Assembly (NCBI GenBank): GCA_021927905.1
Contig: BLLK01000046.1
Coordinates: forward strand, 124,001 to 188,000
Origin: Chaetoceros tenuissimus
Lineage: Eukaryota > Bacillariophyta > Thalassiosirophyceae > Chaetocerotales > Chaetocerotaceae
Reading direction: 5' to 3'
DNA length: 64,000 nucleotides
Below, one piece after another: positions 1 through 64,000 of the stretch; positions within the stretch are counted from its first letter, which is position 1; every line of letters starts with the position of its first letter. Under the pieces are notes generated by a model, which ran no database searches, was not told the origin of the DNA, and saw only the letters and a list, made by a program, of their open reading frames with translations. The position numbers were made by a program, and so were the translations under genes.

Positions 1-1116
1 TAAAGCTATTATCGCTGAACAAGATGCTAAAACCGGCGAACACATGGTGCAGACTGGTAGTTCATTTTCTGAACACTCGTCACCGGCATTTGATGGTTGT
101 CCTTCCCTAAACTCAGAGTCAATTCCATCTGGACGCTTTGCAAACCACGCTCTCATTGCTTTGAATTCCATTGGAGGTGGAAGTATGTTGACTTTTTTCG
201 ACTCCATTGTTTTTGAATCATCACCATCAACAGTTTTTGATTGTGACGATTTGATTGCTTTCCGTAGTGCTTTTCGATCTCTAGCAGGTAACTTTCCTAC
301 AGTTTGTCGAGGATCAATGACTGTGGATTTAATGCCATAAAGTGATAACGCGAGACTGAGATGGCCCGATCCACCAGCAACATCCAACACACCGGATCCT
401 TCATTTAAATAGTCCACTGTCTTTCGCATGTCATTTACATCCAAATCACCCAATTTGTCAGAGCTCAAATCAACAAAACGATCTTTGCTGGATACTATAT
501 TCTTCTCTTTAGTGTCAGATAGCTTTTCATGAAAAATTAATCTCAAAAGAAAATCTCTAACAATTTCGCCTTGCTTTCTTTTGCCTACACCTCCTCCGTG
601 ACCTGTTCCTTCTGTATTCTTTTGTTTTTTCTTCGACATGGATATCTGTCGATTATTCGACTGAGAATGTGTGTCAACTTTGATCTTTTCCTTGACTTCC
701 TTTTCAAACTTTGGGTAATATTTTTCTCTTGCCTGTTGACACTGTATCATATCTAGAGCTTGTCTCTGTATAATTTCCAGTCCGGTGAAGGTACCATTTG
801 TACAACTTTGTCCATTTGTTGATGAGATGTATTGCAATTGTACCTGAAAACGATTATTCCTCATGATTCCCCTCAATTTTATTTTCGATCCTAGTTTACA
901 TTCTCTTCGTATATAAGTTCTTGAATCTGTAATTTTCTCAACATCATGAAATTGAATAAGTGCTACATAATGATTCTTTGATGTGGAAAGCGACGAGCAG
1001 TTTTCTTCAGGTGAAGTAATAAGATCTATACTCGCATAAGAAGCTCGTATTGTTCGACGAAAAATGACTCCAATGATTGTTGATTCTTCATCTTCTTTTG
1101 CTTCCATATTGTGCAT
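1..1116 (-). CDS. Class I SAM-dependent methyltransferase, 3' part off the window
   Basis: Open frame that starts at ATG 1116 (an in-frame TGA lies just upstream, a second ATG at 1107) and stays open to base 1, so the C-terminus is missing; 372 codons are visible. About residue 240 carries a class I methyltransferase motif I, VLDVAGGSGHLSLAL, followed about 15 residues later by the acidic-end strand STVIDPR expected for binding the SAM ribose. A lysine/glycine-rich linker (HGGGVGKRKQGEIVRDFLL) precedes the catalytic part. The first 140 residues are not recognised. The Rossmann motif makes methyltransferase activity likely, but the substrate (RNA, protein or small molecule) cannot be read from it. 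No intron is needed in the visible part. It is divergently oriented from the next gene, which starts at 1475. Confidence 0.7.
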   Translation of the reverse strand, partial: MHNMEAKEDEESTIIGVIFRRTIRASYASIDLITSPEENCSSLSTSKNHYVALIQFHDVEKITDSRTYIRRECKLGSKIKLRGIMRNNRFQVQLQYISSTNGQSCTNGTFTGLEIIQRQALDMIQCQQAREKYYPKFEKEVKEKIKVDTHSQSNNRQISMSKKKQKNTEGTGHGGGVGKRKQGEIVRDFLLRLIFHEKLSDTKEKNIVSSKDRFVDLSSDKLGDLDVNDMRKTVDYLNEGSGVLDVAGGSGHLSLALSLYGIKSTVIDPRQTVGKLPARDRKALRKAIKSSQSKTVDGDDSKTMESKKVNILPPPMEFKAMRAWFAKRPDGIDSEFREGQPSNAGDECSENELPVCTMCSPVLASCSAIIAL

Positions 1117-1474
1117 ATATGGTGGATGTCAGCATTTGATTAAAAAATATGCGTAAAGTTCGGGTATGCTTTTCGCTGATACGAGTAGATGAAACAAACA
1201 ATTTAATAAATAATTGAAGAACACAATGTGTGAAACTCGCTTCGTGAAACATGTGGTTGAAGCATGAGAGGAGGGGGCAAGTTGACTTTTTCACCCCTGC
1301 GCCATTTTTGAATGATTGACTCCCTGTCAAATAGCCTTTTTCACTCTTGTTCAAACTTTTTCAGTCAAGTGATCGAATCGATCACCTCAGTTCTCTTATT
1401 TGTTATTTGATTAGTAGTAGAGCATCAAGTCCAGCTGATCTTGGAACAAATAAATATAGTTTGAACAAGTAAAT
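1117..1474. promoter_or_regulatory. Divergent intergenic region with a perfect palindrome
   Basis: 358 bp between two divergent start codons, so both promoters should lie here. At 1369-1385 there is a perfect inverted repeat with 8-bp arms around one base, GTGATCGA-A-TCGATCAC, about 90 bp upstream of the right-hand ATG. It could be a dimeric factor site; that role is inferred. I see no clear TATA box and no small ORF worth calling. Confidence 0.4.
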
Positions 1475-4400
1475 ATGCCAGCATCAGAGGCCGTAGCAGG
1501 CATGACAAGGCCGGAGCCAATGGATGCCCGCAGTGTGAAAAAAGCAAGGAGAAGGCAGAATGCCAAATCATCTAGTTTGAAACTTGGCAAAAGCGTAAAG
1601 CTAGGTGATCGAATGTGCTGGGTACGGGAGCCAAATGTTACCATCGACGACGATTCCATTCAATGGTGGCCGGGTATCGAGTACATGTCGTTCAAAGAGC
1701 TCATTGCAGACAGTTGTAAGTTCCGTTGTTATGATTTATGTGTAAGATATATATTACAATTGTCCAGAGGCTTCTAACTAATTCTGCTTATTATCTACAT
1801 TGTACAGACGACCTAAAATTCCGAATCAATATATTGAAACTTATCAAGAAATATCCTGACCAGAGAAATGCCAGAGTTATTGTTGGATTCAAAGGCAACT
1901 CGTATTTCTACCGGACAATTCAGTCAGATGCCCATAGAGAAGGCAGAGTCGCAGAGTATTGGGATAACGTTGACAAATACGATTGTGAATGTGATTCATA
2001 TTTGAAAGGATTTAAAATGCTTCAGACAGCGCAAGAGATTTACCTGTCCAAAGTTGAGCCTGCCGATGATTCAGATGAAGGCTCACCAATGCATGTAGAT
2101 GGTCACAATGAGATCTCTCCTGTCAGTTCAAATGAAGGTGGCGATGTCGAAATGAGGGAGGATGGTATTCCTGCCAATATTACTGTACAAGCGCGTACTA
2201 TCGAAGATGACTTTGGAAATAAGTGCAGTCCGCCAAAGATGACCGAGTCTGCTCAAGTGATTGAGACCATTTCAACAAACAAAAATACCGAGAAGCCTGA
2301 GACTCAAACTGCAGTGTCCCCAATTGAGAATGAAACTGAGGAAAATGCTGCAGATATTGGTATTGAGCCTTACATGAAGTGGAAGGAAGTCTTTAGAAAA
2401 TTGAAGAAGGCTGGCTGGAAATACATTACAAACCCTAAATTTGGAGAATTTGATTACGTCTTTATCAAGCCAAACAGAAAGCATCCGAATAAAGGTGGCA
2501 AAGTAAATGAAGACTATTATGAAGTAAATATCATGGGTTGGAGTGACAAAATTGAAGAATATGTCAAAGAGCAGTACAATTGGCTGGGTGAAGAAGCCGA
2601 GTATTCAAATGCTCCTTCTCCGGAATCCTCTGTTCCAGAGAATGATGAAAAAATTGTGGATGATGAAAAATTTGGAGCTGGACGTGAGGATGGAGATGAA
2701 GACGAACTCATTGATGATAACTCAGCCAAAGATGAGAAAGAAGATGTTTTTGAGTTCGAAGAATCTGATCAGAAGAAACCTTCTTCATATTGGGCTCCTA
2801 CTTTTTTCAAGGCTGGCTTGAAGAAGATATTTGGAGAAAAGACTCAGGATGGGGGTAAGCAAAGCAGTACCAAGCTGACTCAATCAAAGAGAAAGGGTGA
2901 TGGTATCTTGTCAACTCAGTCGTCAAAAAAGCAGAAGAAAATCAAGAAACAGAATTCAGCTGAAAAGAGCAAGACTAAGAAAGCTCCAAAGGGTGAATGG
3001 GGAAAGAAGAGCACATCGAAGAAGAAAGCGAAGAAGACGAATATTGAGACAATTAAAGTCACTTCTCCGCCATCTCCGGCAAAACCACAGCTCAGTTGGT
3101 TAGATCTGAAAAATGTAGAGGGTTGGTATCACAGTCGAGCCCCTACAAGCAAATATCCACTTTTAGACTGGTTGTATATTCGTCCAGGATTCACAAAGAT
3201 GGATACACTTGGAGAGCATTGCTTCAGTAGCGAAGAGGATGCGGTAAAGTATGCGCTTGATCATCCTGAGATTTTGCAGACACTGAAGCCATATGCAATT
3301 TCTTCACCAGTTACATCTGAGGCGTCATGTGTCGTTCCCTCATCCCAGCCATCTGTTGAAGAGCACGAAAATATCAGCTCCCCTTCTTATCGAGACGAGG
3401 ATGATAGCTTGGAAACAGAGTCCCCTGATGTAGAAGACCCAACGTCTGCGTCTCCTTTATCTTCTGCTTCTACAGATTCGTCTGTTATGTCTCAACTTCT
3501 TTGGATTGATCTCAAGAGTGCTGAAGGTTGGACATATACCAATGCTCCAACATCAGATTTGGTGACATCCTACTACTATGTACGGCCTGGATGTTCGGTC
3601 AAAGGAATCGAGAATGTAGATTGGTTTAAGAGTGAAGAAGCAGCTGTGAGTTATGCTTTGAAACATCCAGAATGTCTACAAAATTTGAAAGTGTCTGCAA
3701 TAGAACCTGACTCGCCTGAAAGTCAACAATCATTTGAATTCTTCGGAGTGGAAAATGCTAACTCGTGGTGGCAACTTGACAAGGTTCCAAAATTCACCAC
3801 GATTTGGAAATCACTCAGAAAGATTGGAGTAAAGCACACTTCTCGTGGATACCAAATACCAAATGGTGACTGCTTTGAATCAGCAGAAGATTTGCAGAAG
3901 TATTTGTGTAAGCATGGTCTTCCTGCAAATGCATCAACAGAACTTTCAAATGACGAGTTAAGTGACCTGATGCGGTATATTTCTCTTTCTCATATTCCGA
4001 AGCGTGTCAGTAATGCCTCTCTGTACAATGGTAATGGTAATGTTGCTCTAATGAATTTACCAGGTGGTGCATCTTTTTCGGATGCTGACGCATGGAAAAT
4101 TCTTTGCCGATTCTGTCAAGCTGAAAAACGAGATAGCTTCTTTATGCCTTTTGAAGAAACAAAAAGTTTCAACTCTATTGCTGAGATTCGCCAATATATC
4201 CGTGCCAATGGTATTCAAATGCAAGAGTCATGGAGTGATGAGGCTGAAGAACTAATTGTCTGTGTTCTACTTTGGGCATCTACATTACCTGTTCCAGTTG
4301 AAGAAGCAGTTAATCAGGATTGCGACAATGAAGAAATAAAGGCTATTGAGGTAGCAGGATCTAATGATCTTGACATTTCCCAGGTGGCGGTGGCCATGGC

Positions 4401-5253
4401 TTTGACGACGGCAGAAAAGGACATTGTCTCGGAAAAAGACGATGTGGAACAAAACACCGAACCTGATCACCACCTTGCAACAATGGAAGAAACCGTTCTT
4501 GAGGGAAAAGATGCTGTTGATTCATCCACTAATGCTGGTGACTATTCTTCGCAAGATGTGAGAGTGGACGAAAATATCCAAAATAAAGTCAATTTCTCTC
4601 TCGAACCAGAAGTCCATGCTAATTCCAGTCAAGAAGGGTCTTTGGTGGAGTATCAACTCAAGGCTTCAAACTCTTTGCAAGCAAATGAGATTAAGGAATG
4701 CCATAGCACCCATAATGATAGATTGATGGAAGATGTGAATCAAGAAAACAATGGATCACCTCTAAATGAGAGTATTTTGTCCGATCTGGATAAGGATTTA
4801 GATTCTCCTTCCTCATCAGTGAATAGCATACTAGAGCGACTAGGTGATGAGGCCACTATTGGTGTTATTGATGGTCGCCTTGATTGTAGTCCAAAGAAGA
4901 ATACAAGAATTGCTCAGGGTCCAAGGGAGGACATCAAACGTAGACTTGACAGTAGATTTGAACAGGCAAGTGTCCTTGAAACACTAATGAATCCTGATGT
5001 ACAGAATGAAAGAAACGTTCAAGAAAATACACAGAGTCCTGATAGCTTTTACTCTGCAAATGAGGCAGAAGAACATCGGGGAACGGAAGAAAACGTGGAT
5101 TTCAGTAATGACCTGAACCTTTCTGCCAATTATGACATTGAGAGTGACCAATTTCGGGATTATGGAAGCGACGAGGACGAAAGTATGTGCGATGATAATA
5201 ATCCGATGACACAGGCCGAAGGTTTTGATGCTACGTTCGACTTTGATGAATAA
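1475..5253 (+). CDS. Large acidic protein with PWWP-like N-terminus and repeated Trp modules
   Basis: Two exons, 1475-1715 and 1808-5253, joined across a 92-bp GT-AG intron (GTAAGT...TACAG) give 1228 residues. Residues about 35-75 contain KLGDRMCWVREP and WWPG, resembling a PWWP/Tudor-type reader fold. Residues about 290-500 are acidic, then very Lys-rich (nuclear-localisation-like). A module of about 55-65 residues with the pattern W..L....GW...Y.Y..P...F.S.E.A..YA recurs near residues 269, 510, 645, 734 and 840; the copies at 510 and 645 are closest to each other (LSWLDLKNVEGWY, LLWIDLKSAEGWTY). The last 300 residues are low-complexity and acidic. I infer a nuclear, chromatin-associated protein; modules of this look occur in large stramenopile proteins, but I cannot name a function. 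The intron call is firm because it restores a continuous frame in phase. Confidence 0.75.
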
Positions 5254-5348
5254 GAACTTGGCACAAATACTGAGAACTTGGGTGGGGCAACATAAATAAA
5301 ATACCTAATCAACTAGTAAATTTGAGAAGCAGCTCAATTAGTTATTGG

Positions 5349-6383
5349 TTAGGGCCTACTAACTCTGTGATTAGTAGTCATTTTCTTCACCCTTGCCTTT
5401 TTGGAAGAAAGATTTCGATTGATATTATTGGTCTCATCATTCGATGTATTACCACTTGAAGCCACTGCCTTTTTCTCCTTTTCAGCAAGGACTTTTACCA
5501 ACTTTCGCATTTTACTCTTTTCCTTCTCCACTGCTGCTTTTGCTTCATCAAGCTCTTTTTGCGAGTTTTGTGAAATCAACCTTTCTTGTTCCAAAGTGAT
5601 TTCCATGGTACTTTTTTCTTGTTGTAATTTTGCATTAGTCGATTTTTCCAAAGCATATTTTTGCTCCGTATCTTTCAGTTTCTGCTCTAACATAGCTATA
5701 TGATCTTTTTCCTGTGCTATGGACTTTGACATACCCTTTTGGTCCGATTCCAATTGTTTGCGAATTGCTATCTCTGCTTCCAATGCTTCCTTTGCATTTT
5801 GTTGAACCTCTTGCAGTTCATTTGTCAGTCTGGTAATCTCATCTTTACCACTTTGTAAGGACATGGATTTCTGCTCAAGTTTCTCCATGAGATTCGTATT
5901 CAGGTCCTCCATTTCCGTTTGATGCTTTGCAATCATGGTTTCTTTTTCTCGAGTCTCATTCTGTAGCATTCCTTCTACTTTGGCAGCATGATCTTGTTCC
6001 TTTACCAATAGAGTTTCAAGTTGTGATTTCACATTGTCCAATTCATCAATTCTCGCTAATAATTCTGATATTTGGCTTTGTAGAGATCTTTCTATTTCAA
6101 CCGAACGCTTAGCATCTATTACTTTGTTTTTCCTACGATCATCACGTTGTTGAGAGAGTAATTGACGTAACTGCCTTGCTTCCTCTCTACTAGCTCTTAC
6201 TTTCCTTTCTAAATCTAATATTTTATCTTGTAATAGGATCGCTAGTGATGGCCTTTGGAAACGTCTATGTATATTGCGAAATGGAGCAAGAAAGTTTATC
6301 GTGGAAGGAGGAGGTAAGCCTCGAAAACTTTCGCATGGTTGACATAGCAAAGCACAGACCACTATGATTGTACTGAGACGCAT
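5349..6383 (-). CDS. Plastid-type presequence, long coiled-coil protein
   Basis: 344 residues from ATG 6383, single exon. Residues 1-19 form a signal peptide (hydrophobic STIIVVCALLCQPCES) followed directly by FRGLPPPS; a Phe at the predicted cleavage point followed by a basic Ser/Pro/Arg-rich stretch is the pattern of diatom plastid precursors. From about residue 50 to 310 the protein is almost entirely heptad-like coiled coil rich in Lys, Glu and Gln (for example LEQKLKDTEQKYALEK). The C-terminus is basic (KKARVKKM). No enzyme motif is visible. The coiled coil and the bipartite-looking N-terminus are seen directly; plastid location is inferred, and secretion or ER location remains possible. 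Its stop codon faces that of the preceding gene, 95 bp away. Confidence 0.75.
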   Translation of the reverse strand: MRLSTIIVVCALLCQPCESFRGLPPPSTINFLAPFRNIHRRFQRPSLAILLQDKILDLERKVRASREEARQLRQLLSQQRDDRRKNKVIDAKRSVEIERSLQSQISELLARIDELDNVKSQLETLLVKEQDHAAKVEGMLQNETREKETMIAKHQTEMEDLNTNLMEKLEQKSMSLQSGKDEITRLTNELQEVQQNAKEALEAEIAIRKQLESDQKGMSKSIAQEKDHIAMLEQKLKDTEQKYALEKSTNAKLQQEKSTMEITLEQERLISQNSQKELDEAKAAVEKEKSKMRKLVKVLAEKEKKAVASSGNTSNDETNNINRNLSSKKARVKKMTTNHRVSRP

Positions 6384-6738
6384 CTTTCTTTCAATTCCCT
6401 TTCCTATGTATGCGAAGATTGAGATAGATTTGAACCAAGCAGATAACTCTGCTCTTCACTCCCTACAGCAAATGCAAAGAAGTTATGTTGTATTCACGGT
6501 ATTGTACAGCTTTTTCAGATGTGTGTGTGATGTGTTCGAAGAAAAATGTGAATGAACTTGGAACTGAATGACGGACGGTTGTGGTAAGTGGCTAGTCTTT
6601 CTAGCTATTATGCTGCAAAGAGCCCTTAGCTAGACTTCGCCCCAGCCATTCTCAGATTGCCTTCATCTTTTCATCTCTCTTCTCTCTTCTCTCTCACTCA
6701 TCATCACCATAAAAAACAAAATACAATCGTATGATTAA
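6384..6738. promoter_or_regulatory. Divergent intergenic region, CT-rich tract
   Basis: 355 bp between divergent start codons. A pyrimidine tract made of TCTCTT-type repeats runs from about 6665 to 6700, shortly upstream of the right-hand ATG at 6739, as expected of a 5' leader. No convincing TATA box, RNA gene or other ORF is seen. Confidence 0.35.
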
Positions 6739-9252
6739 ATGAAATTTGGAATAGGGTTATTTATAAACCTATCAACTACAATTAACAAGATAAACAACAA
6801 ATATAAGGCTAGATGCATCGCTGTAATGAGTCCACAATTACCAAACACAGAAAAAATAGCAAACAATCATCAACGAGAATTTGTACGATCCACCACAACT
6901 CTGTCATCGTACCGAACCTGTCATTCATTCTCTGCTTCCGATATAGGAGAGTCTCCTCAAGAACAGGAGCAAGAACAAGAGCAATCTGAAGACCCGGCGA
7001 ATACGAGTGATGTGAATAATGAAAGAAGGGGAGAACTTTTATCAATTGTTCTTCCAAAAGAATGGCAAGATTTCAACATGAACAGAGATGAGTCTGGTCG
7101 AATTGATGCTACTCAGTTCGACCAAGCTTTACAGGAAGCAATGGAAACAAAACATACAGATGTTGTTGAGAGCAATCAAGAAAGTTCTGCACATGAATTC
7201 AAATTTGATACTGTTTTGAATACTGAACATAAGAATATTGATGATCTCATTGTAGGTTTTGATCTCGATGTTGTGCATAAAGATGAAGATTTTCATTTGC
7301 ACATGAATAGAGATGCAGCAGAATTGGCAAATCGCACATTTTCAAGACTGGGATTGTCTGTTACGAAAAGATTGAACAGTATCCTTTATCCCAATCGAAA
7401 AGGATTAGGAAAGGCAGGATATCGAAAGAGAAAAAGTAGAGTTCATGGAAATACTGCACCGACTGCGAGACTCTTTATTCGACAGGAGGAAGGTGGAGAC
7501 AAAGACATGATGATTTCGGATGAACACAATACCAAAGATTTATGGGAAAAGGTAGCTGTTGAGCACAATAGTCCCAATTACAAGATGGATTCTATTGCAT
7601 TGACGTTGTCCATACCTGATCCAAATAATAGTGAGCATTCGTCAGATGAATCCATAGCTACGACAACAAACAATTCAACTGAATTAGAATTGGATGTGAC
7701 GTCAAACCCACCCACAATTTTGGATGTAAAGACGTTTGAATCTTTCTCTAGTAAGCTTTTCACTGGTGTGCCTGTTGTAATTCAGACGACAGTGATTCAT
7801 GCAGATAGAGCTCAAGTATCGTGGTTCGTAGATAATAAGTTAGTTCTTCAGGATAGCCACTGTTTCATACCGGAAACCGAGCATATAGGAAAAACTCTGG
7901 CAGTCGTTGTCAAACCTATTCGTAGAGGATATCATGGAAAGTGCTTTAAAGAAGCTTATCAGTTCGAAATGGTTATTGAAGATCTTCCATACATGCCCAT
8001 TGTTAGTCCGTTGCGAGATGAATTCTCGAGAGTGAAGAGAAGTGAACAAGAGCGACATAGTACTATACGTTTAATGACTTACAATGTTTTGGCAGATCTC
8101 TATGTATCAAGAGAGATGGATGACGAATCATTGATGTTCCCTCATGTTGAATATGAATACGTTAGAAAGGCTCGAAGATTTCCGATGATTGTCGCTGAGA
8201 TTTTAAGTTACGACGCTGATATAGTTTGTTTGCAAGAAGTGGATGGATCAATATATGATAGTTATTTTGAACCAGTCATGCAGGCAATGGGTTACGACGC
8301 ATTCTACTCAAACAAAGCATCAACTCAGCGCGAAGGATGTGCAACATTTTGGTCGAGAAAAGTGTTTGAGAGAGACGAGAGCCTAACTTTTTCTTTGAAG
8401 GAATTGTTCGATCCTGATAGCACTACAGAGAATCCAAAAGACTTTCATAGATGGGATAGCATGAAAGGAATCAATCATTTACTGCGATCTCATCCTGAAC
8501 TTCGAAGAGTGACTGTTGAAAAGATTGGGCAGATATTACAGGTCGTAAAACTCAAGGTAAAACACCCTGAAAAAGACCAGCCAAAAAAGATTGTACTTGC
8601 CAATACACATCTGTTTTATCACCCCATGGCCGATCATATTCGAGCAATGCAGACTTACCTTGTTTGTAAGAAGGTTGACGAAGTGCGCAGGTCGGAGACA
8701 AAGCATCCATATCCGCTATTTCTTTGTGGAGATTTGAATTCAGACCCTCTTTCGGGGGCTAGTCAGTTGTTGTTCACAAGATGTGTTGAGCCAGATCATC
8801 ATGATTGCTGGAAGCATCTCCATGAATATCAATGGGAGATGGGAAACAATGACTATATGTTGGAACATGAGTATATCGGAAATGATGTGGGAGCTACAGA
8901 CTTGAAGTATGAAGAAGAAGAATTCCAGAATGCTGAGGAGTCATTAGAAAGCGCAAGTAACAAGCCAACTCCTCCGTCACTTGTATTGCCAGATGCATTT
9001 CCTCAGCTAGTCTCAGGCTGTGAAGAAATGCCAAAGTTTACCAACTTTGCTGTCGATTTTGTGGACACTTTGGATTATATTTTGGCAAGTGGGCCTTCAA
9101 AAGATGAGAAATATGGTTTTGTTCCAAAAAGTTCTGCTCGAATGCCAACAGAAGAAGATGTCAAGCAATTTGTTGCGATGCCAAATCAATTCATGCCATC
9201 GGACCACGTGAGTGTTGTTGCTGACTTTGAATGGAGTGGTGCTACTAAGTAG
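6739..9252 (+). CDS. PDE12-like 2',5'-phosphodiesterase / poly(A) exonuclease (EEP family)
   Basis: 837 residues, single exon. The C-terminal half (about residues 440-827) is an exonuclease-endonuclease-phosphatase domain with its landmarks in order: MTYNVLAD, LQEVDGS (metal-binding Glu), ANTHLFYHP, CGDLNSDP (catalytic Asp/Asn) and PSDHVSV (catalytic His). Residues about 344-415 (VVIQTTVIHADRAQVSWFVD onward) match the beta-rich domain preceding the nuclease in PDE12, which separates it from plain CCR4 or Angel proteins. PDE12 relatives remove 3' poly(A) from mitochondrial RNA and cleave 2',5'-oligoadenylate. The N-terminus is basic and could be a mitochondrial presequence; a second in-frame ATG at 6826 is an alternative start. 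A large insertion separates CGDLNSDP from the final SDH motif. Family call firm, substrate inferred. Confidence 0.85.
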   Translation: MKFGIGLFINLSTTINKINNKYKARCIAVMSPQLPNTEKIANNHQREFVRSTTTLSSYRTCHSFSASDIGESPQEQEQEQEQSEDPANTSDVNNERRGELLSIVLPKEWQDFNMNRDESGRIDATQFDQALQEAMETKHTDVVESNQESSAHEFKFDTVLNTEHKNIDDLIVGFDLDVVHKDEDFHLHMNRDAAELANRTFSRLGLSVTKRLNSILYPNRKGLGKAGYRKRKSRVHGNTAPTARLFIRQEEGGDKDMMISDEHNTKDLWEKVAVEHNSPNYKMDSIALTLSIPDPNNSEHSSDESIATTTNNSTELELDVTSNPPTILDVKTFESFSSKLFTGVPVVIQTTVIHADRAQVSWFVDNKLVLQDSHCFIPETEHIGKTLAVVVKPIRRGYHGKCFKEAYQFEMVIEDLPYMPIVSPLRDEFSRVKRSEQERHSTIRLMTYNVLADLYVSREMDDESLMFPHVEYEYVRKARRFPMIVAEILSYDADIVCLQEVDGSIYDSYFEPVMQAMGYDAFYSNKASTQREGCATFWSRKVFERDESLTFSLKELFDPDSTTENPKDFHRWDSMKGINHLLRSHPELRRVTVEKIGQILQVVKLKVKHPEKDQPKKIVLANTHLFYHPMADHIRAMQTYLVCKKVDEVRRSETKHPYPLFLCGDLNSDPLSGASQLLFTRCVEPDHHDCWKHLHEYQWEMGNNDYMLEHEYIGNDVGATDLKYEEEEFQNAEESLESASNKPTPPSLVLPDAFPQLVSGCEEMPKFTNFAVDFVDTLDYILASGPSKDEKYGFVPKSSARMPTEEDVKQFVAMPNQFMPSDHVSVVADFEWSGATK

Positions 9253-9426
9253 GGATCCACTTCCTTAATGAAGATTATGAAAGAAAGAGAACAAGTACAT
9301 TTTGAAGATAAAACATGATGAAAATCTCGCTAGAAAAAGTTCGAAAGAACAAATGCTAATAAGTTACCTAATATATAATATATTTTTTAAATAGTCTACA
9401 CATACTTAGGGTTTACAAAGAAAATT

Positions 9427-10860
9427 CTACATGGGTACAAATTTGCCCTCTCTTGACAAAAACACTTCAAAGCTACTTTGAAGAAAGGTTAAACTATTTT
9501 CGAGAGCCACTGCCTCCTCTTTCAATCTGACATTACAAAGATGAGAAAGGTCATTGCTTGATAATCCATGAGGCTTTGATAAGTGTATTAGTTCCAATAT
9601 ACGCTTTTCGTTCACAATTATGCCATTTGCATTGTCCCTTGTGAAAATGATTTGATGTCCAAAGGCCCCTTCAATGATGGATTTATAGTCATCTGACTGA
9701 GATGAATGCTTATCGTGTATAATTTGGGCAGTATGAAGAGTTTCTGAGTTTGGGTCTGTACAAAATGAGAAGGAATCAACCAAGAAACATGTATTCTCGG
9801 TTGATGATGGTTGCCTTTGAATGGTTCCATTACATTGAATTCTGCATCCTTTTTCAATAGACCTCAAGGGTGATAGTCCTAATCGTGAAAGTAGGCTGTG
9901 ATCTATACTACTAGAAATATCATTCTTACAAAGAACAGCCTTGATCTTTGCAGTTCCATCGTCTAACTCAAAGGATGCTGCATCATCAATGTCTGATATT
10001 ACAACTCCTTGGATTTGAATAAAGTCATGAGTTTGTTCAGAAAATGAAGCAATGTTCTTTTGCAACGAAAAGAAGTTTTCAAGTGCATCCACCAAAAATA
10101 GTTTCTTTGCCCTTCGATACGATAAAGGCTTCTGCCTTTTGCACTGCTCCAAGAATTTTGATGGCGTCACCATACCAAGCTGCCGTCTTTCAAATGGACT
10201 TTTCACAGTAACTATAGCACGCGGTCTTCCAGCTTTATTGGTAGAGGAAGACAACTTAGTATATGGTCTTCCATTCACGCTTGTCACACAATTTGCATTC
10301 GTAGTATTTTTCGTCTGCATATTTTTAGCTTGTCGTGGAGTAGGAAATCCATCTTGCCATGAAATACCGTAGTCAAATGATCCCTTTCTCGTTGAATATT
10401 GCGCCCCGCTTGTATGTTTACTATTATTATTAGGCGTTCTTGCCGCTTGGTATGAATATGTTTCTCCTACTTCTGTGTCATTGTTCTTGAGCGTCCCTTC
10501 GGTGCTTATATTTGGAGACACAAAGCTGGTTATGTTGTGACTAGTTCCAGGTTTAGATTTCTTCAAATATGGATTCTTGATGCTGCTTGAATATTGCCTC
10601 TCCGGTTCTTTTTGATATGGAGTTTTGAATGAAATTGTTTTATCTCGAGTGTGATTATGTCCATCGACGCTAGTTTGAAGTGAATGGTTGCGTTTCAGAG
10701 TAGATGCAGCAGTATTTTGAAGTAGATGACTGACTGGACCGGCAGAAATGTTTGAAGTTTTGGAAACTTTATTGGAAACGTAGGGATTGACAATTGTAGA
10801 AGAATACTTTCTCTTGTAGGGATTGCTTGTAGTCATGTTGCGTTTCTCATTCATTTTCAT
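9427..10860 (-). CDS. OB-fold / winged-helix protein, RPA32- or STN1-like
   Basis: 477 residues, single exon from ATG 10860. The first 220 residues are disordered and contain recurring short motifs NPYKRK, NPYVSN, TPYQKE, NPYLKK and RPYTKL, two of them preceded by a YSST/YSSS-like stretch. Residues about 255-385 look like an OB fold: FIQIQGVVISDI followed by FELDDGTAKIKAVLC, the strand pair typical of RPA32, STN1 and RMI2. The last 70 residues (GLSSNDLSHLCNV... FLQSSFEVFLSREGKFVPM as separate blocks) look like the small winged helix that ends RPA32. That order fits a single-stranded DNA-binding subunit acting in replication, repair or telomere maintenance. Sequence similarity is too weak to choose between these. 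Confidence 0.55.
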   Translation of the reverse strand: MKMNEKRNMTTSNPYKRKYSSTIVNPYVSNKVSKTSNISAGPVSHLLQNTAASTLKRNHSLQTSVDGHNHTRDKTISFKTPYQKEPERQYSSSIKNPYLKKSKPGTSHNITSFVSPNISTEGTLKNNDTEVGETYSYQAARTPNNNSKHTSGAQYSTRKGSFDYGISWQDGFPTPRQAKNMQTKNTTNANCVTSVNGRPYTKLSSSTNKAGRPRAIVTVKSPFERRQLGMVTPSKFLEQCKRQKPLSYRRAKKLFLVDALENFFSLQKNIASFSEQTHDFIQIQGVVISDIDDAASFELDDGTAKIKAVLCKNDISSSIDHSLLSRLGLSPLRSIEKGCRIQCNGTIQRQPSSTENTCFLVDSFSFCTDPNSETLHTAQIIHDKHSSQSDDYKSIIEGAFGHQIIFTRDNANGIIVNEKRILELIHLSKPHGLSSNDLSHLCNVRLKEEAVALENSLTFLQSSFEVFLSREGKFVPM

Positions 10861-11264
10861 TTATGTTGATTCTATGCAGATGAGAAACGACTTTTCCATC
10901 AATCAGAGATAACAATGAAAGTAGTGCAGTGTAGTTGATTTATGTCACCAAAGTAAGGTCAGGTAGAGTTGGTTGCTCATTACATCACATTTCATTTCCT
11001 CTTCTCTCTATCCTCTGCTTTTTGTATCTACAGTACTACCTTTTCAGCTACGTAGGTCATTGGTACAAATTCAAAATTAAAAGGAGAATAACCAGTTTCT
11101 GCTAAACAAAATAGCAGATTGTAAGTGGCTATGGTTTACATAATCTCGATTAGGTGGCTAGGAGAATTGAGTTCAATACTCGTACCAAAAAAACAATGCT
11201 GTCTCTTGATGTTAAGAAAAAATTCTAGAAATCATTTTCGTTATTTGATTTATCTGACCATTAT
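10861..11264. promoter_or_regulatory. Intergenic region upstream of the OB-fold gene
   Basis: 404 bp between two minus-strand genes; it should hold the promoter of the OB-fold gene and the 3' end of the ct6A dehydratase gene. It has a CTACGTAGG palindrome (TACGTA at 11049-11054) and a C/T-rich tract near 10995-11015. Short open frames here have no recognisable product. Confidence 0.3.
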
Positions 11265-12705
11265 CTATGCTCGAGAATCAACTTTGCACGATGCAAGACG
11301 TAATTCTATCTTTTTTCTGAGTTCCTCAGGAATGCTATTTCTGCCATCCCCAGTTTCCTCTTGAGCTTTATCAAATGCTTTCATGGCCTTGACTCCCAAA
11401 AGGACAATATTTTGACAGTTTGATGGTTTAGACAAGTCCCATCTTGTAAGCTCCAATACTGTGCCCAATGTTTCACCAGATACACAACAGCGATTTCTCC
11501 ATACTTCTGCGAGTAAATATTCGACATCATCTGAGTCGATTTGAATAGAACCAACCCATTTGCCATCTATTAATCTTTGAGGACGGCCATCGCTCTCGTC
11601 TTTAGAATCATCTTGCTCTACTGGTGGTGAATTTGCTTCAATCTCGTCACAAAGCTTCACTTCTCTGTTCTTGTAATGTTGAAGAATTCTATGTCTAACG
11701 TTTCTTCCTACACGTTCACCACTAGTGGGACTGAATGGCTTATTTCCAATCTCACAAAGAGTTAGACCTGCTAAGCTCTGTCCCATGATTGCTGGCATTG
11801 TTCCAAGAACTGGAATAACGCGAATTCTCATGTTATCAACTGCTCCAAATTTGTGGATTCCTTCCTTCTTTTGTTCTTCTGTGAAGTCAGCAAGTTTTAC
11901 TACAGTTTTTTCGGAACTAAACAAAACTGCAAGTTTATCCACATCTTCGATAAAAGACATGTCAAGTACATCTTTATCCTTCTTCAAAACTCTTTTCAAA
12001 GTTTGGCGTAATTTACTTGCAAGAGGATCCCTACTTGCACTTCTCAAATCACTAATGTGCAAACGTGTCATGTCCGATTTTCCACCAGCACCCATGCAGG
12101 ATATGACACGAATATTATTCCTAGCACAATGGGCTAAAAGATTGGCTTTTGTAGGCACATCATCAATGGCGTCAATGAATTAAATCCCATTTTCCACTTG
12201 GACAAACCATCATATCTCCATCCTTGGATTCATTACCGGTATACATTTGCATTCTAGTATCAATCTCACAATGATTTCCGCATATTTTATACAGAAATCT
12301 TTTCATGCATTCTACTTTGGGAATACCAACATCTTCAAGGGTAGCACATGCATGTCGGTTCAACGATGAAAGAGTTACTTGATCAAAGTCAACAAAGCGA
12401 AGGTATCCTACTCCAGCTCTTGCAAGCATGTGAGCTGTATGTGATCCAACTCCACCCAAACCCACAATAAGTATAGATGCTTTTTTGATTGACTCCATAC
12501 CCTCTGGACCAAAGTAAAGTTCATTTCTGCTCAATTGTTCTGATCTAATTTCATCTGGAATAATGATCTCTTGTGACTTTTTCTTGGATGGTTCATTGCT
12601 TACGTTTTTCTTTGATAGACACAATTTTGCGATGATTGCCGTCATAGCCGACCCTGCTAGAAATGATGCAAGGGCCATAGTAGTGGAAGATTGCTTGGAA
12701 CTCAT
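11265..12705 (-). CDS. TCD1: tRNA threonylcarbamoyladenosine dehydratase (Tcd1/TcdA-like), apparent +1 frameshift
   Basis: E1-like adenylating enzyme that would cyclise t6A37 of tRNA to ct6A. An N-terminal transmembrane segment (residues about 10-27) matches the mitochondrial-outer-membrane form of yeast Tcd1/Tcd2. The ThiF-type core follows: LYFGPEGM, ILIVGLGGVGSHTAHML (ATP site), FVDFDQVTLSSLNRHA, then DAIDDVPTK, CMGAGGKSD and DPLASKL, ending with GTMPAIMGQSLAG. The frame changes by one base at 12172-12177: the upstream part ends ...GKWDLIH and stop TGA, while the downstream part resumes as IDAIDDVPTK; exactly one extra base separates them and no GT-AG intron fits. With the shift the protein is about 479 residues, normal for the family. 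Either a sequencing error, a real mutation, or +1 recoding at CAT-TGA-C. Confidence 0.85.
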
Positions 12706-13087
12706 GATTTAACTCAATATATATGGTTTCAGGTATGGATTTGACTATTGTACGTTTGGTGTTTGGTAGATGGAGAAATGAAACTTTTCAACTTTTCGTA
12801 GAAAATGAATGGCTAACAATGATGCTGTCTAATGTCTAATGTCCGTATTTTGTCGTAGACAGGTATCAATAGCCATTTTTCCACAAAGATCGTCCTTTCC
12901 ACATGGGAACACTCGTTTTGACACAAACAGAACGCTGCGCCAACACACAAAATCACATGAATGAACTCAAAGCTTAAGAGTGAAAACTAGAAAAAGGAAC
13001 ATCAGATCTTCACTAATACACTTATTGGGAACAGTACATAGCAACTGAAAGAGAAACAGGCCAGCAACACATACCTCATCTATAGCA
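12706..13087. promoter_or_regulatory. Divergent intergenic region
   Basis: 382 bp between the ct6A dehydratase gene and the Rab gene, transcribed away from each other. A small direct repeat (TCTAATG twice near 12829-12842) is the only local structure noted. No RNA gene or further ORF is supported. Confidence 0.3.
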
Positions 13088-13987
13088 ATGGACAACGAGA
13101 GTTACGATGTAAGTTTCATAGCTATCTAGGTATTTCTATCTTTCTTTCGAGCAGAACATATGATGATGGTCATTCCGACGAATGAAATGTCTTTATTATT
13201 CCGAATTCATAGAAATGGATTCGAATAAGAGGAGAAAAGAATATCTTGAACGTTATATCAAATAGGTCTTTTTTGTGCTTTACTAAAATGATTGACTCAT
13301 CTTTTTTGCCGTCTACTCTAGTTCATTTTCAAAATAGTTCTTCTAGGTGACTCCGGAGTAGGAAAATCTAATCTTGTCTTCCGTTTCACCCGCAATGAAT
13401 TCAACAAAGATTCCAAGTCAACCATTGGAGTAGAATTTGCTACAAAAACTGTACAGATTGATGATAACAAACTAGTCAAAGCGCAGATTTGGGATACTGC
13501 AGGACAGGAAAGATACAGATCCATTGCTTCGTCATACTACAGAGGAGCTGTTGGTGCATTACTCGTATACGATGTAACCGATAGAAACTCGTTCAATCAC
13601 GTCACGACATGGTTGAAAGAGGTGGAAGAAAATGCTGAGAAAGATTGCTTGATCATGCTTGTTGGGAATAAAATGGATTTAACTGAGCAGAGAACTGTTT
13701 TTGTAAGAGATGGAAGATCTTTCGCGAGAAAAAATGGTTTGGCTTTTATTGAAACTTCTGCCTTGGATGCTACTGGTGTAGAAACTGCTTTCCAGAGAAT
13801 TTTGCAAGAAATATACAAGACACAAACCAAGAAGCAGTTGAAAACTACAAATGGAGGAAAGACAAATGGGGTGAGCGGAGCCGGAGCATCCGCACCAATG
13901 TCTGTTTCGCGTGGACAGACAATTCAATTGAGTAGTACGGAACCACCTAATGAGGAGGCGAAGACTGGAGCAAAGGGATGCTGTTAA
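13088..13987 (+). CDS. Rab GTPase, Rab11/RabA type
   Basis: Exons 13088-13108 and 13322-13987 joined across a 213-bp GT-AG intron give 228 residues beginning [16 protein letters not shown]. All GTPase motifs are intact: P-loop GDSGVGKS, switch [12 protein letters not shown], DxxG in [16 protein letters not shown] and ETSALDA. The C-terminus GCC is a double geranylgeranylation signal. The short N-terminus DYDxxFK-like start and GVEFATKT resemble Rab11/RabA, which directs recycling-endosome and trans-Golgi traffic, in diatoms likely including cell-wall delivery (inference). The first exon is only 21 bases, so the start rests on the exact restoration of the Rab N-terminus. This intron is longer than most others here. 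Confidence 0.92.
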
Positions 13988-14246
13988 GCTGTTGGATTTT
14001 TTAAAACACGTGTAGTAGTCTAGAACCGTAGAAGTCTCTGATTTGCATTATTGAATTGAGTTGATAGATACAAACTGCTGTCCATATGTAACTGCCACAA
14101 CGAAGTGCTTCAAGCATTTTCATAAGTGAAGTAATTCATTATTAATAAATTTTGAAAAGAAGATCAACTGCTTTACTACATGGCAAAATTGGGCATAGAG
14201 TTTTGAAGAAGTTACTTCGGTTACGCTATCTTCTACTCGTACACTT

Positions 14247-16525
14247 TTAACCCCAAACCAGGTGGCTAATGTTGCACCTTTTATTGAGACTTGATATTTT
14301 CTTGTTTGTCACCGACACTTCTAAAATATAGCCTTGTCTTGTCCTTCCATTAATCTCTTGTGAGGTTAATTTTGCATCAGTCGGGACAATAGTGTGTACA
14401 CAAATATTCCTTCCTAAATATGAAAATCCAGGGAGTCTAATTTCTTGTGCTCTTGTCTCCATTCCGCCTACTACGAAGGATATGTCATTTGGCAAACTAC
14501 AAACATCGTCACTTTCCTTTGGCTCATTTGACTCGCAGATAACAATGGAAGAGATAGCTCGCTCCTCGTTGTTTTGTTTATTGAAAAGAAAAGGAAGGAA
14601 AAATTGAATTGTACCTGAAGTGTACAAAGCATAGAGCGATTTCTTCACATCAACAAATCCTAGACCGTCATATCGTTGGAGCTGTTGCTTTGCAAGTTTT
14701 TCTTTTGCTCCGAGATCAAGAACCCAACCTTTTCTGTAGAAATTCATACCTTTTGGTAGCATAATGTCTATTTTGTCCTCGAGGTTTTTCGATATTACTA
14801 TTTCACTTAGCGTTTTGTCCAAGTTGGGTTCAAATGACGTTCTACATTCGTGATTTAGAATTTGCCATGAATTTTCATCATCATCGGTCTGCTTTCCTAA
14901 TAAGAGCTCAATAAAACTCTCGGATCCTCTTATTTGACTAGTTTGAGAAAAAGTTGAAGAAAATGGACGAGGAAGATTTCTCCTGTGTGGTAATGAAGGA
15001 AACTTGTACGTCCCTTTATCTGAGGCAGCTAGTAACTCCAATGCTGCCAAGAAGTGCATAGCAATGAGCCAACCAATGAATTCATGCTGCACAGTTAAAT
15101 GAAAGTCAGCAAATCGGTGTCGCTAAATATTCAAAAAAGTTCGAGTGACATTTTACTTACCTCCGCTTTCGCCGGGTGGTGTTTGCTCCTCCCTGGTGCA
15201 TTTTGGGGTGACCCAAACTCACGCCATTTCTTGAATCCGACCGGCCTGTACTCTTCGTCCATTTCTAAAAATGGATAAACAACTGGATCAGTCGTCACTA
15301 CCAAAGGATCAAGTAAGTTCCCAGAACCCACATAGTTTGCAATCATTTTCGCCCTTTGTTCAGCCATATGCGTATCTTTGACTATCAGCATGGGGTCCAT
15401 ATTTTGATTTTTGTTGAATGATAGTACATTGCGGATGTAGGCTTCTATCCCTTCGACAACATCATTTGCTTCATTCATGGCAAAGTCCCAACTCACCACA
15501 TCTGCCGTTCCTAAATGATTTTCAAGGCATAAACCTGTGGGGAAAGAAGGTAACCCTCCGATACCTGCGTTAGTGACATGTAAGTCTATACCTAATTCTT
15601 TCATTGGAGCCTCTAGCAACCGTTGCATCACAAAAGGAAATGACTGATTGAAATAATTGCCCCTTCCTGCTGTCACAGAATATCCTATAAACCCAAATCG
15701 AAAGGGTCTATTTTCATTTCTAGCAGCCAAAAACCTTTGAGCTGTGTATTCAATGGGATGATTTCCAAAATTCCCCAAATCTTTTGTATCTAACTCAACA
15801 AATGTAGACTTTAGCGCTTTTTGCAATATAGCTCTTGCTGCTCTATTGCCTCCATATCTATTTTCAAATTCCTTTCTCATTGCTCTGGACTTTTCTACGA
15901 AGCGCTCAATGGATTCATGTTGTAGCTGGTTTTTAAAACTGCTGGTAAGATTACCTATTTCAGTTATCTGAATATTGTCGTTGAATGCATCACTCTCGTA
16001 TTTATCTTTTAATGTCTGCCGGTGTCCCTTTTTTGGTGATAATATTCTGTAGGCAATGGAGTAAGCATCGTATTGACTCGATGCACGAAGTTTTTCCCTT
16101 ATGAATGATGGTAGACTATTATTTTTACTTTGACCAATATGAGTGGGATTTGATTTTGAAGTTGCTGGTTTCTGTAGTGTGGATAAATTGTCTTTTTCTC
16201 TAATAAATGCTTTCAGTAAAGTTGTTGCTTTCCCAGGACTGATTGAAATAGGATTCTCAATGACAGCAAGCTTCGAATGAAGAAAATATGTGTGTGCAGA
16301 TGAAGCCAAAAGTATGATGCTTGCAAGAACTTTAAAACGATCAAATATATCGAGATGTGATTTCTTTCGCTTTTTCCTCGAAACAATATGACTTGAGTGT
16401 TTTATTCTTTCCTCTGTGTGTCTTTTTGAGGAAGGAGCACTTCGTCTGGGTGATTTGATCTTTTTATATGTCAAAGGTTCATATGCATATTGCCGTCTTC
16501 GAGGCTGCTGCTGAAGATCTAGCAT
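14247..16525 (-). CDS. Type II membrane SGNH/GDSL-like hydrolase
   Basis: Exons 16525-15161 and 15086-14247 (74-bp GT-AG intron, GTAAGT...TGCAG) give 734 residues. A basic cytosolic tail of about 60 residues precedes one transmembrane segment (about 64-84), giving type II topology as in Golgi enzymes. Around residue 280 FGFIGYSVTAGRGN is a block I-like nucleophile motif (Ser in place of the usual GDS context), followed by NAGIGG and MNEAND; the splice junction rebuilds HHPAKAEHEFIGWL with the C-terminal His of the catalytic pair. The C-terminal 250 residues are beta-rich and unassigned. Such proteins are numerous in diatoms; esterase or deacetylase activity on glycans is plausible but inferred. 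The substrate is unknown. Confidence 0.65.
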
Positions 16526-16830
16526 TACCTCTTATATCCAACTCTGTAATTCAATGCTCTCTTTTGGCATCGAGGTGAATTCTGTTTGATGGTAAGTAAG
16601 AGGATGTATATCAGTAGTATTCCACCACTGCAATAATGAGGCAGATTTTGTTTTTTGGTTTTTGTTTTCATATTTACTCCTAGTAGTCTAACCCCGGTCG
16701 GTCAAGTCGGTTGACCTACCAAAAACAGAAGAGAAAATTTGATTTTTTAGAAGCTTTCATCAGCGCTTTCATTAAGTAAGCTTTTTTAAATCGAATCTAT
16801 ACTTTTGATTCGACCAACTCCAGTTGAAGA
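16526..16830. promoter_or_regulatory. Divergent intergenic region
   Basis: 305 bp between two divergent genes. It contains a short near-palindrome, CGGTCAAGTCGGTTGACC, at about 16697-16714. No gene or RNA is seen. Confidence 0.3.
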
Positions 16831-19800
16831 ATGGATGAAGAACATGCTTGCAACATCTTTCAACAGTATGACAAGGACAAATCGGGTACAATCAACTTTG
16901 AAGAATTTTGCGAGGTACAAAAGGATTTGGGTCTCAATCTTTCACGAGCCAAAAGTATTGAATATTTTCGACTATGCGACAAGGACGGCAACGGAGAAAT
17001 AGATTTTGATGAATTTAAAGTATCGCTGTTTGTTCTGAATCAAGATCTTAACCCTCATGCTGTACAGCCAAATTCAATTCTCTCACCAAAGGACGCATTC
17101 CAACTTTTTGATAACGATTCTAGCGGCATGATTGATGAAAGTGAATTCTACTTTCTATTGAAGTTTATGAATTTAGACTTTGATGATAAAACTCAAGAAA
17201 AAATGTTTCAACGTTACGATAGAGATGGGTCAGGTTTCATTGATTTTCAAGAGTTTCGACAAGTCTGGTTGAGACTGTCAGATCCTCGAAAAGAACTGGC
17301 AGATCGAGGTATCGAGATTCCTGCTCTGGCTACACGTCAACAACTAATGCGTCTGCTGGACGAAGTTCTAACTGAAGAAGAGACGAAGGAGGCAAATGCA
17401 ATTGAGGAAGCAGAGCGTTACAGGGAAGAACAAGCTGCGCTTCAAGAAAAGAGAAAATTCAATGATGCTGCGAGGGAACGGGCAAATGACGAACTGAGTG
17501 AAGCTCTTGATAATGGTGGCCAAGTGTATCTCTTTGGATCAGGATCGCAAAACCAATTTTCAACTGCTGTAGAACATAGTGGATACAATGATGAGTTATT
17601 AAAAGAGTTGTGGAAACGTAAAATTGATCAAATAGCCATGTTGAATTGTAAAGAGCATGCTGTACACAAACATCATCATATACAGGTCAATACTTATCCC
17701 CTATGGGGAAAGCAAATTTCAGAAATCTCTTTTACTGATAGTCTCATGATTGCTCTCTCCAAGAGTGGCAAAGTTTTAACACATGGTGGTAACTTACAAT
17801 GGTGGATGGAAATTGAAAATGACAGTGTTCTTCATGAAGATGACAGAAATATCTTGACAGGTCGGAGTAGAGTCATTCGCAAGGAGGAGACTATTCCCAC
17901 GGTACATGCATTGCAGCACCTTCGTCAATGTAACAAGCAAACTTCATCATGTATGCCTGCAAAGACAATCTGTAGTGATGGTACAGACGGCGAAGATAAA
18001 AAGACAAAGATGAAAATTGTTCTACAGTATTACAATGTTTACGAGTCATCGCAATCGTCGTCAGAAGAAATATATCAAATTGAAAGATGTATCAACAAGG
18101 TAGATCGAGAGCAACTAGTGACATCTCTACAACTTAGAGGCCGAAGCTGTGGTGATCTACGAAAACATGAAATGCTCGAATTACTTTACATTGAGCTTAT
18201 GAAAGAGAGTAGAGTCCTTGGAGAAGCAGAGTACCTCAAGTTGAAATCATTGGATCATGAATTCTTCTCATTGAAATCAAAGAAAAAGTTGAATCAAGCT
18301 AAAAGACGCAAAAACGATTTTACTCTGAAGAGACAAATTGTTCATAAAGATGCCCTGAGTGGTAGGAATAAAAAAGATGAAGATAGCAAAGTAGAGGCTG
18401 ATCAAAAGCTATGTCATGTTGCAAAGAGTGACGAAGATGAGGGAGGCTGGATATCAGTTGCTGCTGGTGCTAATCATGTTGGATTGCTACATTACAACGG
18501 ATCTTTACATATGTACGGAATGAATGCATCCCATCAATTGGGCCTGAATGATAATACAAGCATTCTTTACAAGGCAGAAAAGATTGATGTAGATGGACAT
18601 GAGATTCAACATGTGAGTTGTGGTCATTCCCATTCTGCTGCAATCACAAAGAAAGGGGAAGTGTATGTTTGGGGAAGACATCTACTAGATTACTTGGATT
18701 ATGTACCTACAAAACTGAATTCTATCGAAACTGTCGTTACAGAAGTTTCCTGCGGCTCTAGTCATACTGCTTTCGTCGATATCAATGGGCGTCTTTTCGT
18801 ATTTGGTAGCAATGGTGGTTATCGATTAGGTGTAGGTGACGCATTGGATCGTTCAAATCCAGTAAGGGTTTTGAATTTGACTTCGGAAAGAATCAAGAAA
18901 GTATCGTGCGGAAACTTTACCACAATGGTATCCACAACCATTAAACACGAGGTGAAGACAGATAACAGCGGTATTGTCGAAGAAATTTACAGTGGAGGTG
19001 ATTGTTACATAGCCGGTCGTGTCGCTGGGAAGACAAACAAAAAGTTTGAAAAAGTGAAAAGGTTTGTTGCAGGTGATGAGGAGATATCATCGAATAACTT
19101 ACAAATTGAACTAGTGAGCTGTGGATTCTCTCATCAGGGGATTCTCACTAGAGAAGGAGAAGTATATTGCTGGGGAGACAACACCAACGGCTGCTGTGGA
19201 ATGAGTCCTACCAAGTCTACATTACTAAAAATACCAACCCGTGTGAATTGTTACATGAAACCAGTTGATTTAAGTCTAGGTAAGAGAAGTAGAGGAAGTA
19301 GCTCATCATACTGCAAAGAACCGTTCCACGAGATTGATCTGGAATGCCTGTCAAGTGTCAGTAAGATTGTGATTGAAAACATTCGAGAAAACCACAATAA
19401 TCCCGCTAGAAGTAATCATGATTTGTACATATGGATGATGATTTCCGATGAGGAATTCCCACCTACATTGGACGAGGGATCATTAGACGAGTCTCTAGGC
19501 ATGAGCAGGGAAAAGAAGCGATTCTCAATGAATCAAAGAAGAATTGTTTGGAATCTTTCCAAAACCAGCGTCGGGCGTCATGTACGGTTCCAATTGGAGG
19601 GAACTAACTTGCTTGAGTTCCAAAGTATCCACATCTATGGTAGAGAAGGAATTGAAAAGCAAAACATAACTCCAATTTCTTTTGTTGCTTGTGGTAAGAA
19701 AGCCACTGCAGTTGTAACATCCACAAATGACAATGAAGATGAGCTACTTTGTTCATTTAACAGGGCCGTAAGTGCAGATGGAAAGAACAAATTGTACCTC

Positions 19801-19983
19801 GAAGATTATGCCATTTACAGAGATATCGCATCCTTGGTAAGAGTAGAACAAGGCAAAGAATGTCCGCTATGCTTTGCTGGTTTAAAATGTCAATTGTGTT
19901 CGCTTCGAATGAAATTCAAACAAGAACTCGGAGGTCATGATAGCATTGACCTAGATGAGATCTCAAAGCTTCTTTTAAACTAG
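16831..19983 (+). CDS. EF-hand / RCC1-repeat / SAP fusion protein
   Basis: 1050 residues, single exon. Four canonical EF-hands lie at about residues 14-25, 51-62, 93-104 and 130-141 (DKDKSGTINFEEF, DKDGNGEIDFDEF, DNDSSGMIDESEF, DRDGSGFIDFQEF), all with calcium-ligand positions intact. After a coiled stretch, an isolated RCC1-like blade (VYLFGSGSQNQF) appears near 230 and a SAP-like helix pair near 425-456. RCC1 repeats occupy about 539-783 (VSCGHSHSAAI, VSCGSSHTAFV, VSCGFSHQGIL, each followed by VWG, VFGSN or CWGDN). Residues about 834-943 look like a discoidin/F5-8-type beta sandwich, and near 1009 is a CPLC...CQLC zinc-type motif. A calcium-regulated propeller scaffold is the simplest reading; the partner is unknown. 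Calcium binding is well supported, the later domains less so. Confidence 0.8.
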   Translation: MDEEHACNIFQQYDKDKSGTINFEEFCEVQKDLGLNLSRAKSIEYFRLCDKDGNGEIDFDEFKVSLFVLNQDLNPHAVQPNSILSPKDAFQLFDNDSSGMIDESEFYFLLKFMNLDFDDKTQEKMFQRYDRDGSGFIDFQEFRQVWLRLSDPRKELADRGIEIPALATRQQLMRLLDEVLTEEETKEANAIEEAERYREEQAALQEKRKFNDAARERANDELSEALDNGGQVYLFGSGSQNQFSTAVEHSGYNDELLKELWKRKIDQIAMLNCKEHAVHKHHHIQVNTYPLWGKQISEISFTDSLMIALSKSGKVLTHGGNLQWWMEIENDSVLHEDDRNILTGRSRVIRKEETIPTVHALQHLRQCNKQTSSCMPAKTICSDGTDGEDKKTKMKIVLQYYNVYESSQSSSEEIYQIERCINKVDREQLVTSLQLRGRSCGDLRKHEMLELLYIELMKESRVLGEAEYLKLKSLDHEFFSLKSKKKLNQAKRRKNDFTLKRQIVHKDALSGRNKKDEDSKVEADQKLCHVAKSDEDEGGWISVAAGANHVGLLHYNGSLHMYGMNASHQLGLNDNTSILYKAEKIDVDGHEIQHVSCGHSHSAAITKKGEVYVWGRHLLDYLDYVPTKLNSIETVVTEVSCGSSHTAFVDINGRLFVFGSNGGYRLGVGDALDRSNPVRVLNLTSERIKKVSCGNFTTMVSTTIKHEVKTDNSGIVEEIYSGGDCYIAGRVAGKTNKKFEKVKRFVAGDEEISSNNLQIELVSCGFSHQGILTREGEVYCWGDNTNGCCGMSPTKSTLLKIPTRVNCYMKPVDLSLGKRSRGSSSSYCKEPFHEIDLECLSSVSKIVIENIRENHNNPARSNHDLYIWMMISDEEFPPTLDEGSLDESLGMSREKKRFSMNQRRIVWNLSKTSVGRHVRFQLEGTNLLEFQSIHIYGREGIEKQNITPISFVACGKKATAVVTSTNDNEDELLCSFNRAVSADGKNKLYLEDYAIYRDIASLVRVEQGKECPLCFAGLKCQLCSLRMKFKQELGGHDSIDLDEISKLLLN

Positions 19984-20068
19984 TGATATCATACAATGAT
20001 GCAACATTATGTTCATGTCTAGATTTGTACAATTATATTATAGCTCATTAGATGAAATATGTGCAGAA

Positions 20069-21628
20069 CTACTCACGGCGTTTTCCGTCACCACAGCAAC
20101 GGAGAATATAATAAACCCCAAAGGAATAAAAGAGGCCAAAGCCAAAAACAAAGTGTCCAATACCCCAAACAACCATGACACGAAGCCAACCGAAGTGTTT
20201 CATTGTTTGAATACATGCAAACGCATAGGCTTTTGATGTCACAAAATACCAGCTACATACAAGTGCTAGCAAAACATCAAAAACTTGAATATATGCAATC
20301 ACCATCATCGAAAACGCCCCTAATCCCATCAAACAAATTCTAGCTGTATTTACATGCGAACGGAATGAGCTCTTCCTAGCAATGAGATCTTCCGCCATTT
20401 GAATTTTAGTCTCTATCAATTCTTTGATACGCTTGTCTTTGGTGAAATTGGCGTAGTAAAGAGAGCTTTGACCACGTTTATTCTCGTATGTGAGTAGAGG
20501 TTTCAATTGCTTTGTATGTTCACTGTATAGATAGTTACATAGAAACTCCAGAAACTCATAAGACTCAAAATAAATTGCATAATGAGCAACGGTGTTACCA
20601 TCCACATCTAAAGGATCCGTAAAGGGATCTTTCTTGTGCGCATATCTGGAGAGGAATATTTGAATAGAAATCTCAATATATCCCATTTTCAAAGCCAGAG
20701 CCAAGTCATCATCGACATTGCTCTCGATTACCAAATTTTGAGGTTTTGCTTCTTTTCTCTGTGGAGAAGGCATTTTTCTGACAGGAACATGATCATCATC
20801 AATATCGTTCATGTCCTGCGGAGAAGAAGTATCCTCTTCGCGTCTCCGTTCAAACGCCTCAGCTTGTCGACAAAACTCTTCATGAGCCCGATCGCGCCCC
20901 GCGTCTGTGTACAGTTTGTGCTTCTTTTTCTTTTTCTTAGAGCTCTTCTTAGCGGCCTTTTTCCTATTCTGAAACTCATTCATTTCTTTCCTACGCTTTA
21001 TGGAAGCTTCGTGAGCCCGACGTTTCATTTCCTTCTCATATTTTTCCTGTTCTTCGCATTGGGCGCGGTATACTTCTTCCCAATCGTAGTCTTGCTCAGC
21101 GTGACCCTCACCATTGTCATTATTGTAGGACGTACTTGTACCGTCTTGCCCTACGTTGACATTAGAATCTCTATCCAAATGCTCTTGAAGCAATTTGTAG
21201 CATGCATTCAACCTTTGGAACTTATCCTTTGCCTAAAAATCTCAAATTAGAACGCCAATTCTCAAACACACTAATTCAATGATTGTCATTAGTTTTCTTA
21301 CCTCTTCCGAGCCGCCGCATCTGTCAGGATGATACTTGAGGGAGAGCCTCTTGTACTTTTTACTCAATTCTTCAGCTTCCACAGGCGGTTCCAGCTCCAT
21401 GAATTGGTAGGCAGCCTCGATTCTATCATCTAGATCTGATTGTTCATTGAAGATGTCATCATTGTGTTCTCCATTCCTACTATTAGAAAAGAATTTTCGT
21501 CCCCATTTCTCGACGTTGATTCCAGATAACTCAGCTATCTTGACGAAAGAACTGTAAGCAGCAAATTGAAGAATGATGAATAAATCCAAAAGAACAAAGG
21601 GCTCGTCTTTCTGAGTGTTGTAACTCAT
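20069..21628 (-). CDS. J-domain / ankyrin membrane protein
   Basis: Exons 21628-21302 and 21232-20069 joined over a 69-bp GT-AG intron give 496 residues. A hydrophobic segment lies near residues 12-30. The J-domain helix II/III loop YHPDRCGG at about residue 101 carries the HPD needed to stimulate Hsp70, and the splice junction completes helix III (AKDKFQRLNACYKLL). A long Lys/Glu/Arg-rich region follows, then ankyrin-like repeats (DVDGNTVAHYAIYF, NKRGQSSLYYANF). The last 90 residues hold three or four transmembrane helices. This order suggests an Hsp70 co-chaperone anchored in the ER or another membrane, with the J-domain facing the cytosol (inference). It is convergent with the EF-hand/RCC1 gene, stop codons 85 bp apart. 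Confidence 0.8.
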
Positions 21629-22254
21629 TAGCGTCTAATCAATTTGTAGAACCGTTTGCTAAGCCGCCATAGATCGCAATTTGAGCTGAATGCTACAGAG
21701 TAGACGTAGAATTGCTGTGTTCTGATGACAATGAAGTTATCTAGCACAGGTGATTTTTTGAAAATGATGGTTGTTAGTGTGAGGCAGAGTTGCAGTTCAA
21801 TTCGACTTGTTGACACTCCTTTCTCACCAAGACAAAAATAATCTTGTTGACATGTCACTAAAGCAGGTAAATAGCTGTTATGATTTTCTTGGTCCTTTGT
21901 CTGAGAATTTGGCATTCTGCAGTGATTCTTCTACACAATAATAATTCAAAATATGAGGAATATTTACATTATCTTTTCTTGTATTTCTGGAAACAAATGC
22001 ATGTACAAACTAGTTTTTTATATTACTACATATTATACCATAGAATAGACACTTTTCATTGTTTCTTCAAAGAAGTTCATGGCACGTTGTGGAACAGCTT
22101 GGAACAGCTTGGAACAACTTGGAGCAGCCGCGAGGGATCTTCGAAATTTACTTCTTCTGAAAAGACATTTATATGTTGGCTTTCATTCGAATGGTCTCAT
22201 AATTTTTCTCATTTACAAAAGTAACCGTATAATTCAATATCTATATCTAAAACT
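21629..22254. promoter_or_regulatory. Divergent intergenic region with decamer repeats
   Basis: 626 bp between the J-domain gene and the NADAR gene. Open frames of 95 and 114 codons cross it but have no recognisable domain and are probably chance. The notable structure is the 10-bp tandem repeat at 22091-22127, listed separately. The last 110 bp before the ATG are very AT-rich. Confidence 0.35.
22091..22127 (+). repeat. 10-bp tandem repeat GGAACAGCTT
   Basis: Two perfect copies of GGAACAGCTT, a third with one change (GGAACAACTT) and a partial fourth (GGAGCAG) in exact 10-bp register, about 130-165 bp upstream of the NADAR start codon. Each unit contains the near-palindrome AGCTTGGAACAGCTT across junctions. 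The spacing of one helical turn would place identical faces in line for a binding protein; this is inferred. Confidence 0.6.
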
Positions 22255-22977
22255 ATGACTAGCAGAAAAGACACTCGATTCTTGCAACTCATCAAGGAGG
22301 TTGAAACCCGAAAAGACTTTCCAATGCTATGGAATACAATGTATAACATCAAAAAGAATGAAGAGATCAGTTCAAATGTTGTAACTTTTTACGGACACAA
22401 TTTTCATAAAGTGGGTATTAGAGCAAGCTTTTCAAACTTTTTCATTCATGAAGAGGTGCCATTTACCATACCTGAAGTGTGTTGGAATCAAATGGTACAA
22501 AAGTTACAAAGTGAAGGTGGTTCGCAGCTCCCTCCTCGAACTGTCCAGATTTCTTTTTCTGAAAAAAGTATAATGCTTTGCAAAGCTGCAGTGTTCGGTG
22601 ATGCTAAAACCTATCGTCAAATTCTCAACGCAGACTCTCCTGCACTTTGTAAAGTACTAGGTCGAAGAGTATCCCCTTTTGATGAAAGATTATGGCAAAA
22701 AGTATTTTTAGAGGTAGCATTTGAGGTAGTTTATCAAAAGTTCCTTGCTTTTAGAGAGTCCGATGAGTCTAGAAAATATTATGATTTCTTGATTCAAACT
22801 AGATATTCCTTGATTGCTGAAGCTGCACCAAGAGACAAGATTTGGGGAATAGGGAAAGGGGCCAAGCATCCGCAGGTTGCCGATTGTAGAAGTTGGGGGG
22901 AAGGTAATGTCCTTGGCTTTGCGCTAATGAAAGCAAGAGACACACTGTTGAGTGAATCAGAGTGGGAATTACTCTAA
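22255..22977 (+). CDS. NADAR / YbiA-like N-glycosidase
   Basis: 240 residues, single exon. The order of motifs fits the NADAR family: SFSNFFIHEEVPF near residue 60, EKSIMLCKAAVFGD near 102, PALCKVLGRRV near 130, a Trp-containing helix (ERLWQKVFLEV), and near 190 IAEAAPRDKIWGIG followed by GNVLGFALMKARD. In E. coli YbiA and plant COS/RibA-type proteins these residues form an N-glycosidase pocket that cleaves riboflavin-pathway intermediates, and some relatives act on ADP-ribosyl groups. Catalytic Glu and Asp positions (EA..D..WGIG) are present, so the enzyme looks active. The N-terminal 55 residues are an addition without a recognised role. No targeting peptide is visible, suggesting the cytosol. 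The promoter side carries a decamer repeat. Confidence 0.82.
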   Translation: MTSRKDTRFLQLIKEVETRKDFPMLWNTMYNIKKNEEISSNVVTFYGHNFHKVGIRASFSNFFIHEEVPFTIPEVCWNQMVQKLQSEGGSQLPPRTVQISFSEKSIMLCKAAVFGDAKTYRQILNADSPALCKVLGRRVSPFDERLWQKVFLEVAFEVVYQKFLAFRESDESRKYYDFLIQTRYSLIAEAAPRDKIWGIGKGAKHPQVADCRSWGEGNVLGFALMKARDTLLSESEWELL

Positions 22978-23522
22978 TCAGAACTGAGGTATTTCTAGTG
23001 TGCATACTTTTGCGATTGGTCTTGTTTCATCAAAGTGAGACTAGGAAGGAAGTGCTGAGTATAATGTATTTCCTTGTCTAGATCTAAAGCTACTTAAAAA
23101 GTATTCATCTTCCAAAGTTAATTCCCTTTCTATTTTTACCATTTTCAATATCCATAGGATTCAACGCATAATGAATAGTTCTACCACCTACGTAGGAATG
23201 AATAGTTCTACCACTTACGTAGGAATGAGATTATGTATCTCAGATGGTATGGAAATAAAAGTGAAAGCAAATTATTTTAGGTCTTTGACCAATGACTTCT
23301 TCATCGTCTGCCACGACACAGAAAAGGGAAAGAAAAGAGAGGGGGGAGGAGAGGGGGGAGGAGAAACCTACCCTACTGTCCCTTTGCTTTTTTGGAGAAG
23401 GTTTTGTATTTTTGTTTTGCCGTTTTGCCTCATATTTCATGTTTCATACGAGTATGTTATTTCATCAGTTTTGCCCTTGTCGTTTCCTTTCTATAAGAAC
23501 TTCTGTGTCTCTCTAAATTGAA
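22978..23522. other. Intergenic region
   Basis: 545 bp between two plus-strand genes. It holds the 27-bp duplication at 23171-23224, a purine-rich run (GGGGGGAGG-type, 23340-23362) and a T-rich stretch before the next ATG. Short open frames starting in the 27-bp repeat have no recognisable product. Confidence 0.35.
23171..23224 (+). repeat. 27-bp direct duplication containing TACGTAGGA
   Basis: Two adjacent 27-bp units (23171-23197 and 23198-23224) differing at one base; each ends in TACGTAGGA. It looks like a recent replication-slippage duplication of a possible ACGT-core site. Confidence 0.7.
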
Positions 23523-24290
23523 ATGAGTATTGAAACTCCATGGTCTCATGAACTTGGTGCACTTGCTTTGGCGCCTTTGCCATCTTCAAAGCAATCTGGA
23601 GCAGATAGTGTCACATCATCGCCAGCAAGTATTTCATCAGAATCAAGTCGAAGAATGCAACAGCTCTGGCCTGTACTACTATATCCATCATGGTCGAAAG
23701 CAGTCCTGAAATCTGGTTTATTGAATGATGTAGATTCATTGAAGATTGTTGGAGTTAAAAAGGCAATTCTTATCAAAGATTTAGCGAAAAATAGAGTTCC
23801 GAAAAGGGTAGCTTTAGGCTCGGCTTCTGCAACAACAAAATTCAGACCGAAAGTTGTAGCTCATTATTTGGGTTTTGGAGAAGAGGCATCTTGGACATCT
23901 ATCAGTGCAGCTGCAGTAAAAAAGTACACAATAGAATCATGTAAGAAAATACTTCTTGATCTCCAAGAAGAATGTGGAAAGGCAGATTCTGTCAACAACT
24001 TTGCAAGTCTTTATCAGGCAATGCAGGAAGCAAGTATTCTCCTTGAAAAGCCTAGCTACAAACCAGAAAATATATGTGCTGATTATAATATTGAAAACAA
24101 TTTTCGCAAGATGGACAAACAAAATGGAGCACAACGACATGAGAAATCCAAACCCTCTAATCCAAACAATGACGAAGCAGAAGAGATGAATTTCACACCT
24201 GAGAATTTTGACGATTGGCGACAAGGTGGCAACACACAAAAGGGGACACAAACTCAAGATTTCAGCCAATGTAGCATTAATCAATTGTAA
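23523..24290 (+). CDS. Protein of unknown function with PWWP-like core
   Basis: 255 residues, single exon. Residues about 45-130 have the spacing of a PWWP-like barrel: QLWPVLLYPSW, then KRVALGSAS and KVVAHYLGFGEEASWTSI, where a Trp-Pro opening and a W at the end of the barrel would form the aromatic cage. A helical part follows (KKILLDLQEECGKADSVNNF). The C-terminal 80 residues are polar and Asn/Gln-rich, probably disordered. If the barrel is real the protein would be a nuclear histone or DNA reader, but the match is weak and may be coincidental. No targeting peptide is seen. It is convergent with the YqgE gene, stop codons 72 bp apart. Confidence 0.55.
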   Translation: MSIETPWSHELGALALAPLPSSKQSGADSVTSSPASISSESSRRMQQLWPVLLYPSWSKAVLKSGLLNDVDSLKIVGVKKAILIKDLAKNRVPKRVALGSASATTKFRPKVVAHYLGFGEEASWTSISAAAVKKYTIESCKKILLDLQEECGKADSVNNFASLYQAMQEASILLEKPSYKPENICADYNIENNFRKMDKQNGAQRHEKSKPSNPNNDEAEEMNFTPENFDDWRQGGNTQKGTQTQDFSQCSINQL

Positions 24291-24362
24291 ACTTGTAGAT
24301 AGCATTCACTTTATTGTAAAAACGCGAAAAGTTTCTGTAAATTTCCTTTTCGAATAGTCCTA

Positions 24363-25707
24363 TTAATTGAATGACTCCTCGTCGCTGTACAATCTATCAC
24401 GAACTTCTTTAAATTCTCCCCCCATTAGCTCCATTATCTCTGTCCAAAGAGGTTTTGCACGTTTAGCCCCTAATCTGTCTCTGCTTTTAAATAAAACTTC
24501 TTTCGATACGGATGCAACGAACCAAGATCCATCTCGAATTTCTTTTTCAAGCTATAAAACACGTCGTAGGTAAGTAATGATGAGAATTTTCAACAGTCCA
24601 CATTTCAAAAGGATGCAACAAAAATCTTACCTGCATTGGAAGCCATCTAGTGCTTTGAACAAAGAATTTAAAGTCAAAACCTGACATGGGTTTTTCTAGA
24701 GAAGGATCAGTCATAGCTTCTTGAGCTTGAACTGGATCGCCTCCATGATACAATCCGTCCTCTGTGATTTGCTTTGCACCTTCTACATTTGGACAAACAT
24801 GGATCATATCCAACCCATTAATGCTACTTTTTTGATCAGATCCAGAAGAGGTACCTCCAAACCAAAGAGGCTGAATCATGAATGCACCGAGATTTGGAGG
24901 CGGGGAATCATTTGTTCCATCTTCATTATCCAATTGCTGGTTCTCAAGGTCTCCGATTAAATATCCTGTTCTACGATTCAACAACAATGCATGGCATCCT
25001 TTCAATGGATGCCTATCCAACAAAATCAAAACTGGTAACAAATCTGCTCTTCTGTCTGGTCCTAATTCAGGGGGAGGTGGAAGAGTAAGACCAAACTTGG
25101 ACAACAATGCAAGAGAAGGTGGTTTGCCATCTGAAAAATCGTCACAGAACTTTGCTGGATTCGCAATAAGACAAACACCGCTCTCTAAAGCCTTTGATAC
25201 ATCTGAAATATCTATTGGTTCAGCCCAATCAGTAGGAGGCAAATCAGCATCTGAACTTTTGGTAGTTGCAAAGCTGATGAGCTGATCTACTGATGAGAGA
25301 TTTGAGATGTCAGACTCCTCAACGAGTTCAGGGTAATCATCCTCGTCTTCTTCGGTTTCAGCGTCTTTTTCAGTCTCTTCAGGAATACCCATCATTGCTT
25401 TGAAATTTGCAACTGCACTATCATCAATATCAATGTATTCGTCATCATCCTCATCGTCTTCGTCATCATCTTCGTCGTCTCCAAAGTCATTATATTCAAA
25501 ACCTGCTGCTAACTCAGTAGCTATTACTCTATCATTTCTATTTGCATGCAAATCTCGTTGCAACTGAAAGAGTATATTTTCATTGACAACCTCTTGACTT
25601 GGAAAGCAGTCAGCCGTAGAACTAAAAGATGAATGTAGTTGTGTTGCTGCTGGAACGAAAGCAACTGTTTGTAAAACTAACAGACTTGAAATTAGTACCG
25701 ATAGCAT
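24363..25707 (-). CDS. Plastid-targeted YqgE/AlgH (UPF0301) family protein
   Basis: Exons 25707-24631 and 24551-24363 (79-bp GT-AG intron) give 421 residues. MLSVLISSLLVLQTVAFVPA is a signal peptide ending in AFVP, a diatom plastid motif. An acidic Asp/Glu-rich stretch follows (about 75-135). From about residue 155 the YqgE fold is visible: GVCLIANPAKF, HPLKGCHALLLNRRTGYLIGD as separate blocks, PLWFGGTSSG, MIHVCPN and, across the splice, STRWLPMQ then LEKEIRDGSWFVA, the W...QL..E...G.W signature. Plant and algal relatives are plastid proteins of unknown biochemical role. Without the second exon the domain would lose its final helix, so the intron is well supported. An in-frame upstream non-ATG extension was not used. 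Confidence 0.85.
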
Positions 25708-26081
25708 ATTAGAAGTTTCCTGTATTGCCTGAAATAGTTCTACTAAGGTGCTCAATCTAGGTGTTGTACATATATGTTTAGATTTTCCACAAGTAGACTT
25801 GCGAAATTTGAACGTTTGAACTTCGTTTGAAATACGTAGAGAGATGAGATGCTGATGGATGACAAGATGATGTGTTCGTGTTTTTCATCTCTTGAATTGA
25901 ACCAATATCTAACTTTCTTCTCTTCTCATCTTTGTCTCTTTTTATGATATGACTATAGCTAAATGATTCAAAAGTGGATCTTGTATTGAGCTATTGACTC
26001 CCTACTGGTCGCTAAAAAAATTTCTTTTCCTCATGTTTCTATTGTTTCTATTCTTCTAATGACTATGTAGGGTACTACCGT
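25708..26081. promoter_or_regulatory. Divergent intergenic region
   Basis: 374 bp between the YqgE gene and the F-box-like gene. A TACGTA site lies at 25833-25838. A C/T-rich tract runs from about 25915 to 25945. Nothing else is supported. Confidence 0.3.
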
Positions 26082-26714
26082 ATGTCACACCGAGCACAAC
26101 CTTGTTTAAGATACCATTTATTTTTAATCAATTTGATGAACCATTCAAGTCATCATAAGAGGAAAAGATGCCGGTCATGTTCACCTGAGCGAGATAAGAA
26201 AAAAGTAAAGACATATGAGGAAAACATTTTATCGGTATTGCCTGATGAGCTGCTTGCTCAGTGTCTATCGTTTGTTGGAGAGAAGAGTTTTCGATATATT
26301 GCACCAGTTTGCAAGTCTTTTCATAAAGTGTACAATAGGCATTACACAAAGATGACAAATATCGAGGCATCACTGTCTTCTCCAAAATGTGTCGAGATTT
26401 ACATGAAAGAATCAACAACTATGCATGCGCACCCTTGTCATCAAGTGAAATTTGTAGTTGATCAAGCGGCTAAATTTGGAAGAATAGATATATTCGAATG
26501 GATTCTAGATACCTTTCTACCTTGTGGATTTGAGAAGGTAGTTGGTCAAATATGGAATAAAAATTGTGTATGGAAAAAACACAAGGGGAAACCATTTGTG
26601 GTTGATTCCGTTTCAAATTGCTTCTGGGATTCTAAAACAGTGGAAAATGCAAATCGTAATGAGCAGACTTTGATGCTGAAATGGCTACAAGATCATACGC
26701 TATTGGATAATTGA
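26082..26714 (+). CDS. Short F-box-like protein
   Basis: 210 residues from ATG 26082; a second in-frame ATG at 26133 (MNHSSHHKRK) may be the real start. A basic stretch precedes LSVLPDELLAQCLSFVG...YIAPVCKSFHKVY at about residues 45-80, which fits an F-box-like helix set. The following WILDTFLP helix resembles the first ankyrin-type repeat of the large F-box/ankyrin families of diatoms, but the protein ends after one or two such units, so it may be a shortened family member. An F-box would link a target to an SCF ubiquitin ligase. No target can be inferred. Confidence 0.55.
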   Translation: MSHRAQPCLRYHLFLINLMNHSSHHKRKRCRSCSPERDKKKVKTYEENILSVLPDELLAQCLSFVGEKSFRYIAPVCKSFHKVYNRHYTKMTNIEASLSSPKCVEIYMKESTTMHAHPCHQVKFVVDQAAKFGRIDIFEWILDTFLPCGFEKVVGQIWNKNCVWKKHKGKPFVVDSVSNCFWDSKTVENANRNEQTLMLKWLQDHTLLDN

Positions 26715-27027
26715 GATATGAAAGGAAAGGGAGATTTCAACTTTTCCGAAAACGGCAAATGTATAGCAAACAATGTTCGCATCACTTTGTTGAAAATATT
26801 ATATCACAAAGATTAGATTATCAGCTTTATTATTCTTGTTTGTAGATAAGTCAAATGCAAATGATTAGGAAAATTACTCAACTCAAGTCCGTCTACAGAA
26901 GAAAAATACACAACCTATATAAAGAAGGTCGGTCGAATGGTGAGAAACAGTTTGGTTCAAAAGAAAAAGGGATTTGAACAATATAAAACAATGAAAAATA
27001 CTCCAGAAAAACGTTATTATTTTGAAT
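26715..27027. other. Convergent intergenic region
   Basis: 313 bp between converging genes, AT-rich, expected to hold two 3' ends. I see no gene or repeat in it. Confidence 0.4.
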
Positions 27028-30000
27028 CTATATCTTTTCTGTATCCTCATTCCCAACTCTAGAAGACGCTAAGGCGGAAGCTCGAGCCAAGTTGATGATT
27101 GCTCTGAGAATCCTCCTTTTCTTTATCATTCGTTCATTGAAAACATCGTCTAAAGTTCTTCCGCTCTCAGTATCTGTAGTTTCCAACTCGATTTCTCCCT
27201 TTAGTATTGTCAGCCGTTTAGCTAAAGCTGTGGCAGCGTCAATCACGTGGACTTTGCCATTTTCGTTGACACTCAATTCCTTGAGACAAGGGTCGTCTAA
27301 TATTTTGTCAGTTGAATGAAAGTCTTTCACACCTAAACCTAGAGGAGGCTCAAGAACCTGTAGTAAAGTCTTCACCTCTTCTGCCTGGATGAACCAAGTA
27401 GCTTCGGGATCAAATCTACTCCACGCTGCTGTGAACGCAGCTAAATCCTCTGCCTTCAATATTTCACCCTCGTTACTAGATTCAAATGCTTCAAGGACAA
27501 TTCCAACAAATAAATTCATTACCACGTAGGACATCAACAACGTGAAGGAATAAAAGTAGATGAAGCCAAAGAGTCCTGCTCCACATCCATTGACATGCCT
27601 GCATTCTGGCAGATCCGCTTCAGAAATGCACCAGGGGGAGTCATAGACTGGACTCTCACTGCAATTTGGTTGGTTAACCATCATACTTCGCATGAAACCA
27701 TTCCAGTTCTCACCGGTTGAAAATCGAAGAAGTAGTAACATTGCATTTCCAAAAGATCGAAAGTTTGCATGATCGTCAATTTCCTCGTTGTTTGGAAGAA
27801 ACGAGAAAGACTGAACCCCTACTACTGCATACATGAAGAAGAGTAGCAGCATTAGGAATCCAATGTTTGCAATACTTGGTACTGACATGATCAAAGTGTT
27901 GAATAGTGTCCTCAATTTCTTCAAGTTCCTCACTAGACGAAAGAGTCTACAAATGCGAGCTAAGCGAATGACTCCTACAACCGATGATGCCGACGAAATA
28001 AATATATTGATTACAAGACCAAAATTGGTTCCGCAAACTACTAGTAAGTCAAATATATTCCACCTGTCGTCGAAAAATCTCGCAGAGAGTGCAATCAGCT
28101 TTAGTACAATCTCAATTGTAAATATTGTAGCAAAAGTATAATTGAGCGAAGAAATTATAAATTGTTTTTCTTCCGAGTCTCCAAAGGAGGTCATCGCTGT
28201 TACCAAAGCAGAGCCAATTATACATGCCGAGATGAACGGTTCGAAGTGTTGGTTTGAATGAGGCATAACAAAGTCGAAGCATTTTGCACGAAAACTATTT
28301 TCTGGTCGATCAAGTTTCCTCAATGGTCGAATTTTCATGATAAATTGTTGTGTTCGTGCCCAGTTCTTCTGACCTACAATTCAAGATTTTGTTTACTACG
28401 TGAGATGATCAAATAAGAACAACAAGGAAACGTCTAAACATTCCTACCTTCTGTCATCAAGGTTCGGCCAGTGCTTGTCCTTATCTTATTGAAATTGTCA
28501 ATAGTCACTCCGACAAAAAGTTCTAATACAAAAAATGAACCAAAAATAAGAAAGGAAATGAAAAAGATTGCCCACATAGGGTTGCTGTTTTGTCTAGGCT
28601 GCATCTCAATTCCTCGTTGGTCTACAGCAGCAAACATGACATCAGTCCAGCCCTCGGTTGTCGAGATCTCAAATAAGGTAGCAATGCCATTAATTATATT
28701 GTCAAAATTTTGAGGAATTGTCAGTTTCCACTCCCCTGGAGCGAGGCAATTGCAGACTTCCATTGATGTTGGTATTGTATCGTCAGACCATGCATTTACA
28801 TTGCAACCCTCGATATCAGGCAAAAACAATTCTCTAAATTGCTGTGGTGCATCTCCCCAACGTGTCGGTTTTACCAAGAAGTCCAATTGCTCCTCACTCA
28901 AATCGTCGAACCTTGGCCCAGAGCAATGATAAAATGTTCCTTTGAGAAAGTTGACAGCAAAAGAAGCAAAGATGAGAAAAAATAGCCCACACAAAACACC
29001 AACATTTGCGACGGAAGGAAAGGAAAGAAGCAAGGCATCGACAACTATCTTCAACTCAGGAAACTTGTTCACCATCCGTAGAGGACGTAGAACTCTTAGA
29101 GTCCTTAAAGACTTCAATGCACTTCCAGACCATACTTTTGCTAAACTCAAAACAGAAATGATTACAATGAAAAAATCCAATACATTCCAAGCACTCCTCA
29201 AATATGCTTTACTTTCGGAAAAGAGTCCATATGCTAATATTTTGACAATAGCCTCACCGACAAATACCATGGTAAAGACGTAATCACAAACTTGCAGCGC
29301 CTTGATAAAAAAAGAGCTTGGGTCCAAGAGAGGATTGTCTAAAGCAAGTAACAGACTACTAATCACAATCAAGACAGTTATGACAACGTCAAACCACTTT
29401 TTCTCGACAATCTTCAAACAAAACTTTCGAAACCTATTGTCTTTGCCAATTTTTGCCCATAGAAGCTGTATTGTGGATGGCCGTTTCACATCTCTCTTTT
29501 TTGTCTGTGAATCCTCCCTCGATTCCAAGGCAAGCTCAAGTTTCTGCTCATCCACTAGATCTCCATTCTCCTCAAAGTTTTTCAACAAGATTGCTAGAAA
29601 CAAATTCATGACAATGAACACTCCTATAATAATCAAGGAAATGATGTAGAATGTAGCTACCATCCCTTTTGCTTTCCAGCAATCATACATGATGGTGTTC
29701 CAGTTTTCACCCGTGAGAATTTGAAAGACTGTAACCATGGACCAATAGAAACTATCAAAATTAGCTCTGGGCACGTACGCTTCTTCATAACCTTCATCAG
29801 AAAGTTTCAAGGCTACATTGTTCATATTTGAAAATCTAAGTCTATTTGCCAAGATCTGCATGCCGATGAGGCTATAAATAAACATGAATAGTAACAACAA
29901 GGCTGCAAAGTTCCAGATTTCCGAAATGGTAGACGCAATTGTTCTCAACAAGGACTGAAGAGACTTCCACTTCTTGGCCATTTTGAAGATTCGAAACAAT

Positions 30001-31840
30001 CGCAGCGATCTCAAAACAGAAAATGCACTACTACCAGAAGTAGCATGTGGTACACATAGAATGAATACTAGCTCAATCAGTGAAATGGCTCCAACAATTC
30101 CATCAAAGCACCTGAAACCATCGCTTTGATGGTTTGTACATTTTATGTCAGAGATACTGCTTCGAGAACGGAAATTACATTTTTTGACTAGACTTACCTC
30201 CAATAAGCACGGGGACCATAAACAATATTGCATACGATGACATCACAAATAAAAATAAATGTGAAACAAGTGTTGAAAGTCTCAAGCAGCTGTGCATGCT
30301 TGTCCTTGATACCATAGTGATCAAGACTCAAAACTATCGTATTCAGTACGATGCAAACCATGATGAAGATAGAGTGGTAATCTATTTTCTTTAGTCGCTG
30401 CTCTGGTGGTGAAGAGTTTTCTTGTTCATCAACCGTATTGCTAAAATGTCCACTATTACCCCAACTCTGTTCATCGTTCAGATCTTCCTCATTCTGGATT
30501 TCATCGAGCGACTTTGTAATGACAGCTAGAACAATATTGAGGACAATGTATCCACAAATGACAACTTGTAAGGCAAAGATAAGTATAGCAGGAGTCACCA
30601 TCCACGCATCCATAATTTGATAGAGTAAATCAGTCCAACCTTCCAGAGTAATGACTTGGAACGAAGTCAAGAAAGCCGAAAGGAAGGTGTCGTAATTCGT
30701 GAATCCATAATTCAAACTCTCTATGAATGTGCCCGACCTCATTCGAGGATAGCCATAAGGAATATGACTATCAATAAATCTTGGATTCCCAAAACGATCA
30801 TAGTTCGACCCGCAAGTTCTCTCTTGTAGTATTTGAGTCGACTGGTCCATGTACAAACAGTGATGATTTCCTTTCCCACTCAGACTACATATTCTCTCAT
30901 CAGCATCATCAATTGGCCAAATGCAATCCATTGGTCCATATTGAAACCAAGGCGAAGTACTTTGTGTCCAGGATGGATCATCGTTGTCGAAAGATGAACA
31001 TCGATACTCTTCGGGATTTACAATAACTTTGTTCAGATATTCACTCCAGCAGATATCATTCACATCGGTGCAATTTTCTGGCATTTTGATTGGATAGGGA
31101 GTCAATCTACATCTAGCATGTAGTAGTCCCTTCCAAAACATCATACCAGTGAGGCTGAAACCAAAAATTAAAAACCCAAGTAAAAGCATGACATTTGAAA
31201 GATCCTTGTACGATTTAACCAAAGCCCCAACTATTTTTCTTAGACCTGGTAACTTGACAAGTGACCTCAGTGGTCTAAGCACTCTAAAGCTCCGCAATGC
31301 CGACAAATTTGGCACAATGGGTATCACAGAAATTACACTGAAAGAAATGAAGGAATGAAGGAATGAATAAGCTACTAGGGAAAGAAAAGAAACAACATTT
31401 TAGTCCAAAAGTCCTTACCTCAAAACGACAATGACGAAATCAAAAATATTCAAGCCATTTCTTAGATATGCATTCTGCCCTCTGAAAAGACCAAATGCAA
31501 AAATCTTTACGAAACACTCGAGTATAAACACTACAGCAAAGAATACCTCAGTTATTTCAAAGATATTGTTCCTCCACGACTTTGTTGGATCAGGCTGGTA
31601 ATTATCGTCAATGAATCGATAGTCTACACATGCCATGGAGATGGCATTCAGAACAATCATGAAGATGATAAAGGTCTCAAAGCGAGGATCTGACACAAGC
31701 TGTATGCATTTCCTTCGAAACGTCGATTCGATGGGAATAAAACCAAGGCTTTTCCTGGTGTACTTGACCTCGATTCCTTCCTCATCTGTGCATCTTTCAG
31801 TATTCTTACAGTCATTGTGCTCACTGGGATGCACTCTCAT
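27028..31840 (-). CDS. Four-domain voltage-gated calcium channel, Cav-type (EEEE filter)
   Basis: Four exons, 31840-31419, 31337-30198, 30111-28448 and 28373-27028, with GT-AG introns of 81, 86 and 74 bp, give about 1523 residues. There are four homologous six-helix repeats. The S4 sensors are SFRVLRPLRSLVKL, SVLRSLRLFRIFKM, SLRTLRVLRPLRMV and RLARICRLFRLVRNLKKLR. The pore loops read TLEGW, TGENW, TTEGW and TGENW (filter Glu at about residues 373, 655, 1007 and 1297), the EEEE ring of calcium-selective Cav channels, unlike the sodium DEKA ring. The junction of exons 3 and 4 restores QKNWARTQQF ahead of domain IV, a conserved linker. After IVS6, AAWSRFDPEATWFIQ is an EF-like proximal C-terminus as in animal Cav and Nav. 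It should carry depolarisation-driven calcium entry at the plasma membrane. The start is the first ATG. Confidence 0.93.
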
Positions 31841-32138
31841 GCTGGTATTTGTTTGCACTACTTAGAAGTACTTTAACTCGTAGATTCCGAAGTTGTTAGT
31901 AGGTTTGAATTGGCTTCTTTCTTTCCAAATTTGATTTTTACTAACAGTAAATAACGTCTGAAGAACACTGGAGAACACCTGAGAACATTCACTCATCTCA
32001 GTCCTCCGTCTATCTTGATCGCAGTCAATACTTACTTGTTCTATGTTTTATTCACATTAGAATATTCCATTCGATGAATCCTTCTCTAATAGTATCCATC
32101 CATCTCATACATCAACCCATTTCACAAGAACTTTCAAC

Positions 32139-33290
32139 ATGACCAGTGGTAGAAACATCGCTCTCTTCGCATCTACGTTTGGCTTCCCTGAAACAGATTA
32201 TGCCACAACACAAAAGAAGCTTCTAGAACATGCAACTTTCAAACCTATACAGAATGAAATCTACTTTGAAGAACAGTGTGAATTCCAACTTCCTAACGGT
32301 CGTAATATATCCGCTGGTAAATTTTTCATGCCATCTATTGCTGAGTTGCGTCAACGAGTATCTGAAGGTCTAGCTAGCAACGATCAGATACGCAAATCAC
32401 AAAAAGCAAAGATTTCTGTAAAAAATATTGTCGGAGAATCGAGATCATTACACACATCTGATATAATTCCAAATGGCTCTGTTATCCAAGCTGCAAGTCA
32501 ATTTAATTACTTGGAAATGCCTAGTCCAGGTGGAATCCCCGAAAATGGTATTGAATGCTACAAGTATGATGGAACCCAAGGTCCTGCTTGTGCCACTGCC
32601 TGCTTTGGTGGAACTGCTTATCGTAATTACCTTGTTCCTATGCAGAGATTTATCGGTAATACAAATAAACCTGGAACAAGAAGGGGTCAAATAAAAAGTG
32701 ATCAGTTAAATGGTCTTCATCTAGTTGAAGAATATTTGGAATCTCATTTTGGATTGATACCATGGAAAGTAAAAAATGGATACATTGAATCAAAAAAGGA
32801 ACAGCTGAACAAGTTAAATGGGTATCTTAAAGAAAAGGATGTTCAAGAACAAGTTTTAGAAAGAGTACGTATTGGTGTCCAAGCAGATGTTCAAGTTACT
32901 GATGAAACAGCTTTTGAGAAGTTTGTGACACAGACCTATAATTCAGCCATTAGTATTGGTTACTCAGATGTTCCTTTGCAATATTGGGAACCAATCGCTA
33001 GAATAGTTTTAGATGCAACATATGAAGCAACAATGCTGGTGGGGATATTGAATTCAATCAATTCAGCAAAGGCAGACAACAATAATGGTTCGGAGACAGG
33101 AGTGAACAAATTGTATTTGACCAAAGTAGGAGGAGGCGTGTTTAGGAACCGAGAAGAATGGATCCAAAGAAGTATGAGGAGAGCTTTTAAGAAAGCTGCA
33201 GAATATGGCATAGATTTGGATGTATCCATCGTCCACTACAGGAGAAACTTTCCCGAGAATTACAAACTGCTGGCGAGTTCATCTTATTAA
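32139..33290 (+). CDS. Macrodomain/PARG-like conserved protein
   Basis: 383 residues, single exon. The central block VIQAASQFNYLEMPSPGG, YKYDGTQGPACA, FGGTAYRNYLVP and, near the C-terminus, TKVGGGVFRNREEWIQ has the order of a macrodomain: an ASNFN-like ADP-ribose contact, a catalytic-loop region and a GGG-FxNxxxWI phosphate loop. I recall the same blocks in uncharacterised proteins of trypanosomatids and bacteria, usually left unnamed. If the fold is right it would bind or hydrolyse ADP-ribose groups. An insertion of about 100 residues lies between the blocks. No targeting peptide is visible. The family resemblance is moderate and the function is inferred. Confidence 0.6.
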   Translation: MTSGRNIALFASTFGFPETDYATTQKKLLEHATFKPIQNEIYFEEQCEFQLPNGRNISAGKFFMPSIAELRQRVSEGLASNDQIRKSQKAKISVKNIVGESRSLHTSDIIPNGSVIQAASQFNYLEMPSPGGIPENGIECYKYDGTQGPACATACFGGTAYRNYLVPMQRFIGNTNKPGTRRGQIKSDQLNGLHLVEEYLESHFGLIPWKVKNGYIESKKEQLNKLNGYLKEKDVQEQVLERVRIGVQADVQVTDETAFEKFVTQTYNSAISIGYSDVPLQYWEPIARIVLDATYEATMLVGILNSINSAKADNNNGSETGVNKLYLTKVGGGVFRNREEWIQRSMRRAFKKAAEYGIDLDVSIVHYRRNFPENYKLLASSSY

Positions 33291-33739
33291 CACCGTATTT
33301 TCATATTCTCTTTCAAACATCTCTTGCACCCTTTCAGAGGAAAAATGCAATAGGAATAATAATGTAGTTTGAAGTATTTTTTAATAAATACTTTCTCTCT
33401 CATTTTTCCATTTTTATTTTGGTCGTACTTTTAGGAAAAGAAAGAGAAGAGAAGCGGAGACGAAGTATGTGAAGAGAAGAATGAAGCAAAAAGACGAGCA
33501 TCGAGCATCGAGCATGTTGTAGTCTAGTTGTAGTCTAGTTGTAGTCCATAGTCTCTTCAATTACCTACCGTACGAAAGTATCCAAATCCATTTCACTAAA
33601 GCTCAAAATTTGGATCAGAAGTGGCTCAAACGGCTGAGGTAAAAAAGCAACAAGCGATCTCTGAGAAAGAGAGACAGACGGAGACTTAGTCCAACACACT
33701 CAAGTCAAACACAGTGACAAAAAATATCTTCCAGTGAAC
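33291..33739. other. Intergenic region with short tandem repeats
   Basis: 449 bp between two plus-strand genes. Near 33495-33514 there are three copies of CGAGCAT, followed to about 33549 by two and a half copies of GTAGTCTAGTT. The remaining sequence is A/G-rich leader. No gene is seen. Confidence 0.45.
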
Positions 33740-36700
33740 ATGCCGTCTTACGAAGAAAAGAATTGTCATTCATTGATTAATCTTACCATACTTGATCCAC
33801 CGCGATGGGGTTGGAGCGCCTCTGGTGGAATAGTTGATGTTCTTCCTCCTCATGAAGCAGCACGGAGAAGAAAAGGTAGAAGGGATTTTATTAATTCTGA
33901 TGTACGCGAAAAGAAAAGACTCAAGAAAGAAAATACTCAACAGGCAGCTACGGACGGAATAACAGATGGAAGCAAAAAGGAAGAAGAAAAATCAAATGAA
34001 GCAAGTGATTCAAAGGCTCCTCCAATCGCAAAAGATGCTGTCATAGTTGAACAAGCCCAAAAAGTACCATCACAGGTAATCAATGCACCTACTGTCTCAA
34101 TTGTTGAGAAAGAGAGTGATGCTCACAAGACAGCAGAAATTACATCCAGTATTCATGCAGAAAATTCCATAGCATTAGCTTCCACCACCTTGTCAGAGCC
34201 GTCGCAAACGATGAATTCTACCACGGATGCGACTGTGGCATCTCAATCATCCTTGGATAAAAGTCAATCCAATAGTGGTGGAACAATTGCATCCAAAGGC
34301 ACACAAAGAAAAGATTCTGCAACTGTAAATGAAGCTAATACTAATGCCATTGAGAATCAAAAGGAGAAAAAGGGGAACGGGAAAAAGGAAACAAATTTGA
34401 AGACTAAATATGACTACGGACCACAGTACAATATTATACCAAAGACAAAGGGAAGATCTAAAAGGGATAAATTTGATATTGAAGTAGTGCCGTTGAAGGA
34501 AGATGGGACAGTGCATCCTGACGCTTATCATAGGGGATTGGCGGGGCATGAACCACGCCTTAAAGGAGGTCAGTTACTGTGTGATATAGACAAAACGGAT
34601 ACGAACTATGGATACGATGTGCCTCGAAAATTGGTTATCAAAGTCAAAATTGAGTTTCCTCTTTGTGAACCAGAATGGAGCGATGACGAAGATGACGATG
34701 ATAATAAAGAGCTTCTCGATGCTTCTCAGGGGGTTCGTCGTAACGCCAGACGTGGTGAAAAAGTGAAACCATTTGTGAGCGAAACAGAACGGAGAATCCG
34801 CAGAGAAGAGAAACTGAAAAATATACCACGTTATAGGGACATAGTTCAATTCGACTTGTCAAACCCAAAGACTCCAACACCTATGCTCTACGCTTCAGAT
34901 ATCGCGACAGAGTTCGGATTGTCTCTTTGCACTACACTTGACCTTGCTCGGTCCATCCAAACGCAAATTGATTCATTTGTCAAACAAACGGTGAATTATC
35001 ATGTTCCAATATCTGAGAAAGATCATCTACTTCAACCTCGCGGGAAGAATTCTTTATTACAGCCTCCGAAGTACACGAATCCCAAAATTTTGCATGGTGG
35101 TCATTGCGCTACCAATGTGACTACTGTGCTCAAACCTTTCGAAGTAAGAAATGTAGTAAATGAGTTGATTGAGGAAGGCGACGCAAAAACAGGGGGAACA
35201 AAGATTGCTACTACTCCGAAAGAAGTGAAAGTGACTGAAATTAATTTTGATTACGATGTTGCCAAGCCAGAAGAAATTCCACAACATGATATATCAAAAT
35301 TAAACCTCGACCGGGTCTATCTAGATACTTTTATGGAAAGGGCAAGAGATGCAGTAAGAAGAGGGACCAAAGTAGCAGCTGGCGGAGATGTAGGCAAGCT
35401 GAAGATAATAAAGAATGGAACTTGTCACTTTTGCCATAAAGCGAGAAACCAGGTTATTCAATTTACATGTGGAAACGTAGCTCATTGCTATTGTGATTTA
35501 CACACTTGCGTAAGTATTTTGAAACTATGTTTCCTTTCTTTACTCTTTTCTTTTTAACACGACTTCTTCGTTTTACAGAGACGACTTGGTTTCAAACTTG
35601 AAGATGCAACAATCGATATGATAGATTACTGCCCTGTTTGTAGCCTTCAATGTACATGCTATCGATGCTCAACAAAAGTGACGACGTTATTACCTCAATT
35701 TGCAACAGCATGTAGACGACAAGGAGTTGGACCTGCAGACGTCGAATATGATTTTATATTCAATTGCAGCAGAACTCTTCATAAGACGGTGAAAGATGCC
35801 TGTACTCAGGATAAGAAAAAGTCATCATCCAGACGTAAAAGTTTTACTCCTACGAATAGCCGAGATGATACTCCTTCAGTTGTTCCTAAGGTACCAAAGG
35901 AAGAGTTCCCCAACGAACTAAGTGGTGGAATAAACAAAGATCCATCATCAGAAAATGATTATTTTACTATTTTTGAGCCAGATGGTAAAACTCTTTTGGA
36001 AGATTTACGCGACAAAGCAAGAAAAGAAGTGCCAGTAGCAACACCGGTTGTTTCTCCTGAGATAGGTAACGTAGACTACTGTGTAGAATGCTCTAACAGT
36101 GGTGATTTCATTTACTGTGTAAAATGTCCACGTACTTTTCATGCTGATTGCATAAAGTCTGATCAAAAATCTCTGGAAGAGGCAGGACAATGCCCTAAAT
36201 GCATAGAGGATTCTTCTGAAATGTCCAACAGTATATTGAATGGGGATTCTTCGTACGACAAACTTCTTGCAGTTTTTCAACAACATTCATCACAACAAGA
36301 CTTTGAGAAGAGGGTTCGAATTCTCAGCAAGATCCATGATATGATTAAGGTACTCTCAGAATATGACTTCGGTTCCATATTCAGTGAGCCTGTTGATATG
36401 AAACTTGTTAGAGATTATAAGAAATATGTGAAGAGGCCTATGGATCTTGGCACAATATCAATGAATTTGCTCAATGGAGCATATTGTAAAGCCACACAAA
36501 AATCGAGGGAACTAGTTGATACCGAAAAAGCAACAGACATGGACATAATCATCTTTAACGTGGTAAAGGACATAGAACAAGTTTGGCAAAATTGTTTTCT
36601 TTACAATCGTGAAGGTAAGTGTTTGTTTCACTTGATTTTACACTCTTTACATCTATATATCTAAAAGGCTTGTGTGTAAAGGGTCTTCTTTTCATAGAAT

Positions 36701-38150
36701 GGGACAAGTTCTACAAAGGAAGGCAAAGGCCATTAGCAATGCAAGCTTTTATAGTGAACTAGATCCTTTTGTGACAAAGAATCTTGTCTCATTCATTGAG
36801 ATTTGCGACGAGCAAAGATCAGAACTTTCAAATTCACTGAACGTTTGGATACCCAAGACGAAATACTCAGTCAATGTATCCCAGAGGGGACCTCCAACGC
36901 AAAGAACAACGATCGGAATCTATGATCCAGACACCCACATGGTCGTTAAGCAATATTCCTCGTATATGGCTGCATCTGTCGTCTGTGATTTTCTGTCAAA
37001 ACTAGGGCATAAACCGGGAATGAAGGTGGCGAATAGACAGAGACTACGAGAACTGATAAATGCGTCTGCTAAAGATCCAGGTCTTCTACTCTTCGGCTAT
37101 AGATGGATTCCCATGGATCTTATTAGGTCAGGATCTTTTGTTGCTTCACCGAAGATTGACAAAGTAAAGCTAGAAAATGCTGTAGGTACCGACAAGAGTT
37201 CAAACTCGAAATATATTATTCACTCGAGATGTAAGATTTCAGGAGCCATATTGAAAGAATTTCAAAGCATTGAAGATGCTCATAAACACTGGAGCAATTA
37301 CATACAAAACAGTTTCCACGTGGGAAAAAGTGCAGAAGGAGACACTTCACTTGCCGTTTTCAAACTCAAGTACCTCGATGGTGACGGTCACATTGATAGT
37401 ATGGAGTGGAACTGGATTGAACCTACAAATGAAAACAAGACAGAAAAATCAACAACGGAAAAGCATTTAGGAGTAAACGAATCATCATTGGGCGCTCCAG
37501 GACACAAACTAAGCAAAGGCGTAGAGTCACAGCAGCAGTCAGTCGAGACTCAATCCACAGAAAAAAGAGATGTGGTAGAATCTACAGCAAAATTCGATGA
37601 CAAGATTAAAACCACATCTGACAAAGATGTAGGTATGAAACATGAAGTGTTACCGGAAGAGAAAGTTCAAACAATAATAGGAAAAGTCGATGAAACAAGG
37701 ACTAAGGAGGAACAGCTTGAAATGGATACAAAAGTCTGCGATGAAACTGTCACTACGAAAGCTGTTGCTGAAAATTCAGTAGAAACAACAGATCAAGCAG
37801 AAGAAGCATCAAAATCAGTAGATACCGATGTTCAAGTTGTAAATGGAAAAAGTAGTAGCGATGATGAAACAAAAATAAATACTTTGAGTAGATCAAATGA
37901 AGATACCGATGTCAACATGAAGGATACAGATGAGGTCGATTCTTCATCACGTCTAGCAACTTCAAATACAGATGGAGTTGGCAATCCTTCCCATGGATTT
38001 AGTTCAAATCCAGGAGGAAGCAGCAATCCAAGCGAGAGTGGACGAAGTGCACTTGATGTTGAAATGGCTGCCTCGCTACTTGATTTCGCTAGAGCACCAG
38101 TTGCTGTCACCGAACCTACATCATCTGAGCAAAAAGATACCTCAACCTAG
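33740..38150 (+). CDS. Chromatin protein: 4CXXC-R1 zinc finger, PHD finger, bromodomain
   Basis: Exons 33740-35509, 35579-36614 and 36682-38150, with introns of 69 and 67 bp, give 1424 residues. Near residue 562 CHFCHK opens a Cys-rich finger that continues across the first splice (CDLHTC-RRLGF) to CPVCSLQCTCYRC, the R1 zinc finger of CDCA7-type proteins, which recognise DNA at heterochromatin. A PHD finger follows at about 756-800 (YCVECSNSGDFIYCVKC...FHADC...CPKC). The bromodomain spans about 834-961: YVKRPMDLGTI, then WQNCFLYNREGSSFHRMG with the acetyl-lysine Asn (YN), rebuilt exactly by the second splice. Beyond it a module YDPDTHMVVKQYSSYMAAS...LLFGYRWIP occurs, with a weaker copy near SRCKISGAILKEF. 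The tail is acidic, Ser/Thr-rich. It should bridge DNA, histone tails and acetyl marks. Confidence 0.85.
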
Positions 38151-38316
38151 AGTATCAATCAACGGGTAAATCTTTCTCAAGAAATTTAAGAATCAGATAT
38201 GCAAATAGGGATCACAAATATGCATAATTAGTAATTTATTTTTTCGTATTGAGCAATGATTGATCCATATTACAATATATCCCCCATCTCGCAATTCATT
38301 GCTGTACTTCCAATAA

Positions 38317-39189
38317 TCAAAGTCCAGGTTTTGGCATGCTTTGTGCAATTTTATTAATGTGCTCTTCTGTGATTTCGTCCGACTCTTCTAATTGTTCCAC
38401 TAGCTTATCACCGAACGCTTTATACGATGATGCAATTCTTTCTGCCAACGTAGCTTGTACACTTGCAGGCAATGCTTTCATTTTGTCGTTCAAACCTGTT
38501 CTTTGAATTGACGATTTCAATACTTCATTCAATAGATTCTGCACTAATGTTTCCTTTGATTCACCAGCTACTACTGATTGGGAAACTACTTCACTAAGAC
38601 GTAGTTTAGTATCGTGATCTTTGAGCATTTTTTTACTATAGTCATCAATGTCAACGGAAGGTTCCCAGTTATCTTTCTCCAAGCGCCAATAAGAACTGGA
38701 ATTCGATGCCATATTTTGAAGCGTGTGATCTGTCAGAAAAGCCACATCCTCCAATGATCTGTCCATGAATCCGCCTTCTTCAAATGGATCATAATCAATA
38801 ACACGGATCGGTACTGTCACCTTGTCGCCACTTTCATCATCAAAAGTATAAGTTCTGCCATCATGAGGAAGAAGAGTTCCACCCCACCATCGGATTGTAG
38901 TTGTATTATCTTGATCAGAATGGAGCTCCCACTGAACTTCTAACCTTGTTCCAGAATCGAGTTTCATATCTTGAGCGACATCGCAAAAGTTATCTTCCTT
39001 TGTACTGCAACTTGATTTTTCCATCTTTGCAGCCTCACCTAGTTCAGTCCCCTTGTCATTGCTAACATGTTGTCGCTTGGTGTCATTTTCTGTTTCATTT
39101 TCATCATTTGTATTCTCAATTGATCTCTTCTTTGAGTCCAATAACTCTCTTGGTTCTACGTCCGTCTCCTTTTCGTTCTTATTATCCAT
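38317..39189 (-). CDS. Conserved acidic protein of unknown function
   Basis: 290 residues, single exon from ATG 39189. The first 80 residues are charged, with a possible nuclear signal (DSKKRS, NDTKRQH). Residues about 83-145 form a beta-rich block (RLEVQWELHS, TIRWWGGTLLP, VPIRVIDYDPFEEGGF) that looks like a small Tudor- or SH3-like barrel. The C-terminal half is helical, with no catalytic motif. I do not recognise the family. Its gene converges on the chromatin-protein gene. Confidence 0.6.
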   Translation of the reverse strand: MDNKNEKETDVEPRELLDSKKRSIENTNDENETENDTKRQHVSNDKGTELGEAAKMEKSSCSTKEDNFCDVAQDMKLDSGTRLEVQWELHSDQDNTTTIRWWGGTLLPHDGRTYTFDDESGDKVTVPIRVIDYDPFEEGGFMDRSLEDVAFLTDHTLQNMASNSSSYWRLEKDNWEPSVDIDDYSKKMLKDHDTKLRLSEVVSQSVVAGESKETLVQNLLNEVLKSSIQRTGLNDKMKALPASVQATLAERIASSYKAFGDKLVEQLEESDEITEEHINKIAQSMPKPGL

Positions 39190-39567
39190 GATGATCTATG
39201 TTGTTGACTCAGTGAGTATTTGAAGAGGCTCAATAGACTACAATGCATAAACAGATACAATATGGTACTTTTGTGAAAAAAGATACCTGTGTGGACTTTA
39301 CGTAGTGTTAACCTGTGTTAACCACGCTATCACCTACGTATGCGTTCTTACTGAACGTTTTATGTTTCTGTTTTTAGTTCCCTTTCTTTCCCCCTTGCCT
39401 TTGGACTGTCAACACCCGCATCCAACACGGTTAACGAACTCAATGCCTTTCCTTCACACAAATCCACATGTTTTTCTCGTCTCTCTTTTCATTCAAATTT
39501 CATTGTAAATCCTATTGTTCATGCGATCTTCATTCTTTACAAAGATATTCATATCCTATTAGCAGCT
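39190..39567. promoter_or_regulatory. Divergent intergenic region with GTTAAC and TACGTA sites
   Basis: 378 bp between divergent genes. It holds two direct copies of GTGTTAACC (39305-39313 and 39315-39323), a further GTTAAC at 39430-39435, and TACGTA palindromes at 39299-39304 and 39335-39340. The clustering suggests a real control region; the factors are unknown. Confidence 0.45.
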
Positions 39568-40485
39568 ATGATATTGAAGAAGAAAGTAAATAGCTTTTAT
39601 AAATCCCCAGCTAGCCTTTTGACCAACGCGCTGCTCTTGTCAGTTCCCTGCATCATTTCATCCTTCAATCTACAGACATCTAATTTATCCTCTAAAACTT
39701 TCAGCTCAACAAAACTAAACATGAGTTCCGAAAATGTATCATCAAATCCTCTATCCGATCTCGGTCTCCCTGCACCTTTAGTGCTTGGTTCAGGGAGCTT
39801 CACTCGAAAACTAATTTTAAAAGAAATGGGAATACCGTTCATTCTCAAAGTGCGTCCAATTGACGAACGAAACATTGGTGATAGATCAGATGGATCAAAT
39901 CCATCCAAACTCGTAATGAAACTTGCAAAGGCAAAAAGTGAAGCACTTATTTCAGCACTACTTGATCCATCCATCACAAATGGAAATCCAAACAAAGAAA
40001 GCAATGAGGAAAAGTATGACATGACATTACCTCCTGAATTAAAAGAATGCATTATTTTGACTGGCGATCAGGTTGTCACTTGTCAAGATTCTATATTGGA
40101 AAAACCTGAAAATTTGACACAAGCCAAGGAGTTTGTTGCAAAGTATGGAACAATTCCACCATCTACAGTTGGCTCAGTTGTATTGACACATTTACCTTCC
40201 AAGATTTCAGTTTCAGATGTGGATATTTCAACGATTCATTTTAAATCTTCCTTGAGTGAAGCAGATAATGCTAGTGATTTGATTGATCGTTTGTTGGAAA
40301 AGGATGAACCTATCTTATCATGTGCAGGGGGACTTATGGTAGAGCATCCATTTGTCATTGAATATATAGATAAAATTGATGGTTCTCAAGATGGTGTAAT
40401 GGGTCTTAGTAAGGATTTAGTTATGAGATTACTGAATGAGTTGAAAGTAGAGGTTGATGCATGGAAATCCAAAAGCACTGACTAG
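39568..40485 (+). CDS. Maf-like nucleoside triphosphate pyrophosphatase, possibly plastid
   Basis: 305 residues, single exon. Maf motifs appear in order: LVLGSGSFTRKLIL (substrate Ser/Arg loop), RPIDER, LAKAKSEALI, ILTGDQVV with the catalytic Asp, ILEKPENLTQA, VGSVVL, and C-terminal SCAGGLMVEHPFVIEYIDKIDGSQDGVMGL as adjoining blocks. Maf enzymes hydrolyse non-canonical nucleoside triphosphates and so clean the nucleotide pool. The N-terminus (SLLTNALLLSVPCIISS followed by FNLQ and Ser/Thr/Lys-rich residues) resembles a signal plus transit peptide, hinting at plastid import. A second in-frame ATG at 39721 would give a cytosolic form. An extra loop near residues 135-150 is Glu-rich. Confidence 0.8.
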   Translation: MILKKKVNSFYKSPASLLTNALLLSVPCIISSFNLQTSNLSSKTFSSTKLNMSSENVSSNPLSDLGLPAPLVLGSGSFTRKLILKEMGIPFILKVRPIDERNIGDRSDGSNPSKLVMKLAKAKSEALISALLDPSITNGNPNKESNEEKYDMTLPPELKECIILTGDQVVTCQDSILEKPENLTQAKEFVAKYGTIPPSTVGSVVLTHLPSKISVSDVDISTIHFKSSLSEADNASDLIDRLLEKDEPILSCAGGLMVEHPFVIEYIDKIDGSQDGVMGLSKDLVMRLLNELKVEVDAWKSKSTD

Positions 40486-40715
40486 AAATTACAATTGTTG
40501 ACTTGGGCATGGAGAAATTAAACATTAGCAATGAAATTTCAGAGGGGACGTAATAAAAAAATCTGACCTATAGCTGTCCTGTAGCGTCTGTTTTGGTACG
40601 GCACGTCAAATTCACTATTGATTTGATTGTAAAACTAAAAATGCTCTTCACATTTTTCATCATTGTTGAATCTGAATGATATACTTTGCGCCTTTTCTAC
40701 AGCGGCTATTTCAAT

Positions 40716-42755
40716 ATGAAGAGGAAGAGGGATGAGTTAGGAAAGGGAGACAAGGCAGGAGTAGGAATACCAAGTTCTCCGTGTCAGTCAAGGTTGGTGC
40801 AACTCCTCCTCCAATTTCAGCACCATCACGTGGCAAGAGTTCATGAACAAATGGAATGCTCATCTTCCACACGAATGCGTATCTATACCTCTCTTGTTAA
40901 TCTACTGCAAAAGGAAAAAGGTGCTATGGTGGAACTTTTATCATGCAAGCCACACGATCATATATCATCTACAGTTGCATCGTCAGCGTCCATGATGATT
41001 TTAGTCCTCTCTGCCATAAACCTATCAGAGCTTACAGATTCTTGCACCAATCAAACACCGACCGAAGCAAGAAGAATTATTCTTTCCAACACGATCAAGT
41101 TGAAATCTAGTTCACCGCGTATAACACAACCCATTGCTATTGTGGAATTCGTAGAGCGTATTTTATGGGAAAGATATGGGCATTATTTAAATCATGAGTG
41201 GAGAAATATCTCCTTTGAAGAAGCATTAGAAAAAAGGAATAGAATTGTTCTTCAAAAGAATACAAGAGATTCATCTCGGAAAAATGTACTAGTTTTGGCT
41301 TTCATAATAGCATACAAAATACTCAAATGGCGATTATCGAATAGCTCCTACACCCCTTCTGGGAAAGACATTGAAGAAGAATTGAGAAAACAAATGTTCT
41401 TTCGCAAAGTATCTGAAGACGAAGTTGTTCTAAGGTCCCTTCGGTTGATCTTTTTCATTCAGATTCTATCGGTAACAAACACAACAAGCAATTCACGGGG
41501 CGCGATCTATAACTTTCAAGAGGGTATAGACGCCAATCCAAATGACTTAGATACTTTCAAGAAAGAATTGGCACTGGTTGACTCATTATTAACATATATC
41601 CAGCAATCAAAAGCTCATTTTGAAAATATTTCTGGAAAAGACTCAGATACTTTAAAAAAACGAAACGATGGTATAGAAATTCACAAAGAAAACAACGAGT
41701 TTGAATTACTTTGGCAGAAAATGTATCAAGAAGATGACTGTGTCCAGACTGATGCGTGTGATAACGACTCAAGAAGTCAGGAATCCCATGAGATAGTCCA
41801 AAATATCACAAGCGCCAAAAACAAATCGGAGACAAATACTGCAAACTGTACTCGCACAGAAGATACACAGGACGAAAGAGATGCGTCCATGGAAATAGGT
41901 GTAGATTATAGAGACGAGGCTATCGCTCTTCGACCTGTGTTGATACAAATGTCAACAAATGCTCCATCGTCAGAAGTAGACGTCATATCTAATCAGATTG
42001 TAACTCTCTTTGATAAAGCGGGTAAGATAGAAGGATCCCATGGTATTCAAATAATAGCATCACTCCTAATAGATGGGTACGTATCTTCACCCTCTCTCGA
42101 AAGTGCTTGCGCCGACAAATGCGTGTTCCCAGACAACCTTGTACTTTCACTTTTCAATAATTATATCACTGATTCTTTGAGTGCTTCGAGAGTGTCTTCC
42201 TTCCTTACTGCATTTGTGCTGCCATCAATTTTTGCGCTTACCACGAAGCTAGCATCCAGGCAGCTTGTGACATTATTTTCCAAGCTCTCTAGAGATAGAC
42301 CAATGGATTGTGTAAATGCTTTCATCCAAATTCTTTCAGAAGTGAAAACAAATGAAGTGACACAAAGGGAATTGAGCAAGTCCCAATCTGAGCTCCTAGC
42401 TAAAATCATCAAGTTATCGTCATTCCCAGACGATGGCCTCTCTTTGCTCATTGTAGCATCAACTCAAATTAAGTGGTCAGATACCTCGATTCCGTTTGTA
42501 ACATCCATTTTCCTGAAAAGACCCGTTTTACAAGAAGATCTTGTCAAAACAGTTATTAAAAAAATAGAAGATTCGGCAAGCGATGCAATTTTGATAAAAA
42601 GCACAAAATTTTCAACATGTATAGACACTTTTCTGAAGAGTTACCAAAAGCAATTCGATCAAGAATGTTGCGAAGCACTCGTTGAAGTTGTTTCGAAACT
42701 AAAAACGTTCCTTGCAAAATCTATGTTATCCAAGTTGAAAAAATTCCAATGCTAA
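40716..42755 (+). CDS. FANCE-like protein (Fanconi anaemia core complex)
   Basis: 679 residues from ATG 40716 (MKRKRDE), single exon. The C-terminal 230 residues are built of short helical repeats in the pattern of FANCE: SASRVSSFLTAFVLPSIFAL, then SRQLVTLFSKLSRDRPMDCV, SLLIVASTQIKWSD, VLQEDLVKTVIKKI and KFSTCIDTFLKSYQKQF, ending RTFLRK-like as LKTFLAKSMLSKLKKF. In animals and plants this region binds FANCD2 and is needed for its monoubiquitination in crosslink repair. The N-terminal 250 residues are helical with little similarity to anything I know; a polar, acidic linker (about 300-400) joins the two. Family inference rests on the repeated pattern and not on a catalytic motif, so it is moderate. 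Confidence 0.62.
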   Translation: MKRKRDELGKGDKAGVGIPSSPCQSRLVQLLLQFQHHHVARVHEQMECSSSTRMRIYTSLVNLLQKEKGAMVELLSCKPHDHISSTVASSASMMILVLSAINLSELTDSCTNQTPTEARRIILSNTIKLKSSSPRITQPIAIVEFVERILWERYGHYLNHEWRNISFEEALEKRNRIVLQKNTRDSSRKNVLVLAFIIAYKILKWRLSNSSYTPSGKDIEEELRKQMFFRKVSEDEVVLRSLRLIFFIQILSVTNTTSNSRGAIYNFQEGIDANPNDLDTFKKELALVDSLLTYIQQSKAHFENISGKDSDTLKKRNDGIEIHKENNEFELLWQKMYQEDDCVQTDACDNDSRSQESHEIVQNITSAKNKSETNTANCTRTEDTQDERDASMEIGVDYRDEAIALRPVLIQMSTNAPSSEVDVISNQIVTLFDKAGKIEGSHGIQIIASLLIDGYVSSPSLESACADKCVFPDNLVLSLFNNYITDSLSASRVSSFLTAFVLPSIFALTTKLASRQLVTLFSKLSRDRPMDCVNAFIQILSEVKTNEVTQRELSKSQSELLAKIIKLSSFPDDGLSLLIVASTQIKWSDTSIPFVTSIFLKRPVLQEDLVKTVIKKIEDSASDAILIKSTKFSTCIDTFLKSYQKQFDQECCEALVEVVSKLKTFLAKSMLSKLKKFQC

Positions 42756-42811
42756 CGTGATAAAGAATTTCTAATTCATGTTTAAAACAAATGCACTAGG
42801 TATAGACATGA

Positions 42812-43351
42812 CTAGAAAGTCATCATCATATCTACATATTCTCTAAAATCAATGTAACCGTGCGCATCACACTCAATTTGTTCCACAAGGTCTAAGTAAG
42901 ACTTGTCCTCTTCACCCTTTAGAGTATCAAAGGAATCCAGGAATTCAATAATGTGAGATTTGTTTAGTTTTGTATTATTTCCACATCCTTTCTCTTTTCT
43001 GATGACTTCAAAAGCATTTTTGACTTCATTGGGTGTGAATTCAACTTGCACTCGTCTAAGCATTACAGAAGAGAATTCTTCGAAATCAATCTCCCCGCTG
43101 TTGTCTGAGTCCATGACCTTGAGCATTTTGTCAAGTTGTTCTTTCGTTGCTTTTTTTTTTCATTAATAATATTGAGCAATAGGGCCTTACGTAGTGTTGA
43201 ATTATTTCACATTGTTCCACTTACAATTGATACCAACTATGTTAAATAGATCTTTCATTTCCTCTCTAGACACAGTACCACCTCCATCTGTATCAACAAG
43301 GGTGAAAATTTCTCGCATTTCCTCTAATTCTGCCTCTTGCCGATTACTCAT
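42812..43351 (-). CDS. Calmodulin/centrin-like EF-hand protein
   Basis: Exons 43351-43225 and 43149-42812, joined over a 75-bp GT-AG intron, give 154 residues. EF-hand 1 (DTDGGGTVSREEM) and EF-hand 2 (DSDNSGEIDFEEF) keep the calcium ligands. The third loop (RKEKGCGNNTKLNKSH) has an insertion and lacks acidic ligands, and the fourth (ECDAHGYIDFREY) is partly degenerate, so only the N-terminal lobe should bind calcium well. The junction restores VGINSTKEQLDKML, typical of the linker after EF-hand 1. The acceptor AG follows a run of ten A residues with no pyrimidine tract, which is unusual. It may sense calcium entering through channels such as the one at 27-32 kb (inference). Confidence 0.82.
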
Positions 43352-43889
43352 GGTTGGGACTGTTGAAAAAGTTTATTGAAAGCTCAAAATAAAAAAGTGT
43401 CAAGGTGACTTCCTCGCAGTCACAGTGCTTTTTTGTGGGTGCAATTTACTAAGACTATACGCATATTTACAATTATTTTTTTACATACCTCCATGACATT
43501 TGTAAAAACGGAGATCGAGAAAGGCGATCGAGGTGAACGAAGTATTTGTTTTTGACTAAGAAGAAGACAGATAAAAGTTTAGACGAATTTTAATTGTATA
43601 ACATTACTATACTTTAACTTCAAAAATCCTATTTTTGTAATCTCTGAGAAATGACAACAATCAATGTTTGCATAATTTCAAAGCAGCATTGAGACAAGAA
43701 CTGAACAAGAGGTAGTTGATGGACCAAGTAACAGGAGATGGTGAAGAGACTATTTGAAAAGAAGGAAAAATGGAGTTCTTCTAGTAAACAAAAATTGAAT
43801 TAAAACATGACACAGGCAATAAGCCCAATCCCTTCTTGGATGAACATTGAAGAAAGAAGTACCTTCTCATATATCAGCAAACGAATTGT
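43352..43889. other. Intergenic region beside the inverted duplication
   Basis: 538 bp of AT-rich sequence from the calmodulin-like start codon to the left boundary of the inverted duplication. No gene, RNA or repeat is seen here. Confidence 0.4.
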
Positions 43890-44054
43890 ACAAAGTCAAT
43901 GCAATCTCAAATAATTTCAATTTTTATATTTTTATTTATTTATTATTCTCGTGATATACAAATTGAGGATGCTGCTCTTACATATACAAATTTGGAAAGC
44001 GCCTCTACTCAATCCACGATCGCATTCAACACATGAAACTTAGATATCTATCGC

Positions 44055-44942
44055 CTATGATCTGTCGTATCCCTTTCCTTTGGAGCTAGATCCCTTCATG
44101 GACTTTCCTCCCTTTCCTTTGCCTCCCTTGCTCTTCGGACTCTTGGAAGACTTCGGACTCTTGGATGACTTCGTAGACTTGCTTCCCTTGGAGCTAGATG
44201 AGCTTCCCTTGCTCTTAGAGCTCTTGGAGCTCTTCGGACTCTTGGAAGACTTTGGACTCTTGGATGATTTCATAGACTTGCTTCCCTTGGAAGAGCTGCC
44301 CTTGGAGCTAGATGAGCTTCCCTTGCCCTTGGAGCTAGATGAAGTTTCTTCGAGTTGTCTTCTTTCTGGCTCATCTGCGCTTCCCTTTCCTTTGGAGCTA
44401 GATCCCTTCATGGACTTTCCTCCCTTTCCTTTGCCTCCCTTTCCTTTTCCTCCTTTACTCTTCGGACTCTTGGATGACTTTGGACTCTTGGAGCTCTTCG
44501 GACTCTTGGATGACTTCATTGACTTGCTTCCCTTGGAAGAGCTGCCCTTGGAGCTAGATGAGCTTCCCTTGCCCTTGGATGATGAAGATTCTTCGAGTTG
44601 TCTTGTTTCTGGTTCGTCTGCGCTTCCCTTTCCTTTGGAGCTAGAGGATCCCTTCATTGACTTTCCTCCCTTTCCTTTGCCTCCCTTTCCTTTTCCTCCC
44701 TTACTCTTCGGACTCTTGGATGACTTTGGACTCTTTGAAGACTTTGGACTCTTGGATGATTTCATAGACTTGCTTCCCTTGGAAGAGCTGCCCTTGGAGC
44801 TAGATGAGCTTCCCTTGCCCTTGGATGAAGAGTCAAGATGACCGTCAAGATGACGAGCATATTCAGCAGATACTGGAGTAGTGATGGCAAGAAGTGCCAA
44901 ACATGCAAAGATGAGGAGAGCGATACTTCTAGTGATGTTCAT
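44055..44942 (-). CDS. Silaffin-like secreted Lys/Ser/Gly-rich protein, left copy
   Basis: 295 residues, single exon. A signal peptide (SIALLIFACLALLAITTPVSA) is followed by YARHL-D, an RXL-type processing site. The rest is repetitive: SSSSKGSSSKGSKSMK, runs of KSSKSPKSS, then GGKGKGGKGKGGKSMKGS, each period closing with SADEPE(T/R)RQLEE, again containing an RQL processing site. Such spacing of Lys pairs separated by small residues, with Ser for phosphorylation, is characteristic of silaffins, which carry polyamine-modified lysines and promote silica precipitation in the silica deposition vesicle. Three repeat periods are present. Composition, signal peptide and RXL sites are seen directly; the silica role is inferred from family knowledge. 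Confidence 0.82.
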   Translation of the reverse strand: MNITRSIALLIFACLALLAITTPVSAEYARHLDGHLDSSSKGKGSSSSSKGSSSKGSKSMKSSKSPKSSKSPKSSKSPKSKGGKGKGGKGKGGKSMKGSSSSKGKGSADEPETRQLEESSSSKGKGSSSSSKGSSSKGSKSMKSSKSPKSSKSPKSSKSPKSKGGKGKGGKGKGGKSMKGSSSKGKGSADEPERRQLEETSSSSKGKGSSSSSKGSSSKGSKSMKSSKSPKSSKSPKSSKSSKSKGSSSSSKGSKSTKSSKSPKSSKSPKSKGGKGKGGKSMKGSSSKGKGYDRS

Positions 44943-45597
44943 GTTATATGTAGTAAATTAATCACTTCAAACAAATGATTGCGTGTAATTGGTGAGAGTG
45001 TAATTATGAGTTTGAAAGAAAAAAGTAAAGTGAGCGGCAAGAAGGAAAGCACTGTTTGGCACAGAGATGGTATGGATTTTATTGAGAAGTCTGTGGGACC
45101 AATCCAACGGGAAAATTCTACTATTCTCATTGTCATTATACGACAATAGGACTTTTATCATTCATCCTTCATTTCACACATCTCATTTCATTGTCAGTTC
45201 TCTCAATGGTCTTTTGATGCTGTCCGCGAAATAAAATGCATTCAATCTTTTAAAGTGATTTGCTTTTGAAATAAAAATACATAGATGCGGTATATTCACT
45301 TTATTATTGTTGAAAATGTGAGATGAAAATTTAGATCTAAATTGATGTAAAATTATAATAAAAAAGTCTCTCTTAAAGATGAAGAAAGTTCGTTGGATTG
45401 GTCCCACAGACTTCTCAATAAAATCCATACCATCTCTGTGCCAAACAGTGTTTTCCTTCCTGCCGCTCACTTTACTTTTTTCTTTCAAACTCATTAATTA
45501 TACATCTCACGCGAGGGCTATTTAATACCAAGAAATCACTTGCATTTCTCAGTTTTTCTATATCATCTACTGCAGTGATTAATTTACTACATATAAC

Positions 45598-46407
45598 ATG
45601 AACATCGCTAGAAGTATCGCTCTCCTCATCTTTGCATGTTTGGCACTTCTTGCCATCACTACTCCAGTATCTGCTGAATATGCTCGTCATCTTGACGGTC
45701 ATCTTGACTCTTCATCCAAGGGCAAGGGAAGCTCATCTAGCTCCAAGGGCAGCTCTTCCAAGGGAAGCAAGTCTATGAAATCATCCAAGAGTCCAAAGTC
45801 TTCAAAGAGTCCTAAGAGCTCCAAGAGTCCGAAGAGCAAGGGAGGCAAAGGAAAGGGAGGCAAAGGAAAGGGAGGAAAGTCAATGAAGGGATCCTCTAGC
45901 TCCAAAGGAAAGGGAAGCGCAGATGAGCCAGAAAGACAACTCGACAACTCGGGCAAGGGAAGCTCATCTAGCTCCATCTTCCAAGGGAAGCAAGTCCAAG
46001 AGGCAAGAGGAAGCTCAAAGGAAAGGGAGGAAAGTCTGAAGGGATCTAGCTCCAAAGGAAAGGGAAGCGCAGATGAGCCAGAAAGAAGACAACTCGAAGA
46101 AACTTCATCTAGCTCCAAGGGCAAGGGAAGCTCATCTAGCTCCAAGGGAAGCTCTTCCAAGGGAAGCAAGTCTATGAAATCATCCAAGAGTCCAAAGTCA
46201 TCCAAGAGTCCGAAGAGCTCCAAGAGCTCTAAGAGCAAGGGAAGCTCATCTAGCTCCAAGGGAAGCTCTTCCAAGGGAAGCAAGTCTACGAAGTCATCCA
46301 AGAGTCCGAAGTCTTCCAAGAGTCCGAAGAGCAAGGGAGGCAAAGGAAAGGGAGGAAAGTCCATGAAGGGATCTAGCTCCAAAGGAAAGGGATACGACAG
46401 ATCATAG
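45598..46407 (+). CDS. Silaffin-like secreted Lys/Ser/Gly-rich protein, right copy
   Basis: 269 residues, single exon, head-to-head with the left copy. The signal peptide and first 100 residues are nearly identical (ITRS against IARS at position 3-6). The middle period is shortened and contains an anomalous stretch (IFQGKQVQEARGSSKEREES) where the usual Ser/Lys repeat is read in a shifted frame before the normal frame returns at LKGSSSKGKGSADEPE. The last period has an extra SSSKGSSSKGSKS-type unit relative to the left copy. Function is inferred as for the left copy: a silica-associated protein processed after RXL sites. A TATTTAATA element lies about 70 bp upstream (near 45520) and is missing from the left copy. 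Confidence 0.82.
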   Translation: MNIARSIALLIFACLALLAITTPVSAEYARHLDGHLDSSSKGKGSSSSSKGSSSKGSKSMKSSKSPKSSKSPKSSKSPKSKGGKGKGGKGKGGKSMKGSSSSKGKGSADEPERQLDNSGKGSSSSSIFQGKQVQEARGSSKEREESLKGSSSKGKGSADEPERRQLEETSSSSKGKGSSSSSKGSSSKGSKSMKSSKSPKSSKSPKSSKSSKSKGSSSSSKGSSSKGSKSTKSSKSPKSSKSPKSKGGKGKGGKSMKGSSSKGKGYDRS

Positions 46408-46660
46408 GCGATAGATATCTAAGTTTCATGTGTTGAATGCGATCGTGGATTGAGTAGAGGCGCCTTCCAAATTTGTATATGTAAGAGCAGCATCCTCAAT
46501 TTGTATATCACGAGAGTAAATAAATAAATAAAAATATAAAAATAGAAATTATTTGAAATTGTTGCATTTTCTTTGTACCATTTGAGTTCGTTTGTATGAA
46601 TTTCAATTCTCAAATTTGTAACTTGAAATTCTTCCCTCTAAGTAAGTCTACGAATTTTTC

Positions 46661-49600
46661 TCACTTTCTCCGTAGGTTACGCTTCATTGATTTGTTCTTT
46701 GATAATGTTTTTGGATCTCCTACTTCGACAAAATCAATGAGTTCTACTTTGCTCTCTTTGCCAAAGTTAGGTAAAGTTTGTTTCAGTTGTTGTGTTCCAC
46801 ATAGATGTGATATTGTTTGGCACCAAAGCAAGGAACCTTCATTAGTATCAAAGATATATGGATTGGTTAATCTTTTCTCCTTTCTTTCTTCCGCCAACAA
46901 ATCAACAAGGAATCTAACACAGAGAGTTCCTTGCGGCGAATGTAGAACAAGATCATCCTCCATGACTTTACCCCAGCGATCGTTTGTAATAGGTATGAAC
47001 TTGGATTTACTTTCGCTGTCATCAGTCCAAAATTCACAGTGGAAATCGATCCTTGTTGCTTCAGCTTTTTCGATATCATTCTTTTTCTCTTTTTTCGTCA
47101 AGATATGTTTAGTACCAGGAGGCATACGAACAACCTTGATCTCAGTTATGTCACTGATAGGAAGTCTTCCTAAAACTTCTCTACCTACAACAACATCTGA
47201 AAGACTGATACCCTTTCCCCCTTTTTGCTGCCTCAGCTTCTTTTTCAACTCTACAATTTTACTATCAATTTGATCATCCCATAAACCACTAATAGGTTTA
47301 GGACTTAGCCAGACAATTTCGAACTTCGTCATGACAACATCCACCTCTTCCCAATTATCAAGTAGCGGCAACCACTTACACTGACATCTTCTCATACTCC
47401 TTACCAGCGCAGCTGCCGGACGTACAAAGTTGTACTCGTTATCATCATTAATTTTTCCACCTATCGAACTTTCACTGATACTAATTTGCCTTTCTACAAA
47501 AGAGTGCTTTCTCATGGATGACGGTGTCATAATGGAATCATTACAGACATCTGGGGCAAATGAAATTCTCCTGGAGCTATCCTTGTGGTCTCGAGTGAGG
47601 CTTTGCTTCGGCATTGACTCAATTCCAAGCATTGCTTCGAGGAGTAGTCCACTAAACATACCGTGATCCTTCACAATATCAGGATATTTTACGATAGCAG
47701 CAGCCCAGAGTTCAGCGATAGTCCCCTTTTCATTCTCAAAGTTCAGTTTTTGAATATCATGATTATTGATAGCCTTTTCTTCTAGTCTTTTTTTTTCAAT
47801 CGTGTGGTCCAGTTCTGATAAATGAGAGGATTTGCATCCACAAGTCAGTTTCTTCGCTACTGAGAATCTCAGTAACCGACAAGCAATCAAAGCACACCAT
47901 GGCTCCAAAGAACCAACTCCTCCACACAATCTTGCCCCAAAAGCGGGGCAACAGTGATGGTATATATCACAAGTACCATAATTGCTATCATAAGATTCTG
48001 CTAAAAATCTATAAGCAGATAATGTGGTTTTCCCTTCACATTCACAACATCTCTTCACCTCTGCACGAAGAAAGATAGCAAGGCATGAAACGGCGAGGAT
48101 CACATCCAACATGCCAGCAACAACCATAAAAGAACTCTCATCTACATCCCTGTATACAAAAGCCTGAGTTGCACCTTCAATAATGAATCCAAGAAACCAA
48201 ACAACCACAATCCAAAAAGTTGCTGGTCGGCTCACAAAGTCCCAAGTATTCTGGTTATCTAATCAAGAGCGCAAGTTAGATAAAATGCTATTTAGAAAAA
48301 TAAAGCATTTTCCATTAATATTCTCACCTTCAATCGCACATGTATCTAATAGTATCAATTCAATTCGTACTGCTATCATGAAAAATGCAATCATTGTGCC
48401 AAAAACGGCAGATGCTTGTCTATATTTTTTGTTTACATATAGTCCACGCAAAGATTCCGCAAGATCAAACCTTCCACTCGGTTCTTCGCATTCAAAATCG
48501 ATAATATCGGGGATTCCAGACGAATGAATACTTCTTTCAGATGATACACTGCCATCAGATTCGACGGAAGCTTCTTCTTCATCACTCTCACCGTCTTCAG
48601 CGATTGGAGTGATAAATTTTTTCTTTCGTAATGACATAGGGATTTCTTCCTTCGTTTGAGTTTTATGAGGGGGACAAAACATTTTTGGTGCAAGGGAGAA
48701 ACATGGTTCTTGGGCAGCGGTTGAGCCAGAAGAACTTTGATCATCACCAATTTGTGCTGCTGTGTTGACATCGGTAATTGGTACAGACATTTCAGACTGC
48801 ATCAAAAACACACCAGTGGAGACAGATTTCTGTCTTCTAGATCTTCGTGGTTCTATCACAGGTACTTCTCTCTCTATTTGACTTTCATCTCTCTCTAAGT
48901 CAGTTCTAAGATTTTCAGGGGTTCCTGAAACCATTCTCATGGCAGCTACACCATCAGATATCGACTTGTGTCGTGTTCGTTGGCGAGTCTCGATTCCATA
49001 CTTTAAATCAGGCAAATCTTTGGCATCCTTTTTCACAAATTCTGATAGTTTCGTTAGCTGTTCATCCTGATTCATATAATCTTTTCCCTCTCTCCCTCCT
49101 GAAATGTCATGACCTGTTGGAGATTTCATGAGTAAAACTCCAGTAGATGCAGACTTCTGTCTTTTCTGTCTCTTTTTGCCGTCTTGACCTCTTACATTAT
49201 GACGACTGGACAAAGGAAGAGTTGTTTTTCCAGGCAAAGGGGTATCTTCTCCTTGTAGAGCTTTTGCTGCAACTGCTGACGTTCCAGAAAACATTCGCAT
49301 AGCAGCGACTCCGTCAGAAATAGACTTGTGCCTTGGTCTTGCTCTTTGTCGTCCACTGGATTTGGTAAAATCACCAGAAAGCTGCGGGAGATCTGATGAT
49401 TCTTTCTTCACTAATGCACTCAGTTTTGTCAGTTTGATGCTCTGAGAACTCATATTGGTCCTCGCCGAAGTATCTAGGTCAAAATCATCCTGTACCTGCT
49501 TTGGCTTTAGATGCCTATCCGAAGAACCAGTCATTATTTTCTGGAAAAACTTCAATTTTGTTATATGATCAAGGGCATGACTTTTCTTAGCTTCTTTCAT

Positions 49601-51387
49601 GAACTTAGCTTTCTTCTTTCGCAGAGTTTGCGATCTTGTTAAATTATCGTTTACTTCGATATAATCTAATTCATCTTGTCTATGTAGCCGAGCCTCATTC
49701 AACTCGAAAGAAGCCTTTAAATCGTTCAAATGCTGCTGATTGACGAGTTCACCTAAGCTGGTACATTGTGTGAACTGCGGTATGATGAAGGCCCAAATCC
49801 CCTGCGTCAACGAACAAGGGGTGTTAAATACAGAAAAACAAATATTTTGCATATAAAATTCTGAAATCTGCCTTACCACAAATAAAAGATAGCAAATAGA
49901 AGGCGCTAGTACGTAGAGTCCAACCCATTTCAATGGGGTTTCCTTTGATAACACAGTGTTGTTGAAAACCAACAGAATTCCAAACGCTAGGGCATAACCA
50001 AACTGCATAAATTGACAAAGGTAAACAATGTATTCCGGCTCTCCTCCCCAAAAATAACTCTTTTGCCCAATACTATCCCCTTCATCATGACTACTTGGAT
50101 CAGCTATCAAGCCTCCAAAGATAGAGCTACGGCGATCTCCAAAATTATGCTCAGACTTTGCATCTTCATCTTGTGCTTTGCCATTCTTTTTGATCCACTC
50201 TTCATTCTTCATGATGACGAAGAAAATCTTTTTCATTTTCAGTGATACGGCAACGGATACAAGTACAAACATGACGGTGTAACCTATATAAACCCACGAT
50301 AATGTTACTGGAATACTATCTTCATCTTTTGTCTGTGTTGTAATGACACCTGTGATGAAGAACAGTAAATTAGTACTTGCTAGAAGAATGAGCCAGGAAA
50401 AGGTAGTGATGTGTACTAATTTCGTGAATACATCGGTCATGCATAGACGAAGATAGGATGACACTCGAAACTTTGGATCTAAGGAATATCTCTCAATGAA
50501 ATGTACTCGTAATTCATGAAAACGAACTTGAACTAGCAATTTCTTGTACTTCATATCCAGCATTTGTCTCACATTTGCTTGAAGAATACTATATGGCGAA
50601 TGGATTAGCTTCAAAAATAGGCCAGTTTCCCCAGAAGCTTCGTACTCAAGTGTTTGCTCTCCAACCCCATTCTCAGCAGTTTTGTGGTTGTTGGCATTTT
50701 TCTTCACATTTTTAATAGCATCAATGTGTTTGCTAATAGCGTCGAATTCTTTTCGCACAGCAACGTAATGATCTAGATCAATAGTTTCAAGCTTATCCCA
50801 TTGTTTTTCAGCTATGCGAATGGCAAAAAAGTAGAGCAGACAGGACATAATTGCATTAATGATTGCTACAAAGAAGAGAGTAAAATGCACGTTTGCAAAT
50901 ACTTTCTCAACTTTAATGTTCAAATCGGCATAGTAGTGGTGAACGAGAAAGATGACTGCTTCCACGATTCCTAGGGTTGATACTGAGTAGATAAGGTGAC
51001 GAAAGTGATGAGTAAGTGTTAATCAAAAGTTGAAGAAACACATTAGAATTTTGCGATTATGTTCCATGATTTGGAAATTCATATAGATTCACTTGAGTAC
51101 TTACGTTCATGATAAACAGCCTCCAAAACGTTTTCAAAGAATTCTTTCCCCTTTGCATATTTGTCAATCAAATGCCTTAGAACACCTACGATCAATAGAA
51201 GCGATAGAGTAACCACAGCCATAGCCAAAACAGTGAAGTCAATCACTGCTGGTTCTGCAGCCAAAAGTCTTTCTTGCGACTCATTATCATAGATGAAGAA
51301 TTCCTCTTGCTGATGTAAAAATGAGGTTGCATTGAACCCCGCGTCTGCTCCTAATGGAGACATTGTCGAAGATATGTTTTCTTCCAT
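46661..51387 (-). CDS. MLO-like multipass membrane protein with repeated phospho-motif region
   Basis: Exons 51387-51105, 50982-49877, 49801-48328 and 48258-46661 with introns of 122, 75 and 69 bp give 1486 residues. The N-terminal half has the MLO pattern: a first membrane helix, a cytosolic helix ending LEAVYHELSTLGIVEAVIF, then FTLFFVAIINAIMSCLLYFF, RIAEKQWDKLE, VRFHELRVHFIERY, and further helices to WAFIIPQFTQC. Three more membrane helices come late (VFGTMIAFFMIAVRI, WIVVVWFLGFIIEG, MLDVILAVSCLAIFL). Between them is a soluble region with duplicated modules: LTKLS.(L/F)VKK...DLP, RHKSISDGVAAMRM and R(K/R)QKS.STGV.LM, rich in Arg-x-x-Ser sites. The 75-nt intron is inferred; it is stopless and in frame. 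MLO proteins are calcium-channel-like membrane proteins. Family moderate. Confidence 0.68.
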
Positions 51388-51975
51388 AGTTTAATTTTTA
51401 TGAGAGAGTGTGCATCCAAATGTAGAATGTCGTTATGTTTTTATAAATATGGGTCAGTACTACTTATGGGTTACGTTATTTGAGGAGAATCGAAGAGATT
51501 CAGAGAGGTTCAATATGTGTGCGTGTGATGGATGTCCACAAGTACCTCTACTTACGTAGAGAGAAGGTCAGAGAACTTTTCGAACCAGAAGCCATTAGCT
51601 GCTGAGAATTGAGAAATAGGGACTTCATCGAACGGACTCAAATTTTGCTCATTTTTGAGATTTTCCGACTAATTTGCCTTTTGATATCATAACCTATTTT
51701 TATTTTTTCGAATGGGTACTATCCTGGCCAAAGTACAGTCCATCATCAACCTCAACCTCTCATCGCCTCCAGCTGTAAAAACGCACAAACGTATCAACAT
51801 CAAAAAAGCCAATTGATTATTTCGATTTTACTTCATCTGATAGTGTTTGATTACAAAGAAATAAGTCTTTCTTTATCAGTTTCATTAATCTCTACAAATA
51901 ATTACTTTTCTATAAAGCATCATCAGCTATAACTACAAGACTTTTTCAGATCCATAAACGCAAAATAACAATACA
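51388..51975. promoter_or_regulatory. Divergent intergenic region
   Basis: 588 bp between the MLO-like gene and the secreted-protein gene. A TACGTA lies at 51553-51558. The last 100 bp before ATG 51976 are AT-rich leader. No ORF or RNA is supported. Confidence 0.35.
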
Positions 51976-53601
51976 ATGGCTCGCATCACATCAGCAGCTC
52001 TGGCAATCCTTCTATGCCTTACAAATCCAATTGAGACAATTGCAGGAACAACAATCATTAACTCATCAGGTTCACTTTCACGCAACTCAATCTCTCAGTC
52101 ATCAGTAGGAAACGGAATCGTTGCAGTACTTTCATCTCCAGGAACTCCATCTTTCTTTGGACAGACTGAAGATGTTACACTTGAAACAGGAAATATTTCC
52201 ATTCTATCTTCACCTGGAGCAACTCTCGCGGGCACATCTCCTCTTGCAAAAGGAAGTGGAGCAGCAGCTGCAGCTTCAGTAGCTGGAAGTATAATTGTAT
52301 CAGGAATTACAGAGTCTGATTTGGAAAATGGATTAGATGACACCAGACATGGACATACTTTGACTGCTATCTTCAAAGGACATTTGATGTCAAAGGCGAG
52401 CGACGAGAAAGTTTCATTGATTATTGCAGTTCCAGAAGGGGCTGACGAGGATTCTGTTTTGAAAGATGTGGAAGCTGTCTTTGATACTGCAAGCACTGAA
52501 CTTGGAAGTGATGCAAAATTGGACGATTTGTACAATGTCTCTGTAGAATGTGTAGCATCTGAAGCTGATGCACAGCGTGTAAGTAGGGCAGACTTTTGAA
52601 GGAGGCTATTCTTTTTTTTCTTGGTTGATTCTCATCTCTTTTTCCATATTTTCCTTTCACAGGTTTTGACAAACGCATCTGAAGCAGCAGCACAAACTTC
52701 CATCCCATCCGATGTATCCTCCAAAATTGCAGAAGTGTACACTTTAATTGATGAAAATACATCTGAGGCATGTCCAACAGAGACAGCAGCAATTCTTGCT
52801 TGTGACGATAGTTTTGCAAGAAATCATAGAACTGCTAGAGCAAAACTTGCTTCTTGGAAATCTCGTACAGCACGTGGACTTACAGTTGATTCTTTTGGTT
52901 CCCAAGCAGATCAACTTCTTCAAAAAACAATGGATTCCTTTGACAGAGATACCATATCGGCAGCAGGTATTGCAGGTTCTGTGGCATCATACCGTCTTGA
53001 AGTGAGATCTAAGCTTCAAGCTCGTGTGGAGTCTGCAGTTCGTGATTTGTTTGAGACACAAGTGGATATTTTGTCAAAATCAACCTTGAAAAAGTTCAAT
53101 GCTCTTCTTCTTCGCAAACATGGGAAGGATAATGAGGGCAAGGAACAATTCTACAACGATAATGCGGCAGCTGTCCGATCTGCAGCTTTTGTATTTGACT
53201 CCAGTGTTGAAGATTTAGAAGTACCTTCTCTATCCCTGACTAAAGCAAAAGCTTCACAGGAAATGAGCACTCAACTAAACACAGCACTACTTACTTTCCC
53301 AGATAGCCCTGCAGCAAAATTGAAGGATATGGAAAAAGTAAAGAATGCAGTGAGCAAACAAAAACAGCCAAAGCAAAAGGGCGAACCAAGTGTAGACATT
53401 GGACTTGACTTGGTTGCAATGATCCGTCCTGATGGATTCGGTAATTTACAAGGATTCGGAGGATACCAATTAGGGGGAAACAATATTATTGTTGGAATTC
53501 ACAATGATGCTGACGAACCAGGTGTTATTTCACAATTCGGAGGAAAGAGACCGCCATTCCTTAGAGTTCAACCAAAGTTGAAGGTAGATATTGAACTTTA
53601 A
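51976..53601 (+). CDS. Secreted/ER protein of unknown function
   Basis: Exons 51976-52578 and 52663-53601, split by an 84-bp GT-AG intron in phase 0, give 513 residues. A signal peptide of about 23 residues (ITSAALAILLCLTNPIETIAG) opens the protein. The N-terminal third is Ser/Gly/Ala-rich beta-type sequence. The middle is helical and Ala/Lys-rich (SKSTLKKFNALLLRKHG). The C-terminus has a compact conserved-looking block: GLDLVAMIRPDGFGNLQGFG, then IVGIHNDADEP and SQFGGKRPPFLRVQPKL. I do not recognise the family; similar C-terminal blocks occur in stramenopile proteins as far as I recall. No retention signal of the KDEL type is present. Confidence 0.7.
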
Positions 53602-53727
53602 TTGTAGTAGGGTCTAAATTAAAATATTCTATAGTAGAAACTTATTGCAATTTTTAAGAAATCAAATTTCTTTTTTGAATCGAAGATAAATAGTACCTTA
53701 TCATGAACACTGTTCTGGAGAAGGACA

Positions 53728-54381
53728 ATGGAGATAACTATCTCCAAAAAGTTGCAAACGAGAGATTCAGTCAAAAGTATAGTATGTAAAGCTTCAGGAT
53801 TGTACGAGTCGTCTATTGTCATGTATTTGGATCTATCCAATTCAATGATGTCATCCAAGAGTCTGACTATTTTGAAGACTCTAGATTGGAATTGTCTGAA
53901 GGAGCTGAATGTCTCCCACAATAAAATACAAAGAGTAGATGGAGATTTCCTTCTCAAGATGCCCTTGCTTCAACGACTAAATCTGTCATTCAATGCTTTG
54001 GAGAGTATCCCAACTTTTATTTCTAAGAAAAGAGAGTTGAGTCTATCATCGCTAGCATTGGAGGGCAACAGAATCTCAAACGTCAAAGATATCAAGAAAT
54101 TATACCCCCTTTCGAAATGTCTCAAACGAATTTCATTTCAAGGCCACGGTGATGAAAGCGCTTGTACCATCTGCACAAATTTAAATTACTATAGACTTGT
54201 TCAAGAAACGCTGCCAAATTTGATCATCTTGGATTATGGCTTATTTCCAACTCATGCTTCCTTACTCCAACAATGTAAAAAAGATCTTGATAGTATTGAC
54301 GAAAAGATCACAGAGATTAGTAAATGGAAGAAAAGTATGGATGAATCAGAGGGGCAAGAAGTATCATCTTTGAAGTTCTAG
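53728..54381 (+). CDS. Small leucine-rich-repeat protein
   Basis: 217 residues, single exon. About four LRR units lie at residues 30-125: IVMYLDLSNSMMSSKS, LKELNVSHNKIQRVDG, LQRLNLSFNALESIP and LSSLALEGNRISNV, with the LxxLxLxxN core. A cap-like block (LPNLIILDYGLFP) and a helical tail follow, as in SDS22/U2A'-type LRR proteins. No targeting signal is visible. It probably acts as a binding scaffold; the partner cannot be read from the sequence. Confidence 0.72.
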   Translation: MEITISKKLQTRDSVKSIVCKASGLYESSIVMYLDLSNSMMSSKSLTILKTLDWNCLKELNVSHNKIQRVDGDFLLKMPLLQRLNLSFNALESIPTFISKKRELSLSSLALEGNRISNVKDIKKLYPLSKCLKRISFQGHGDESACTICTNLNYYRLVQETLPNLIILDYGLFPTHASLLQQCKKDLDSIDEKITEISKWKKSMDESEGQEVSSLKF

Positions 54382-54651
54382 AGACTTTATTCTTCCAGAT
54401 ATACTCACAAAGAAATGGAATCAATCCAAACATGTAACACAATCTAGACAACTGCTCTTAGTCGTTTCACGTAATTAGAATACTTATTAATAAACTGTTG
54501 TTGTCAAATCTTTCCTTATATTTTTATATCATTATAAAAACGATGGTTTCAGGATCAAATGTTTTGAACAAAATCGAAACGAAAACAAACGAGAAGCGAA
54601 TGATTCTCAACTTGAATAAACAAGAGACACAGAAACCATTGTTCCGAGCCC

Positions 54652-55746
54652 CTACGAAGACTTGGCCTTCTTTGCCTTACTACTACTTGTTGAAGCATTC
54701 TTTTTCTTTCTTCCAGCACTATCTCCGATGCAACTATTCACAAACGCAAGCGCCTTCTTAAATGCAGCAGGACTAATGTTATCCACATTAATCTCCAACT
54801 GATCTTCAGCAGAGTTTTTGGTTATAGCAACCGGACAGTTGTTATCCAATTCAATAATGACTTTTCCCAACTCTTCCTTGGTAATCTTGTACAGACGCTT
54901 CGCGAAAAGCTTCTTTTCTTCTAGAGTAGGTTCAGGAATTACATCAGCCCCATTAGCACCTCCACTCTCGGAGATATTGAGCTCCTTCAGCAATTTTTGA
55001 AACTTATCTTCAAACTTCTTGGACATGGATTCAGCAAGCTTATAAAATTCAGATCCATCAGCGTTGTATGCTTTACAGTTGTCCCATACAAGACGGACAT
55101 CATCTGCACAAGCATGAAGAGTCGGGTATTCGTTGTTTTCAATTTTCTTCTTGATTTGCCCAAGATCCATAGGCTTCTTTACGATCTGAGGATAGTCATA
55201 TAAGCCGAGTCCTTTCCAGTCCACTGCTTCGCGGAATGGTTCTGTTTGAACATGGAGAGAAGAGAGAACGTTGGGGGTGAGTCAAAATGAATAGAATCAT
55301 GGCCAAAATGTTGAAGACGAATGTGTGGAATAATGACAGCGTTGGAAACTCAGCAAACATCAAATCAAGCCTGGAGGAACCAGTTTATTCAAGAAGAGAT
55401 GCAAAGGTTGCGACACTAGTTTTGAATCTTCTTCGTACTCTGAAACGAGGGGCGCTATTGTGCATTTCGAGATTCCAAGCGACATTCCGAGTAACTGGCT
55501 CCATCAAACATCAAAAGAACAAAATGCAAAGCTAGGCAGCTTTTGACCCTGTTTGCCCTTTGCACAATCAACACCAACTCCTCCCAGCTTTGGCATGTAA
55601 AGAAGTGGCATTTGCTTCATATAGAACAAGGATGTCCACTTTTTCATTGCTTTCTTTATAGTACGTAAAGTGCACTTACCAGCTTCACTTTTGGAAGAAA
55701 TCTGGTTCACCAGTTTTCCCATGAGAGTCCATTGTTGAGAGGGCAT
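54652..55746 (-). CDS. BET-type bromodomain-ET protein
   Basis: Exons 55746-55680 and 55241-54652, joined over a 438-bp intron (GTAAGT...CAAACAG), give 218 residues. The junction rebuilds SEAEPFREAVDWKGLGLYDY, the ZA loop of a BET bromodomain. It is followed by YPQIVKKPMDLG and CKAYNADGSEFY with the acetyl-lysine Asn. Residues about 125-190 (LFAKRLYKITKEELGKVI and LEINVDNISPAAFKKAL) form an extraterminal (NET) domain. The tail is Lys/Ser-rich (KKAKKSS-type), a nuclear signal. One bromodomain plus ET is the plant GTE arrangement. It should read acetylated histones and recruit transcription machinery. The intron is by far the longest in the window and contains an open frame without a domain. 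Confidence 0.88.
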
Positions 55747-56553
55747 GATTTCTTATACTTCTTAGTGAGGAGAGGCGGTAACTACTGTTGTCTTTACTTG
55801 CTTGATCTTTAGTCTTTAGATCTGAGTCGCGGGCTTTGTGATTTGTATTCCAATGTAAGTATTGCTAATGGGAGCTGAAAGGGTAAGACTCTCTCTGTGT
55901 AGGTGCTTCTTCTAAAAAAAACCGGAAATGGAGAAGATGGAACACGATGAGGTTGAAAGGAAAAAGGGCAATAGTATAAGCTATTTTAATTAATTTTATA
56001 GGCCATTACTTGACCATTTTAGCACCATACTCATTATTTAGACATGTACCAAGTGTCATGAGACAATTGTCATGCAAATAATCTTGTTGAAGAGATGGAA
56101 TGGAGAAGATTATCATTAGTACTCGTATTTCTCATCCTCGCTACTATCTAGACTTTATGAGTAATCAAATTTAAAATTCGTACTCACTCTTTATGCTCAT
56201 GATATTGTGATAATAAAGTTATGTGTCAATTATGCTTTGCATCTTTTCTTCTACTCTCTACTTGAACAAAGAAACATCGAGGAAGAAAGAAATCACCATC
56301 ACTACCCATTATTTTGTTCTCTTTCTTCAAAACATCAAACAAAGAGATACTTGTATATATCACCATGCAATGAGTATAGAACGATTTTATATATCACCAT
56401 GTAATGTATACGAAAGATTGCTTTTCGTGATTAAAAGAAAAGTCTTTCCTCGAAAAGTGCAGTTTATAATAAAAATGTTCTTATGTCGATGTCTGTATGA
56501 TTTACTAAAAAACATTGCAATCCCAAGAGTTATATGAATACACAGCTGTAGAT
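55747..56553. other. Intergenic region with a 34-bp tandem repeat
   Basis: 807 bp between two minus-strand genes, so it holds the promoter of the bromodomain-ET gene (its right flank) and the 3' end of the cysteine synthase gene. It is AT-rich. Small open frames here have no recognisable domain. The only structure noted is the repeat at 56354-56421. Confidence 0.4.
56354..56421 (+). repeat. 34-bp direct repeat, two copies
   Basis: Two units in 34-bp register both beginning TATATATCACCATG, with the second unit diverged after TAATG. It lies about 130 bp beyond the stop codon of the cysteine synthase gene. Probably a slippage product. Confidence 0.55.
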
Positions 56554-57651
56554 TTACTCTGCCTTCATACTGGAAGCTTCATCCCATAGACCTTGGAATA
56601 GAGCAGTAGACAAATATCTCTCTCCAAAGGAAGGAATCACAAGAACAATTCTCTTTCCAGCATTTTCTGGACGACTTCCTACTCTGATTGCCGCAGTTAC
56701 TGCTGCTCCACTAGAAATTCCGCAAAAGATTCCTTCCTCGGTTGCCATTCTTCTAGCCATAGCCATTGCATCTTCTCCAGATACTTGAACAACTTCATCA
56801 ATAAGGGAAGTATCAGCGTTTCCAGGAATGAAACCTGCTCCAATTCCTTGAATCTTGTGAGGACCTGGCTTTCCTCCGCTTAATACTGCACTCTCCTCTG
56901 GCTCAACTGCAACAAGCTGTAATTCTGGGTTCAATGGCTTCAAGTATTGCCCGCATCCAGTGATAGTTCCTCCAGTTCCAACTCCTCCGATCAAGATATC
57001 AACCTTTCCATCGGTATCAGCCCAAATCTCTGGTCCAGTGGTTTCACGATGAATCTTGGGATTATCTGGATTGTTGAACTGCTGAAGAAGCATACCATCT
57101 TCACCCAAACTTTCTACAAGTTCTTCTGCTTTCGCAATAGCCCCTCCCATTCCTTTCGCAGCTGGGGTGAGAACAAGATCTGCTCCAAAAGCCTTGAGGA
57201 GAACACGACGCTCCATAGACATGGACTCAGGCATAGTGAGGATAAGCTTGTATCCCTTGGATGCTGCTACCATAGCAAGTCCGATTCCAGTGTTACCTGA
57301 GGTTGGCTCTACAAGAGTAGTCTTTCCAGGTGCAATATCTCCACGCTTTTCAGCTTCAGTAATCATGGAAAGAGCAATACGATCCTTCACGGAATTTGCT
57401 GGATTGGAGGATTCCAACTTAGCAACAATCTCACAGTTGCACCCTTCTACTACTCTGTTGAGCTTTACCATAGGAGTGTTTCCAATAAGTTCAAGAACAT
57501 TATCTGCGATCTTTGGCTTTTCTGCAAAGAGAGCAGAGGTGGAAACTGCTGCCGCCTGTGTGGTGGAAACAGCCTTTTGTGGCGCAAAAGCAGCAGACTG
57601 AGAAAATAGACTTGCAGCTGAAAGGATAAGTGCGGTAGTACTGAACTTCAT
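56554..57651 (-). CDS. O-acetylserine (thiol)lyase / cysteine synthase, plastid
   Basis: 365 residues, single exon. It makes L-cysteine from O-acetylserine and sulfide with pyridoxal phosphate. The signal peptide [21 protein letters not shown] ends with the classic diatom SAAFAP plastid motif, followed by a Ser/Thr/Ala-rich transit peptide. The catalytic core is complete: [23 protein letters not shown] (PLP-bearing Lys), [12 protein letters not shown] (substrate loop), [11 protein letters not shown] (phosphate loop) and [12 protein letters not shown]. Length agrees with a mature enzyme of about 320 residues plus presequence. The gene is well conserved, so the family call is firm; plastid location follows from the motif. 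Confidence 0.95.
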
Positions 57652-57880
57652 TTTAGATATTAAATAGATACATAAAGATACTACAACTTGATGTCAGTGT
57701 TCGCTCTTTGTGCTCGCTTTTCTCATCGGATCATCGGAGGATCGTTGATGGTGAGCTTAGGTGATGGATGGTTACAGGGGGGTATCTTGTCTATCATTTT
57801 TTACCACCCCAGCCAACCCCAGCACACCTATAACGGCTTATTAACAGGCATATCATTGACACCATCACTTAATACTTCTT

Positions 57881-59098
57881 TCAAATTTGCTTAATTACTG
57901 GAAATCCAATCATGATATGTTCCAAAAAAGGAGCAGGTTTCATATATGGATGTAAAAAGAAGTGTGCACAGGGTAGCGCTGACATCACAACTAACATGGA
58001 TATGATAGGCTTGGGCAATGCTTTTTTGATGGACTTGACAATGCGAAAGTCTTGTACTAGAACCTCTATGAACATAGTCATTGCATTCCAGGCAAAAAAT
58101 ATCAAGTTCATTCCTATGGCGCAATTTGCATCTGTTTTGTAATACATAATGAGTAATAAGTATTCGTGCAAAAAGCCACTTGCAATAAAAGCCGAAAGTA
58201 AAGCGATTGTCCTTCTCGATGTGGCTCTGTACACAGGCTTAAACACACCACGTTTTAGAGCACCATGGATAACCATATTCCATCTATTTCCCCAGAAATC
58301 TGCGATGCTTTCACTTTCAAAGAGTGGATTCTTCATTGGAGCATTTGTTTTGACTCTAAAAATAAGTTGCAATAATGTAGAAAATGCTGCAAGGAATGTG
58401 TAGAGTGTTAACTGCATGAAAAGTGCTCCAATAAAGTTGTTGCACAACAATTTTACATCTCCAAAATGGGCAAGATTTATATCAAAACCCAACGCATTTG
58501 CATCCACCGATGTTTCGAACCATTCAAGCTCTGGCGCAAATACGGACGAATACGCACCAAGCACCAATGTTAAAATAAGAAATTGTCTCAGAACTCGTAA
58601 AGTATCTTCAATAGTTACTTTCTTGGGGGTCATTTTCCCATTCACAAGTTCATGCTCAAACTCCAATATACATGTGTTGTAACGCAAATATGATTTGAAT
58701 GACTCGGTGACATATTTTGGACTGTAACCATGGATTGCTTCAAGTGTATGAAAAACAGTGATGCTAGGGTAGATTGCACCAAAGAATCTGATAATCAAAC
58801 TCTCGACTCCTAGAATATCTATGAGCTTGAAAGGGATATACAAAGTATACGGGATAATAATTCCATAGGCTACAAGGTCAGCAATTGCAGATTTCCCTCT
58901 ATTTGGAATTACGAGATAATAATATGTAGCAGTCCAAGATATGGCACTTGAGATCGCAGATGCTAAAACGAAAATCAGAAGTTGTATCCAGAATACCATG
59001 TTCATTTGATAAAACCCATATTTCTCTTCCTGGAATAGAAATGTAAATTGAGGATCTCTGTTATCAGAAATCAATGGATCATGAAATAGAGCTCGCAT
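57881..59098 (-). CDS. MBOAT acyltransferase, wax-synthase-like
   Basis: 405 residues from ATG 59098, single exon; an in-frame non-ATG extension was not used. About eight hydrophobic segments span the protein. The signature NPLFESESIADFWGNRWN matches the wax-synthase branch of membrane-bound O-acyltransferases (S..DFWGRRWN), and the catalytic His lies in IASGFLHEYLLL. Wax-synthase-type MBOATs join fatty acyl-CoA to alcohols or to diacylglycerol in the ER. In diatoms they could contribute to storage lipid. A DGAT-type activity is the main alternative and cannot be excluded. The gene is divergent from the gene at 60044 across a long spacer. Confidence 0.82.
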   Translation of the reverse strand: MRALFHDPLISDNRDPQFTFLFQEEKYGFYQMNMVFWIQLLIFVLASAISSAISWTATYYYLVIPNRGKSAIADLVAYGIIIPYTLYIPFKLIDILGVESLIIRFFGAIYPSITVFHTLEAIHGYSPKYVTESFKSYLRYNTCILEFEHELVNGKMTPKKVTIEDTLRVLRQFLILTLVLGAYSSVFAPELEWFETSVDANALGFDINLAHFGDVKLLCNNFIGALFMQLTLYTFLAAFSTLLQLIFRVKTNAPMKNPLFESESIADFWGNRWNMVIHGALKRGVFKPVYRATSRRTIALLSAFIASGFLHEYLLLIMYYKTDANCAIGMNLIFFAWNAMTMFIEVLVQDFRIVKSIKKALPKPIISMLVVMSALPCAHFFLHPYMKPAPFLEHIMIGFPVIKQI

Positions 59099-60043
59099 CT
59101 TCGAATACCGCAAAATATTAGTTATTGTGTGAAGATTGCGAGAAGTATACGAAGTTCAGCTGTCTATGCTAGTCGTAAATGAAATGAAGAGGAACAAACT
59201 TCAAGTAAGAAAGTTAATGAGGGGTGGAGGTAGGTGCAGGTATCTGGTGCATTCTGAACGGTGTGTGGTGCAAGCCGGTGCAAAATCATAACCTTATAGC
59301 TACTATCAGTTATTTATACACTAGTTATGGATATTTCAGCCGTCATTGGGTTACCTGTATGCTTGTATTCAGGTCAAATTTTTATTTCCAACATGTATTC
59401 AATGAACATAAGCACGTTTTAACTTCTAAGTTGAAATTTCATAAAGGCAATGCGTATCTGGATAAAAGAATTGCAAAAATTTCACTATTTGAATATTGAA
59501 ACACTGTGATGATTCGGAATTTTCAATTTTCAGGAGCAAAAATAAGGTAATCACGGATGATTTTTATAACACAGAGTTGATATAGATCGACTCATGAATA
59601 GTAAAAATCATAGTTATGAGTTACACCAATGTTTCCAATTCAATAGCTACATGAATGTTAGCAATTATTAACATTAAAAAATTTGCACCAGATGCACCAG
59701 AGCCGGTGCAAAAACAGGCAAATTTCGGCCTTGGGTGCATGTACCAGTACCGGAGGTGTAAAAAAGGAAGGTTGTGTCAAGTTGTGTTGATTTTTATGAT
59801 GCCGCACTTTTTGACTCTTTCAAAGTCTGCCTAGTCTTGCAAGAGTGAATCATTCATTGAGAGAAATGAAGGAGGTTTAAGAGAGAATGCAGGCCATTCA
59901 TTTTCAGCACACACACCACCACCACAAAGAAAAAGAAGGACATCAAACAATTCTGCATCAACCAAGAAAGTGGTAGTTGTGCTCTCAATACCTACAAATT
60001 CACATAGTAAAGAATACATTTTAATAGATTCAGACAAGATCTC
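59099..60043. other. Long intergenic region with GGTGCA/TGCACC clusters
   Basis: 945 bp between divergent genes. Two clusters of GGTGCA or TGCACC words lie about 400 bp apart, 59230-59290 and 59685-59760. GCCGGTGCAAAA occurs in both on the same strand, and ATCTGGTGCA occurs in the left cluster with its complement in the right. The interval is very AT-rich with no transposase. It may be a small non-autonomous element or paired regulatory sites; neither target-site duplication nor clean terminal repeats could be defined. Confidence 0.4.
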
Positions 60044-60673
60044 ATGTTTCGAGTACTGAATGCTTTAGGTGGATTAGCCAACCGACGAAGTAATCTATCT
60101 ATCTTCAACGGTGTTGCCCAGATTCGTCAAATCAATCACTGCTTACACATTAAAGGTCTTCCCAAAGATTTATCTAAAGAAGAAATATATGACTTCATGA
60201 AAGACTATGGAACAATTCAGGAGCTGGCGACTTATGTCGAAGCTCCGAAGGCAGATAAATCTCAGGAGAATATAAAAACGAAACGACGATTTCATATTAC
60301 ACACAATCGGGAACCAGGACAGACAGCAATAGTTCGATACCATGAAGTTCAAAGTGCAGTCATGTGCAAAAATGAGTTACACTGGCGCCCGTTTCCACAC
60401 GCAAATTATTGTTTAACAGATGAAATCATAAAGATGTACCCTCGAGACAGACCATTGATAAATATTCTGTATGAAACTGAGCATTTGTTTCTTCGACTTC
60501 GTCCATGGGTTCGACGTGATTTGTTTGATAGTAGAATTTGGATTGCAGATATTGAAGGCAAACCTGTTGAGGAAGGGGAGGATAAAGGCTTGCAAATAAG
60601 CCGAAAACAAGAAATGAAAAACAGACAACATGGTCATAAGAGGAGTAAACGTATTCCAAAATTGGATCAATGA
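60044..60673 (+). CDS. RRM-like protein, probably mitochondrial
   Basis: 209 residues, single exon. The N-terminus (MFRVLNALGGLANRRSNLSI) is Arg-rich, amphipathic and free of acidic residues, like a mitochondrial presequence. Residues about 33-125 have the RRM layout: CLHIKGLPKDLSKEEIYDFM with an RNP2-like strand, then GTIQELATYVE and TAIVRYHEVQSAVMCKNEL with a degenerate RNP1. The C-terminal half (FLRLRPWVRRDLFD) is not assigned and ends in a Lys/Arg-rich tail. An RNA-binding role in mitochondrial translation or RNA processing is a reasonable inference. Confidence 0.6.
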   Translation: MFRVLNALGGLANRRSNLSIFNGVAQIRQINHCLHIKGLPKDLSKEEIYDFMKDYGTIQELATYVEAPKADKSQENIKTKRRFHITHNREPGQTAIVRYHEVQSAVMCKNELHWRPFPHANYCLTDEIIKMYPRDRPLINILYETEHLFLRLRPWVRRDLFDSRIWIADIEGKPVEEGEDKGLQISRKQEMKNRQHGHKRSKRIPKLDQ

Positions 60674-61052
60674 ACAAATTAGGAATAAGTAAATGCCAAG
60701 AAAGAAAGTTGTTTCTTTTGAGCCATCACCAATTCGAGGAAAAAATTATGTACAGAGTTTTCCGGTTCGAATTTGGATGAGTACATACTAGTGTTGATTA
60801 GAATAAAAAACATAACAAAATATATGAAAAGCATTTAGATTTCTCTATTAGTCTTTTATTTTATTTTTTTACCTCCAACTGTTTAGAATACGTATCTCTT
60901 CGCTTGGTTCCTTGAAATTGCCTTTGCTTTTCCTCCCAAATATACATCAGTCGTGTATTGAAAGAGTTGGCAAAAAAACATCAGAATTCAATCGGGCTTG
61001 AAATCAGTTTCATTCTCTCACAATTTTCTCTTTTTGAAACTACCAACCAAGT
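60674..61052. other. Intergenic region
   Basis: 379 bp between two plus-strand genes, AT-rich, with a TACGTA at 60889-60894 and a C/T-rich leader from about 60970. No gene is seen. Confidence 0.35.
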
Positions 61053-61973
61053 ATGCAATACATCACGACTACAAAAGTTGTAACGACCAAAAGTATTACA
61101 CATAGCAATGCACCACTGTCAAAAGAAGGTGGCTTATCTCACGAAGAGCAGCTACATGAATTACAGATGAGGGTTGGTATACTAGAGCAAGATTTGGCGG
61201 AAACAAAGGAGGAATTGGAAGTTGAGAGAGCTCTTCGCAGGAACAACTTACATTCAGCAAGGCTTAACCAACAAATTGCTTTTGTAGATATTGATAAATC
61301 CATGGAAAAATATATTGACGCTTTGAATATTGTCGGGGATCTTGTAAACGAACCAAATTTTGATGTAGACAAACTGGAACAAGTTACTAAACAAGTTGAA
61401 TCTTCACTAGATATAAACGAAGGAAAATATACAAAAAAGGCAAACACCGAGATGACAATGGAAAATGATTTTGATTTGGAAATTGAGAATTGCATTTTCG
61501 ATTTACCCAAGAGACTGGCCATTGAAAATTATATGCCTGAAAGCATGACGGATAGTGTTAATAGCGACTGCAGTCTTTCTTTGTTGAGTTTAGACGAGAG
61601 TAGAAGCCCTCATCAAAATATGCAATCTGACTTGGGTACAGCGCGGGAAATTATTTCATTTGACGATTCCTGTGACATCTCTTTTCACACTTCCCTCGAG
61701 AATAATGTTTATGACGATGAAGAGATGAATTCTTATACATCGGTATCATCCCCATCCCACGTTTGTAAAGTGAAGTTGGGCAATGTATCTTTCAATATGG
61801 ACACCTTAAAAAATATGATGGGAGATTCCTTCTTCAATGAGCATCAGTACAAGAAGAAAGACGAAATCCCCCAAGACTTGTTGGTGAAAGCTCTAGACAT
61901 CTTGGTTGCGGAAAGAGATACTTTCATGCAAGAATTGGTTGCACTGTATGATATTGAACTAGAGAAGAAATAG
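61053..61973 (+). CDS. Coiled-coil protein of unknown function
   Basis: 306 residues, single exon. Residues about 30-75 form a coiled coil (LHELQMRVGILEQDLAETKE). The middle is acidic and Ser-rich, probably disordered (SCDISFHTSLENN). A helical C-terminus (LVKALDILVAERDTFMQELV) could be a second dimerisation segment. No catalytic or targeting motif is visible and I do not recognise the family. Confidence 0.6.
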   Translation: MQYITTTKVVTTKSITHSNAPLSKEGGLSHEEQLHELQMRVGILEQDLAETKEELEVERALRRNNLHSARLNQQIAFVDIDKSMEKYIDALNIVGDLVNEPNFDVDKLEQVTKQVESSLDINEGKYTKKANTEMTMENDFDLEIENCIFDLPKRLAIENYMPESMTDSVNSDCSLSLLSLDESRSPHQNMQSDLGTAREIISFDDSCDISFHTSLENNVYDDEEMNSYTSVSSPSHVCKVKLGNVSFNMDTLKNMMGDSFFNEHQYKKKDEIPQDLLVKALDILVAERDTFMQELVALYDIELEKK

Positions 61974-62034
61974 ATGGAGATCCTGTTCTATTATTTACAG
62001 TACGTACATTTATATACAGTTTATCAAATTACAT

Positions 62035-62912
62035 CTACGTCGACAACTTCCTTTTAAAGGTACTGACGAACTTTCTCAATAATTTCACGTTGGTCTTTTT
62101 CTTTTTCTTGTCGCTTGTTTCCCCCTTCTCAGTAGATTTATCATTTTGAGTACCACGAGTGCATTCTTGAGTGGATTCCAAAAGAGATGTATAATTACTG
62201 CGCTTATGCATTCGTGTCTCGAGCTCGATGCTTGCTTTCGATATAACAGAGGAGTCTCCTTTTCTCAAACGCGATAATTTACTCGACCGTTCCCTTTCTA
62301 TGCAAACAATGGTATCGTTTGCAGCTATACCAAGGGTGCCTCTGGCATCTAAAGATAAAAATTCAAAAGTTAGTTAAAATTACATCAGTGAAGTTGGATG
62401 CTTAAATAATAACCTAGTCGGATACAATGCTTACCTATTGAATTTAAAGCAGAACGCAACCTGCGCAGCTTTCTACCGTCAAGAAATGTAAGTGAAGAAA
62501 ACAAAAGTTCCATTTCCTCCTCCTCAATAGATTCATTGTGGAATTCATCATAATACCTCAACACCTGTTGATATCTTTCTATGCTCTGTGTCAAGAACCG
62601 CAACAGATTTTCAATCGTGACACGCACGTTCGATTCTACTAGGAGAATTAGTCGACATTTGTTGTCATCCCTACTTTGCGGTTTTTCTTGAGCGAGATCT
62701 TCCACTATCTTTTTGATGAGTTTGATAGCATTTCGAACCCTTCGTTCTTCTCTTTCGTAGAATGGCGCAAGGTTATCGGTTTGACATTGGACGATGCTCC
62801 AGAAGGCCTGTTGGTACTTGATTGAGTCATTTTGTGTAAGATACTCAACATCGAACCCATACTCTTTATGGAGAGCTTCATTACATGTTAATACTGTGAA
62901 GTTAAGAGACAT
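62035..62912 (-). CDS. Helical protein of unknown function
   Basis: Exons 62912-62435 and 62348-62035, joined across an 86-bp GT-AG intron, give 263 residues. The ATG at 62912 (MSLNFTVL) is the first in-frame ATG; upstream in-frame codons lack one. Residues about 40-155 are a helical bundle, including NLAPFYEREERRVRNAIKLI and LLRFLTQSIERYQQVLRYYD, with some likeness in spacing to SPX domains but without their lysine cluster signature. The splice yields LNSIDARGTLGIAANDT. The last 60 residues are very basic (KKKKKTNVKLLRKF). The role is unknown. Confidence 0.6.
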
Positions 62913-63728
62913 ATTTACAAAGTTGTATCTCACGAGGTCTTTCGAGGTCAAGAGAGATTTTTCAGACGGAAGGAAGATTTATCGTAGCCACTGCAGCATC
63001 CAGTGTTGTATTAGTGTATTCTTTAGCTAGCTATCTTTGGAAGGACTAAGAAATAAATTGAATAGAGGTCAAACAGAAGAAACTGATTCCTTCGTCGGTT
63101 TATTGTCCCTTTGAGTTCAGCTATTTGTAGACTTCCTAGTTCGTTTGAGGTGGGTTTATTAAGAGTGTGCTCTGAGTACCGAGAACTCGAACCGCTGACA
63201 TCTGCTTTATTTCAGAAGTCTGCACTTTTTTTATCACTTTTTTAAGCCTTTTTTTACGTAAGTACTTCTATATACTAAAAAAGTCGTAGGTGGAACGTCC
63301 AACTACAAGTTCAACTTGGAGGGAAGGGTGAGCATCCTAATAACAAAATATCACAATTGAAATCACAGCTACGAACGTACTCAATACAGTATTTCTAACA
63401 AGTCAAATGTGTGTGTTGCGATGCACAGCCTTTCTTGGAGGGAGTCGCATGTGGAATGTTCAGAAAGTGCGAACCTCTTGCGAACTGAGACGCAATCGTG
63501 TCAATGTTCCTTCCACACAAGAGAAGCCGAGAACCAAGAACTAGGTTATTGTAGGTACTGAAAGTACTACGAATACTAACTCGACTAAGAACCTTCCTTT
63601 TCCTTCTAGGTATTTCATCCCGTTCATCTTTATTTTTTCAATTTAGTACACTGTAAAAGGTAGTCAAAATTTACATATTGAATATGTAAGAGCAACAAGA
63701 TGATATGACACTTAATGTTATCAATTAA
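62913..63728. other. Intergenic region
   Basis: 816 bp between two minus-strand genes. It holds the promoter of the helical-protein gene and the 3' end of the EF-hand gene. A TACGTA lies at 63255-63260 between T-rich runs. A GGTTCGA-like word at about 63187-63195 (complement strand) was checked as a tRNA B-box and rejected. I see no gene. Confidence 0.35.
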
Positions 63729-64000
63729 CTAATTATATACATCTTCAGTGGAACTAGATCTGAAAGTTGGTAAAGAATTTCGTCGAAGGAAAGAGCATAT
63801 GTTATTCAAACGCAATTCACTGCTTGATCTCGAAATGATGTAATCACAGAAATTCATTGTCTTGTAATCGTTCCCTCGCCTATCAAATTCTTCCTTGATC
63901 GAATTTAAATCTTTCGGATCGACAATCTTAGAGTTACGCACATTTTCAAAGTCATCTCGAGTTATGAAACCGTCGGAATCTTTATCCAAAGCATCAAATA
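63729..64000 (-). CDS. EF-hand protein, C-terminal fragment
   Basis: Open frame running off the right edge; about 90 codons are visible, ending at the stop at 63729. It starts inside a complete EF-hand, FDALDKDSDGFITRDDF, with all calcium ligands. A second, degenerate hand (FDRRGNDYKTMNFCDY) follows, so the fragment looks like the C-terminal lobe of a calmodulin-fold protein. The tail is Ser/Arg-rich. The N-terminal part is outside the window and could include another domain such as a kinase. Confidence 0.7.
   Translation of the reverse strand, partial: FDALDKDSDGFITRDDFENVRNSKIVDPKDLNSIKEEFDRRGNDYKTMNFCDYIISRSSSELRLNNICSFLRRNSLPTFRSSSTEDVYN

Follow-up and report, generated by a model that had tools for sequence, protein, structure and literature searches.

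In the window, the 64,000-nucleotide stretch of Chaetoceros tenuissimus DNA analysed here, the full transcription unit of a putatively secreted, silaffin-like precursor was probably duplicated head-to-head fairly recently, with the encoded protein remaining under constraint. The inverted duplication itself is real, as established by an inverted-repeat search and gapped alignment: two arms surround a unique spacer (Table 1), and each arm is made up of upstream DNA, one complete open reading frame (ORF) and a 3′ flank. This is the arrangement of ~1.2 kb arms around a 281-bp spacer that the original prediction had described. The duplicated unit extends from upstream DNA to just beyond the AATAAA signals. 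The two genes, L in the left arm and R in the right arm, are transcribed divergently from start codons 655 bp apart.

Table 1 Coordinates of the inverted duplication and its parts within the window
Feature	Position	Strand	Details
Left arm	43902..45109	-	1208 bp; inverted-repeat search, gapped alignment
3′ flank of L	43902..44054	-	Three overlapping AATAAA near end
L gene, silaffin-like precursor	44055..44942	-	295 aa; RXL at residues 30, 114, 195; three lysine-rich modules
L module 2 block	44387..44605	-	219 nt, in frame
Diverged proximal upstream block, L	44966..45005	-	40 nt, 24–63 nt before ATG
Distal upstream segment of L	45006..45109	-	104 nt; 2 differences from R
Unique spacer	45110..45390	.	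281 bp; inverted similarity into spacer not significant (P = 0.087, uncorrected)
Right arm	45391..46561	+	1171 bp; inverted-repeat search, gapped alignment
Distal upstream segment of R	45391..45494	+	104 nt; 2 differences from L
Diverged proximal upstream block, R	45495..45574	+	80 nt, 24–103 nt before ATG
R gene, silaffin-like precursor	45598..46407	+	269 aa; RXL at residues 30, 113, 164
R module 2 block, including linker after second RXL	45935..46060	+	126 nt (219 nt in L)
3′ flank of R	46408..46561	+	Three overlapping AATAAA near end

A single gapped local alignment spans 45109–43867 of L and 45391–46599 of R, and the longest 25 of 101 inverted pairs contain collinear inverted pieces of 364, 264, 230 and 104 nt with 97–99% complementarity. 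The 36 bases that open the arm are found at two places in the window (≤3 mismatches) and in none of 100 shuffles. When the window was compared with itself (blastn, E ≤ 1e-5), every printed pair started within 43800–46700. The fold of DNA 45000–45500 (z = −20.6) is a restatement of the inverted arms.

The surrounding genes are eukaryotic: Pfam matches identify an Ion_trans cation channel, bromodomain and BET proteins, and RCC1 repeats with EF-hands. Three ORFs at 27028–31189 (- strand) are seemingly pieces of a multi-domain cation channel, and the one of them that was scanned (28434–30233) matches Ion_trans. Two ORFs among the 42 listed start, by eye, with what we take to be heterokont-type plastid presequences: one at 56554–57651 (- strand; SAAFAP), a PALP enzyme by Pfam, and one at 24547–25707 (- strand; VAFVPA), with no Pfam match. 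Such presequences agree with a diatom-like host.

The signal-peptide-like start, Lys/Ser repeats and RXL sites expected from the original prediction are present in the proteins of both arms. Each N terminus is hydrophobic (hydropathy peak 3.17 over 11 residues) and ends in VSA; judged by hydropathy alone it is a putative signal peptide, for which we assumed a cut after residue 26. Serine makes up 34–35% and lysine 20–23% of the full proteins, rising with this assumed cut to 37.9% and 25.7% in mature L and to 36.6% and 22.6% in mature R. Each mature protein carries three RXL sites, located shortly after the assumed cut and between modules, compared with means of 0.07 and 0.14 in shuffled sequences, which reached three in 0 of 5,000 cases. 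The modules are ~80–100 aa long, longer than the repeat units of Sil1p from Cylindrotheca fusiformis, and each ends in RQL; R has two full lysine-rich modules and a shortened one. In both proteins, cleavage at RXL is predicted to release a neutral 6-residue propeptide ahead of the module peptides. These would be three cationic peptides of 84, 81 and 98 aa (net +17, +18 and +25) from L, and peptides of 83 aa (+17) and 103 aa (+26) plus a 51-aa remnant (+2) from R.

The K[SG][SG]K motif occurs 24 times in L and 17 times in R, and is absent from the six other ORFs among the top 8 of 65 by Ser+Lys content. Overlapping pentalysine windows with Lys at both ends number 32 in L and 22 in R. Lys/Ser repeats can arise through composition alone. 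Two antisense ORFs, at 44080–44841 (+ strand, 253 aa) and 45699–46382 (- strand, 227 aa), span both genes; we rejected them as genes, taking them to mirror the codon usage of the repeats. Since such long antisense frames stay open in repeats, an open frame is a weak indication that the sequence is coding.

Silaffins in the strict sense are isolated from biosilica and carry modified lysines and phosphoserines. As described for Thalassiosira pseudonana, the screen for silaffin-like proteins (SFLPs) sought a signal peptide with repeated KXXK motifs (X = S or G) 1–6 residues apart, and reported a pentalysine cluster, five non-consecutive Lys in 12–14 residues, to be important for silica targeting (PMC5501833). 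A second report likewise assigns a targeting role in silaffins to pentalysine clusters (PMC9650480). The SFLPs of that species resemble L and R in their signal peptide, KXXK motifs with S or G, and RXL; all of the new KXXK proteins have a canonical cleavage site, and 8 of the 10 new ones have pentalysine clusters, a likeness drawn on motifs (PMC5501833). By eye, KXXK spacing in L and R fits the range of 1–6 residues (KSSKSPKSSK, for example, has 2 residues between motifs). Judged from their sequences, L and R thus fit the published diatom criteria for silaffin-like proteins (KXXK, pentalysine, RXL), in agreement with the identity first proposed.

The proposal that biosilica precursors are in general processed at RXL (PMC4557024) is described as still awaiting proof (PMC5647440); the motif is also found in silicanin homologues from Parmales (PMC10328945) and is thus not confined to diatoms. 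In Sil1p the repeat units likewise end in Arg-Leu motifs (RRIL, RRNL), which are lost from the mature peptides (PMC4557024); the modules of L and R differ in ending in RQL. Cingulins share KXXK-rich stretches with L and R, but alternate them with W/Y-rich regions (PMC4557024); with no Trp (W 0%) and 0.7% Tyr, L and R fall outside the definition. Silacidins, highly acidic phosphopeptides according to a reference title, were likewise rejected as a match, as the module peptides of L and R carry +17 to +26, with one at +2. Two related silaffins in one genome, as here, are known from T. pseudonana (tpSil1 and tpSil2; PMC3806462), where the TpSIL1 and TpSIL2 clusters are reported to respond in opposite ways to silicon shifts (PMC5501833). 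Among the literature matches listed, we recognised no description of an inverted silaffin-type pair in titles and abstract openings. Because silaffin-like proteins differ greatly from one species to another, they are hard to trace. To judge from the sequences, L and R form a real, new pair of silaffin-like paralogues in mirror-image order, one that the original prediction had for the most part read correctly.

An alternative is that L and R are secreted Lys/Ser/Gly repeat proteins with a role apart from silica, such as adhesion or a place in the extracellular matrix. Their function is read from motifs, and homologue searches in viral and prokaryote contigs, PDB and Pfam were negative. Matches to the sequence pattern in viral contigs (6) and prokaryote contigs (93) gave none that was confirmed, a low-complexity protein being a poor query; PDB gave 0 matches at E ≤ 1; and the sole Pfam match, DUF2937 (E about 0.07), is below the cut-off and lies on the signal region. 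However, RXL sites between lysine-rich modules, together with pentalysine clusters, constitute the pattern described in the biosilica-protein literature cited above, and we consider a non-silica role rather improbable.

Alignment of the arms reveals low divergence in a well-aligned core that includes coding and noncoding DNA: 17 substitutions in 949 columns (~1.8%), a count that omits the proximal upstream block (40 columns), the module 2 block (126 columns) and the outer 3′ flank (80 columns). Within this core, differences amount to 2/104 columns in the distal upstream segment, 0/23 immediately before the ATG, 9/337 in the signal peptide and module 1 (9/360 with those 23 nt included), 2/332 and a 15-nt gap in the stretch running from module 3 up to the stop, and 4/153 and a 1-nt gap in the 3′ flank. 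The 15-nt gap corresponds to an extra in-frame unit in R module 3 (46198–46298, + strand) that L does not have. The claim that the arms are near reverse complements, noncoding flanks included, therefore holds for most segments but not for two blocks. In the proximal upstream block, 8/40 columns differ (Fisher 2e-6 against the core) and five gaps totalling 40 nt are all missing from L; in the module 2 block, 6/126 columns differ and eight gaps totalling 93 nt are all missing from R.

Beyond the arms, 21/80 columns differ in the outer 3′ flank. Extension of similarity was assessed by comparison with 300 AT-rich pairs drawn at random from the window, giving four P values, all uncorrected. One of these concerns the spacer (Table 1). 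Similarity continues past the outer 3′ edge (P = 0.007). At the proximal block it carries on inward from the distal side (P = 0.027) but not significantly from the ATG side (P = 0.45). Compared with base shuffles, the proximal block retains weak residual similarity between the arms (z = 3.3).

Codons were compared over codons 1–111 and over the 114 alignment codons from the end of module 2 to the stop, skipping the 15-nt gap; the module 2 block, with the linker that follows the second RXL, lies outside this comparison. Nine codons differ; eight are synonymous, and one replaces an amino acid, at position 4 within the signal region (pS 0.052, pN 0.0063; Fisher 4.8e-4 for the two compared blocks). 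One serine codon differs at three bases at once, TCA versus AGC. Because the codon differences are mostly synonymous, the encoded protein looks constrained, but the result does not discriminate between L and R as the constrained copy.

The upstream regions bear on the suggestion that the genes share a central promoter. The 104-bp distal segment is present once in each arm, and the block nearer the genes differs most; with the DNA from 24 nt before each ATG so different, a single symmetric shared promoter is not shown. A TATTTAA stretch, read by eye, is present in the proximal block of R and absent from that of L. L and R may respond in common through the shared distal segment, and, since the proximal block is the most diverged, a different output from the two genes seems as plausible as coordinated dosage. 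A bacterial promoter scan, which uses a model ill suited to a eukaryote, gave 1 site against 3.3 expected. Short ORFs heading toward the spacer are visible by eye in both distal segments (45006–45109 and 45391–45494). The ORF at 45183–45494 (- strand) was rejected as a gene: by eye, both inter-arm differences alter a residue, and hence there is no sign of coding.

The other diverged block changes the R protein, from which most of the middle lysine-rich module is missing, a point that the original prediction had not raised. Without the 93 nt, the frame of R module 2 is shifted and then restored, yielding a near-neutral middle peptide. R reads IFQGKQVQEARGSSKEREESLKG there, for the most part out of the frame of L (about 21–23 residues), and the frame of L is regained ahead of the following RXL. 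Around the second RXL of R, a Thr is missing before the site and Asp-Asn replaces Glu-Glu after it. The history of the modules can be partly read from pairwise comparisons. R3 matches its counterpart L3 best (0.7% different) and for L1 the closest module is R1 (3.5%), whereas modules within an arm (L1–L3 and R1–R3) differ by 4.6–6.1%. Against the expectation that counterparts match best, R1 and R2 differ in 0/139 columns, with ten gaps; R2 nevertheless scores highest against L2 whichever of two gap costs is used (194.4 versus 132.4–175.6, and 106 versus 80.5–90.5), although the stricter cost gives 22 substitutions. As the R2 alignments shift with gap cost, the number of separate deletions is uncertain. 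The module sequences suggest that amplification of the modules probably preceded duplication of the arms, with R module 2 ambiguous.

A fairly recent inverted duplication explains the core. The original prediction had named recent duplication or gene conversion; the low divergence is borne out and does not separate the two origins. It is conceivable, though we lean against it, that an older inverted duplication was homogenised by gene conversion between the arms, leaving the proximal block and the flanks outside the conversion tracts, a history that differs from a recent duplication and overlaps with it on function. Such a history would account for a proximal block far more diverged than the core and yet weakly similar, for similarity that fades at the outer 3′ edge instead of stopping, and for the TCA/AGC serine codon, which module exchange could yield. 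However, the core carries no significant trace of conversion in its longest identical run (248 versus 183 expected, P = 0.10) or in heterogeneity among segments (p = 0.23), the ATG side of the proximal block shows no significant extension of similarity, and that block could also have arisen through a single replacement, or a cluster of indels, in one of the arms.

Two further explanations would make part of the locus spurious or non-functional. An assembly artefact (a fold-back read, a misplaced haplotig or a local consensus error in R module 2) could be suspected because the module 2 gaps cluster within a repeat and because a core difference of ~1.8% resembles allelic levels. A fold-back origin of the arms is ruled out by the unique spacer and the different flanks, the latter with distinct ORFs, and the many inter-arm substitutions and gaps are also unlike a fold-back; a consensus error agrees poorly with gaps of 2–30 nt, unlike homopolymer slips, and with a net loss that keeps the frame. 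An artefact is therefore very unlikely, though for module 2 taken by itself an error is conceivable. Decay of R into a pseudogene is unlikely too, if less so: the deleted and frame-shifted part of module 2 would fit decay, and frame restoration by chance, at about one in three by our reasoning, weakens the argument from an intact frame, but R keeps its start, stop, signal region, three RXL sites and modules 1 and 3, and the codon differences are mostly synonymous, although they do not tell which copy is constrained.

Under the recent duplication that we favour, the event would have copied the upstream region, the gene and its poly(A)-like signals in inverted, head-to-head orientation. The signal peptide would direct the precursor to the ER and then to the silica deposition vesicle, and RXL cleavage would free Lys/Ser-rich peptides, three from L, and two plus the remnant from R, whose modified lysines and phosphoserines may help to target or organise silica. 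L and R would probably answer similar signals through their common distal upstream sequence, and level or timing of expression may differ with the differing proximal DNA. A far more speculative proposal, in which we place little confidence, is that the mirror pair diversifies wall peptides, with conversion keeping modules 1 and 3 uniform, and the middle module of R free to vary; if true, frame-shifting deletions would give a new near-neutral middle peptide under a separate core promoter. A fresh paralogue pair in which one copy is intact and the other altered in a single module would offer a natural experiment on the role of a module, and, with its matched upstream DNA, would inform how wall-protein repertoires grow.
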